Below are positions 1 through 43,347 of a DNA stretch of 43,347 bases, piece by piece. The translations under genes were made by a program, and so were the position numbers. The stretch is from a virus: positions 1 through 43,347 of the IMG/VR virus record IMGVR_UViG_3300033153_001096, one strand, 5' to 3'. How positions within the stretch are numbered: the first letter of the stretch is position 1; the number at the start of each line of letters is the position of its first letter. Below the pieces are notes generated by a model, which did no database searches, was not told the DNA's origin, and saw only the letters and a list, made by a program, of their open reading frames with translations.

Positions 1-114
1 TTCTCTTCCCATTGCATATACTTAAAGTTATAAGCAGTGTTACGAACATTCCACAAGTAAGCCATTAAACCACACCAATTAGATTCTATAGTATCACCTA
101 AAGTAAAAGCATTA
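1..114. repeat. Terminal direct repeat, left copy
   Basis: The first 114 bases are identical to the last 114 (43234-43347). The repeat lies inside a protein-coding gene that reads continuously when the two ends are joined. This fits the overlap of a circular assembly better than a biological terminal repeat, although a short redundant end cannot be excluded. Confidence 0.95.
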
Positions 115-458
115 CCATTACACTTAGCTAAATACTTAGAGTTATCTCTAGTGCCTCTAGTTCCATCTTCCCACTCTAGCATGAATCTTTCAGATGAAGT
201 ATCACAGTAGCTATCATCATCTAACCAACCCCATATCAGCCAATAAACTAATTGATATTCTATCCAAGATACATTTCTCTTAGATATAGGAACATCTCTA
301 TTTAGTCTAGGTAGATATATTCCATTAGATATAACATAGTTATATACTGTATTTCTAGCATACTTTCTAAATGGTACAGCTACTAAATACCATGCTAATC
401 CAAACACTTTACGAAACAGTGTCCATAGTAGGATTAGTGTGTATCTAAGGTAGCTCAT
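1..458 (-). CDS. Phage protein of unknown function, N-terminal part (gene crosses the circular junction)
   Basis: This is the 5' part (152 codons) of a gene that starts at 458 and runs off the left edge. Joined to 43122-43233 it gives a 189-residue protein whose frame closes exactly. Its ATG overlaps the stop of the fibre gene at 458-967 (TAATG), so it is co-translated with the fibre cluster. The first 30 residues are hydrophobic with basic residues (LILLWTLFRKVFGLAWYLVA), which looks like a membrane or amphipathic segment. The middle is rich in Trp and acidic residues (YWLIWGWLDDDSYC), and the C-terminal part has a GGYQFGYHTEE stretch. I do not recognise a characterised family. The position between fibre genes suggests a morphogenesis or membrane role, but that is inference. 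Confidence 0.85.
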   Translation of the reverse strand, partial: MSYLRYTLILLWTLFRKVFGLAWYLVAVPFRKYARNTVYNYVISNGIYLPRLNRDVPISKRNVSWIEYQLVYWLIWGWLDDDSYCDTSSERFMLEWEDGTRGTRDNSKYLAKCNGNAFTLGDTIESNWCGLMAYLWNVRNTAYNFKYMQWEE

Positions 459-967
459 TATTTCCAACGACCAAAATAACCTAACCTACACGCTGCACTA
501 TCTACTACCGTTCCAGTATTATCATATACATTGAATACTATCTGTGTATTTAATGGACTTCTGAATGATACAAACCATGGAGACAGAGTACTACTTCTAA
601 GCACATTTCCTGTAAATAAGGTATCAGAAGTTGATGTTACACCAACCGCTTTTATTGGGAAGCCCCATGCAGAAGTACCAGATAATCCAACTGCGTATGT
701 TCTCATTTCTAAACCACCATTAGCAGACATCTCAAAACTACCGTTATCAGTACTACCAACAACAGACCCATCAGGAAAACTCTTAGCACTAAAGTTAGCA
801 CCTTGTACTGTTATAGTTTGATTGCCATAGAAGTCTCTTAATGCTTGTTCATCTGCTATAGCTGTACCAGCCCACTTACCATCTGTAGGTATTGGTGCTA
901 TATCTTCAACTAATATACTTGATGTACCAGCTAGATTTTCTATACTGTTTGCTTTAATTGTACTCAT
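458..967 (-). CDS. Tail fibre / receptor-binding module, third of a tandem set
   Basis: The 169-residue protein starts at 967, where its ATG overlaps the upstream stop (TAATG) and the site GGAAGGTGGAAA lies just before it. An in-frame ATG further upstream (994) would overlap the previous gene and lacks this context. It carries the motif FPDGSVVGSTDNGSFEMSANG near residues 70-90 and ends in GRWK. The two preceding genes share both marks, so the three are paralogues or modular variants. The remaining sequence is beta-rich and diverged, as expected for a receptor-contacting domain. Assignment as a fibre component rests on context and on the GRWK-type ending seen in many phage fibre proteins. The receptor is unknown. 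Confidence 0.7.
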   Translation of the reverse strand: MSTIKANSIENLAGTSSILVEDIAPIPTDGKWAGTAIADEQALRDFYGNQTITVQGANFSAKSFPDGSVVGSTDNGSFEMSANGGLEMRTYAVGLSGTSAWGFPIKAVGVTSTSDTLFTGNVLRSSTLSPWFVSFRSPLNTQIVFNVYDNTGTVVDSAACRLGYFGRWK

Positions 968-1452
968 TATTTCCACCTTCCTATTGCTGACCATGATATT
1001 CTAAGGCTGCTTCTAGCAGCTGTACCATAGTTAGTATTTAAGGTAATGCTACTCTTTAGATTTGAGTCTAGCTTATACCAAACATTAGCTGGAGTATCTC
1101 CAATATCAGCAAATACTGTAGCACTAAAAGATACCTCTATTGTGCTAACTAATGGGAAAGCCATTATATCTCCAGCACCAGTTGGTGTTGTATAATCTCC
1201 AAATATATAAAAATCTCCATTAGGAAACTTAGTGAAACTACCATTATCTGAACTACCGGTTATATCTCCATTAGCCCATAGTGTAGCTACTGGATTAGCA
1301 CCAACTATTCCTACTGCTGTTAATTCAGCACCACTTAATACTCTACTCTCTATATCATTAGAGAATAGTGTATATTCTAAATCAAGTAGATTATCTGCTG
1401 TCTTCAGTCTTGTGCTACCACCTGATGTAGCTCTTAATAATATATTACTCAT
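967..1452 (-). CDS. Tail fibre / receptor-binding module, second of a tandem set
   Basis: This 161-residue protein has the same plan as its neighbours: a short N-terminal part, the core ANGDITGSSDNGSFTKFPNG (about residues 60-80), a beta-rich middle and the ending AIGRWK. Its core is nearly identical to that of the gene at 1452-1940, while the middle differs. This is the pattern of duplicated binding modules diversifying. Start and stop overlap with both neighbours as TAATG, so translation is coupled. No enzymatic motif is visible. It could be a fibre tip subunit or a chaperone-like tip protein. Confidence 0.7.
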   Translation of the reverse strand: MSNILLRATSGGSTRLKTADNLLDLEYTLFSNDIESRVLSGAELTAVGIVGANPVATLWANGDITGSSDNGSFTKFPNGDFYIFGDYTTPTGAGDIMAFPLVSTIEVSFSATVFADIGDTPANVWYKLDSNLKSSITLNTNYGTAARSSLRISWSAIGRWK

Positions 1453-1940
1453 TATTTGTACCTCCCTTTAACAGATAATGACATTCTATATGTAACTCCA
1501 GTACTACTTAGTGCATGCTGTAACCTAAATATATCCCAGCTAGTGTCTGTATCTCCGGCAGATGTTGTATTCCATACATTTGTAGTATTACTAGATGTTA
1601 CACTATATGACTTACTTTCTACACTAGTTAGTGTAATAGGAAAACTAGGTGCTGTAATATTTGATGTTCTGTATATGTTCCCTAGTGCAACATTGATATC
1701 TACTGTACCAGATATTATATTAAATGCAGTTACATTACCGTTAGCGAACTTAGTGAAACTACCATTGTCACTAGAACCTACTATACTTCCATCAGGATAC
1801 TTAGTCGCTTCGGGGTTAGTTCCTATAATTCCAACATCAGTTAGGTCTTGTCCACTAAGAACAACACCTTCTCCCTCTGTTAATACTTTCTTATCATTAT
1901 GATATAAGAAACCTAATATACTCTTTAAATTAACACCCAT
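1452..1940 (-). CDS. Tail fibre / receptor-binding module, first of a tandem set
   Basis: A 162-residue protein preceded by a clear ribosome site (AAGGAG, 5 bases before ATG). It contains YPDGSIVGSSDNGSFTKFANG in the middle and ends in VKGRYK. The N-terminal 30 residues (MGVNLKSILGFLYHNDKKVL) differ from those of the other two modules. It follows the knob-containing fibre gene by 9 bases and probably builds the same appendage. Function is inferred from neighbours, repeated architecture and the characteristic C terminus. Confidence 0.7.
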   Translation of the reverse strand: MGVNLKSILGFLYHNDKKVLTEGEGVVLSGQDLTDVGIIGTNPEATKYPDGSIVGSSDNGSFTKFANGNVTAFNIISGTVDINVALGNIYRTSNITAPSFPITLTSVESKSYSVTSSNTTNVWNTTSAGDTDTSWDIFRLQHALSSTGVTYRMSLSVKGRYK

Positions 1941-1949
1941 ATTATCTCC

Positions 1950-3008
1950 TTATACCACAGACAGCGTTGAGCCATCAGGTATTGTTAATGTAACTCCGTC
2001 AGCTATTTCCATGCCACTAGTAACTACACCTGAGAAACCGTCTGCTAATGCAAAGTCTGCTACAAGTACGTTGTGATTCTGTGTAATTAAAGTCTGACCT
2101 AGGTTATCTACATACTGCTTATTAACCATATCCTCAGGAGCAACAGGTGTTATACCTTTTAGCTGTCCTGTCATAGTGTCGCCAGTCTTCTGAACTACAT
2201 CTTCTAGTTTAGCTCCTGCTGACCAACCCGACCAAATTGTCCCATTATACTGTCTGTCATACCAAAGATTAGTTAGAAAACTAAAGCATCTTTGAGCCTT
2301 AATAGTACCACTAGATATAGACAACTGCTCTAAACCTATCATACCACTAGTAGGTGCGTTAGCTGCATCAGTACCTATAAAGATACCCATATCATCTAGT
2401 ATATTACAATCAGTTACGTTAGACTGCGATAGCCTCATAATCTGTGTCATGGGAGTCTCACCTAAGAAAGTACCTATTCTACCTATAGCTTCAGATGTAT
2501 CTACAGCACCAGTATTACCTGTATCATACACAGACTTAAGCATATCTCCAGCACCCGCATCAATAATTAAGTCATCTACATACTTCTTAGTTGTAGGTTG
2601 ATTCTCACTAACAGGTGTAAATATAGGGGACGTTCCATCTTTAAGTAGTACGTTCACTTCATCAGCTTTTACTGCTACTTCATTATCTACATAACTAATG
2701 TCGGCTTTATCTGCTAACAATAAATCCATTTGCCCTTTATTAGGAGCTTGGTCGTCTGTAGTAGCTACATCTACCTCAAAGACCTCTGTACTATTTCCAT
2801 TAAGGTCTGCCTTAGTAGCTAACTTAGCATCTACAGCAGTTATATCCTCTTTACGGTCGATAGCTTCTGTAGTTGTCTCTGTAGCAGAGTAGGGTAAGTT
2901 ACCAGCATTAACCTGTGTACCTGTACCTCTAGCTTGTTCTACAGTACTCATACCTAATTCTAGGTCTTCGACTACCGCTTTGTTTTTATTTACATTAATT
3001 AAAGCCAT
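1950..3008 (-). CDS. Tail fibre protein with N-terminal anchor and pyocin-knob-like domain
   Basis: At 352 residues this is the largest fibre gene of the cluster. The first 50 residues (VEDLELGMSTVEQARGTGTQ, then LPYSATETT) match an anchor-like motif shared with the two genes upstream. Two TKKYVDD / NKQYVDN-type linkers follow at about 145 and 300, as in many fibre shafts. Residues around 190-265 (ending in LWYDRQYNGTIWSGW) resemble the pyocin-knob fold found in fibre and spike proteins. The C-terminal 30 residues form a short beta-rich tail (VTLTIPDGSTLSVV). The ATG overlaps the previous stop. I expect a trimeric adsorption fibre attached through the N terminus. Confidence 0.8.
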   Translation of the reverse strand: MALINVNKNKAVVEDLELGMSTVEQARGTGTQVNAGNLPYSATETTTEAIDRKEDITAVDAKLATKADLNGNSTEVFEVDVATTDDQAPNKGQMDLLLADKADISYVDNEVAVKADEVNVLLKDGTSPIFTPVSENQPTTKKYVDDLIIDAGAGDMLKSVYDTGNTGAVDTSEAIGRIGTFLGETPMTQIMRLSQSNVTDCNILDDMGIFIGTDAANAPTSGMIGLEQLSISSGTIKAQRCFSFLTNLWYDRQYNGTIWSGWSAGAKLEDVVQKTGDTMTGQLKGITPVAPEDMVNKQYVDNLGQTLITQNHNVLVADFALADGFSGVVTSGMEIADGVTLTIPDGSTLSVV

Positions 3009-3505
3009 TATATAATTCCTGTGATTAAACCGTTAGTAACAGTTATTGTCTCTCCGCTTTGTGCAGTGAATGAACCTGATACACCACTTTGAAAAGCAGT
3101 AAATATACTATCATCTACATACTTCTTAGTAGAGGGGTTGTAGTCGAATAAAGGACTAAACGTATCATTATTATCTAACTCTAAAACATTAGTTTTGTCA
3201 GCTTTTAAGGCTACAGCAGTCTTATCCTCTTTAAGGTCTAACTGAGTGAAGTTAACCGCATTAAACCCACTAATACCATTAGCCACATTGAAGATAGTAA
3301 CATCAGCACCACCTATAGCAGCGAAGTTTGCCTCTACGTATGTTCCTGTGTATCTATAGTTTAATCCATCTGTAACTGATTGACTAAGTGTATAAGGTAG
3401 GTGGCTAGCATTTAACTGGCTACCACCTCTTTCTTGTGTAGAGGGGTCAAAACCAAACTCCACATCCTCTACTAGGATAGTACCTTTCTTTACTATGATA
3501 GCCAT
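3008..3505 (-). CDS. Short tail fibre / fibre anchor protein
   Basis: The 165-residue protein opens with the shared anchor motif (LVEDVEFGFDPSTQERGGSQ, then LPYTLSQSVTDG) and contains the linker PSTKKYVDDS near residue 125. It ends in a short beta-rich tail (SGETITVTNGLITGII). It resembles a shortened version of the 352-residue fibre that follows, without the knob. The stop overlaps the next ATG. A role as a second fibre, or as adaptor between the tail and the larger fibre, is inferred from the duplicated N terminus. Confidence 0.7.
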   Translation of the reverse strand: MAIIVKKGTILVEDVEFGFDPSTQERGGSQLNASHLPYTLSQSVTDGLNYRYTGTYVEANFAAIGGADVTIFNVANGISGFNAVNFTQLDLKEDKTAVALKADKTNVLELDNNDTFSPLFDYNPSTKKYVDDSIFTAFQSGVSGSFTAQSGETITVTNGLITGII

Positions 3506-3507
3506 AA

Positions 3508-3717
3508 CTAGTTACCTGTTATAGACGCTAATAGTTCATCTAGTACATCTTTAACACTACGAGTACTATCATAAGGAATAGTATCTGCATTGATTAAGTT
3601 AATCGTTACATTCTCTCCCTCACGTACTTGTGCTGTAGTACCTAATCCAAAGAGTAGGTCCTCGGCTCCTGCTTTTTGTTTAACAAATATCTTAATATCA
3701 TCATTTATATCAGCCAT
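3508..3717 (-). CDS. Small fibre-anchor-like protein
   Basis: This 69-residue protein is almost only the anchor motif: GAEDLLFGLGTTAQVREGEN followed by INADTIPYDSTRSVKDVLDE. The same block begins the next two genes. Its ATG overlaps the stop of the connector-like gene upstream. A free-standing anchor could cap or nucleate the fibre attachment site, or it may be a relic of a fibre whose distal part was lost. No other motif is visible. Confidence 0.7.
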   Translation of the reverse strand: MADINDDIKIFVKQKAGAEDLLFGLGTTAQVREGENVTINLINADTIPYDSTRSVKDVLDELLASITGN

Positions 3718-4706
3718 TATATTCTCCTAAATCTAGTATGGTATTTCTCTTTAGTTCCACCGCTAAAGTCTTTACTAGCTAACTCTCTAGCTTTAAGTAC
3801 CTCGCTTGTGTATTTCTGTAACTCTAACTCACCACGCTGTATGTTATTAGCGTCATTGTCATCCTGTAATGCTGTACCTACTAAATACCTAAGCATAGCC
3901 TCTTCCCACATATTAGGTATAACTAACATAGTAGAATCATCATATAAGTCTGTAGGTACAGCCTCATAATAAACCTTTAAAGTGTTAGATATAGGGGCTA
4001 CAGAAGTAATTAATCCATACTGACCTACTACTTTATATACATCACTCTTTGTAACAAAACCGAATAGTTCCTCATTAGTACTAAACTCGTAATCAAAATC
4101 TACTGTCACACCATTTACATTATCAGTAAAGTTAACTACTCCATCAGGACTCTCAGGAGCTACTACCAACTCTCCCCATATAGTTTGAGGTGCTGAACTG
4201 TCATACATATTAGCTGTATCTATATCTGTGATTATACCATAAACAGGGTCTACTTGGTAAGGTTCACCTATTTCAGTTACAACACCATATACTGAATCTA
4301 ATACAAACGTATCATCTGATAGGTAACCCTCAATAGTTATAGAGTCACTCTCTAAATCAGTTATGCTAGGGTATATATCTATAAGACCCATAGATAGATT
4401 ATCTTTAATAGCCGCTATAGTATTAGTAGGTTGTTTACCATTATCTATATCGTCTCTAGAATATAAAGGTATACTTTCGCCTTGGTACTCTAACCTACGT
4501 ACCGTCATACAATCACTAGGAAGTAAATACCTAGTAACACCATTAGCTAGAGATATATAAGCTTCTTTACGGTATATTCCCGTTAGCTTACAGATATTAG
4601 CTTGACCTTGGTTTATGATTTGAAGTAGTCTTTGGTCTGTCCATCTATGTTGCTTAGAGTCACCAAGTCTACCTCGTGCCATTTCTATGAGAGTTTTAGC
4701 TATCAT
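3717..4706 (-). CDS. Head-tail connector-like virion protein
   Basis: This 329-residue protein has an N-terminal helical region typical of a family of podoviral connector or tail-assembly proteins: LIEMARGRLGDSKQHRWTDQ, then LLQIINQGQANICK (about residues 5-42). A beta-rich middle follows, and a C-terminal helical part (EEAMLRYLVGTALQDDNDAN, around 270-290) resembles adaptor proteins. It sits between the head genes and the fibre genes, where an adaptor would be expected. Its ATG lies directly next to the stop of the small acidic gene upstream. I am fairly sure it is structural and less sure of its exact place in the tail. Confidence 0.65.
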   Translation of the reverse strand: MIAKTLIEMARGRLGDSKQHRWTDQRLLQIINQGQANICKLTGIYRKEAYISLANGVTRYLLPSDCMTVRRLEYQGESIPLYSRDDIDNGKQPTNTIAAIKDNLSMGLIDIYPSITDLESDSITIEGYLSDDTFVLDSVYGVVTEIGEPYQVDPVYGIITDIDTANMYDSSAPQTIWGELVVAPESPDGVVNFTDNVNGVTVDFDYEFSTNEELFGFVTKSDVYKVVGQYGLITSVAPISNTLKVYYEAVPTDLYDDSTMLVIPNMWEEAMLRYLVGTALQDDNDANNIQRGELELQKYTSEVLKARELASKDFSGGTKEKYHTRFRRI

Positions 4707-4847
4707 TTAGTCTTCCTCAGTAGTCTCAGTCTCTTCAGTAGTCTCTACAATAACTTCTTCAGTAGTATCTTCTTCAGTAGCTCCTAAAGCTTCATCTTTA
4801 GTATCAAACGTCTTACCTGCAATAGCTGGGTTATGGTACTTTGTCAT
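4707..4847 (-). CDS. Small acidic protein, unknown function
   Basis: A 46-residue gene beginning MTKYHNPAIAGKTFDTKDEA, with a second half composed almost only of Glu, Thr and Asp. A ribosome site (AAAGGAT) lies 7 bases before the ATG, and the stop abuts the ATG of the connector-like gene. Its position just after the capsid genes and a hairpin suggests a minor head or assembly protein. I do not recognise a family. Confidence 0.65.
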   Translation of the reverse strand: MTKYHNPAIAGKTFDTKDEALGATEEDTTEEVIVETTEETETTEED

Positions 4848-4876
4848 ATTAATATCCTTTGTTAGATTGAAGAAGG

Positions 4877-4896
4877 CACTCCCATAAGAGGGAGTG
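4877..4896 (-). terminator. Hairpin after the capsid genes, probable terminator or attenuator
   Basis: A perfect 7-bp stem (CACTCCC / GGGAGTG) with a 6-base loop lies 14 bases past the stop of the second head gene, read on the minus strand. The next bases (CCTTCTTC) are pyrimidine-rich but not a clean U run. The place matches that of the partial terminator after the major capsid gene in T7, which lowers expression of later genes. Confidence 0.55.
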
Positions 4897-4910
4897 ACCT
4901 ATCAAGCTAC

Positions 4911-5360
4911 CTATACAGGAACTACGCTATAGCGTCCGTTCTTAACTGTATAAGGAGTGTAGTTAGTAACTACTTTAAGTTTACCAACAGTAGCGTCTCC
5001 GCTTCCTACACCTAATGTAATCACTACATCACCACCAGCTAGTAATAGCTCGTCTTCTGCAGCTGATACAGTAAGACCAGTTGATGATACAAGTACATCA
5101 GTGAATAAAGCTACACCACCGATAGTAACAGTAACAGTTGCTAAAGCTTCAAAAGCTTCCTCAACTAGTAGGTATGATTTACCTAGGATAGACTCTTTAG
5201 GAGCCACAGAGGCTACATAATCTTCTCCAAACTGAGCATATGATGGAGCAGCTTGTAGTCTACCGCCACCCTCATCGAGGATAGCAGGTAATGTAACAGT
5301 TAGAGCTTCTGACTCACGTTTGTCAGGGTTTAAAAATTTAGTTGTAATACTTGTTGCCAT
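4911..5360 (-). CDS. Head protein, probably minor capsid or decoration protein
   Basis: A 149-residue protein rich in Val, Ala, Gly and Thr, with a predicted beta structure (LLLAGGDVVITLGVGSGDAT). It begins 10 bases after the major capsid gene and precedes the hairpin, so it should be made at high level with the capsid protein. The N-terminal stretch (TTKFLNPDKRESEALTVTLP) has no signal or membrane segment. A decoration or stabilising role is inferred from position and composition only. Confidence 0.6.
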   Translation of the reverse strand: MATSITTKFLNPDKRESEALTVTLPAILDEGGGRLQAAPSYAQFGEDYVASVAPKESILGKSYLLVEEAFEALATVTVTIGGVALFTDVLVSSTGLTVSAAEDELLLAGGDVVITLGVGSGDATVGKLKVVTNYTPYTVKNGRYSVVPV

Positions 5361-5370
5361 TGTAAGCTCC

Positions 5371-6540
5371 TTACGCTACTGTGCTATTATATGTCTCAAA
5401 TACAACTACACCGTAGTCGAACCCAGCCACTTTAGCATCATCATAATCTACACTCTCAGCAGACATAATAGTTTTCTGAACATTCATCCATACTTCTAGA
5501 GCTGACTCTGACTTAATGTCGAAATCTTGACTAGACTTGAATTTATAGTCAGGCATTTTACCGAAACCAATTTGAACAGCACCTTTACCTAAGATAAGAC
5601 CACGAGAAGCAATAATTTTACCACTTGCACCATAACCAGTTTCACCTAAGAAGTTACCATCTTCATCTACAGTACGTAGACCACAAATCTCAACCTTAGT
5701 CTTACCAATAAGACGTGAGCTAGATACACCAAAGAAGTCTTGTGCTTCAATATAGATGAATGGACCAACTTGACCAATTACACCTTTAAGAAGAACATTG
5801 TTTTCTCCACGTACATCTGCATTAGACGCAATACCAATGAAATCATTAGATAGTCTTAAGTCAGCTGATTGAGCTGAGTCAACTACAACTAGCCATACTT
5901 TACGACCATCTGATAGTTTATAAGGCTCTAATGGTCTACGATTACCACCAGCAGTATAACCACGTCCTGATTTAATAACACGTTCCATTTGCATATGGAA
6001 TGCATAGCTCATCTTATCATCAGCCGCTACCATAGCACCTATATTCGCTCTACCATTAGGACGGATAATATGTGATGGACCTTCGCTGTGTAGTCTACCT
6101 TGCATTGTATCAAATACAAACTGGTCTTTAGCACGAATAAATAAATCAGCTAACTTAGTTCTTGAGTCACCATGCTCAGCTAGAGATAAGTCTCCAACGT
6201 TCTTAGCGTCAAACTTGTCACCATTATCTACAGACCATCTAAGTCTACGAACACGTAGGCTATCTGAAAATAGTTTCTTTTCTTCTGAGTTACCCCATGC
6301 TTGCTCTTTATCTACATGAGCCTCTGATACTAGGTTACCATCCATTTGGAAGTGTACCTCATGACCCTCTTTAACTGCAAAGTCATTCTTTTGATAGATA
6401 ATAGAGTCTTCGCCCATTCCAGTTAAGCCATCCCAAAAAGATGTAGCTTTAGCCTGAACAAGACCTTTCATTACCCAACCCTTACGAGTTAGCTCACTTG
6501 TGATATCTACGATACCTGTTCCACTTGCTTGTGTTGCCAT
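5371..6540 (-). CDS. Major capsid protein, N4-gp56 / DUF4043 type
   Basis: A 389-residue protein of usual length for this HK97-fold family. The N-terminal part carries the family pattern: LTGMGEDSIIYQKNDFAVKE and HEVHFQMDGNLVS (about residues 39-73), then RVRRLRWSVDNGDKFDAKNV. The middle has the conserved DLFIRAKDQFVFDTMQGRLH block and KVWLVVVDSAQSADLRLSND (around 210-230). It follows the scaffold gene by 22 bases, the classical order for capsid assembly. It lacks an obvious N-terminal pro-region, fitting a separate scaffold protein. The family is common in podoviruses. Confidence 0.9.
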   Translation of the reverse strand: MATQASGTGIVDITSELTRKGWVMKGLVQAKATSFWDGLTGMGEDSIIYQKNDFAVKEGHEVHFQMDGNLVSEAHVDKEQAWGNSEEKKLFSDSLRVRRLRWSVDNGDKFDAKNVGDLSLAEHGDSRTKLADLFIRAKDQFVFDTMQGRLHSEGPSHIIRPNGRANIGAMVAADDKMSYAFHMQMERVIKSGRGYTAGGNRRPLEPYKLSDGRKVWLVVVDSAQSADLRLSNDFIGIASNADVRGENNVLLKGVIGQVGPFIYIEAQDFFGVSSSRLIGKTKVEICGLRTVDEDGNFLGETGYGASGKIIASRGLILGKGAVQIGFGKMPDYKFKSSQDFDIKSESALEVWMNVQKTIMSAESVDYDDAKVAGFDYGVVVFETYNSTVA

Positions 6541-6562
6541 AATAATTGTTCCTTATTATAAG

Positions 6563-7435
6563 TTAGAATGTCATATTAGAATAATCTAATGTTCCACTCT
6601 CTAATTGGGTACTTTCTTTAGGTGGAGTATGTGACCCAGCTACTGAATTTAGCTTAGTCCCGTTACTCGTCTCTTCATTAGCCACCACGCGACCTTTAGC
6701 GAGATAATCGCTACACTCTGCTAAGTAGCCCTCGAATGTTACAAGTCCGTCAGTCAGTTTTTTACCTATTCTAGGTGGGATATCATTGTCGAATACCTCA
6801 GCAGTTAATGGAACCTTTCGGTCCTTATTAAACTCTGTTAGTACTCCAACACGTCTATCCAACTCGAATGTCTGTCCTGCATTACTTCTAACTTCACCCA
6901 TAGACTCCTCTAAGTCCTTGTGTACTTTAGATGAATGAGCATTTTCAAGCTTATTCATTTCCAGTCTCCATTCACTAGGATTAGTGTACATAAGGTCTTC
7001 CAAACGCTCTTTGTCTTCTGTAGAGAGTTTCAGTTCTGTTATAGTAGACTCAGCTATTTGATTTCTCAATGCCTCATTAACCGTATCAGACTCTTTAAGA
7101 GACTGTTGAGCCTTTGTAAACCCGCTTTGGGTGTCTCGGTACTTCTTCTCAGCCGCAACAGCATATTTAAGGTGTTCGGGTGTTTCGTCTGGATAAACGA
7201 ACTTTCCTGCCTCATCTACTGTCACTTCCTTAATAAGTTTATTAACCTGTTCAGTATAGCTTAGTTCTTTACTCTCTGAAGGAGCAGAGCTTCTATGTTC
7301 TTGAGCCACTGGTTCCGTAGAAGCAGTTCCCATTAACTCTTGAGCGTACTGTAGGTACTCTTCGGCTGTTTCAGGTTCTTTAGGAGTGGTCTCCTGCTGT
7401 AACCCTGTGTTCTCGTTAGATTGTCTAGTTGACAT
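6563..7435 (-). CDS. Scaffold protein for capsid assembly
   Basis: A 290-residue, strongly acidic and helical protein with low hydrophobicity. It is Gln/Glu/Thr-rich at the N terminus (about 1-60) and has long charged helices through the middle (NKLIKEVTVDEAGKF, TELKLSTEDKERLEDLMYTN). It is the first gene of the minus-strand block and directly precedes the major capsid gene, the standard scaffold position. A ribosome site (AAAGGAT) precedes the ATG. No protease motif is visible, so maturation by a fused protease is unlikely. Confidence 0.8.
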   Translation of the reverse strand: MSTRQSNENTGLQQETTPKEPETAEEYLQYAQELMGTASTEPVAQEHRSSAPSESKELSYTEQVNKLIKEVTVDEAGKFVYPDETPEHLKYAVAAEKKYRDTQSGFTKAQQSLKESDTVNEALRNQIAESTITELKLSTEDKERLEDLMYTNPSEWRLEMNKLENAHSSKVHKDLEESMGEVRSNAGQTFELDRRVGVLTEFNKDRKVPLTAEVFDNDIPPRIGKKLTDGLVTFEGYLAECSDYLAKGRVVANEETSNGTKLNSVAGSHTPPKESTQLESGTLDYSNMTF

Positions 7436-7467
7436 AATCTATCCTTTGATTTGTTTATGTGTTTATA

Positions 7468-7554
7468 CACATTGAGCTGACTACATAAGGAGATTAATAT
7501 CATGCTAGTAAGGCTGTTAGATAAGTTTGGACACCTAATAGTCAGCTCAATGTG
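7468..7554. promoter_or_regulatory. 16-bp perfect inverted repeat in the divergent control region
   Basis: CACATTGAGCTGACTA (7468-7483) is repeated exactly in inverse orientation at 7539-7554, with 55 bases between. It sits just upstream of the scaffold gene (minus strand) and about 180 bases before the small terminase. It could be a pair of operators for one DNA-binding protein, a hairpin in the late leader RNA, or a packaging or recombination site. Confidence 0.6.
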
Positions 7555-7572
7555 AACAATGATAAGTGAATG

Positions 7573-7602
7573 AGCGTTAAGTAGCGTTAAGTGAACCACT
7601 TA
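7573..7602. promoter_or_regulatory. Tandem decamer and palindrome, probable operator
   Basis: AGCGTTAAGT occurs twice head to tail (7573-7592). Its end merges into the palindrome TAAGTG-AAC-CACTTA (7588-7602). The cluster lies between opposed promoter-like sites in the only divergent intergenic region, so a regulator binding here could affect both blocks. Confidence 0.5.
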
Positions 7603-7619
7603 GTTATATGTTTAGACCT

Positions 7620-7625
7620 ATTATA
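7620..7625 (-). promoter_or_regulatory. Possible -10 element of the structural operon
   Basis: Read on the minus strand this is TATAAT, preceded by AGT. It lies about 185 bases upstream of the scaffold ATG with no gene between. A second minus-strand TATAAT lies at 7693-7698. No convincing -35 box is visible. Confidence 0.35.
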
Positions 7626-7636
7626 ACTAATGTTAC

Positions 7637-7660
7637 CTTAAAGATAGTTTAGCTATAATA
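7637..7660 (+). promoter_or_regulatory. Promoter-like 24-bp motif upstream of terS
   Basis: The stretch has TTAAAG, then a segment ending GTTTAGC, then TATAAT. It aligns over its whole length with 10424-10447 and 12530-12553 (most bases shared). The distance of 10 bases between the TTAAAG box and the TATAAT box is too short for a normal -35/-10 pair, so an activator or unusual recognition is possible. The terS ATG follows 72 bases downstream. Confidence 0.5.
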
Positions 7661-7732
7661 TAATACACACAAAATCTACGTTTTAGGCTTACATTATATA
7701 TAGGGTTAAAATTAGACTATTTAGGAGAAGAA

Positions 7733-8251
7733 ATGATTAATGTAAAAGAATTAGATAGTAAATCAAAGAAGACAGCTATAGAAGCCGAACTGATTACAGG
7801 GGCTAACCCTCGTAAGCTGTCTGAGAAGTACGACGTACACTACTCAACTGTTATGACCTACAGAACTGCCTTACGTGAAGCAGGTACAGAAGACGTTAAA
7901 GTGCTGAATGACGCAGATTTAGGTCTAGTAAAGGCAGTAGCTGAGGAAATAAAACAGAGAGCTGTGGATGCTGAGATATTACCTAGTAACAGGGCTGATG
8001 CTAAAATAGAGGCTATAATAAAAGGAACTAATGGACTTAAATCGCTTACTGATGAGTTCCAAACTACTATAACTAAGCTTTTACATCAAGCTAATAGTTA
8101 CATTAATGATGATATGAAGCTATCTGAGTTCCGACAAGTAGCTACTACAGTAGGAGAACTACATGAAAAGACTTTTTCTAAGGGTGGTACTCAAGTTAAC
8201 GTACAACAGAACAATGGAGGCTCAGGCTTCTCTTCAGGTATGGTAAACTAA
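7733..8251 (+). CDS. terS: Terminase small subunit (probable)
   Basis: A 172-residue protein with an N-terminal helix-turn-helix (about residues 15-50: AELITGANPRKLSEKYDVHY, then STVMTYRTAL), a long helical centre suited to ring formation, and a flexible Gly/Asn/Gln-rich C terminus (VQQNNGGSGF). It ends at the base where the large terminase gene begins (TAATG), and this pairing is the main support. Small terminases bind the packaging site and feed DNA to the large subunit. A ribosome site (AGGAGAAG) precedes the ATG. Confidence 0.8.
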   Translation: MINVKELDSKSKKTAIEAELITGANPRKLSEKYDVHYSTVMTYRTALREAGTEDVKVLNDADLGLVKAVAEEIKQRAVDAEILPSNRADAKIEAIIKGTNGLKSLTDEFQTTITKLLHQANSYINDDMKLSEFRQVATTVGELHEKTFSKGGTQVNVQQNNGGSGFSSGMVN

Positions 8252-10020
8252 TGGATACGAAACTAATAGAGGGATTAAAAGCCCTTATTAACCCAAATGC
8301 TTGGTATTTAGCTATTAGTGAAGACGACTTCGACGTAATATATGGTGGACTCAACATAGATAAGCGTAGATTTCGTATACCTATTGAGTCTGTTAAGGAC
8401 GAAGAGACCTTTAAGTGGTTATCGCAGTCTAAGCTATGGAGACTAAACCATTGGTATACTATTATTGACAAGGATGGTAATAAACTACCTTTCAAAATGA
8501 ATAGAGCCCAGCACCTAGCGTTTGCTAGACAGCTTAAACACCCTAGGTCTATCATCCTCAAATCGAGACAACGTGGTATATCCACTTTCTTCCTTATTAA
8601 CTACTTTGATGATGCTATAACTCTACCCAATCTGACAGTAGGTATGCAGTCATACGGACTAGAAGAGTCAGCGGCTTTGTTGGAGAAACTAACAGTAGCA
8701 TGGGAAAGCTTGAATGAGTATATCAAAAATAGTTTATTAGGTGTTGGATTAGTTAAGAACAATACTAAAGCTATGTCATTTACTAATGGTTCACAGGTTA
8801 AAGTGGCTACATCTTTCCGTGGTACTACTCTACACCGACTCCATGTATCTGAGCTAGGTAAGATAGCTAATAAAGACCCTAAGAAAGCACGTGAGCTTAA
8901 GACAGGTACCCTACAAGCCATTAAAGCTGGTAACCCTGCAGCTATTGAGTCTACAGCAGAGGGTCAGCACAACGCATTCCACGAATGGTGGTATGTGGCT
9001 GTCGACTTGGTAGATGAGAGAACTCTTAAAGACTTCGACCCTGTATTCCTGTCATGGGTTGATGACCCTGATTGTCAACTAAGTGTAATGCAGATAGAGT
9101 CAGACGAAGACAAACTAGAGTTAGCTAAAATAGAGGAAGAGTGGATTGAGTACTCAGGTGTAAGCAAGGACTTCAGGTTAACCCCAGGTCAACGAGCATG
9201 GTTCGTAGCCTCTAGACGTGAGCTAGGAGATAAATTCTACCAAGAGTACCCACACACTCCAGAAGCAGCATTTGCAGCTGTACGTGACGGAACATACTAT
9301 GCGAAACTATGGCGGAATGAGGGTAATGTATATGGAGAAACGATTGAAGTACGTCAACCTGATGGGTCTGTGGTTAAACAAAGACTACTGACTAATGGAC
9401 GTGAGCGACTTTATGACCCTCTACTACCTGTCCACACCGCTTGGGATTTAGGTGTCAACGACGTTATGGTTATTATATTCTTCCAAGTATTTGGTGCTGA
9501 GTTACGCGTGATAGATGAATACCACAACTCTGGTGAGGGGCTTGAACACTATACTCGTATGTTAGCTAAGAAAGGTAAGGTCGAAGGGTATAAATATGGA
9601 ACTGCTGTGTTACCTCATGACGCAAAAGTATTCGAGATGGGAGCTAGTATGACTCGTAAAGCCCGTTTACGTGAGCTAGGAGTTAGAAAGGTCAAAGTGT
9701 TACCTAGAACTAAAAGCGTTAATACCGATATCGAGCAAGTCCGTAAAGCTATACCTAAGATGTGGATTGACCCTATTAAAGCTAGTTATATCCTTAAGAT
9801 GATGGGTCGGTACTCGAAGAAGTGGGACGAGATACTTGGTAACTATAAAGATAAACCCTTGCATGATGAGTGGTCTAATCCAGCTGATGCAGTTCGTTAC
9901 ATGGTTATGGCACGTATGCACAAAGGCATGTCAGCTATTGAGAATAGTAGTGAGGGCGGTCGTGTAGGCGGTGGTCAACGTAAAAGAATTAGTAACGTGG
10001 TAGATGGCATGGCACTCTGA
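8251..10020 (+). CDS. terL: Terminase large subunit (packaging ATPase and nuclease)
   Basis: A 589-residue protein with both terminase domains. The ATPase has an adenine-site region (NRAQHLAFARQL, about 84-95), a variant Walker A (KSRQRGIST, 104-112) and a Walker B-like segment ending in SELG (200-203). The C-terminal RuvC-like nuclease has AWDLG (D399), LPHDAK (D457) and HDEWSNPADAVRY (539-550). It powers DNA entry into the prohead and cuts concatemers. It is on the opposite strand from the portal and capsid genes, unusual because these are commonly co-oriented. The P22-like portal and circular assembly hint at headful packaging. Confidence 0.93.
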   Translation: MDTKLIEGLKALINPNAWYLAISEDDFDVIYGGLNIDKRRFRIPIESVKDEETFKWLSQSKLWRLNHWYTIIDKDGNKLPFKMNRAQHLAFARQLKHPRSIILKSRQRGISTFFLINYFDDAITLPNLTVGMQSYGLEESAALLEKLTVAWESLNEYIKNSLLGVGLVKNNTKAMSFTNGSQVKVATSFRGTTLHRLHVSELGKIANKDPKKARELKTGTLQAIKAGNPAAIESTAEGQHNAFHEWWYVAVDLVDERTLKDFDPVFLSWVDDPDCQLSVMQIESDEDKLELAKIEEEWIEYSGVSKDFRLTPGQRAWFVASRRELGDKFYQEYPHTPEAAFAAVRDGTYYAKLWRNEGNVYGETIEVRQPDGSVVKQRLLTNGRERLYDPLLPVHTAWDLGVNDVMVIIFFQVFGAELRVIDEYHNSGEGLEHYTRMLAKKGKVEGYKYGTAVLPHDAKVFEMGASMTRKARLRELGVRKVKVLPRTKSVNTDIEQVRKAIPKMWIDPIKASYILKMMGRYSKKWDEILGNYKDKPLHDEWSNPADAVRYMVMARMHKGMSAIENSSEGGRVGGGQRKRISNVVDGMAL

Positions 10021-10027
10021 TAGAGTG
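10013..10027 (+). terminator. Short hairpin at the terL stop codon
   Basis: CACTCT-GAT-AGAGTG forms a 6-bp stem with a 3-base loop followed by TTTAT. It includes the TGA stop. It is weak for an intrinsic terminator but well placed to end terminase transcription before the non-coding region. Confidence 0.4.
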
Positions 10028-10476
10028 TTTATGCGATTTATGCTTATTAGTGCTTATCGGTAGGTTAAATTCGGTAGAAATTTTTTAGGGTGGTTAGTGT
10101 TATTAGTGCTTAGTAGGGTTATTAGAGGCTTATATCTGATAGGGCTGATGGACAACGACAGCCCGTCGCTGGGAACACCTACCCCTTAACTAAATATAAC
10201 CTAATAGACCTATAATACACAACAAACCTAATAACACCTTATAACACCTAAACAAATATCACAACCATATCACATTTAATAAACAGGCAAGTGCTACCAT
10301 ACTACACACACCTATTAGGTTTATCACTCATTAAGCTAACTATAAGGCTAACTATGTTAATTATAATACTATATAACTAGTAGGTTGAGTGACTTAATAA
10401 AGAATTACAACACTTAAGCTACAGTTAAGGTAGAGTAGGCTATACTACGTATACAAGATAACAACAGGGAGCTAAG
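10028..10476. other. Non-coding region with abrupt strand-composition flip; candidate origin or packaging site
   Basis: No gene is visible in these 449 bases. The left part is GT-rich on the plus strand (10021-10140: I count about 32 G and 8 C). The right part is AC-rich (10201-10320: about 7 G and 32 C). Between them is the only GC-rich stretch, with a hairpin GGGCTG (10142-10147) / CAGCCC (10159-10164). The left part holds a 13-bp direct repeat, TTATTAGTGCTTA, at 10044 and 10100. The right part holds tandem ATAACACCTT / ATAACACCTA (10231-10250), related to the left motif in inverse orientation. The whole resembles a degenerate palindrome. An origin of replication or a terminase recognition site fits the position after terL and before the early genes. 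Confidence 0.5.
10424..10447 (+). promoter_or_regulatory. Promoter-like 24-bp motif, second copy
   Basis: It contains TTAAGG, ten bases, then TATACT, and aligns with the copies at 7637 and 12530. It lies 30 bases before the ATG at 10477, a plausible place for an early promoter. Confidence 0.5.
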
Positions 10477-10599
10477 ATGTTCATAACATACAAGATAGAG
10501 AACAGAGTAAATACACTTAGAGTTAGTTTAGCTAATGCGTTTAATGCTATAGCTAAGTTATTAAAATACAATATAGAGATTATAGAGGTAAGGAGCTAA
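10477..10599 (+). CDS. Small early protein, unknown function
   Basis: A 40-residue protein (MFITYKIENRVNTLRVSLAN at the start). A ribosome site (AGGGAG, 5 bases before ATG) is present, and the stop lies 1 base before the next ATG, whose own ribosome site AAGGAG lies inside this gene. It follows a promoter-like motif directly. It has an amphipathic helix and no recognisable motif. Such first early genes often act on host functions, but nothing in the sequence proves this. Confidence 0.6.
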   Translation: MFITYKIENRVNTLRVSLANAFNAIAKLLKYNIEIIEVRS

Positions 10600-10600
10600 T

Positions 10601-11146
10601 ATGTATAAGTCAATATTAACTAACGGTAAGCAAAGAAAACTAGAGAGCGACAAGTTCTTAGCTATTAAGCTATACAATGAGATAGAAGATGTTATAGCTA
10701 TATTAACACCATTCGTGGGAACTAAAGTTGCTACAGTTAGTGGAGCATGGACAAAGAAGTTTGACACAGCTATAACACCTATTAGAGAGCATAGAAGAAA
10801 CCAGCGACAAACTACTGATAACTTTAAGTACTCGTGTCAATGGTTAACTATATCTAAAGAGTATAAGAGTTTATACCTAAAGCATAAGGGATGGTTTGTA
10901 TATGAAGAACATGAAGACTATAGAAGTAACAGCGGAGAGTATAACGAGTTAGGTTTATATATAGCTACAGTTAATGACGATAATATATTAACAGACCTAA
11001 AAGGTGCAATAGAGCTAAAAGGTAGTTTAGAGGTCTATATCGCTAGAAGATGGGATAAATACGAGCCTATGATTATAGAGGCTGAACGACTAGAGGCAGA
11101 AGCTAAAGCTATTAGAGATAATATGCCTTATTATATGAGTCGGTAG
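10601..11146 (+). CDS. Early protein of unknown function, 181 residues
   Basis: A basic-to-neutral, mostly helical protein with a short segment that might be buried (VIAILTPFVGTKVATVSGAW, about residues 28-47) and an arginine-rich stretch (REHRRNQRQTTDNFKY, around 62-77). Its C terminus is a charged helix (EAERLEAEAKAIRDN). A strong AAGGAG site lies 5 bases before the ATG. No enzyme motif and no family is recognised. It is the first full-length gene after the candidate origin region, so an early host-takeover or regulatory role is possible. Confidence 0.75.
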   Translation: MYKSILTNGKQRKLESDKFLAIKLYNEIEDVIAILTPFVGTKVATVSGAWTKKFDTAITPIREHRRNQRQTTDNFKYSCQWLTISKEYKSLYLKHKGWFVYEEHEDYRSNSGEYNELGLYIATVNDDNILTDLKGAIELKGSLEVYIARRWDKYEPMIIEAERLEAEAKAIRDNMPYYMSR

Positions 11147-11345
11147 CAGAATAAACTTAAACTAATATTAAGAGAAAGGACAACAAACGGTTAACAGAAT
11201 TATGCTAGAGCTTAGGGTTTAAGTAAACTTTAAGTTCCTAGCTCACGCTGAGAGGCTTAAACAGTTTTAACTAGTACTAATCTATAGTTAAGAGTGTTTA
11301 GGGCTTGTATAGGCTTTAAAATTTGGATGAGGCGGTAAGGACAGA

Positions 11346-11513
11346 ATGACTAAGAAATACTTTGATATATTAGAGGGCTTAGATAGTAAGTTAGCTAATA
11401 CAATAGACGAGCTAGAAGATGAGAAGCACAACCAACAGGACGAAGAGGACGAGGAAGCCCTACAAGACTTCATAGATGAGCTAGAGGCTATTAGAGGGAT
11501 TATTAATGATTGA
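11346..11513 (+). CDS. Small acidic helical protein
   Basis: A 55-residue protein with about one third Asp and Glu (HNQQDEEDEEALQDFIDELE). AAGGA precedes the ATG. High charge and helix content are typical of phage early proteins that bind host enzymes or mimic DNA, but no function can be assigned. A 199-base gap with no gene separates it from the previous gene. Confidence 0.6.
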   Translation: MTKKYFDILEGLDSKLANTIDELEDEKHNQQDEEDEEALQDFIDELEAIRGIIND

Positions 11514-11571
11514 AATACTACTCATTAAGCTAGAACTATTGATAGCTAAGTTAGCTGATAAGTGGTTTTAG
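11506..11571 (+). CDS. Very small possible protein, 21 residues
   Basis: The frame starts in an ATG that overlaps the previous stop by 8 bases and encodes the amphipathic peptide IEILLIKLELLIAKLADKWF. The overlapping arrangement is that of real genes in this genome, but the ribosome site is weak and the length is small. It may be chance. Confidence 0.25.
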   Translation: MIEILLIKLELLIAKLADKWF

Positions 11572-11958
11572 TCGGTGGAAGCTAATTGTTGGTAGGCTAA
11601 ATAGACCTCTTAAGCAAGAATTTTACTAGTTTTTATAGTAGCTTAAAACCTTTTTAAAAACACTGAATATATATTATACTATTTGTTCACTTTTTGAAAA
11701 AATCATAAGTATTTTACTAATATATAACAGATTTCCAAGATTAGGGGGCTGTAGCGATTCCCATTAGAAATGTTCAAAAAACCAAAGGGCTTAACACAGC
11801 TTAATGAATATAAAAAACCGAACATTTCATATACTATTGTTAGGTTTTATACTATTTCAAGTGCCTACAACAGCATAACAAGACTAAATGAGTATTTTAC
11901 CTACTCATGTTCAGTTTATGTTCAGTTTATATTCGATATAATATAATAGGAGAAAATA
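11572..11958. other. Non-coding region with TGTTCA repeats, probable operator array
   Basis: No gene is visible in 387 bases of very AT-rich DNA. GAAATGTTC (11767-11775) is repeated in inverse orientation as GAACATTTC (11820-11828). Next to the following gene, ATGTTCAGTTT occurs twice in tandem (11907-11917 and 11918-11928), with a weaker third unit (11929-11939). The 11-base spacing is close to one helical turn, so proteins would line up on one DNA face. A TATAAT overlaps the end of the array (11937-11942 or 11942-11947). This suggests a repressor- or origin-type binding site. Confidence 0.55.
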
Positions 11959-12435
11959 ATGAGAAAAACGATAACAGTTACAATAGAAGCCCACAGGCTA
12001 CTAACAGACCTACAAACAGAACACGGTTACAAAAGCCTAACAGATACTATAGTATCTGAACTAGCCAAGCCAACAGAGCGGAACATAGCTAAAATATATA
12101 AACACTTAGCCGAATTATGTACTATTCTACATGATATAGAAGCTCCAAAGCCGAGCCAAGCCGAGCAAATGCTTAGTTATATCAAAGATAACAATTTAGA
12201 GGCTTTAGAAGACTTTTATAATGACTTCTTCACAACATACGGAGCAGATGAAGCAGACGTACTAAACCTACACCATTTAAACAGCGTGTTATCTAGTGGA
12301 ACATACGACCTACCTAATTATAATAAGAAAGCAACGCTTCAACCTCACGACGGTACGAAAATTCAGTTGAACGACGAGGACAAACTATTTTTGAGAGGGT
12401 ATCATACTAAGGTAGCTGAGTTAAGCACCCTTTAA
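11959..12435 (+). CDS. Putative ribbon-helix-helix DNA-binding regulator
   Basis: The 158-residue protein begins with a pattern like a CopG/Arc-type ribbon-helix-helix: a basic beta strand (RKTITVTIEA, residues 2-11), a helix (HRLLTDLQTEHG), a turn and a second helix (SLTDTIVSELAKP, 25-37). The rest is acidic and helical, with no other motif. The ATG follows AGGAG directly. The tandem repeats immediately upstream look like its own operator, which would mean autoregulation. A role as partition or origin-binding protein is another reading. The fold call rests on pattern only. Confidence 0.55.
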   Translation: MRKTITVTIEAHRLLTDLQTEHGYKSLTDTIVSELAKPTERNIAKIYKHLAELCTILHDIEAPKPSQAEQMLSYIKDNNLEALEDFYNDFFTTYGADEADVLNLHHLNSVLSSGTYDLPNYNKKATLQPHDGTKIQLNDEDKLFLRGYHTKVAELSTL

Positions 12436-12447
12436 GCTCTAACATAC

Positions 12448-12453
12448 TATAAT
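12448..12453 (+). promoter_or_regulatory. Possible -10 element
   Basis: A perfect TATAAT lies 13 bases after the stop of the ribbon-helix-helix-like gene. A transcript from here would begin just before the hairpin at 12466, giving an RNA with a stem at its 5' end. No clear -35 box is seen. Confidence 0.4.
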
Positions 12454-12465
12454 ACAACATAAGAA

Positions 12466-12501
12466 GTTAACAAACTCTTTAAACTATAAGAGTTCGTTAA
12501 C
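12466..12501 (+). promoter_or_regulatory. 14-bp-scale inverted repeat (hairpin) in an early leader
   Basis: GTTAAC-A-AACTCTT pairs with AAGAGTT-C-GTTAAC, with one A/C mismatch and an 8-base loop. There is no U run after it, so it is more likely an RNA stability element or an operator than a terminator. The surrounding 285 bases (12436-12720) hold no gene. Confidence 0.55.
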
Positions 12502-12529
12502 AATATCCACCTAAACAACCTAAGAAGTT

Positions 12530-12553
12530 CTTAAGGTTAGTTTAGCTATACTA
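12530..12553 (+). promoter_or_regulatory. Promoter-like 24-bp motif, third copy
   Basis: It has TTAAGG, ten bases, TATACT, and shares the GTTTAGCTATA core with 7637-7660. It lies 167 bases before the gene at 12721. The leader between them contains a small stem (TTAAACA / TGTTTAA) and a near-repeat of AGACCGTAAGGCTGA. Confidence 0.5.
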
Positions 12554-12720
12554 ACACTATGATTTGATAGAGAGCTAACAAGATTAACTCTTCATTCAGA
12601 CCGTAAGGCTGATAAATTTAAAGACCCTAGTTAAACATGAAAGACTGTTTAATAAGTCATTAATCTAATAGGTATAATAACCGTTTAGACCTTAAGGCTT
12701 AGGCACATAAAGGACATATT

Positions 12721-13341
12721 ATGAGTAAAGAATTAACAGTATTATCAAATGGAAAAAACCTAAAGGTAGCTTTTACAGCTTTATATGCAGTTCTAGTAGC
12801 TAACCATGCTGACGTATTAAATGACCCTAAAGTATTAGACGCTCTTGGGGCTAAAGCAGGTGGTTTTGGTGGAGAAGACTCATATGTAACTATTAACGAC
12901 CAAAAAGTAGCTAGAGTTTGTGCTATGACAGGTGCAGTATTTGCTCATGACAACACAGACAAAGCTGTTTCTTTCTTCTATAAGAATGGGTCTTATATGA
13001 TTGGTGCAGAGATTGTTAAAGCTAACAGTCGTAAAGCATGGGAGATTGACAAAGAAGCTAGAGAGCTTACTTTAGAAAACCAAATGTTAGATGGCGATAT
13101 TAATCCTAGAGAGTGGAAAGACCAAACATCAGCTATTAATGCAGAAGAGTTTGAATTTCATTTAGATGAAGATACTAAAGCTGAACTAGTTGCAGACTTC
13201 AACGGTTATGAGACTAAAGAAGCGTTCACAGAAGCGTTTAATGCTGAGGAAGTACCTTCTTTCACAGACTACGAAGAGGCTACTAAAGCTTTAAGAGCGT
13301 TAGCACCTACTCGTCCTACAGTAGAAGACGAAGAGGTATAA
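12721..13341 (+). CDS. Early protein of unknown function, 206 residues
   Basis: An acidic protein whose C-terminal 90 residues are especially rich in Glu and Asp (FTDYEEATKALRALAP). The N-terminal half has a mixed fold with a Gly-rich loop (GAKAGGFGGEDSYVTINDQK, about 43-62) and one short hydrophobic strand (VCAMTGAVFAH). It has a long structured leader, a good ribosome site (AAAGGA) and codon use that is more C- and G-ending in places, all signs of high expression. I do not recognise a family. An abundant early host-interacting or nucleoid-type protein is a guess. Confidence 0.8.
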   Translation: MSKELTVLSNGKNLKVAFTALYAVLVANHADVLNDPKVLDALGAKAGGFGGEDSYVTINDQKVARVCAMTGAVFAHDNTDKAVSFFYKNGSYMIGAEIVKANSRKAWEIDKEARELTLENQMLDGDINPREWKDQTSAINAEEFEFHLDEDTKAELVADFNGYETKEAFTEAFNAEEVPSFTDYEEATKALRALAPTRPTVEDEEV

Positions 13342-13376
13342 ACCCTCTTTGTAACCTAACAAGAGAGTAACCTAAC

Positions 13377-13411
13377 AGAACTAAAGAGTATAGAAGACAC
13401 TCTTTAGCTCT
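13377..13411 (+). promoter_or_regulatory. Hairpin downstream of the 206-residue gene
   Basis: AGA-A-CTAAAGAGT pairs with ACTCTTTAG-C-TCT (one A/C mismatch) around a 9-base loop, starting 36 bases after the stop. No U run follows. It may protect the 3' end of the upstream message or be an RNase III site. Confidence 0.5.
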
Positions 13412-13462
13412 AATTAGTTTATAAATCGACTAAGCACTAATAACACTAAGCAAGGAGAACAC

Positions 13463-13681
13463 TTGACTATACTAACAGACACTAAGAACTTTTACACACA
13501 CGAGACAAAGACACTAAGTAGGACAGTAGGTAACAAGCTATGCAGAATAGAACTACAAGCTAAGATATCAACAAACCTAACAGATGGGCTAGACCTATTA
13601 CACAGAATAGCTAACCTAGACAACGAAGCATTTAAGCTTATGAGTGACCTACAAGCTAACAAGAGAACAAGGAGCAAATAA
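13463..13681 (+). CDS. Small protein of unknown function with TTG start
   Basis: The 72-residue protein starts at TTG, 6 bases after AAGGAG. No ATG in this frame has a comparable site. It is helical and basic at the C terminus (LQANKRTRSK). The stop overlaps the next ATG (TAATG). It is the first gene in a chain of very small coupled genes up to 15666. No family is recognised. Confidence 0.6.
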   Translation: MTILTDTKNFYTHETKTLSRTVGNKLCRIELQAKISTNLTDGLDLLHRIANLDNEAFKLMSDLQANKRTRSK

Positions 13682-13980
13682 TGGCACATATAGACGAATG
13701 GATAAAAGACCGTATATATGGAGAGTGTAAAGAGGAAGAGAAGTATGCAGTTGCTTTTTTCTTTCTAAAAGGAATGGATGCAGTTAGTAACTGTACTATA
13801 GAGCCTATAATGAAAGAACATGAACTATTTTGTGTTTATAAAGGTAACACCTATAGAGTTACAGGGTGTAGTACAATGGGAGATATATGGCTAAGAGGTG
13901 ACTATGATATAGACCATGGTTATGACCATAGGGTAGATATAGATGACTGTACTAATTGGACAAGGAGCAGTAATGACTAA
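13681..13980 (+). CDS. Small early protein, 99 residues, unknown
   Basis: The ATG follows AAGGAG by 6 bases. The protein is acidic and Asp/His/Tyr-rich near its end (GDYDIDHGYDHRVDIDDCTN, about 75-94) and has three cysteines spread through its length. The acidic, His-containing tail could bind a metal, which is speculation. The end overlaps the next gene by 8 bases. Confidence 0.65.
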   Translation: MAHIDEWIKDRIYGECKEEEKYAVAFFFLKGMDAVSNCTIEPIMKEHELFCVYKGNTYRVTGCSTMGDIWLRGDYDIDHGYDHRVDIDDCTNWTRSSND

Positions 13981-14218
13981 CTATTTTGCAACATTTGGAA
14001 GTGGACAGCTAGAGGGGTTTAAAACTATTAACCCTATGAAGACAGCGGTTACGAAAGAGGGCTACACAGAAGAACAACTAAGAGAGGAGTTAAGGAAGCC
14101 ACCTTTCAATAACAAATATTGTACTACCTACCCACTAATAGAAGAGTTTGAGAAGATGAACCGTAAGTGGGGTGTACTAATGTACGACCTAGATGAACTA
14201 AAGGCTTACCATGATTAA
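13973..14218 (+). CDS. Small early protein, 81 residues, unknown
   Basis: I place the start at 13973 (MTNYFATFGSGQ) because AAGGAG lies 8 bases upstream; an in-frame ATG at 13943 lacks this. The protein has a short helical motif around EGYTEEQLREELRKPP. It overlaps both neighbours by 8 bases. No function can be assigned. Confidence 0.6.
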   Translation: MTNYFATFGSGQLEGFKTINPMKTAVTKEGYTEEQLREELRKPPFNNKYCTTYPLIEEFEKMNRKWGVLMYDLDELKAYHD

Positions 14219-14414
14219 GAACCTAACAGCTACAATAAAGCGGATAAGACCTACCAAGCCTCAACTAGCTAACAAGAAGATGAAAGAGCTTAAGCAACAC
14301 TTAGCTAGTGAGACACACGCACTAACAACAGACCTATATAACGACCTAATAAGTCTACCTTACTACTTAGAGAAAGTAGAGAAACTATACAACAATTTAA
14401 AGGACACACAGTGA
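14211..14414 (+). CDS. Small basic helical protein, unknown
   Basis: This 67-residue protein has a very basic N-terminal third (TIKRIRPTKPQLANKKMKEL) and a helical remainder, so nucleic-acid binding is possible. It overlaps the previous gene by 8 bases and the next by 4. No domain is recognised. Confidence 0.6.
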   Translation: MIKNLTATIKRIRPTKPQLANKKMKELKQHLASETHALTTDLYNDLISLPYYLEKVEKLYNNLKDTQ

Positions 14415-14632
14415 GCATAATAAACGAACAAGGACTTAAACAAGATATAGTCCAAACTATAGCTGAACAACTAAAGATAACAGAAGCAGTAGCCGAACAA
14501 CTAATTAATGATAACGAGCTAGAGGAATGTATAGACCTAATGTACGAAGCAGAGACAGAGTACATAAGCTCTATGACCAACCAATTTAGCAAGAGATTAT
14601 CTGTCTACTACCTAGCAACAGAGGAGCAGTAA
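14411..14632 (+). CDS. Small acidic protein with GTG start, unknown
   Basis: The 73-residue protein starts at GTG overlapping the previous stop (GTGA). It is acidic and helical (QTIAEQLKITEAVAEQLIND) and follows a basic protein of the same size. This opposite charge pair could be partners, by inference only. It has the look of a UBA-like helical bundle, too weak to claim. Confidence 0.55.
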   Translation: MSIINEQGLKQDIVQTIAEQLKITEAVAEQLINDNELEECIDLMYEAETEYISSMTNQFSKRLSVYYLATEEQ

Positions 14633-14633
14633 C

Positions 14634-14735
14634 ATGACAGAACTAAAGGTAATAGGTGCCCTATTAGGACTAATAGCATACTTGTTGTGCACATGGTATG
14701 GGATATATTTAGTAATACAAGGAGTACAACAATGA
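14634..14735 (+). CDS. Single-span membrane microprotein, 33 residues
   Basis: The gene encodes one hydrophobic helix (VIGALLGLIAYLLCTWYGIY) with short polar ends. GAGGAG lies 5 bases before the ATG, and the stop overlaps the next ATG (ATGA). Function is unknown; phage microproteins of this type can be toxins, exclusion factors or membrane-enzyme inhibitors. Confidence 0.55.
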   Translation: MTELKVIGALLGLIAYLLCTWYGIYLVIQGVQQ

Positions 14736-14878
14736 AGTTAATATATATAATAATCGTAGTAGCCCTAACAGCTACAACAATGGTACTAAGTGATAGCTAC
14801 ACTATATGCAAGAAGACAGAGCTAAACAAGCCATGTAAACCGTTTAAAGCGGTAGATATACTAGAGTTATTAGAATGA
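14732..14878 (+). CDS. Small membrane or exported protein, 48 residues
   Basis: The start at 14732 is chosen because AAGGAG lies 7 bases upstream, and it overlaps the previous stop; a longer frame upstream has no ribosome site. The N terminus is a signal-like hydrophobic segment (KLIYIIIVVALTATTMVL) followed by two cysteines (CKKTELNKPCKP), as in small periplasmic or membrane-tethered proteins. The ending overlaps the next gene by 4 bases. Function unknown. Confidence 0.6.
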   Translation: MKLIYIIIVVALTATTMVLSDSYTICKKTELNKPCKPFKAVDILELLE

Positions 14879-15072
14879 TTAAAAGGTTAGCAATTAGAGA
14901 CATATGGATAGAAAACTGTAAGCAGTATGACGAGTACAATGGTATTGTAGATAAAGCAGTAAATAAGAAGCTTAAAGAGTTAGGCATTAGCCACAATGGT
15001 ATAGTTAGTATCCAAGAGGATAATATAAACGAGATGAGTATAAACATAGTTATATACTACAAGGAGATATAA
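14875..15072 (+). CDS. Small early protein, 65 residues, unknown
   Basis: The gene starts within the previous stop (ATGA) and ends at the next ATG (TAATG), so it is tightly coupled. The protein mixes a basic helical N terminus (IKRLAIRDIWIENCKQYDE) with a short beta-like end. No motif is recognised. Confidence 0.6.
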   Translation: MIKRLAIRDIWIENCKQYDEYNGIVDKAVNKKLKELGISHNGIVSIQEDNINEMSINIVIYYKEI

Positions 15073-15383
15073 TGAGAACTAAAGAACTAATAGCCTCTAT
15101 AAAAGAGGATAGAGCGGAGCTAGAGAAGCTAATAACAGATAACATAAACGGTTATGTAGACGAGGGAGAAGTAGTTTATGTAGATACAAACAGCATAACA
15201 TTCGAGGTTAGAGGTGCTACATACTACCTATATAACTACACACCCATTAAGGATATAAAGCCTAGTGGATGCCCTAAGACATTACCTAAGACTAAAGAGG
15301 AAGCTATGCTTATGTATGACAGTATGGCTATAGCTCACCGTTGTGCCTTACAAGCATATCTAATGTATAAGTACTTGACGTGA
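15072..15383 (+). CDS. Small early protein, 103 residues, unknown
   Basis: A ribosome site (AAGGAG) precedes the ATG. The protein starts with a charged helix (ELIASIKEDRAELEKLITDN), continues with a beta segment (VVYVDTNSITFEVRGATYYL) and ends with a helix. No catalytic pattern is visible. It is part of the same coupled chain. Confidence 0.65.
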   Translation: MRTKELIASIKEDRAELEKLITDNINGYVDEGEVVYVDTNSITFEVRGATYYLYNYTPIKDIKPSGCPKTLPKTKEEAMLMYDSMAIAHRCALQAYLMYKYLT

Positions 15384-15496
15384 GTAAGTTCTTACTAAGT
15401 GTGAGGCAGTTCTACAGAGACTTACCTTTTATTGCATGGGCACTAACTATGTTAAACATGGTATTTATGTCTTTACTAATTTGGTTAGTAGCCTAA
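15380..15496 (+). CDS. Single-span membrane microprotein with GTG start, 38 residues
   Basis: The frame starts at GTG overlapping the previous TGA (GTGA) and stops at the next ATG (TAATG). It encodes a basic N terminus (SKFLLSVRQFYRDLP) and one membrane helix (FIAWALTMLNMVFMSLLIWL). Overlaps on both sides, the same architecture as its neighbours, support a real gene. Function unknown. Confidence 0.55.
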   Translation: MSKFLLSVRQFYRDLPFIAWALTMLNMVFMSLLIWLVA

Positions 15497-15666
15497 TGAC
15501 TCACTTAACACCTAACCAACAGCTACAAATACTAAACCTTTATAAAGGACAGCCTATATCTAAAGCCGAAAGAGCCTTAGATATAATGGAAGCCTATCAG
15601 GCAGAGAAAGCTAACAAGTCGTTAAGGCTTAGATTAGCTATAGTGGGCTTATCTATTGGAGATTAA
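15496..15666 (+). CDS. Small early protein, 56 residues, unknown
   Basis: I choose the ATG at 15496 (MTHLTPNQQLQILNLYKGQP) because it overlaps the stop of the GTG-start gene; a longer frame from 15436 would run through that gene. The protein is helical with a basic stretch (KANKSLRLRLA). It ends the chain of coupled small genes; an AT-rich promoter region follows. Confidence 0.55.
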   Translation: MTHLTPNQQLQILNLYKGQPISKAERALDIMEAYQAEKANKSLRLRLAIVGLSIGD

Positions 15667-15720
15667 GTCCTACTAAGTAATGATATTTATAAATTTATAA
15701 GTTATTTATAAGTTTACAAA

Positions 15721-15729
15721 TGTTATAAT
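15721..15729 (+). promoter_or_regulatory. Extended -10 promoter before the replication genes
   Basis: TGTTATAAT fits an extended -10 element (TGnTATAAT) for the host sigma-70 polymerase. It lies 21 bases before an ATG and is preceded by an AT-rich stretch with three TTTATAA units (15684-15711) that may bend DNA or bind a regulator. A second identical TGTTATAAT occurs at 20531. Confidence 0.55.
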
Positions 15730-15750
15730 ACGACCAACAAAAGGAACATA

Positions 15751-15960
15751 ATGCAAACTTACAAAACCCTACTAGAGCTTATATCTGAGCCTAGAGCAGA
15801 CTTCTACGAACAACTTTTACAATACCACAAAGAGATTATAGGAGAGTGTAGAGCTACTTCTAAACTAGCAGTAGCCGATTCTTTAGGTATCTCAAGACCT
15901 AAATTCACTCATATCTATACTATGATTGAAGCATATAATAGACTACAACATAAGGTTTAA
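15751..15960 (+). CDS. Small helix-turn-helix-like protein, 69 residues
   Basis: The C-terminal half reads as a helix-turn-helix: SKLAVADSLGISRPKFTHIY (about residues 37-56), with the usual Gly turn. It is the first gene after a promoter and sits 2 bases before the primase-helicase gene. It could regulate the replication operon or help load the replicase. The call is by pattern and context. AAAAGGA precedes the ATG. Confidence 0.55.
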   Translation: MQTYKTLLELISEPRADFYEQLLQYHKEIIGECRATSKLAVADSLGISRPKFTHIYTMIEAYNRLQHKV

Positions 15961-15962
15961 GT

Positions 15963-18275
15963 ATGCACCCTATAACAACTATACAACCATTTATAGATTT
16001 AGAGTTATACACAGTACCTCTTAACGGCAAGAGTATACACCGTAATACTAAAGGTAAGAAAGAGGGCTACTCATTCCCTAGTGATTGGCAAAAGAGGTAT
16101 TCAGACGAGCTTAACGAAGTAGCTAGTGTTACTGGTGGACTACTTACTAACCATACTACAGTAGTAGCTATAGATTGTGATGATACAGAGACATACAACC
16201 TATTCAAGTCACTAGACCCTACTAACACAGCATACTTTGACAGTATAGGTAAACTAGACAAGGAGGGACAACCACTAGTTGCAGGTACTATACTATATAA
16301 AGGGCATACTAATATCCCTGCTTCATTCCGTTCAACTAATGGTTATGACCTAGACTTCTATAATGGTAGTGGTATGGTATTCTTACCTACTAAAGCTAAC
16401 AGCACTAAAACTAGTTGGTTAATGGACGAAGACGACACTCTATATAACCACAACGAACAAGCAGTAGTTATAAAAGATATGCCTTTAGCAGTCATTAGCT
16501 TACTAAACCTAATGAAAGCTAAACCTATAGAGACAGGAGTAGCTAACACAACAGTAGCTAAGCGTTCAAGAGGTACACTAGGTAGAGTATTAAGTAATAT
16601 GGACTTAACTAATGGAGACTATATCCCACAGCTAACATATATACTTACTCCTAAAGAGTATAGAAGTGAGCTATATAAGAAACAAGGACATTTACATCCT
16701 AATGACATTAATGGCTCAGGACATATGTACCTATTCAAGATAGCTTGTGCAGTAGCTAGTGACTCAACAGTAGATAAGGATATGTTTATAGACCTAATGG
16801 ACTACTTAAACGAGTTATGGGATGACCCTATGCCATCTAAACTACTTAATAAAACAATAGTTGCACCTATAGTTACAGGTAAACAGACTAACTCACAAGG
16901 AGAGGCTTACTGGGCTTATGACGAGCATTGGGAGGAGGCTGGAGGCTTCGCTCTTACTTCTAAGAGAGATAATGAGCTATTAGATGTATTCTATGATAGT
17001 GCTAAGAAGTCTTACTTTGTATTCTATACACAGCAAGAGAAGCTAGACGAGTTTGCTAAACGTGCAGACCTACTTAACCACCTAAAGGACACAGCTACAG
17101 CTTTTAATAAACTAGACGCTGATGGTATGAAAGACGTACATACATTCAACCAACCTACTAGAGATTATGGGTTCTTTAATGAGGATAGAGACTTCAACCT
17201 ATTTAGAGCTGGTGAGTCACTACAGATACTACATGACCCATCTAGGTGGAAAGATAACTATAAACGACCTACAGAGTTTGTTAACTATATAGAGCATTTT
17301 ATTCCTAGTGAAGAACAACGCTCATACTTCCTTAGTTTACTAAGAACTAAGTTAACTACATTCGGTTATAGCCCTGTAGTTCCTTATATTATAGGTATAC
17401 AAGGTAGTGGTAAGAATACTATAATGAACGTACTTAAGAATATAATAGGTTCACAGTATGTAAAGACAGATATAGGTGGAGAGCAGTTTCTAGCTCAGTA
17501 TAATGACTACCTAATGGATACTTACTTTGTTCAGCTTAATGAGTTAGGAGATACAGTAACAAGAGCCTCAGATAAGAAGAAAGCACAAGGACTTCTTAAG
17601 AACTACACAGGCTCTAATGTGTTTGAGTGTAGACGAATGTACCGTGACCCGTTCACATATAACCAAACAGCTATGTTTATACTAACAGCTAATGATAGTC
17701 CTCTTACTATAGAAGACTCTGATAGAAGATTGTACTATATAGCTACACCTAACACGTTTGATAATAGTCCACAATGTGTAGCTAGTAGTCCTGAGATTAT
17801 ACACAGAGCTATAATGAGTCAGACTAATGACATAGCTTACTACTTAGCTACAGAAGTACATAACCTACAAGGTAGAGACTACGGTAGAGCACCTGAGGCT
17901 GAGGGTAAACAAGAGATGGTATTTGGCTCACTAAACAGTTCAACTAAGATAGCTTGGGCTTTAGCAGGACAAGAGTTTGACTTACTCATGGAGTGGTTAA
18001 TAGACCCACACGCTATATTTAATGCAGAGGTAACACAGAATAAAGTATGGCTACCCATGCTAGAAGAGGCTTATGGTCACCACAGTAGCTCAGATGAGCC
18101 TAGTACAGTTATGAAACTAGCTATGAAGGCTCAAGGTATGCAGATACAGTTTGGGTCGTATAAAGGTAACACAAACACAGGCTACTATATAGTACCACAT
18201 ATCTCAGACTATGATGGGTGTAGTATACCTACAGACGACGAAGCAGAAGATATTAAACTATCTATAAGGAATTAA
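15963..18275 (+). CDS. Primase-helicase: Prim-Pol domain plus SF3/D5-type helicase
   Basis: This 770-residue protein combines two replication activities. The N-terminal bifunctional primase-polymerase-like domain has VVAIDCDD (the acidic DxD at about 71-73) and a later strand with DLDFYNGSGMVF. The C-terminal half has a D5/DUF5906-like region (YGFFNEDRDFNLF, about 402-414) and an SF3-type ATPase: Walker A GIQGSGKNT (478-486), Walker B-like YFVQLNELGD and motif C AMFILTANDS. It should make primers and unwind the fork, together with the family A polymerase downstream. It replaces the T7 gp4-type DnaB-like primase-helicase. Confidence 0.88.
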   Translation: MHPITTIQPFIDLELYTVPLNGKSIHRNTKGKKEGYSFPSDWQKRYSDELNEVASVTGGLLTNHTTVVAIDCDDTETYNLFKSLDPTNTAYFDSIGKLDKEGQPLVAGTILYKGHTNIPASFRSTNGYDLDFYNGSGMVFLPTKANSTKTSWLMDEDDTLYNHNEQAVVIKDMPLAVISLLNLMKAKPIETGVANTTVAKRSRGTLGRVLSNMDLTNGDYIPQLTYILTPKEYRSELYKKQGHLHPNDINGSGHMYLFKIACAVASDSTVDKDMFIDLMDYLNELWDDPMPSKLLNKTIVAPIVTGKQTNSQGEAYWAYDEHWEEAGGFALTSKRDNELLDVFYDSAKKSYFVFYTQQEKLDEFAKRADLLNHLKDTATAFNKLDADGMKDVHTFNQPTRDYGFFNEDRDFNLFRAGESLQILHDPSRWKDNYKRPTEFVNYIEHFIPSEEQRSYFLSLLRTKLTTFGYSPVVPYIIGIQGSGKNTIMNVLKNIIGSQYVKTDIGGEQFLAQYNDYLMDTYFVQLNELGDTVTRASDKKKAQGLLKNYTGSNVFECRRMYRDPFTYNQTAMFILTANDSPLTIEDSDRRLYYIATPNTFDNSPQCVASSPEIIHRAIMSQTNDIAYYLATEVHNLQGRDYGRAPEAEGKQEMVFGSLNSSTKIAWALAGQEFDLLMEWLIDPHAIFNAEVTQNKVWLPMLEEAYGHHSSSDEPSTVMKLAMKAQGMQIQFGSYKGNTNTGYYIVPHISDYDGCSIPTDDEAEDIKLSIRN

Positions 18276-18276
18276 A

Positions 18277-19608
18277 TTGAGCAAACAACTTAAAGCTATA
18301 GAGACTATCTTACAAATAGCTAATAACCCTGACCCTAGTAGGGATAAGTGGTATGGAGTGTATGGAGGACCTGGGGTAGGTAAGTCATATACTATAGAGG
18401 AACTAGTACGTCAAGCTACAGCACAGAAGCTAACAGTACAGGTTACAGCTACTACAGGTAAGGCGGCTAGTCTAGTTAATGGGCAGACACTACATTCATA
18501 CTTCGGTATGCGTATGCAAGTTAATGAGTCAGCAGACCAAGAAGAGGACGCTATGAAAGCTAGTGACCCTACAGCAGAAGTGTTTGCTGATATATTAGTA
18601 GTAGATGAAGCTAGTATGTTAGGTAGACATGAGGTTAATGCACTAACTAAAATGACTAGATATTTTAATTGTGTAGTGTTAGTAGGAGATACTGACCAAC
18701 TACCACCTGTTAAATCTAAGAAGCCTAACCTATTTGGTATAAACTATATAACATTAACTAAACAGCACCGTATGAAGAACCCTGCTATGACTAAACTAGT
18801 TAATGATATTAGGCTATTACTAGCAGACGAACTAACTAGTATAGACCTAAAGGATTATGCAGATGGTAAGAGTGTTCATCATATCAACAGTATACCTGCT
18901 ATTAAAAGAGGTCAATGTGTATTAGCTTACCACAATAAAGTAGTAGAGAGTTATATACCTGAGAAGCATGGAGATTACTATAATCTATTCAATGCAGTAA
19001 CAGAGACTAAGCTAGGTGGTACTAGTCTTGAAACAGAAATGGTTTATCCTAATGGGTATGACCTAGAGCTAGAAGTTACTCCTTTGGATAGAGCTAGAGG
19101 GCTTAAGGTAACTAAGAAAGGTAACCACTATGTATATAGAAGCTACTTACTACCTAAGATTGATGTACCTAATCAATACTTAGCTATATCAACTGATGGA
19201 ATACCTTTTATAGCTCATAAAGGTAAACTAGAGGAGCTTAAGAAACTAAGAGAAATAGAGTTTAATACAGCTAACCAATTCAAGTATGAGCTTATGGAGA
19301 AGTACCATACAGATAAAGTTTATGTGTTAAAAGAGAAGATGACACCTACAGAGAGACAAGAGTGGTCTAAGGTATGGTCAGCTTATATGACTGTAGCTAG
19401 TGTTATACATATTAGACCTGTAGAGGCTAGAACAATACATAAGTCACAAGGGTCTACCTTAACTGATGTATTTGTGGATATGGACGATATTAGTAAGGCA
19501 AAAGGTAAGCAGTTACACGCTATCTATGTTGCTATGAGTAGAGCTACAGACAACCTTTATATTAAAGGGGAGAAAGAAGCACTTAAACTATGGGGAGAGA
19601 ACAGTTAA
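18277..19608 (+). CDS. SF1B DNA helicase, Dda / RecD-like
   Basis: The 443-residue protein starts at TTG (AAGGA 7 bases upstream), 1 base after the primase-helicase stop. Motifs in order are Walker A GGPGVGKSYT (about 30-39), TTGKAASLV (motif Ia), VVDEAS (108-113), VGDTDQLPPV (136-145), TKQHRM and, near the end, IHKSQGSTL and YVAMSRATDNLYI. This is the signature of Dda/RecD2-type 5'-3' helicases. It probably helps origin melting, fork restart or recombination next to the primase-helicase. No nuclease domain is fused to it. Confidence 0.9.
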   Translation: MSKQLKAIETILQIANNPDPSRDKWYGVYGGPGVGKSYTIEELVRQATAQKLTVQVTATTGKAASLVNGQTLHSYFGMRMQVNESADQEEDAMKASDPTAEVFADILVVDEASMLGRHEVNALTKMTRYFNCVVLVGDTDQLPPVKSKKPNLFGINYITLTKQHRMKNPAMTKLVNDIRLLLADELTSIDLKDYADGKSVHHINSIPAIKRGQCVLAYHNKVVESYIPEKHGDYYNLFNAVTETKLGGTSLETEMVYPNGYDLELEVTPLDRARGLKVTKKGNHYVYRSYLLPKIDVPNQYLAISTDGIPFIAHKGKLEELKKLREIEFNTANQFKYELMEKYHTDKVYVLKEKMTPTERQEWSKVWSAYMTVASVIHIRPVEARTIHKSQGSTLTDVFVDMDDISKAKGKQLHAIYVAMSRATDNLYIKGEKEALKLWGENS

Positions 19609-19916
19609 TGAATGTAAGTATATATCAAGATGATAAGTGTGTATCGTTATTTGAAGTTAATAGGACAGAGGGTCAACCTTGGGTTAAACACCACGTAGGT
19701 GAAGCTACAGTGTCAATAATGCCTAATGGGGATATGAGTGTATACCTAGAAGCAAGACCAACACTAGTTGAAATAGGTATTAATGAATATGGTATGTGGG
19801 CTAAATGGTCAGATGGAGTAATGCAACAAACAGCTACAGAGACTAATATGAAGTTTGGAGAAGGCTCTATTATACCCTACGATAAAGTTCAGGTGGGAGT
19901 TAAAGATGATAAATGA
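19608..19916 (+). CDS. Protein of unknown function, 102 residues
   Basis: The start at 19608 (MNVSIYQDD) overlaps the helicase stop (TAATG) and follows GGGGAG; an upstream ATG at 19590 lies inside the helicase gene. The protein is beta-rich (ATVSIMPNGDMSVYLEARPT) with no catalytic pattern. It overlaps the next gene by 11 bases. A helper of the replisome is possible from position only. Confidence 0.6.
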   Translation: MNVSIYQDDKCVSLFEVNRTEGQPWVKHHVGEATVSIMPNGDMSVYLEARPTLVEIGINEYGMWAKWSDGVMQQTATETNMKFGEGSIIPYDKVQVGVKDDK

Positions 19917-20157
19917 GCCAACAAGTCAAGAGGTAATGGATACATTCCCTTACTTATACGAGGGATATCAGCCTCCTGAGAAGAAACAAGTAGAGATAGA
20001 TGATGAACTAGGGTTAGAGGTAGTAGAGAAAGAAACTGTCTACAGTAAATATCAAGTGTATCTACAGAGAGATAACTCATTCCATGATAGCTTACAAGAG
20101 TTCTTTGATAAGACAGGTTTCCTAACATCTAAACAGTTACAAGCAGTTAGAAAATGA
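19906..20157 (+). CDS. Small acidic protein, 83 residues, unknown
   Basis: I place the start at 19906 (MINEPTSQEVMDTF) with GTGGGAG 6 bases upstream; a frame beginning at 19855 would overlap the previous gene much more. The protein is acidic and helical and overlaps the next small membrane gene by 4 bases. No motif is recognised. Confidence 0.55.
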   Translation: MINEPTSQEVMDTFPYLYEGYQPPEKKQVEIDDELGLEVVEKETVYSKYQVYLQRDNSFHDSLQEFFDKTGFLTSKQLQAVRK

Positions 20158-20273
20158 TAGAGCTATTAGACCACACAGCCTCTACAATAGAGATAGTTAT
20201 AGCAGGACTAACAGCCATATCTTTATTAGTAGGTTACTTAGTACGTATAATATATAGGGAGAATGACAAATGA
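20154..20273 (+). CDS. Single-span membrane microprotein, 39 residues
   Basis: The ATG lies in the previous stop (ATGA) and the stop lies in the next ATG (ATGA). It encodes one hydrophobic helix (IVIAGLTAISLLVGYLVRII) with an acidic N terminus and basic C terminus. It is the third clear microprotein of this kind in the plus-strand block. Function unknown. Confidence 0.55.
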   Translation: MIELLDHTASTIEIVIAGLTAISLLVGYLVRIIYRENDK

Positions 20274-20521
20274 GATTTAAAATAGGTGACAAAAGCACTG
20301 GAGTAGAGATAGTTAGTATTAGTGATGGTATGTATCATCTACTATGTAGCTGCGAGAATATGTTTTCACGAGGTATGAGCCTACAGTTGATACCTGCTAA
20401 GTGTAGAAAATGTGCAGACGAGACTAGTATAGGTGTAACAATGAGTAACAAGACTCTAGTTAATAGACCTTATAACGACAAAGAGAATGATATGATAAAT
20501 AAGTTTTTAAGCAAAGATTAA
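20270..20521 (+). CDS. Small protein with possible zinc-binding cysteines, 83 residues
   Basis: It contains CSCENMF (about residues 27-33) and CRKCAD (45-50), spaced like a small zinc ribbon (CxC then CxxC). GGGAG precedes the ATG. A nucleic-acid-binding or protein-contact role is possible. The SSB gene follows after a promoter-like site. Confidence 0.55.
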   Translation: MRFKIGDKSTGVEIVSISDGMYHLLCSCENMFSRGMSLQLIPAKCRKCADETSIGVTMSNKTLVNRPYNDKENDMINKFLSKD

Positions 20522-20530
20522 GATTAATTG

Positions 20531-20539
20531 TGTTATAAT
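20531..20539 (+). promoter_or_regulatory. Extended -10 promoter before the SSB gene
   Basis: TGTTATAAT, identical to 15721-15729, lies 77 bases before the SSB ATG. The leader is purine-rich in its second half and contains a short upstream frame of 9 codons overlapping the start. This would give high expression of the binding protein. Confidence 0.5.
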
Positions 20540-20615
20540 AACACTTAACAAAGGAACTGACCTCGCCTCAAAGAAATAAAGGTACATCAAACACAATGCA
20601 GAACAAGGATGAACA

Positions 20616-21236
20616 ATGTCACTAGCAAAAGAGAAATTTACAACACCTAAAGGTAACCTAAAATGGGCTTTCGTATCAGGTAAAGGTAAAGAAACAGAGA
20701 ACAATGGTGTTATAACGTATAAGTATAGTGTAGCTGTTAAGGTGCATGAGGATAACTGTAAAGAGGAAATGGCTCGTATAGACGCTTTTTGGAAAGAAAA
20801 CAAACCTAATCAAGCTAAACCTAATCCTAAAACTAAAGCGTATAAGTATGAGGAAGATGATGATAGTGGAGAAAAAACTGGTTATGTGCTATTTAGTATG
20901 TCTACTAACACTTCATTCCCTAGTGGAGACAAGAAAGTTGTTAAGTTATTTACAGCTAAAGCTCCAGTTAGAGAAGTACAGCTTAATGGTAAGAAGATAG
21001 GAGAAGATAGTATTGGTCGTGGTATTGGCTCACTAGCTATCTATAGTCATAAAGGCTCTTTCGGAACTACTTTATTCCTAGATGCTATTAGCTTATCTAA
21101 GTTTGTTGAATACACAGGTGGTGTAGGTGCAGAAGATGTAACTACAGATGATGACGCAGATGATATCGACTTAGGAGAGACTGTAGTTGATACTTCAGCT
21201 GTTCAAGACGAATCAACTGAGAAACCTAGAGTATAA
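20616..21236 (+). CDS. ssb: Single-stranded DNA-binding protein, T7 gp2.5-like / DUF2815
   Basis: The 206-residue protein has the early strand TPKGNLKWAFVSGKGKETEN (about residues 10-29) followed by an OB-type beta barrel with aromatic and basic residues, and a strongly acidic tail (TTDDDADDIDLGETVVD), which in this family contacts the polymerase and helicase. Length matches gp2.5-like proteins. It precedes the DNA polymerase gene and has its own promoter. Its role is to coat single strands and organise the replisome. Confidence 0.85.
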   Translation: MSLAKEKFTTPKGNLKWAFVSGKGKETENNGVITYKYSVAVKVHEDNCKEEMARIDAFWKENKPNQAKPNPKTKAYKYEEDDDSGEKTGYVLFSMSTNTSFPSGDKKVVKLFTAKAPVREVQLNGKKIGEDSIGRGIGSLAIYSHKGSFGTTLFLDAISLSKFVEYTGGVGAEDVTTDDDADDIDLGETVVDTSAVQDESTEKPRV

Positions 21237-21276
21237 ACACTCAAGCTTTGGCAACTAGCGTATTCAATAAGTTGTA

Positions 21277-21300
21277 GTCAAGGAAGTAGAGTTCCTTGAC
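21277..21300 (+). terminator. Hairpin after the SSB gene, possible terminator
   Basis: GTCAAGGAA / TTCCTTGAC (9 perfect pairs, 6-base loop) is followed by TTATTAGATTT, a partly U-rich run. It could end the SSB message, which would be consistent with the separate promoter upstream of that gene. It stands 3 bases before the larger hairpin. Confidence 0.5.
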
Positions 21301-21303
21301 TTA

Positions 21304-21367
21304 TTAGATTTGATAGGAGAGTATAAGAGTGACGGCTCTACAGGCTATACTCTCCTATCAGACCTAA
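21304..21367 (+). promoter_or_regulatory. Large hairpin upstream of the DNA polymerase gene
   Basis: The core TGATAGGAGAGTATA (21311-21325) pairs perfectly with TATACTCTCCTATCA (21346-21360). The stem extends outward to 21304 and 21367 with one G-U-type wobble and one A/C mismatch, 22 positions in all, around a 20-base loop with a small internal stem (AGAG/CTCT). It ends 22 bases before the polymerase GTG. RNase III processing, message protection or translation control are candidates. Confidence 0.6.
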
Positions 21368-21389
21368 GAGCTGAGAAAAGGACAATGAA

Positions 21390-23105
21390 GTGACTGTATT
21401 ATACGAATCAGTACCACTAGCTTATGTGGAGAAGATGTTAGACCTAGAGAAACCTGTCTTCTATGATAGTGAGACTCTAGGTTTATATGGCGAAGTTGTG
21501 TTAGCACAATTTATGCAAAGTGATTGGAATGAGGCTCTAGTAGTAGAGTACCCTAATCAGAATAGACTAAAAGAACTAGTTGAGAAGCTATGGGTAGTAG
21601 CATACCCTATTAGCTATGATTGTGGTCTATTAGAGATACAACCTAAGAAGATAGATGACTTACAGATAGCGGCTAAGTCAGCCTACCCATTATCAAAAGA
21701 TTTCAAATTATCAACTATATGTAGAAAGTTCTATGTAGGAGTAAATAAAGCTGAAATGCAAAAGAGTTTCCTAAAGAAGAGACAGTCTTTTACAGACGAC
21801 CAACTTCATTATGGTGCTTTAGACGTATGGGCTTTAGAGTGGTTATGGCAACAGAAAGAGATTATCAATGTATTAGAGAATAACCTTAGCTATAAAGTAG
21901 ATATGAAGAATCAACTACTTGCATTAGACTACCAACATAATGGTATGCCTGTTAAAGCTAAAGCATGGAAAGAAGCTAATGATAGAACAGAAGCAGAGAG
22001 AGCAGAGTATCAAGCTAAACTAAATGATATATTAGGTATAGACCTAAATGTTAAGTCATGGAAACAGAAGCAAGTTGCATTCCCTGAGCTACCTACAGAC
22101 CCTAAGACAGGTAAAATACCTACAGGAGAAAGTGCCTTTAAGAAGCTTTATTTAGATACTAATAAAGAGATTTATAAACTAGTTATGGATACTACTAAGA
22201 GACGTACTCAACTACAAGACCTTGAGAAGTATAGAGAGAGTTATATTCCTACAGAAGACCCTGTTCGTATTAGAACTTTCTATAATGTAGCAGGAGCTAT
22301 AACAGGTAGATACACTTCTAAAGGTGGAGATAGAGTAGGTTATACTAATATTCAGAATATAGGTAGGCACTTCAAGCACATCTTTGGTTATGAAGAGGGT
22401 GTACCTCGTAAGATTATATCAGCCGATTACTCTACAGCAGAGCTAATAGCTGGGTGTGAGATTATGAAGATAGACTCTATGCGTGACCTAATTATGGATG
22501 GTATAGATTTACATAAGGCTATGGCAAGTAATTTAACTAAGAAAGCTATAGAGGACATCACTAAAGATGAAAGACAAGGAGCTAAAGCGGTAAACTTTGG
22601 TTACCTGTTTGGTCTTGGTATTGATAAATTTAGAGATTATGCTTATGATACTTATGGAGTTAAGCTAACAGCAGATGAAGCTAGTGAGTATAAAGCTATT
22701 TATTATCAAGCACATCCTGAGATAGCTCTGTATCACAGACAGATGGCTAAGAAAGTTAAGAACAGTGGTTTCTTAGTTAAGACTGCTTTAGGTAGAGTAG
22801 TCCATCCTGATAGATATGCGGATGCTCTTAATATACCTGTTCAAGGTACTATTGGAGAGACAACTAAAATGGCTGAGAACTTCCTTATGGAAGACTACCC
22901 TGCTCTAATGAAAGAGGGTATGTTAATTAATATGGTACATGATAGTATTATAGGAGACTTCCCTGATGAATATGCCGAAGACTTCGGAGAGGCTTTAAGC
23001 AAGTCTATGAAGTTAGGATGGAGAGAAATCTCTAAAAGTAGTCTATTCAACTACCATGACCTCCCGATGGAAGTAGAGGTCGATATAGCTATGGAGTTTA
23101 AGTAG
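21390..23105 (+). CDS. Family A DNA polymerase with 3'-5' exonuclease
   Basis: The 571-residue protein has a proofreading domain (Exo I YDSET with D26 and E28; Exo II SYD near 75-77; Exo III YGALD, 141-145). The polymerase domain has motif A SADYSTAEL (about 344-352), motif B RQGAKAVNFG (395-404) and motif C VHDS (516-519). Motif C usually reads HDE; here Ser replaces Glu. Phe at the NFG position is the Pol I-type residue. The start is GTG with AAAGGA 8 bases upstream; an ATG 5 bases earlier reads only Met-Lys-stop. It lies between two large hairpins. It is the replicative polymerase of this phage. Confidence 0.93.
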   Translation: MTVLYESVPLAYVEKMLDLEKPVFYDSETLGLYGEVVLAQFMQSDWNEALVVEYPNQNRLKELVEKLWVVAYPISYDCGLLEIQPKKIDDLQIAAKSAYPLSKDFKLSTICRKFYVGVNKAEMQKSFLKKRQSFTDDQLHYGALDVWALEWLWQQKEIINVLENNLSYKVDMKNQLLALDYQHNGMPVKAKAWKEANDRTEAERAEYQAKLNDILGIDLNVKSWKQKQVAFPELPTDPKTGKIPTGESAFKKLYLDTNKEIYKLVMDTTKRRTQLQDLEKYRESYIPTEDPVRIRTFYNVAGAITGRYTSKGGDRVGYTNIQNIGRHFKHIFGYEEGVPRKIISADYSTAELIAGCEIMKIDSMRDLIMDGIDLHKAMASNLTKKAIEDITKDERQGAKAVNFGYLFGLGIDKFRDYAYDTYGVKLTADEASEYKAIYYQAHPEIALYHRQMAKKVKNSGFLVKTALGRVVHPDRYADALNIPVQGTIGETTKMAENFLMEDYPALMKEGMLINMVHDSIIGDFPDEYAEDFGEALSKSMKLGWREISKSSLFNYHDLPMEVEVDIAMEFK

Positions 23106-23117
23106 AGCTTAACCGCT

Positions 23118-23207
23118 CTATTAGCTCTACTAAGCCTTTAATACCATCTTTTTAAGTCACCTCTGCTAATGAGCAAGTAAACATTAAAGGTTTAGTAAAG
23201 CTAATAG
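23118..23207 (+). promoter_or_regulatory. 25-position long-range hairpin between polymerase and exonuclease genes
   Basis: 23118-23142 pairs with 23183-23207 with only one G-U wobble and one C/A mismatch. The 40-base loop contains a small stem (TGCT/AGCA). A competing 6-bp hairpin (TAGAGC/GCTCTA, 23103-23120) overlaps the polymerase stop and the base of the big stem. The ribosome site of the exonuclease gene lies just outside the stem. Like 21304-21367 it could be an RNase III site or a small structured RNA. Confidence 0.6.
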
Positions 23208-23225
23208 CTTTGAAAGGATATAACA

Positions 23226-24104
23226 ATGAGTAAGAAACTATATATTGACTCAGACAGCTTATTATATAGAGCCGCCTACATCAATAACAATAAAGATGAA
23301 GCACTTGATGAAGCTATGAATATAGCTACAGATGAAGACGCTGAACTAGACTTAGAGGACGCTACAGAGAGTGACTCTATGCAAGGTATGATTAACACGT
23401 TTAATGGTATGGTTAAAGAGATAGTAGACGAGGTTGAAGATGATAGTATAGCTAAAGGCTATGATATGGAGCGTAACGAACTAGGAGAGATTGAGCCTAT
23501 ATTAGTTATTACAGTAAAAGGTAGTTCAGACCGTTGCGATAACTTAGCTGATAACTTTAGATATGAGATTATGGAAGCTGTAGAAGACCCTGATGTTAAA
23601 GCATACAAGCACAACAGACAAGGTATGGAAGTACCTGATGGGTTACTAGAGATTTATAACTATGTTTATGATTTAGAGAACTGTATATGTGTAGGTGGAA
23701 TAGAAGCTGATGATGTAGTAGTTCACCATGGATTACAGGGTCATATCGTAGCCGCACTAGATAAAGATGTACTATATTCACTACCATATGCTTATAACTT
23801 TGGTAAGATGGAATGGGTAGAGTATACAGAAGATGAACGTAGACTATGGTTCTATGGGCAGATAGTTACAGGAGACTCTAGTGATGGACTTAGAGGTGCA
23901 TACAGAGTAGGACAGAAATGGGTCGAGAAAAACCTATTAGATACTGATAGTGAGTTAGAGCTATGGACTAAAATAGTTACAGCTTACTATGGAAAAGAGC
24001 AAACACTAGAGGAAGCTATAGCTACTGCTAGATGTGTAAGTATGACACAATGGACACCTGAGAATGGATTAGTTTATTGGCAACCACCTAAAAGAGGAGA
24101 ATAA
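23226..24104 (+). CDS. 5'-3' exonuclease, T7 gp6 / FEN-like
   Basis: The 292-residue protein has the flap-endonuclease pattern: YIDSDSLLYRAAY at the N terminus (D8, D10), GGIEADDVVV (about 157-166), ALDKDVLYSLP (173-183) and VTGDSSDGLRGAYRVGQKWV, which holds the acidic metal ligands and the helix-hairpin-helix-like DNA-binding loop. It should remove RNA primers and degrade host DNA ends. An acidic insert (AELDLEDATESDS) lies near residue 40. It is next to the family A polymerase, the usual partner of such exonucleases. Confidence 0.88.
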   Translation: MSKKLYIDSDSLLYRAAYINNNKDEALDEAMNIATDEDAELDLEDATESDSMQGMINTFNGMVKEIVDEVEDDSIAKGYDMERNELGEIEPILVITVKGSSDRCDNLADNFRYEIMEAVEDPDVKAYKHNRQGMEVPDGLLEIYNYVYDLENCICVGGIEADDVVVHHGLQGHIVAALDKDVLYSLPYAYNFGKMEWVEYTEDERRLWFYGQIVTGDSSDGLRGAYRVGQKWVEKNLLDTDSELELWTKIVTAYYGKEQTLEEAIATARCVSMTQWTPENGLVYWQPPKRGE

Positions 24105-24106
24105 AG

Positions 24107-24520
24107 ATGGCAGATAAAGTTACAATTATACGTTTAAGTCTACCAGCTGCTATAGCTAGTGTGTTAGGTAAAAGAGAGCATGAAGAGTTCCGTGATGTAG
24201 GACAGCTAATGAACGCTAAAGACCTATACAAGTTACTTGGGTTAACGGGTTCTCCTATGTTATATAACTATATGGGCGGTAAAACTAAGAAGATTGAGCC
24301 TGAAAGAGCTATAGTTCTATTAGATAAATTTGGTATACTAATTAATGATTGGCTAACTGATGAAGAGCTAAGAGGTGATGTAACTAATAAAGAGTTATCG
24401 TTACAGATAGCTCGTGAGCCTATTAGACAAGTTATGGAAGAGCTTATAGAAGTAGAAGCTAATGAAGATGTCTATGCGTTGCGTAGAGGACTAAGAAAAT
24501 TAATATCGAGGTATTATTAA
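24107..24520 (+). CDS. Possible helix-turn-helix phage protein, 137 residues
   Basis: The middle part (NAKDLYKLLGLTGSPMLYNY, about 36-55) could be an XRE-like helix-turn-helix with an insertion, followed by ERAIVLLDKFGILINDWLTD, which is helical. The C-terminal third is acidic, ending in basic residues (LRRGLRKLISRYY). A strong site GAGGAG precedes the ATG. I am not sure of the fold. It lies between nuclease and nucleotide-hydrolase genes, so a replication-timing regulator is a fair guess. Confidence 0.55.
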   Translation: MADKVTIIRLSLPAAIASVLGKREHEEFRDVGQLMNAKDLYKLLGLTGSPMLYNYMGGKTKKIEPERAIVLLDKFGILINDWLTDEELRGDVTNKELSLQIAREPIRQVMEELIEVEANEDVYALRRGLRKLISRYY

Positions 24521-24521
24521 G

Positions 24522-24965
24522 ATGGTAAGATGTAAATCATGTGGCTATGAGTCAGAGAGTGGCTTACACAACTGTGTGGGTTTTCAATTGGAGGCACAAC
24601 AAGAGGTATTTATTAAGAATGATAAGTCTAAGCCTCGTATGGAGCTATTAGACCCTGACTTCATGGTAGGTGTAGCTCAAGTATTAACATTTGGAGCTGA
24701 GAAGTATGACGCATATAATTGGCAAAAGGCAGATAAAGATGGTATAGAGCGTATTAAAGGTGCTATGCTTAGACACCAAATGGCTTATATGAATGGAGAA
24801 CAGGTAGACCCTGAGACAGGATTAAACCATATGTACCATATTAGCTGTAATGCTATGTTTCTAGCTTACTTTGATAGACATAATAAAGAACATATAGGAC
24901 AAGGTACACTAGACCTATGTGATGGTATGCACGGAGATAATATTAAGGCTGAGGACATAAAGTAA
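24522..24965 (+). CDS. dATP/dGTP pyrophosphohydrolase-like protein (DUF5664) with zinc ribbon
   Basis: The 147-residue protein opens with cysteines like a short zinc ribbon (CKSCGYESESGLHNC, residues 4-18). The rest matches the DUF5664 pattern common in phages: KSKPRMELLDPDF, TFGAEKYDAYNWQKAD and MLRHQMAYMNGE, then NHMYHISCNAMFLAYF. The family is related to MazG-like pyrophosphohydrolases that act on deoxynucleoside triphosphates; some relatives serve 2-aminoadenine DNA synthesis. No PurZ-like gene is present here, so base modification is not supported. It overlaps the helicase ATG by 1 base. Confidence 0.75.
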   Translation: MVRCKSCGYESESGLHNCVGFQLEAQQEVFIKNDKSKPRMELLDPDFMVGVAQVLTFGAEKYDAYNWQKADKDGIERIKGAMLRHQMAYMNGEQVDPETGLNHMYHISCNAMFLAYFDRHNKEHIGQGTLDLCDGMHGDNIKAEDIK

Positions 24966-26158
24966 TGGTACCTTATGCCCACCAAGTATCTATAGCTGAC
25001 CAAGCTTATAAAGTATTAGCTGAGCATGGGCTAGTGTACTTAGCTATGGAAGAGAGAACAGGTAAAACTTTAACCTCTATTCTACTAGCTGAAAGAACTA
25101 CTAGGTTTAATATACTAGTTCTGACTAAGAAGAAAGCCTTAGATGGTTGGCAAGAGACCCTTAATGCGTATAAGGGAGATAATAAGACAGCCTTTACTGT
25201 GACTAACTACCATCAAGCAGGTAAATTAGTAGATAAGTACGACTTAGTTATCCTAGATGAATCACATAGTTACCTTAGTGCCTACCCTAAAAGAGGTATG
25301 ATATGGAAACAAGTTTATAAGCTAACTAAGAATAAACCCTTAATTTACTTATCGGCTACTCCTTATGCTCAAGGGTATCAACTATTGTATAACCAACTAG
25401 CTTTATCATCATGGAACCCATTTAAGAGGTTTAATAACTTCTATAGGTTCTTCGAAGAGTTTGGTATTGAATCTAAGGTTAGAACATCTTATGGTCTTCA
25501 AGAGACATATAAGAAGTGTAAGCCCTCTGTATGGAAAGAATGTAAGCACTTGTTTATCTCATATACTCGTAAAGAGTTGGACTTTGAGCATGAGCCTACT
25601 GATGAACTACATTACTTTGAGTTAGGGGAGTGGACTAAGGAGCAGTACAATAAATGCCTAAAGAATGAAATACTAGTTATTAATGACTTAGATATTATAC
25701 CTTTGGATAGCTCTATGAAACTAAGAACTACTTTACATATGATGGAGGGTGGTGTATATAAGAACGAAGAACACTATGGTAGACTAGGTAACAGGGAGAA
25801 AGTTAAAGCTATATATGCTGACTTTGGCGATAAAGATACTAATGTAATTATGTATCACTATAAGGCTGAGTTAGCACTATTGAAAGGTAACTTCCCTAAC
25901 ACTAGATTACTACAAGCTACTTCTTACGCAGAGGGTGTTGATTTATCTATGTATGCTAACCTTATTATATATAGCCAAGATTTTAGTACAGCTAGACACA
26001 GTCAACGTAGGGCTAGACAAGCTAATAAAAACCGTAAAGAACCTATTAGAGTTCATTACTATTTAGTTAAAGGTGGTATCAGTGAACAGGTATATAAGAC
26101 AGTTAGTGAGAATAAAACTAACTTTATAGATAGTCTATTTGACAGGAACAACCTATGA
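24965..26158 (+). CDS. SF2 DEAD/SNF2-type helicase
   Basis: The 397-residue protein has a variant Walker A MEERTGKTLTS (about 28-38), DLVILDESHSYL (motif II DESH), YLSATP (motif III) and C-terminal motifs V and VI (EGVDLSMYANLIIY; SQRRARQANK). Length fits phage helicases of this group, such as those near recombination functions. It may remodel forks or branched DNA together with the nuclease downstream. The stop overlaps the ATG of the J-domain gene (ATGATGG). Confidence 0.85.
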   Translation: MVPYAHQVSIADQAYKVLAEHGLVYLAMEERTGKTLTSILLAERTTRFNILVLTKKKALDGWQETLNAYKGDNKTAFTVTNYHQAGKLVDKYDLVILDESHSYLSAYPKRGMIWKQVYKLTKNKPLIYLSATPYAQGYQLLYNQLALSSWNPFKRFNNFYRFFEEFGIESKVRTSYGLQETYKKCKPSVWKECKHLFISYTRKELDFEHEPTDELHYFELGEWTKEQYNKCLKNEILVINDLDIIPLDSSMKLRTTLHMMEGGVYKNEEHYGRLGNREKVKAIYADFGDKDTNVIMYHYKAELALLKGNFPNTRLLQATSYAEGVDLSMYANLIIYSQDFSTARHSQRRARQANKNRKEPIRVHYYLVKGGISEQVYKTVSENKTNFIDSLFDRNNL

Positions 26159-26712
26159 TGGAGTTTGCAACAGCTAACCCGTGGATAACGTTCTTTATGT
26201 TAGTTATCTTATTAAGTGTAATAGAGAGTATAGTTGGTAAGGTTAAAGGTTGTAAAGATGGAGCTAAGTTAGAGATAGCAGAGCAACAACTGTTCTCAGC
26301 TAAGGTAACTATAGATAACTTAGAGTCTAAACTACGAGTCTATCAAGAACGTGAACGAGCTAAGGGTTTCGGAGCTTGTAGTGGTAGCAGTGAAGGAACT
26401 AGTGGCTCTTGGGAACAGTATCAACGACACGAGCAACGTAGACAAGAGGATTACTATAAAGGTAGAGAGGAAGCCTTTAGAAGACAAGAAGACTATAACA
26501 ATAGATACAAGGCTCAACAAGAGAAAGCTAACACAGAATCCAAGGCTACTTGGGCTGAAGTAAAGAAGAAGTATCGTGAAGATATGAAGAGAATACACCC
26601 TGATAAGGTTAGAGCTAGAGGAGGTAGTAAGGCAGAGATAGCCGAAGCTACTAAACAAACTCAACGGTTAAATGAACTGTATGAGGAAGCAAAGAGGAGA
26701 TTTGGTAAATGA
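26155..26712 (+). CDS. Membrane-anchored J-domain protein (DnaJ-like)
   Basis: The 185-residue protein has an N-terminal membrane helix (WITFFMLVILLSVIESIVG, about residues 10-28), a coiled-coil or helical region rich in Gln, Glu and Arg, and a C-terminal J-domain: WAEVKKKYREDMKRIHPDKV (133-152) with the key HPD at 148-150, followed by the expected helix III (TQRLNELYEEAKRRFG). J-domains stimulate DnaK ATPase, so the phage may recruit host chaperone to the membrane. The start could be the first or second ATG. It lies between helicase and ligase genes and overlaps both by 4 bases. Confidence 0.8.
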   Translation: MMEFATANPWITFFMLVILLSVIESIVGKVKGCKDGAKLEIAEQQLFSAKVTIDNLESKLRVYQERERAKGFGACSGSSEGTSGSWEQYQRHEQRRQEDYYKGREEAFRRQEDYNNRYKAQQEKANTESKATWAEVKKKYREDMKRIHPDKVRARGGSKAEIAEATKQTQRLNELYEEAKRRFGK

Positions 26713-27593
26713 GTACTAAGATAAACAAGGCTCTTGATGTAAATAAACTACACCAAGAACACAAGAAAGGTAAGCTATTAAAGAAGGAACTTAGGTTTCC
26801 ATTATATGCACCTATTAAGTATGATGGTAACTATATTGTAGTTCTAGTTGATAGAGGTCAACCTACATTCCACACTAGTGGTGGGTTAGAGTATACTCAT
26901 ACGGATGAACAACCTATGTGGCAAGGGTTACCTGACAATGCTTATTTTGCAGAGCGTATATGGGGAGAGGGTAAGCTAGGAGATAGAAACCGCTGTAACC
27001 TAAAAGGCTCTAAGTCAGCACAGACTTCTACAGGACACAACTATAAAGTATTTGGTGTAGTAAGCCTAGAGAGTTACTATGATGGACACACTACAGTTCC
27101 ATATGATATGATGGCTACTACACTAATAGACTTGTTTGAGCCTAATGATATAGCGGGTATAGGTAAACTAATAAAGACTCAAGAAGAGTTAGATAAATAC
27201 TTAGATATAGTTGTAAAACAAGGCTATGAGGGTATTATGTGTATAGCTCCTAAGTGGAAGTGGGCTGATACTAAAAGTAGAGGTGTTAAGTTTGCTAAGT
27301 ACAAGAAACGTCCTACAGTAGACTTACTATGTGTAGCTGTATTAGCTGGAACTGGTAAATATGAGGGAATGATAGGCTCTTTAAGACTACAAGACTCTAG
27401 TGGACGTATAGTTGATGTAGGTAGTGGTATGTCAGATGAAGATAGAACTAGAGGTCAATACTTTGTAGGTAAAGTAGTTGAAATGTTCTATGAGCAAATA
27501 CATGAGGGAGGAACATATATACAACCTACATTTGGTAGTGAGTATGAGGGTGTCTTAGTTAGAGAGGATAAGGCAAAGGAGGATATAGATTAA
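26709..27593 (+). CDS. ATP-dependent DNA ligase
   Basis: The 294-residue protein has the nucleotidyl-transfer motifs: I IKYDG (Lys37 as the attacking residue), III AERIWGEGK, IV YEGIMC and V VKFAKYKKRPTVDLL, then a C-terminal OB-type part (GSLRLQDSSGRIVDVGSGMS). The length is short, like T7-type ligases. It seals nicks during lagging-strand synthesis with the FEN-like exonuclease. Its ATG overlaps the J-domain gene stop (ATGA). Confidence 0.9.
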   Translation: MSTKINKALDVNKLHQEHKKGKLLKKELRFPLYAPIKYDGNYIVVLVDRGQPTFHTSGGLEYTHTDEQPMWQGLPDNAYFAERIWGEGKLGDRNRCNLKGSKSAQTSTGHNYKVFGVVSLESYYDGHTTVPYDMMATTLIDLFEPNDIAGIGKLIKTQEELDKYLDIVVKQGYEGIMCIAPKWKWADTKSRGVKFAKYKKRPTVDLLCVAVLAGTGKYEGMIGSLRLQDSSGRIVDVGSGMSDEDRTRGQYFVGKVVEMFYEQIHEGGTYIQPTFGSEYEGVLVREDKAKEDID

Positions 27594-27997
27594 TGACTAA
27601 AACTATCACAGACTATGGTGTATTAATGGAGTTATTTATTGATGTAATCATAACTAAAGATAAAGAGTTAGCCCATAAAAGCTTCATCAAGAAGATAACT
27701 AATAGACTTAATAGGTATCATAAGCGTAGGCTACAACAATGTGCTGTATCGGAGCAGAAAGTTAAGAAAGCTATTATAGCTGTAGAAGCTGAAATGAAAG
27801 GGCATAACGCAGGTGGTGTAGAAATTAGTTTGGGTGCTTTATGTTGGATTATCTATAACAAGCACCAAGACGAGCTTAAACCTTATGGTTTTGACAAGAA
27901 ACCCTTTGAAGATATGAATAAATACTTTAAAGCACAAGGTGTAATTATGCAGACAGCTAAGATAGTAACAAAGATTGAGGAGGCTATGGATGAATGA
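27593..27997 (+). CDS. Protein of unknown function, 134 residues
   Basis: A basic, helical protein; the N-terminal half has a Lys/Arg-rich segment (FIKKITNRLNRYHKRRLQQC, about 31-50), which suggests nucleic-acid binding. A Gly-rich turn (GHNAGGVEISLGALCWIIYN) follows. It overlaps the ligase by 1 base (TAATG). No family is recognised. Confidence 0.7.
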   Translation: MTKTITDYGVLMELFIDVIITKDKELAHKSFIKKITNRLNRYHKRRLQQCAVSEQKVKKAIIAVEAEMKGHNAGGVEISLGALCWIIYNKHQDELKPYGFDKKPFEDMNKYFKAQGVIMQTAKIVTKIEEAMDE

Positions 27998-28118
27998 TGT
28001 TATACTAACACAAGATGATTTACGGATACTTATAACCCTAGTAGAACAGGAAATGCAGGTTAATCAGAGTGTAGAGTCTCTATATGAGAAACTACTAGAT
28101 ATAGCGGGACTAGAGTAA
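27990..28118 (+). CDS. Small acidic protein, 42 residues
   Basis: The frame starts in an ATG overlapping the previous gene by 8 bases, with GGAGG upstream, and stops at the next ATG (TAATG). The sequence (LTQDDLRILITLVEQEMQVN) is a helical pair of the sort common in phages. No function assigned. Confidence 0.55.
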   Translation: MNDVILTQDDLRILITLVEQEMQVNQSVESLYEKLLDIAGLE

Positions 28119-28489
28119 TGGCAACTGAGGGATACTACCAAAGTAAAATCATTAAGTCTATGATAGCTGATGGGGGTACAGCTATAACAGGTGTCTTTAA
28201 GACAGGAGAAGCAGATATACAAGGTAGCTATCCTTTTAATATAGAGGATGCAACCATATTAGCTACACTAGTTATAGAGGTTAAAACACCTGATAACTAT
28301 GAAAGGGTTATGAAGGGTCTAACAGAGGTAGATGGTTTATATGTGATAGATGAAAGCTATAAAGGCTTTAAGAAACATGAGCCACTACAGATACTTAAGT
28401 TAAATAATGTTCGTAAGCGAGGAGGCATAGCTATATTTGCCCATGAGTATAAGCAAGTAACTGATAGAATAGAGGAGCTAAACAGATGA
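28118..28489 (+). CDS. VRR-NUC-like PD-(D/E)XK nuclease
   Basis: The 123-residue protein has YYQSKIIKSMIADGG near the N terminus, GEADIQ with D33 and VIEVKTP with E54 and K56: together the D...ExK core of VRR-type nucleases. Size is typical of phage stand-alone members. It probably cleaves branched or flap DNA and might do the job of T7 endonuclease I, which is not otherwise seen. The small zinc-ribbon gene that follows overlaps it by 4 bases. Confidence 0.8.
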   Translation: MATEGYYQSKIIKSMIADGGTAITGVFKTGEADIQGSYPFNIEDATILATLVIEVKTPDNYERVMKGLTEVDGLYVIDESYKGFKKHEPLQILKLNNVRKRGGIAIFAHEYKQVTDRIEELNR

Positions 28490-28641
28490 TATATAGAGTT
28501 TGTCTTAATTGTGGTGTACCTAATCACAATACTATAGATAGGATATGTCCAGCGTGTAAAAAGCCTTATACTAGGGTTATACCTACTAAGGATATAAACA
28601 AGGTAAATAGAATGGGAGTAAAGAAGAATGAAGCATACTAA
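28486..28641 (+). CDS. Small zinc-ribbon protein, 51 residues
   Basis: CLNCG and CPACKKP (two CxxC pairs 12 residues apart) form a short zinc ribbon, followed by a basic tail (KVNRMGVKKNEAY). The ATG overlaps the nuclease stop (ATGA) and the end overlaps the next gene by 14 bases. A nucleic-acid or protein adaptor role is likely, with no specific partner known. Confidence 0.6.
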   Translation: MIYRVCLNCGVPNHNTIDRICPACKKPYTRVIPTKDINKVNRMGVKKNEAY

Positions 28642-28828
28642 TGAGTACCTATATGGAGAAGAGGTAGAAGTACCTGATATACCTGCTGAGATTATAATGA
28701 GAAGAATAGAAGCTCTTAAGGAAAATCTAGCTGAACTACTAGAGCACTCTTTCTATACTAGGGACGGCAATAGGTGTAATGCAGTTATTAAAGCTATTAA
28801 GTTTTGGGAGACTATAAATGAAAATTAA
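28628..28828 (+). CDS. Small helical protein, 66 residues
   Basis: The protein is acidic at the N terminus and then helical (AEIIMRRIEALKENLAELLE), with one cysteine. GGGAG lies 9 bases before the ATG. It overlaps neighbours on both sides. No family is recognised. Confidence 0.55.
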   Translation: MKHTNEYLYGEEVEVPDIPAEIIMRRIEALKENLAELLEHSFYTRDGNRCNAVIKAIKFWETINEN

Positions 28829-28991
28829 AATAGAGTCAAGGAGAGACTATGAGCTATACTTAGTTAAGGAGCTAAAGGGTAAAGGTTACCCTGATGGTAT
28901 TTACAAGGTATTACTAGAAGTAATGATGACCGCATTTGATGATGGGGTTAGGTACGTAAATAACGATTTAAAGGTAGAAATAAATGAGTAA
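28818..28991 (+). CDS. Small protein of unknown function, 57 residues
   Basis: The ATG overlaps the previous stop by 11 bases; the stop overlaps the next gene by 8. The sequence begins MKIKIESRRDYELYLVKELK and has one predicted helix. Real by its arrangement, but unrecognised. Confidence 0.5.
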   Translation: MKIKIESRRDYELYLVKELKGKGYPDGIYKVLLEVMMTAFDDGVRYVNNDLKVEINE

Positions 28992-29421
28992 TGCAGTAAA
29001 AGAGTTAACAAGGTTTCAAATAGATAGAAGTTTAGACACTAAAGAGTATGTATTTATTAATGAAGCGGCTAGTATCTTCGAGGAACTATTAGAGGCTGAT
29101 GGATTAGATGTACCTAAAGAGAATAGACCTAGGTTAAAAGAGGAACTAGGTAATTTTATAGTTAACTTACTAAGAGTAGGTGTAGCTAGAGTACACCCTA
29201 ACCCTGATAGACCTGTAGATGCCTTTTGTGACATAGTTACGTTCTGTGATGGAGCTATACTTAAACAAGGATATGAGCCTGAGAAAGCTCTATTAGAGTG
29301 TAGTAAGGTTATTAACTCAAGAGTTGGTACAATGGTGGACGGTAAGTTCGAGAAAGACCTATCTGAGGAAGCTCAGAGTAATTGGTATGAAGCTGACTAT
29401 GACTCAGCAAGGAGAGTATAA
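28984..29421 (+). CDS. MazG / PRA-PH-like nucleotide pyrophosphohydrolase
   Basis: The 145-residue protein has the all-alpha NTP-PPase pattern: EELLEADGLDVPKENRPR, PVDAFCDIVTFCDGAILKQG (an aspartate-rich metal site region, about 78-97) and PEKALLECSKVINSR ending in DGKFEKD. It should hydrolyse NTPs or dNTPs to the monophosphate, altering nucleotide pools or alarmone levels. With the DUF5664 gene, the phage has two enzymes of this class. The stop overlaps the next ATG (TAATG). Confidence 0.75.
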   Translation: MSNAVKELTRFQIDRSLDTKEYVFINEAASIFEELLEADGLDVPKENRPRLKEELGNFIVNLLRVGVARVHPNPDRPVDAFCDIVTFCDGAILKQGYEPEKALLECSKVINSRVGTMVDGKFEKDLSEEAQSNWYEADYDSARRV

Positions 29422-29804
29422 TGAATGAAAGTGCCTTACTATTACTATTAGCTTTTCAAATTAAGCACTTACTAGCGGATTATTACCTGCAATTACCGTA
29501 TATGTATGAGAATAAAGGTAAGGCTGATGGTTGGTTTAGACCTTTACTAGACCATGTGGTAGTTCATATGGTTGGTACAGCTGTTATCATAGGTATATAC
29601 AGTATTGTTGTAATGAAAGTAAGTATATTAATATATATAGGATTGTTACTATTTGATTTAATTACCCATTTTATTACAGATAGATGGAAAGCCACAAGAG
29701 ATACAGACCCTAGCCAATCATGGTTTTGGGAGTCTTTAGGTATAGACCAAATGATACACCATAGTGTAGGCATTATAATAGTAGCTATGCTAGTATTTAA
29801 TTAA
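29421..29804 (+). CDS. DUF3307-family membrane protein
   Basis: The 127-residue protein has an N-terminal FQIKHLLADYYLQLPYMYEN segment, PLLDHVVVHMVG, two or three hydrophobic spans and a second His/Asp pattern (LLLFDLITHFITDRW; QMIHHSVG). These His/Asp sites in membrane helices are typical of DUF3307, a family seen in bacteria and phages. Function is not established. It is the next-to-last gene of the plus-strand block. Confidence 0.75.
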   Translation: MNESALLLLLAFQIKHLLADYYLQLPYMYENKGKADGWFRPLLDHVVVHMVGTAVIIGIYSIVVMKVSILIYIGLLLFDLITHFITDRWKATRDTDPSQSWFWESLGIDQMIHHSVGIIIVAMLVFN

Positions 29805-29815
29805 GGAGATATATA

Positions 29816-30058
29816 ATGAGTAATAAAGTAATAATTGATGAAGCTCTAATGAGCGTAAAGGTAGAATGTAATGAAGAAGGTGTATATAGTACTAAGTTTA
29901 TTGTTAGTGGTGGTACTGTTAATGAGTTTACTTTCGGTTTAGATGAAGAGGAAGCTAAAGCTAAGACAGCTATGCTTACTGATGGTATTATACAAGGGCT
30001 TGAGTTCGTACAGAACCAAGTTAGGGAACAGTATAGTAGAGCAGAAGATGAGGTTTAA
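29816..30058 (+). CDS. Small acidic protein, 80 residues, unknown
   Basis: AAGGAG lies 7 bases before the ATG. The protein is acidic with a helical C terminus (LEFVQNQVREQYSRAEDEV). It is the last gene of the plus-strand block and its stop codon is inside the convergent hairpin. No family is recognised. Confidence 0.65.
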   Translation: MSNKVIIDEALMSVKVECNEEGVYSTKFIVSGGTVNEFTFGLDEEEAKAKTAMLTDGIIQGLEFVQNQVREQYSRAEDEV

Positions 30059-30068
30059 CCCTCATCTT
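30045..30068. terminator. Bidirectional hairpin terminator between the two gene blocks
   Basis: AAGATGAGG / CCTCATCTT, 9 perfect pairs with a 6-base loop, lies between converging genes. Both stop codons (plus TAA at 30056-30058, minus TAA at 30067-30069) fall in or at the hairpin. It has no long U run on either side, so efficiency is uncertain. It separates the replication and lysis/structural transcription units. Confidence 0.65.
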
Positions 30069-30435
30069 AATACAACCAACTAACCTCTAATGGTTTAGAT
30101 GTATCTATATCAGCATGGATAAAGTTTTTACCTATACCTATCCTAGTAAACCCTGCCTTTATAAGACCCTCTAGTATTTTAAACCTAGCATGACTTGAAT
30201 GTGTAGCTATATCTACAGCAGTACACTCTATTTCTTCATCTGATAGATGAGAGGACGTATCAGACCCACCCTCAACTTTATTATGTTTCTTGCACCTACA
30301 CCCACTAGTTAATATAAAAGGTATACCTGCCAATACTCTAGCCTCGGTTAACTTAGCTAGTAATACTTTAGCTATGCTATCAGTACCACAACCGCAGTTA
30401 CATACATACTCATATGTAGGAAAATAGTTATACAT
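30067..30435 (-). CDS. Endolysin, peptidase M15-type (L-Ala-D-Glu or D-Ala-D-Ala)
   Basis: The 122-residue protein has the M15 pattern: SGCRCKKHNKVEGGSDTSSH (residues 44-63), AVDIA (D75), and FTRIGIGKNFIHADID (H107, D109). H63, D75 and H107 are the likely zinc ligands. The distance from H63 to D75 is about 5 residues longer than usual, because of the insert SDEEIECT. It lacks a signal peptide, fitting a holin-dependent endolysin, and carries three cysteines near the N terminus (CNCGC). It is the last gene of the minus-strand block, next to the coiled-coil membrane protein and the holin. Confidence 0.88.
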   Translation of the reverse strand: MYNYFPTYEYVCNCGCGTDSIAKVLLAKLTEARVLAGIPFILTSGCRCKKHNKVEGGSDTSSHLSDEEIECTAVDIATHSSHARFKILEGLIKAGFTRIGIGKNFIHADIDTSKPLEVSWLY

Positions 30436-30850
30436 CTGACCCCCTTAGTATCTCAAGGATAGTATCTTGCTTTCCCATTAACTGCTCAACAGTCTTATTG
30501 GTGTTTGAAGTTATTATCTCTATCTTCTCTAAATGTAGAGCTAATTCTCCCTTAGATACAAACCTAGCTTCTGCAGCAGGTAGGTCAAGTAAATTAGATG
30601 TGTCTCTCTCTAGTATAGTAACATCTTTAGTTATAATATCAAGTTTCTTGAACCCAGCATTTAATCTAAATTCACAGGTGTCATGATTAGAATCTATCTT
30701 AGCATAGATAGCTATAACCCTTTTTTCAGATTGGTCTATGTGTTCTTTGTAGTCAGCTTCTAACCTAGCTACTCTAGACCTAAGAACAGCATAAGTAGAT
30801 ATACTAATACCTATAACACCTACAACCTCTATCATCCAGCTCTCTATCAT
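30428..30850 (-). CDS. Membrane-anchored coiled-coil protein, possible spanin-like
   Basis: The 140-residue protein has one N-terminal membrane helix (VVGVIGISISTYAVLRSRV, about residues 9-27) followed by a long coiled coil to the end. This is the shape of an inner-membrane spanin (Rz-type), but the outer lipoprotein partner is not evident here, so a DUF2730-like role is an alternative. The ATG overlaps the stop of the holin gene, and the end overlaps the endolysin gene by 8 bases. Confidence 0.6.
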   Translation of the reverse strand: MIESWMIEVVGVIGISISTYAVLRSRVARLEADYKEHIDQSEKRVIAIYAKIDSNHDTCEFRLNAGFKKLDIITKDVTILERDTSNLLDLPAAEARFVSKGELALHLEKIEIITSNTNKTVEQLMGKQDTILEILRGSDV

Positions 30851-31218
30851 GCCTTCTTCTCCCTGTGGCTATTTATACCATTAACACCAAATGAAGCAGT
30901 AACTATAGCACCGAACAATGTAGTTATAGGGAAAAATAACTCTACTAGGTTTTCAACAGCTAGTTTGATGGACTTAGGGTTACTACCTATATCAAATGCC
31001 TGAGCTAGTAACAGCAGTACAGTTAAATAGATATATACCTTATACATCTGAGTAACATCTTTAGATATCTGTACCCTCATATTACCATTTTTATCTAAAG
31101 CCTTAACCATAACAGCTTTAGCCTCAGCACTCTCTTTATCTGTCTCTATCCACTCAGTAGCTATACGTTCAATACTACTAACAACTCCCCCACCTAGTAA
31201 GTTTGCAATCCAACCCAT
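30847..31218 (-). CDS. Holin, 3TM gene-transfer-agent type
   Basis: The 123-residue protein has an N-terminal Gly/Ile-rich segment (GWIANLLGGGVVSSIERIA), a charged middle (ETDKESAEAKAVMVKALDK) and two strong hydrophobic spans at the C-terminal half (YIYLTVLLLLAQAF; FFPITTLFGAIVTASFGV). This layout matches the family Holin_3TMs. It should open the inner membrane at the end of infection. It overlaps the coiled-coil gene by 4 bases. Confidence 0.8.
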   Translation of the reverse strand: MGWIANLLGGGVVSSIERIATEWIETDKESAEAKAVMVKALDKNGNMRVQISKDVTQMYKVYIYLTVLLLLAQAFDIGSNPKSIKLAVENLVELFFPITTLFGAIVTASFGVNGINSHREKKA

Positions 31219-31230
31219 TATATCATCCCT

Positions 31231-31452
31231 TTATATTTTCTTTATCATCTTTGATGTGTACTTAACCCAACAAGCTAAGGTAGCAATAGTAGATATAGCT
31301 ATTGCTCCAATTAGTCTTGCCTTCCAAGTATCTATATAGAAACCATGTGTTCCACATCTATCATCATGAGCCTTGCACAGGTCACCTATATATATCTTCT
31401 TACCTGTCCAAGTGTACCAATTCTCGAAGAAACCCGTGCAATGGTCTACCAT
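31231..31452 (-). CDS. Small membrane protein with phospholipase A2-like motif
   Basis: The 73-residue protein has CTGFFENWYTW near the N terminus and CKAHDDRCGTHGFY around residues 26-39, containing the Cys-x-x-His-Asp-x-x-Cys pattern of secreted phospholipase A2. A C-terminal membrane helix follows (LIGAIAISTIATLACW). It is next to the holin. A similar motif occurs in small phage proteins of unknown role, so enzymatic activity is only possible, not shown. It begins directly after the stop of the 59-residue gene. Confidence 0.6.
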   Translation of the reverse strand: MVDHCTGFFENWYTWTGKKIYIGDLCKAHDDRCGTHGFYIDTWKARLIGAIAISTIATLACWVKYTSKMIKKI

Positions 31453-31632
31453 TTAACTACCTACACTATACGTCTTAGCAGAGTGTGGCTGTAGTGTTTT
31501 TCTATGTTCTAGCCATACACCTTTTAACATACCAACGTGTTTATCAGATATACGTAACCAAGACCCTTGTTCTGTAGGTAATAGTTCATCTGTAATAGGT
31601 ACAGCGAACTCTAACAATACTAAGTTAATCAT
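31453..31632 (-). CDS. Small protein of unknown function, 59 residues
   Basis: This short gene has a strong ribosome site (AAAGGAG, 5 bases before ATG) and its stop is immediately followed by the next ATG. The sequence (VPITDELLPTEQGSWLRISD, then HVGMLKGVWLEHRKTLQP) has no membrane segment or known motif. It lies between structural and lysis genes. Confidence 0.6.
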   Translation of the reverse strand: MINLVLLEFAVPITDELLPTEQGSWLRISDKHVGMLKGVWLEHRKTLQPHSAKTYSVGS

Positions 31633-31642
31633 CTATTCTCCT

Positions 31643-32173
31643 TTATACAAAATATGTTTTCTCTAAAGTACCATTAGATTGTGATATATCTAAATCTGTA
31701 GCCGCACTAGCTGTAGCATATAATTCTAGGTATGCTCCCTCTACTAACTCGGCACTAGATATTAATACAATAGGAAAATAACCTGCACCTTGTCCAGCTA
31801 AGGCAATAGAGCTACCAAAAGGACTACCATTCTTATATATCTGCCAAGTAATAGTTATATTAGTAGCGTAAGATACAAAACCCTCATACCTAAGTTTGAA
31901 TATACCGTCAGCATCTGCTGTCATTCTTTGTAGTACTACATCTCCTGATGTACCAACTCCTGCATCAATAGTTACTACGTCAAATGAGGTAACTTTAGTT
32001 GGTGTAATCTCTATTGTTTGTTGAGGTAGATTATTACCGCTAAGAACTGTCATACCTGTATTCTCTAATACAGCTAGTCTTATACCATTTGATATTATAT
32101 CCTCCGTATTAGTGTTAATCTGTGTAATTACCTGTTGACCTGTTGACCCGTTGTCTCCGCAAGTTAATGCCAT
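31643..32173 (-). CDS. Structural protein, possible head or tail fibre, 176 residues
   Basis: A beta-rich protein with a coiled N-terminal stretch (QVITQINTNTEDIISNGIRL, about 15-34, then LAVLENTG) leading into a jelly-roll-like C-terminal region with Gly/Ser-rich strands (QIYKNGSPFGSSIALAGQGA). That layout is common in small fibres and spikes. Its ATG overlaps the stop of the 1179-residue gene. It is transcribed after the ejection proteins. Assignment is by composition and context. Confidence 0.55.
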   Translation of the reverse strand: MALTCGDNGSTGQQVITQINTNTEDIISNGIRLAVLENTGMTVLSGNNLPQQTIEITPTKVTSFDVVTIDAGVGTSGDVVLQRMTADADGIFKLRYEGFVSYATNITITWQIYKNGSPFGSSIALAGQGAGYFPIVLISSAELVEGAYLELYATASAATDLDISQSNGTLEKTYFV

Positions 32174-35100
32174 TATTTATCCTTTCTCTCTAGTAGATTC
32201 ATTAGTTCATCATCCATTACAATAAGACCTAATACAGCTCCCATAGCTGATAGGTCTCTACCACTTCTAAGAAACTCTCTTAGAAGTTTAAGTGACTTAG
32301 GACCTATACGTGTATTAGGGTCACCTCCTGTAGTGGATGCCATCTTAGCTATAGCTTCATCAGAAGTACGAGAAGATAAATTTATACCACTAGGTAGTTT
32401 TCTATTTACCATACGCTTCATATTATCAGCTAACTGATTAGCATTCTCTAAAGTTAACCGTTTACCACCTAAGTAGTTAGAGTCTCCTCTACGACCTAGT
32501 GCTTTCTGAGAATGGCTAAATCTAATATGTGTAGCGTCTTCGCCTCTTTTACCCATATAGCTAATCATGTTCATACCTGTACGAACTGGGTTAGCTGTAA
32601 GTAGTTGAGAATCCGGGGTATATACGCCACCTAATTCTTCTGCCATGTCAAATAAAGAGTGGTAAACTTTCTCACCTACTCCTCCACCATTAGGTAGACC
32701 TACAGTACAAGCACCTATTTCATCTCCATGTATACTCAGAGAGAAATTAGGTTGTTTATCTACCATAACACCATATTCCATCTTTTGGAAAGTAGCTTCA
32801 GGACTAGAGTTAATAAACCTAAGATGGCTACCGTTTCCAGTCACAGTCCATCCTTCCATATGTCGGCTATTAAGATTGTCTACCATATTACGTTCAGCAG
32901 TTGCTCTAGCCTCATCCCTACTAGCAGGTCTAGTGGGTCTAGTGGCTCTAGCCTCAGCTTCCGAAGCCTCTCTAGCTGTTCTCTCTTCTTGTCTAGCTCT
33001 AGCTAGTCTTTCAGCATTTTCTCTGTTAGCTTGCTCACGTACAAGTCTCTCAGCTTCAATACGTTCTGCTCTAACCTCTGCTTCTTTAACTCTTCTAATT
33101 CTAGCTATTCTAGCTTGTTCAACTCTAGCTTCTCTAGCTACAGCTTCCTCTATTTTCTGTCTAGAAGCTCTTTCAGGAGTAGTCTCTTTCTTAGGTTGAC
33201 TCTTTATATATCTATTGAAAGTCTCTAGACTACTCATCCCCTCTTGTACAGCTTCTCTATCGCCTTGGTTACGTGCTGTAACTAGTTGCTCTTGTATACG
33301 ATTAAACTCTAGTTTATCATCAGGAGCAACCTGTCTAGTTTTAAATAGCGTGTTAACCTCTTTATTAAGATTAGTTTGCTGTCTATTAAGTTGTTTATCT
33401 ACACCTTGTAACTCTAGCTGTTGGGCTTTAGTAGCTTGTTCTTCCAAATTAGCTACTGTCTGTCTTTCAACTAATTCGCCTTGAACAACCTTAGCCTCTG
33501 CTTCTGTAGGTACTCCTGTAGGAGAAATATATAGTTCGTCAGCAGTCTTACCTACTGACACAGTTGCAGGAAGTAGTTGAGAGCCTTTAAGACTAGCTTT
33601 AAACTCTTCTATACTCATACCTAGAGTATCTTCCATTTCTTTAATGATACCGTTTAGAGCTACTTGGTCAGCTTTCTTTAGTCTCCAACCTGCTACTCTA
33701 CCTTTAGCTAGTTTCCATACTGTATCAATAGCAGCTAGTGGTGACGTAAAGAAGTTATTAGCTAGTGCATTAGTAATTAGTGTAGAAGTCTTAGATAAAG
33801 ACTTAACCCTTTTACCTACTATATCAGCTACAGTAGATAGGTTCTTCATACTATCGAAGTCTGCCCCAAATAATTCTCTAGAGAAGGCTTCATCTTTCAT
33901 TAACTCTTTACTAAAGCCGGATAGGTTAGTTTGTACACCATCAGTAGACTTACTAACAGCTCTCTGTAGGAAGTTACGTTTCAACATATCAACTATGTCT
34001 CCACCATCTCCACTAATGTCTTTAAGCTCTCTAAGCTTCTCAGGTGTATTAACTAGTTTCATAGCACCCTCTGGGTCTTTAGCATATTTATCTCTAAAAC
34101 TAGAGATAAAACCTGTACCACTTCCACCCTTGCCAGTACCTCTGTAACCAAATAACTCTACTCTTTTTCTATATAAGCCTTTAGCATTATTCATTACTTC
34201 AGCTAGTGGTCCACCTTGAGAGCTATGTCCTTTAGCTAGTGTATCAAATTGACCCTCGAATAAATCAGCTAGTTGTGCATAAGCTCTAGCTTCAGGTCCG
34301 CCATCACCTTTCTTGTTAAGTTCAGCTACTCTACTAATAGTCTTACGCATCATATCATACATATCTTGTACGTTTACGTTATTACCACTAACTTGATAGT
34401 CCTTAACATACTCATCTACATAAGATAGTAAGTGTTTTCTATCTGATGGCTCTATGCCTTTTTGTTTAGATACATTAGATTTAATACCATCTAACCAACC
34501 TATGAATGTCTTGTTAGACATATCAGCTGACTCAGCACCCATAATATTACCCATGTCGTCATAAGCTTTACTGATAGCACTATCGTACTCTACCTCTTGA
34601 GCATTAATTACTCTATTAATATATTGACCCATAGATGTATCATCAGCCATTAAGTCAGAGTACTCATTCTTAACTTTACTAATATAAGCAGTTATAGCCT
34701 CTACATCTTTTTCTGTAGTCTTCTTAAGAGAAGCAGATAATACAGGATTAGACTTAGCAGCCTCAACTAATTGAGACAGTTGAGTTCCAGGGTCTACATC
34801 ATGACCTAGTATATTAACACCATTCTTCTTAGCGAAGTCTATAGCTGTTAAGATACTAAATGCGTGGTCTTGACCCATAGTATTTACTGCTTTTTCCGTA
34901 GCTTCATCTAAGTTAGACGTAGTAGATTTAGCTAAGAGTTTATTAATACCTTTACCTATACCATAACCTACTATATTAGCTCCAGTTTCTATACCATACT
35001 GTAGTCCAGCAGACTCATCTAACTCAGAGGCACCTTTGAACTCCATAGTAGAGATAGCTTGTTGTGCAGCTAAATCAGCTACTAAAGCATAACCTGATTT

Positions 35101-35712
35101 AGCTAGTGTACCTACACCTAGTCCCATAACTACAGCAGGAGCCATTTCACCTAATCCACCAGCTAAGTCTGTATTAGAGTCTAGTTTACCTTCATCCATA
35201 GTAGATTCTGCGTATTTATAGTAAGCCTCACGTTGTTTCTTCTCTTGGAATAACAACTCATTCATCTTAGACTCTGTATCTGTTACCTCTAAACCAACTA
35301 TCTCTTTACCACCTATATACATTTCCATAAGAGTATTAGCTAAACCAACTTGAAAACGGTCATTAACGAACTGAGAACCATCTTGTCTAAACTTAGATAG
35401 GTCATAACCATTCTTAACTAGATAGTCATCTATAGTAGATTTGTATTGCTCATTAGTTAAACCTAATTGTTTAGCTTTATTAAATGTATGCTCTATAGCA
35501 AAAGAGGCAGGGTCAGCTCCGAACTTATCTGCTTTTACATTAGATAGAGGTACACCTTGCTCTTCAGCTTGACGCAATACATCTATCCTCTGTTCATCAG
35601 TCAACTCAGATAGAGCTGGTTGCTCAGTGGCAGTAGGAGTAGGTGCGTAACCTTTCTCCTGATTAATCTTTAACCTAGTTTGTGCTTCTTCGTAAGCTTT
35701 AGTCTCAAACAT
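32173..35712 (-). CDS. Large internal virion / ejection protein, 1179 residues
   Basis: The largest gene of the window. The N-terminal third is mixed with a hydrophobic helical region (APAVVMGLGVGTLAKSGYAL, about 190-210). The middle contains a long Ala/Glu/Arg-rich coiled coil (about 800-940). The last 220 residues are a separate globular domain with HGDEIGACTVGLPNGGGVGE and KVYHSLFDMAEELGGVYTPD that looks GNAT-like, then a helical tail (LSAMGAVLGLIVMDDELMNL). Proteins of this size downstream of the portal in podoviruses are injected with the DNA. No lytic transglycosylase motif was seen. Confidence 0.7.
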   Translation of the reverse strand: MFETKAYEEAQTRLKINQEKGYAPTPTATEQPALSELTDEQRIDVLRQAEEQGVPLSNVKADKFGADPASFAIEHTFNKAKQLGLTNEQYKSTIDDYLVKNGYDLSKFRQDGSQFVNDRFQVGLANTLMEMYIGGKEIVGLEVTDTESKMNELLFQEKKQREAYYKYAESTMDEGKLDSNTDLAGGLGEMAPAVVMGLGVGTLAKSGYALVADLAAQQAISTMEFKGASELDESAGLQYGIETGANIVGYGIGKGINKLLAKSTTSNLDEATEKAVNTMGQDHAFSILTAIDFAKKNGVNILGHDVDPGTQLSQLVEAAKSNPVLSASLKKTTEKDVEAITAYISKVKNEYSDLMADDTSMGQYINRVINAQEVEYDSAISKAYDDMGNIMGAESADMSNKTFIGWLDGIKSNVSKQKGIEPSDRKHLLSYVDEYVKDYQVSGNNVNVQDMYDMMRKTISRVAELNKKGDGGPEARAYAQLADLFEGQFDTLAKGHSSQGGPLAEVMNNAKGLYRKRVELFGYRGTGKGGSGTGFISSFRDKYAKDPEGAMKLVNTPEKLRELKDISGDGGDIVDMLKRNFLQRAVSKSTDGVQTNLSGFSKELMKDEAFSRELFGADFDSMKNLSTVADIVGKRVKSLSKTSTLITNALANNFFTSPLAAIDTVWKLAKGRVAGWRLKKADQVALNGIIKEMEDTLGMSIEEFKASLKGSQLLPATVSVGKTADELYISPTGVPTEAEAKVVQGELVERQTVANLEEQATKAQQLELQGVDKQLNRQQTNLNKEVNTLFKTRQVAPDDKLEFNRIQEQLVTARNQGDREAVQEGMSSLETFNRYIKSQPKKETTPERASRQKIEEAVAREARVEQARIARIRRVKEAEVRAERIEAERLVREQANRENAERLARARQEERTAREASEAEARATRPTRPASRDEARATAERNMVDNLNSRHMEGWTVTGNGSHLRFINSSPEATFQKMEYGVMVDKQPNFSLSIHGDEIGACTVGLPNGGGVGEKVYHSLFDMAEELGGVYTPDSQLLTANPVRTGMNMISYMGKRGEDATHIRFSHSQKALGRRGDSNYLGGKRLTLENANQLADNMKRMVNRKLPSGINLSSRTSDEAIAKMASTTGGDPNTRIGPKSLKLLREFLRSGRDLSAMGAVLGLIVMDDELMNLLERKDK

Positions 35713-35721
35713 ATTTAACCT

Positions 35722-37476
35722 TTAAAATAGAGTAGAGATATCTACTCTACCACCTTTAGGAGTTTCAGTAGGTGTAGGAGTAGTGACTACATCTTCTCGT
35801 CTATTACGACCATCCGACTTAGCTGTCTTATATGTATCATATGTTCTATATATAGTAGACTCATAAGGTTGTTCCGCAAAGTGAGTACCAGCTATAACAT
35901 CATTCTCTTCTCTCATTTGTCTATCAAAGTTTTCAATGTTAGCTACTAATTCTTCCTCACTATTCCAGTTACTACCCATCATAACATCAGTTAAGAACTT
36001 TCTCTCTTCTTCTGTTACAGTAAGACCTGACGTAGCTCTTAAGAAGTTAGCTAGTACCATACCTGTTCTAGTATTTCTGTCCATAGTCTGTCTAACTTGA
36101 GTTTGTTGCCCTTTACTTAATTGGTCAGTACCTAAAATCTTAGCTCCCCAAGTATATAGGTTATCTACAGGACCTTGTTTAGCCTCAGTTAAACTGCCTT
36201 TCTGTAAATCATCTAATATAGAAGTAGTAGCATTAATAGTTCTATGTCTATTCTTCATATTCTCTGTTGTCTTACGTAGAGCAGGTTTATCTTCTGTATT
36301 AGCTAAATTACGGTTAGAGATACCTTTCATATTACCTAGAGTAGTACCTTTAGCCGAAGCAGGGTCTTTTAGGTATGTCTTACTTAACTCTTGAGTAGTT
36401 GCGAAATCGGCTCGTTGCTCTAGTAGAGCTATATTCTTAGCTCCCTCAGATACACCTGCTCTAAGTTTTGTAAATGCTTGTTCCCCAAACTCTTGTACTT
36501 GCTCAGGAGTAGCGTCTGACCAATCTAGTAGGTCATTCTTGTCCATGTAGGCATCTTTCATCTGCTTAAGCATATCTCGTCTAGCTGGGTCTTTAGCGTA
36601 CACCTGTTCCATAGCGTCTAGCTTATCCATACCCATTTCTGTAACTAAATAGTTAATCTCTTTAGACTTAGTAGCTAAAGTATCACCCTTTACAGACGTA
36701 GGAGATTTAAGACCTAGTGCTATATCTAAGTCACTTGTTTCTGCCTCTATTCTAGTTTGTAGTTTCTTACGTTTAACAGCCATATTAACCTGAGTATTCT
36801 CAGATACTCTCTGTATTATAGCTATCTCTGCGTCAGTTTTGCCCTCTATAGCTTCAGCTTCATCAGTTCTAGTAGTTTTAAACCACCCTGTAGCCGCTGA
36901 TAACTTAGTAAGGTCTACCATGTCACTATTGTTCATCAGTAGGTTGCTACTAAGAGCTGTCTCCGCTATGTCTTCATCTGTAATAGACTCAGCTATTTCA
37001 GAAGCTGATAGACTATCATCTTGCTGTAAAGTTTTATCTATAATATACTGCTTAACTACATTGATATCTTTAGGATTAGTAGTATCTACTAGTCTTAACC
37101 CACTAGCATCTTCCATACCAAACATATTAAGTAGTTGAGGTGTCATAGAGTTCTTAAGTTCATCTAATTGTATCTGTTGGTCTTCAACATCTATTTGAGC
37201 CATGAAACTATTACCTTTAGAAGCCCATAATCTACGGTCTACTTGGTTACGTTCCTTTTTAAGAGAGCCTATTTGGTTCTCCATGTCATTAATTCTAGCG
37301 TCTTTAGACTCTAGTATACTTGTTGTAGCTGCCATCTGAGCAGATTTATCTTCAGCCTCTTGAGAAGCTATCTGCATACGTTGTGCTTTACCCATCATAT
37401 CGGTTACTGCACCCATACCACTAAGAAAATTTTGTCCAAAAGCTTGGGCACCTTGCCCACCATACATACTAGCCAT
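35722..37476 (-). CDS. Internal virion / ejection protein, 584 residues
   Basis: A highly charged, helical protein with a Gly-rich N terminus (SMYGGQGAQAFGQNFLSGMG) and a coiled-coil stretch (ESKDARINDMENQIGSLKKE, about 55-74). It contains repeated Ala/Glu/Asp-rich helices and no enzymatic motif. It lies between the portal and the 1179-residue protein, where T7- and P22-type ejection proteins are found. Confidence is moderate because it lacks a specific domain. Confidence 0.65.
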   Translation of the reverse strand: MASMYGGQGAQAFGQNFLSGMGAVTDMMGKAQRMQIASQEAEDKSAQMAATTSILESKDARINDMENQIGSLKKERNQVDRRLWASKGNSFMAQIDVEDQQIQLDELKNSMTPQLLNMFGMEDASGLRLVDTTNPKDINVVKQYIIDKTLQQDDSLSASEIAESITDEDIAETALSSNLLMNNSDMVDLTKLSAATGWFKTTRTDEAEAIEGKTDAEIAIIQRVSENTQVNMAVKRKKLQTRIEAETSDLDIALGLKSPTSVKGDTLATKSKEINYLVTEMGMDKLDAMEQVYAKDPARRDMLKQMKDAYMDKNDLLDWSDATPEQVQEFGEQAFTKLRAGVSEGAKNIALLEQRADFATTQELSKTYLKDPASAKGTTLGNMKGISNRNLANTEDKPALRKTTENMKNRHRTINATTSILDDLQKGSLTEAKQGPVDNLYTWGAKILGTDQLSKGQQTQVRQTMDRNTRTGMVLANFLRATSGLTVTEEERKFLTDVMMGSNWNSEEELVANIENFDRQMREENDVIAGTHFAEQPYESTIYRTYDTYKTAKSDGRNRREDVVTTPTPTETPKGGRVDISTLF

Positions 37477-39423
37477 CTACTGACCTCCTTCTCTTCCAGG
37501 TTTAGGTAAACCTAATGTTGGGCTCTCAGGAGCCTGCTGCATTGTTCCGCCAGTACTTCCACCAGCTCCATTGTTTCCACCCATAGTTCCACCTAATATA
37601 GCTTGTAGGTCTGCACCAACACTAGCTAGTCTAGGGTCTATTTGTCCTTTTTCTAACATAGAAGCAGTTTCCATAAGTATCTTAGCTACTTCTAAAGAGT
37701 GCTTAGTACCCATTTCACTAACCTGCATAGCTACTGTTTTCATCATACCTGCAGGGTTCATCTGTAACATAGCCTGACCTATCGGACCATTAATTACAGT
37801 CTCTAGTAGTAGCTGATTCTTCTCAGCCGCATTGTTAGCGTTAGATACCTCTACTTTAATATCTACTTCACTAAACTCTATAGAACTATCAGGTTCTCCT
37901 AGAGGTGTAACTATAATGTTACCCTCTTCATCCTCTAAAGGTTCTCCTGTCTCAGGGTCTAGCTCTTCCTCTAGTATAGGTCTAGTAACAGGTTGTCCCG
38001 TATTAGGGTTAACTTCTCCTGTAGGCATCTGAATAGGCTGATTAATAGAGATATAATGCTCTGCATTTAAAGGGTCAGCTATTCTAAATATCTGTTCTCC
38101 TCTATAATACTGTTGCATTAGGTTAACTAAATCTTGTCCTATCATCTTATACATAAATCTCATTCTGTCTACTATGAAAGTCAACTGAGAACCACTTGAA
38201 GCAGTATTCATAGCTACTTTACGACCGCTATCACTAGCAAATGTCTGACCTAGGAATGAGTCATTGATACCTAATACAGCTTTAATTCTCTGTAGAGCCG
38301 CATCTATAATAGTATACTGTTGTATAACATCACGACTCATATCTTCTACCCTAATACCCTGTAAGTCAGTAACAGGTATAATAGCATTAATACGATTGAA
38401 TAGCTCTTTGAACTCGTCGATATCTTCTACTGCATTATCTTCTACAAATGCTTTAGATGTATTAACTAATAACTGTATCTGTAATAGAGCTTGATTAATA
38501 GCTTTCTGAGTTTCTGTAATATCTCTGAACGGACCATAGTATTCAGCTATATCTGAAGAACTTAGTTTAATAACACGAATAGGGAAACGAACTTTCTTAA
38601 ACGTAATCTCTTTACGCTCTAGTTCAACCTCATCACACCATGTAACACTATACACTTTACCATCAAACTCTGTAATAGTTCTAACTATTAGGTAGTTATC
38701 GTATTGTCTATAGCGTCCTTCGTCTCTACCAGCTTTATATTCACGTTCATAGTCAGCTTCAGTATCCCCATCTAGAAAGTTGTAGTACTCAGTAAGTCTA
38801 TCCATAGTAGCTTGACCATACAATCTAAGTACTTCTTCCTCAGGAACCCATTTAAAGTGGTGTATGAACCTAGCATCACTATAGTCGTCTAAAGTAGAAT
38901 GGGGGTCTAGTCTTACTTGCCAACTAGGGATATGTTGTAGGTTAATTTCATATAGCTTTCTACCATATCTATCGTAGTTACCTGTATGAACTACCTCTTC
39001 TTCACATACCATTAACCCTGTTAGTAAGCCATCTAACTTAAGCTTTTTGTTCATGGCATCAAAGTCATTTTGGTCTAATGTGAACTTAACTAAATCATTA
39101 AGTAGTAAAGCTGTTACAGATGACCCATTATACCTAGGAGATATATTAATAGTAGTAATCTGTGACTCTAGGTAACCTATAATAGCATTACTAAACATCT
39201 TAATAATATTATATGTCTCAGCAGGTTGACCATTCTCAGCTAACTTAGCTAGTTGAGCAGCTGTATACTGTCTATTGTTATATAGGTCTATAGTCTCACG
39301 ACCCTCTGCAATAGTAGGTCTATACTCTTGTTCACTAATCTTGTAGTAGTCTCTACACTGCATAAGCAGTGGAGCTAATACTTTACCATCTTTAGTTTGC
39401 CCTGCGGCTGTAGGAGTAGCCAT
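37477..39423 (-). CDS. Portal protein, P22-like
   Basis: The 648-residue protein has the P22-type portal layout: EGRETIDLYNNRQYTAAQLA (about 39-58), YNIIKMFSNAIIGYLESQIT (the conserved portal core), a long helical middle (LQRIKAVLGINDSFLGQTFA) and MRFMYKMIGQDLVNLMQQYY (about 420-440). The C terminus is Gln/Pro/Gly-rich. It forms the dodecameric ring for DNA passage. It is far from the terminase and major capsid genes on the circle and follows a 224-residue Gly/Ala/Gln-rich protein, an unusual order. Its ATG overlaps the upstream stop (TAATG). Confidence 0.88.
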   Translation of the reverse strand: MATPTAAGQTKDGKVLAPLLMQCRDYYKISEQEYRPTIAEGRETIDLYNNRQYTAAQLAKLAENGQPAETYNIIKMFSNAIIGYLESQITTINISPRYNGSSVTALLLNDLVKFTLDQNDFDAMNKKLKLDGLLTGLMVCEEEVVHTGNYDRYGRKLYEINLQHIPSWQVRLDPHSTLDDYSDARFIHHFKWVPEEEVLRLYGQATMDRLTEYYNFLDGDTEADYEREYKAGRDEGRYRQYDNYLIVRTITEFDGKVYSVTWCDEVELERKEITFKKVRFPIRVIKLSSSDIAEYYGPFRDITETQKAINQALLQIQLLVNTSKAFVEDNAVEDIDEFKELFNRINAIIPVTDLQGIRVEDMSRDVIQQYTIIDAALQRIKAVLGINDSFLGQTFASDSGRKVAMNTASSGSQLTFIVDRMRFMYKMIGQDLVNLMQQYYRGEQIFRIADPLNAEHYISINQPIQMPTGEVNPNTGQPVTRPILEEELDPETGEPLEDEEGNIIVTPLGEPDSSIEFSEVDIKVEVSNANNAAEKNQLLLETVINGPIGQAMLQMNPAGMMKTVAMQVSEMGTKHSLEVAKILMETASMLEKGQIDPRLASVGADLQAILGGTMGGNNGAGGSTGGTMQQAPESPTLGLPKPGREGGQ

Positions 39424-40097
39424 TAACTGCCTCCCATTTGTGACATACCATAAGCACCTATACCAGCACCTGCTATTGAACCTAGTAGTCCTGTGTAGCC
39501 TGCCGCTGACTGACTATACATTGCAGCTTGCTGATTGTACTGATTAGTTATAGCACTACCAGTTTGGAACTGTGCGTTCATTTGAGCACCATAAGATTGG
39601 TTCATACCAGCTATAGCATTAGTTCTAGACTGCTGATTAGAGCCTAACCATTGTTGCTGTTGTTGTCTAACTTGCTCAGGTGCCTGTACATCTATCTCAG
39701 CACTACCTGTAGCTTTAGCAAATGAAGCTTCTTTCATAGCCTGTGATTTCATACCACTAGTCTGTAAACCTTGTGCCGCCATTGTCTCATTGAACTGACC
39801 TAGTTGTTTATCTATGTTCTCAGTTAGAGTCTGCTTATTCTGTGTAGCATACTTAATAGGGTCTAGTTCATTATAATAATCATTTAAGTTCTGTTCTAGT
39901 GGACCGAACATTTCTTCCCAATCATCTAGTAAACCTTGATTAAAGTCCATCATCTCAGCACCTAATTCATCCATACGCTGTTGAGTAATCTTAGACTGCT
40001 TAAGAGCTGCATCAGAAGCATCAGACGCAGCTTTCTGTTCAGCACTCTCTATACCTACTAGTCCTCCAACAGAACCTACTATTCCACCACCACCCAT
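39423..40097 (-). CDS. Probable DNA-ejection protein, 224 residues
   Basis: The N terminus is Gly-rich (GGGGIVGSVGGLVGIE), the centre is Gln/Ala-rich and helical (QRMDELGAEMMDFNQGLLDD), and the last 30 residues are Gly/Ala/Ser-rich and hydrophobic (AGYTGLLGSIAGAGIGAYGM), suited to insert in a membrane. This composition is typical of small pilot or ejection proteins. It lies directly before the portal gene. Function is inferred from composition and position. Confidence 0.65.
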   Translation of the reverse strand: MGGGGIVGSVGGLVGIESAEQKAASDASDAALKQSKITQQRMDELGAEMMDFNQGLLDDWEEMFGPLEQNLNDYYNELDPIKYATQNKQTLTENIDKQLGQFNETMAAQGLQTSGMKSQAMKEASFAKATGSAEIDVQAPEQVRQQQQQWLGSNQQSRTNAIAGMNQSYGAQMNAQFQTGSAITNQYNQQAAMYSQSAAGYTGLLGSIAGAGIGAYGMSQMGGS

Positions 40098-40098
40098 A

Positions 40099-40521
40099 TT
40101 AACTCCTATTCAATTTATACACATTAGCTATATGCGTATGTCGTTTCTCTAAAACAGCTATATGTTTACTGTTTACCTCTGTTATACCTAATATGTCTCC
40201 ATCAGGATACTCTTTAAACAAGGTAGCATAGAACTCTGAGAGTACTCTACTGTTACGATATTTAGGTAGTATATATACTTTATTACCATCTATCCTAGTT
40301 AGATTAGGTGTCATAGGTTCTGATACATCTAGAACTAACATAAACCCTTTAGCTTCACTATCCATAAAGAAAGTGGCTTTAGAGTCAACCATTACAGTCT
40401 CAATATAGTCACTATAGACTCTTAAGTCTTCTGTATAGTAGTCAGGGAAGACCTCTTTATACATACAGTATAAGAGGACTGTTAAGGTTTTAATGTCTTT
40501 ATCGTTAGTTCTTCTTATCAT
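40099..40521 (-). CDS. GNAT-like acetyltransferase in the structural cluster
   Basis: The 140-residue protein matches the GNAT fold by pattern: an N-terminal strand and helix, a central strand NKVYILPKYRNSRVLSEFYA (about 80-99, where the acetyl-CoA loop R-x-x-R/G is expected), and a late helix HIAVLEKRHTHI. The loop NSRVL differs from the typical GxG. T7-like virions carry a related GNAT-like protein (gp13 type) in the same region. It may be a structural scaffold rather than an enzyme. Confidence 0.65.
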   Translation of the reverse strand: MIRRTNDKDIKTLTVLLYCMYKEVFPDYYTEDLRVYSDYIETVMVDSKATFFMDSEAKGFMLVLDVSEPMTPNLTRIDGNKVYILPKYRNSRVLSEFYATLFKEYPDGDILGITEVNSKHIAVLEKRHTHIANVYKLNRS

Positions 40522-40527
40522 CTTGTA

Positions 40528-40758
40528 TCATACCCTATAATCGCTTAAACTTTTATTAAAGGATGTTATAATCTCATTAAGTTTATTAATAATCTGAGTG
40601 TTATCTGCATTAGGTCCGAGAAGTCCAATAGGCTCCCGTACCTCTCCCTCATCATCTACATCACCTCTAGAGGTGTTGGAACTCTCTACATTAATTAAAG
40701 ACTCTAAGCGTTTAATTAATGTATACTCTTCCTCTGTTAGAAATTCTTTAATAGCCAT
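40528..40758 (-). CDS. Small virion-associated protein, 76 residues, unknown
   Basis: A charged, mostly helical protein (EEEYTLIKRLESLINVESSN) with an acidic loop around residue 35. Its ATG overlaps the stop of the 579-residue tail gene (TAATG). Position among structural genes suggests a minor virion or assembly factor. No family recognised. Confidence 0.6.
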   Translation of the reverse strand: MAIKEFLTEEEYTLIKRLESLINVESSNTSRGDVDDEGEVREPIGLLGPNADNTQIINKLNEIITSFNKSLSDYRV

Positions 40759-42497
40759 TACGGTAACTCCCTATTACTCCAACTATATTGGATAGATTTA
40801 ACTATACCTACACCCTCTACCTTAAACTGAATAGAGTAAGATTTATTGTTATCGTTAGGTATACCTATAATAGCCACACTATCAGCATCAGCTAATAACT
40901 CCAACTCACTAGTTATTACTTTAGGAGAGTCAATTACAGTTTCTATTACATTGGTTAAGTTAGCAAATATAATAGTTACATTAAACTTACCTACAAAGTT
41001 TATCCTTACTTTATCATACTCTTTAAGAGTAGCATATGACCCATCTATTAACTGCGGACTAACATAACTTAGTTTTTTGTACGTAGCACCTAATGAACCA
41101 CCTAGTTTAGCTAAAATTTGTTCTCCATAACAGAATACTGTATTACACTTAAAGGTTTGTTCACATAATATAGGTTCTTTAGTACCATCTAGTATTAAAT
41201 ATAGTTCTCCTTTGTATATACCTAATGAAGTAACATTATTATAAGCTTGGTATAGATAACTATATTGGTTACCTCTTCTAAAGTCTAAAGCTATAAGTCC
41301 TTCCGTAAAACCATCATCCTCTAGAGAAGCACCTCTAACGCTTCCTGGGTATAAATCATTACTAGGTACTAGTATAGTACTTGGAACTCTAACGGGTTTA
41401 AATGATAGATAATACACGTCATTAGCTACAGCCGCACTGCTTATATTCATTGATGTTATAGAGTCAATTTTACGATAGGTAAGATTCTGTACAGAATAAC
41501 CATCAGAAGCCATTATACCGTCTACACCTAACCATAGTACTCTTTCATTATAATAAGCTATAGACTTATTAGTTATACAACCTAAGTAATCAGATACAAC
41601 CTTAGTTCTAAATGATGTAGGTGAAGCTCCGAACAGTAAATACACATAACCTCTACCTAATACCAACAATCCAGCAGGTACTTTAGCTAAAGCTATAACC
41701 TCATTAGGTAGATTAAAGAAATCGTCTGTATACCAAGCATCGGGGTTACCTAAACCTGAGAAGTATACTTTATTTTCCACACTACCGAATAGTCTACCAT
41801 TCAACTCTACAAAGTTTTTAACTCCAGCTGGAGGAGTACCTGACCTTAGAGTGTGTAGTAATCTACCATCTATTAGTGAATCATCTATATCATCAGTATA
41901 AGGTAGGTCAGCAGCCTCAATAGTATCTACTAGAGTAAACCTAGTTAAGTAACCACCTATTCTATATATTCTATATCTATCAGCACTAGCTGGTAAAGCC
42001 TCTAAACCACTAAGAGATACATTCTGTTCATTAGGACTAATATAATGAGGTAGTTTGGCAGGTGCACTCTCTACACCTGTAGTAGTAGAATAAAATGTGT
42101 ATGTATACTTATAGTCTCCCTTATGGACACCACTATCTACAGCACCGCTTAATGTTTGAACTATAGCAGTAGAAGGAGTAGGGATACCTAAGGGTAATTC
42201 AGTACCATCAGGTAGTATTTTACCTGTGGCTACCCCATTAGACCAATACATTTTATCATCTATTAGAGCATTACTACGCCAATCATTATAATAGTATAAA
42301 TTATTTCTGTATTCTACAAAGAACTTACCTTGTGCACTAGCATTGTTATCTAGATTAGTTATAGACTTCAGAGAACCGTAACGTATATCTACGTTAGTTA
42401 ACTCTAATGCCTCATTCATAGGTAGTAAGTGAGGAGCTGTTACAGTGTTCATACCACCTGTAAAGTCTAGTAACTCTGTATTAGTTATATTGCCCAT
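40758..42497 (-). CDS. Large tail protein (nozzle or stabilising type), 579 residues
   Basis: It opens with LLDFTGGMNTVTAPHLLPMN and then NEALELTNVDIRYGSLKSIT (about 26-45), the GG...P...N...G layout of podoviral tail proteins such as tubular B-type nozzle and P22-type stabilising proteins. The body is beta-rich with repeated blade-like segments (AGLLVLGRGYVYLLFGASP; NERVLWLGVDGIMASDGY), suggesting a beta-propeller. It follows the collar-domain fibre gene by 1 base. It may plug or extend the tail channel. The exact homologue is uncertain. Confidence 0.7.
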   Translation of the reverse strand: MGNITNTELLDFTGGMNTVTAPHLLPMNEALELTNVDIRYGSLKSITNLDNNASAQGKFFVEYRNNLYYYNDWRSNALIDDKMYWSNGVATGKILPDGTELPLGIPTPSTAIVQTLSGAVDSGVHKGDYKYTYTFYSTTTGVESAPAKLPHYISPNEQNVSLSGLEALPASADRYRIYRIGGYLTRFTLVDTIEAADLPYTDDIDDSLIDGRLLHTLRSGTPPAGVKNFVELNGRLFGSVENKVYFSGLGNPDAWYTDDFFNLPNEVIALAKVPAGLLVLGRGYVYLLFGASPTSFRTKVVSDYLGCITNKSIAYYNERVLWLGVDGIMASDGYSVQNLTYRKIDSITSMNISSAAVANDVYYLSFKPVRVPSTILVPSNDLYPGSVRGASLEDDGFTEGLIALDFRRGNQYSYLYQAYNNVTSLGIYKGELYLILDGTKEPILCEQTFKCNTVFCYGEQILAKLGGSLGATYKKLSYVSPQLIDGSYATLKEYDKVRINFVGKFNVTIIFANLTNVIETVIDSPKVITSELELLADADSVAIIGIPNDNNKSYSIQFKVEGVGIVKSIQYSWSNRELP

Positions 42498-42498
42498 A

Positions 42499-43122
42499 TT
42501 AAGCCTTTATAATGAACATCACTGCAACATTTTTAGGTCTAGTCTCACTACCACCTGTTTCACTAGTAGGACTAATAGTAGCCTTAACACCATCAATAGC
42601 AGAGTGTAAATTATAGTTAGAGTTACTACCTGTACCATGCTTACGTATAAACGGAACAGTACTAGATACAGCCACTACTCCGGTATCTTGCTGGTCAGCT
42701 ACAGTTTGATGTAAATGCTCTTTTAATTCGTCACTCTGAGAACTACCTAATACTCTATTATTATCCGTACCTCTGCCATGGTCCCAACCTCTAGGGAAAT
42801 AACCACGCATATCAGGTATATTAAATGTACTACTACCATCCCCATTACCGTAACGAGTACCAATAATAGTAAATAAAGCACTATATGTAACTCTATTTAA
42901 AGCTACACCATTACATTCAAACCACCCACTAGGTGAAGTAGCCCCTCCGAACATAGTTATCTCTCCTACAACTGTAGGGTCTTCAGGTATTTGCTGCTCT
43001 AATTCATTAATTGCATCAGTAGCTACATCTATCCCTTGCTCTATTTTATTTAAGTTTAGTGCATTGATAGCTGGAACACTATCGTCTACCCAAGTCGTAG
43101 GTACATAATCTGGTATTGCCAT
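42499..43122 (-). CDS. Collar-domain tail fibre protein
   Basis: The 207-residue protein contains the phage tail collar domain: GEITMFGGATSPSGWFECNG (about 53-72), then YSALFTIIGTRYGNGDGSST and FNIPDMRGYFPRGWDHG. It ends in ETRPKNVAVMFIIKA, the usual closing motif of that family. The N-terminal 50 residues have a helical segment (NLNKIEQGIDVATDAINELE) likely to mediate trimerisation or attachment. It belongs with the receptor-binding genes and is directly after the gene crossing the junction (TAATG). Confidence 0.85.
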   Translation of the reverse strand: MAIPDYVPTTWVDDSVPAINALNLNKIEQGIDVATDAINELEQQIPEDPTVVGEITMFGGATSPSGWFECNGVALNRVTYSALFTIIGTRYGNGDGSSTFNIPDMRGYFPRGWDHGRGTDNNRVLGSSQSDELKEHLHQTVADQQDTGVVAVSSTVPFIRKHGTGSNSNYNLHSAIDGVKATISPTSETGGSETRPKNVAVMFIIKA

Positions 43123-43347
43123 TATAATTTCCTTCCAATTACTAGTCTTCCAACGTGTTCGCTGTCAGATTCTTCTGTATGATATCCAAACTGATATCCA
43201 CCTATAACATAGTAGAATAAATACTTAGGTCTATTCTCTTCCCATTGCATATACTTAAAGTTATAAGCAGTGTTACGAACATTCCACAAGTAAGCCATTA
43301 AACCACACCAATTAGATTCTATAGTATCACCTAAAGTAAAAGCATTA
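43122..43347 (-). CDS. Phage protein of unknown function, C-terminal part (other side of the circular junction)
   Basis: This is the 3' part of the gene that starts at 458. It continues the frame from the left edge, contains GGYQFGYHTEE and ends in LVIGRKL, with its stop overlapping the collar-protein ATG. Bases 43234-43347 duplicate 1-114. The full protein is 189 residues and of unknown function. Confidence 0.85.
   Translation of the reverse strand, partial: NAFTLGDTIESNWCGLMAYLWNVRNTAYNFKYMQWEENRPKYLFYYVIGGYQFGYHTEESDSEHVGRLVIGRKL
43234..43347. repeat. Terminal direct repeat, right copy
   Basis: It is identical to bases 1-114. Trimming one copy gives a circle of 43,233 bases in which no gene is broken. 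Confidence 0.95.

Follow-up and report, generated by a model that had tools for sequence, protein, structure and literature searches.

The locus downstream of terL

The window, by which the whole stretch of DNA analysed is meant, is the entire IMG/VR virus record IMGVR_UViG_3300033153_001096 (43,347 bp); positions 1–114 and 43234–43347 overlap over 114 bp and the map closes on itself. After terL the early and replication genes run on the plus strand to about 30.06 kb, and the structural genes occupy the minus strand. A primase/helicase-type protein is encoded at 15963–18275; it matches Kafunavirus-like phages at 31–36% and the primase of Nitratiruptor phage NrS-1 weakly (E 3e-6, part of the length only); no relative of it was confirmed in the viral contigs searched. 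PDB sequence searches with TerL and TerS returned no informative relative.

The interval that runs from the stop codon of terL (10020) to a small ORF at 10477 is non-coding, as a sequence-only reading of the window had stated, and the direct repeat, the GC-rich hairpin and the right-hand decamers described in that reading were all recovered (Table 1). Apart from this 13-bp direct repeat, no exact 13-mer of the genome recurs within 100 bp. A consensus promoter scan of the region made no call at 10341–10470.

Table 1. Features of the terL-to-early-gene junction and its flanking genes (window coordinates).
Feature	Position	Strand	Remarks
terS	7733–8251	+	
terL, gene directly before the module	8251–10020	+	PHROG terminase large subunit
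Late-side G/T-rich arm with direct repeats, proposed packaging-recognition segment	10021–10150	+	G:C about 33:9; relatives' repeats likewise placed
13-bp direct repeat, copy 1, TTATTAGTGCTTA	10044–10056	+	
A/T run ATTTTTTAGGG	10080–10090	+	conserved in the two closest relatives
13-bp direct repeat, copy 2	10100–10112	+	56 bp from copy 1; surrounding block conserved in the two closest relatives
GC-rich hairpin GGGCTG...CAGCCC	10142–10164	+	
Core motif copy, proposed terminase cut region	10164–10185	+	EM motif; best match in genome
Early-side C/A-rich arm	10186–10340	+	decamers at 10226–10251; would be the start of the terminal repeat if the ends are of DTR type
Probable early promoter region	10341–10470	+	TTATAATA at 10361–10368 conserved in the two closest relatives
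First small early ORF after the module	10477–10599	+	40 aa

An abrupt change of plus-strand G:C from about 32:8 to 7:32 had been claimed for this interval and was borne out: the counts are 33:9 at 10030–10149 and 6:33 at 10165–10284. Scored with 120/120-base windows, the flip at 10152 reaches 55, the largest value in the 43 kb (next 39 and 33), with z 5.6 against all genome positions. The cumulative skew, proposed as a check on the same claim, has no turning point at the module; its extremes, a minimum at 7.3 kb and a maximum at 30.05 kb, coincide with gene strand switches. The further proposal of a decayed palindrome of iteron-like units, left repeats against right decamers, was rejected: the best inverse match between the arms is 10 exact bases, equalled in 14–16% of composition-preserving per-arm shuffles, a chance level explained by the pairing of a G/T-rich arm with a C/A-rich arm by composition alone.

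The junction module and its core in relatives

Relatives of terL were gathered from viral contigs, species genomes and annotated phages (Edwardsiella phages KF-1, IW-1 and ETP-1, Vibrio phage VPMS1, Pseudoalteromonas phage PH1, Dickeya phage Amaethon and uncultured podoviruses). Most terL homologues are followed by direct repeats, then a GC-rich core near GGACTGGCCCTAGCCC, then early promoters and the first early gene; in the closer relatives of the window a C/A-rich stretch separates core and promoters. The module lies between the end of terL (late) and the first early gene in the window and most relatives. Strong late-side direct repeats were found in 17 of 35 relatives, often about 50–60 bp apart (56 in the window), and they often contain A/T palindromes (TTAATAAATTTATTAA, for example). 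The KF-1 genome has just two copies of the palindrome AATAAATTTATT, both inside the module. The two closest relatives align with the window at the block TTAAGTGTTATTAGTGCTTATTAGGG, at CCTACCCCTT and at TTATAATA, with a hairpin in about the same place. Repeat sequences vary between relatives and the GC core stays constant; loss of the repeats in relatives, which had been named as evidence against the site along with a missing skew turning point, was not seen, and repeats and core are kept.

Some peculiarities of single genomes were recorded: in PH1 (L007, 7823–8180) the core is followed at once by a short unit around GGACGTCTA, repeated many times; KF-1 ORF-3 (L005, 2312–2500), a minus-strand annotated ORF inside the junction just after the core, is probably not a real gene; a Sulfurovum sp. 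MAG contig (L090, DAOUPF010000037.1), a terL relative with 53% in the best segment, has an extremely G/T-rich stretch after terL, and its Sulfurovum bin may point to a host among the Campylobacterota.

Motif discovery by EM (zero or one site per sequence) in 63 non-redundant regions, the window being among the training sequences, gave the motif gCCCcCGGaCTGgCCCTAcCCC with LL 303, against 81–92 in four dinucleotide shuffles. The window core is a moderate match, yet the best in its genome (14.2 vs 10.9 for the next), and CCTACCCCTT is conserved among close relatives. When 29 held-out loci were scanned whole on both strands, the top match fell on the plus strand, ≤650 bp after terL, in 21 (chance about 5%; binomial p about 1e-21, to be taken as a guide only, some loci being related). 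Core copies are almost the same even between phages with about 40% difference in TerL, a sign that the core is recognised by its sequence. In certain relatives a core could not be recognised; when two 32-mers from the core were run by BLAST against the phage collection, one gave a weak chance match and the other none.

Across the set of relatives the compositional flip is significant (Fisher p about 2e-16; Wilcoxon p 5e-5 for left against right). Of 44 genomes, however, only about a quarter show it strongly, and KF-1 lacks it; as a universal mark of the module it was rejected. The core is the constant, diagnostic part; the skew flip is not defining.

Changes in the surrounding gene order leave the orientation of the module towards the early genes unaltered. 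In L304 (contig 3300003691_000016) it lies, apparently intact, about 3.5 kb beyond terL, directly before the early genes, the insert carrying three unknown genes besides one for dihydrofolate reductase. In five genomes (L055, L088, L064, L073, L054) the module does not follow terL, and a similar GC-rich one flanked by repeats is placed upstream of terS in inverted orientation. The cores of this group are weaker matches, with positions partly set by context; in L055 and L088 the core lies upstream of terS and points the other way from terL. L055 has clear late-side repeats, L088 does not, and L064, L073 and L054 have a region similar to the inverted module of these two. Read on the strand towards the early genes, the late side of the five is G-rich (42:13, 41:12, 39:14, 20:15, 26:12), as in the window. 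Both in L304 and in the inverted genomes the module still stands at the late/early border; its skew inverts along with it, so that module and skew track the early genes and not terL transcription. The module is therefore a property of the DNA at the late/early junction rather than of a transcript.

In L055 and L088 scaffold and capsid genes follow terL on the same strand and the divergent genes were taken as early, an arrangement that amounts to a large rearrangement around the junction module. Two arrangements of the structural genes occur in one terL clade, either on the strand opposite to terS-terL or after terL on its own strand.

Proposed packaging site and genome ends, and rival readings

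For cobaviruses with mapped direct terminal repeats (DTRs; by PacBio in ICBM1 and ICBM2) a conserved GC-rich 5' end was noted by the authors (PMC6775973). The core motif, trained without cobaviruses, had its best match in the whole ICBM2 genome at DTR base 10, and in ICBM1 matches of ranks 2–5 fell at DTR bases 10 and 29; it was not found at the DTR start of RIO-1. A G-rich to C-rich change marks the DTR start of ICBM1, ICBM2 and RIO-1 and is absent at the DTR starts of T7 and Pseudomonas phage tf.

The circular ETP-1 record was opened inside the core, with GGTCCGGT on one side of the break and GCCTAGGGTCCCC on the other, which fits a fixed cut but is suggestive only. The ends of four IMG/VR contigs fall within the core region or a little beyond it; most nearby breaks are in repeats. 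The IMG/VR end repeats were rejected as proof of physical ends, since many are 127 bp long, a k-mer overlap, and several lie in local repeats; because relatives' end repeats are so often of 127 bp, the 114-bp repeat of the window is probably an assembly overlap as well, rather than a physical terminal repeat. Metagenome contigs of the clade break just after terL far oftener than just before terS-terL, mostly in direct repeats. The papers searched on Kafunavirus, KF-1, PH1 and ETP-1 gave no statement on genome ends, and neither mapped termini nor a packaging mode was found in the papers searched for any member of the clade (Kafunavirus, VPMS1 and PH1 relatives).

The conserved core with its held-out matches after terL, the KF-1 palindrome confined to the module, the displaced and inverted copies, the partial likeness to cobavirus DTRs, the T7 position, the ETP-1 break and the contig ends favour a packaging segment with a cut near the core, and on balance we lean towards the region being the packaging recognition and genome-terminus site, placed as in T7. 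The RIO-1 mismatch, the missing flip in T7 and tf, the preponderance of breaks in repeats, record ends that are mostly k-mer overlaps and so leave room for circular permutation, the relatives lacking a core, and the weaker, partly context-placed cores of the inverted group count against this assignment. TerS would bind the late-side repeats and TerL would cut concatemers at the core or close beside it. Of the two ends so produced, the left one would begin with the C-rich arm and hold the early promoters, being packaged last and injected first, and the right one would lie on the side of terL. Short direct terminal repeats, with a predicted length of about 100–200 bp, are tentatively favoured over cos overhangs. 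More broadly, and more tentatively, the junction may be a packaging/terminus module shared by a large podovirus clade, made up of spaced A/T-palindrome repeats and the GGACTGGCCCTAGCCC core with a G-to-C switch in part of its members, moving and inverting as a unit and marking the late/early border whatever the gene order.

The sequence-only reading had offered the region as replication origin or packaging site; the packaging half is the better supported, by a conserved junction module in the position of the T7 repeat, and the origin half lacks a global skew turning point. An origin is the main rival all the same, albeit an unlikely one: the direct repeats and A/T palindromes would be initiator (primase-helicase) sites, the A/T-rich flank would unwind, and the flip would record a strand switch at initiation. 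The repeats and palindromes themselves, the direct repeats adjoining an A/T-rich segment as in iteron origins, the proximity to early genes and the encoded primase/helicase-type protein agree with it; the cumulative GC skew, turning elsewhere, the partial likeness of the core to mapped genome ends in two cobaviruses, and repeats that differ between relatives around a constant GC core do not.

Next stands a headful pac site, at which packaging would start and yield circularly permuted genomes without fixed ends. Relatives do assemble as circles, and repeats with a fixed cut region would suit a pac site too, but the end overlaps are mostly assembly k-mers with no sign of permutation, and the ETP-1 break and the contigs that end at the core speak slightly more for fixed ends; we consider this reading improbable. 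A transcription boundary or structured RNA, that is, a terminator of the terS-terL transcript with an early leader, is very improbable: a T-run and hairpin follow terL in some relatives (e.g., L002) and early promoters follow, but the window region has no intrinsic terminator (stem then T-run), folds with z -0.65 and gives only weak Rfam matches, none at gathering score, and the core is conserved as an exact sequence in a module that, with its skew, is inverted relative to terL in five genomes.

No earlier description of a packaging/terminus module of this kind was found. The module offers a testable site in most genomes of the clade (Kafunavirus, VPMS1 and PH1 relatives), dozens of metagenomic genomes can be oriented and linearised by its core motif, and the moved and inverted copies form a natural set for working out terminase recognition.

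Comparison with known systems

In a cos site of the lambda type (cosN + cosB) a GC-rich core adjoins spaced terminase-type repeats, as in the module, which differs in lying usually downstream of terL and not upstream of terS. T7, with its short repeats near the ends, shares the order terL – terminal repeat – early genes; there is no sequence kinship, the T7 DTR starts without a flip, and the ends proposed for the window are predicted ones. In the cobaviruses ICBM1 and ICBM2 (Zobellviridae) terL lies elsewhere and on the other strand, and the A/T palindrome AATAAATTTATT is absent; the partial likeness consists in a C-rich ACCCCCTAGCCC-type motif at the 5' end of the repeat and in the change from G-rich to C-rich at the DTR start.
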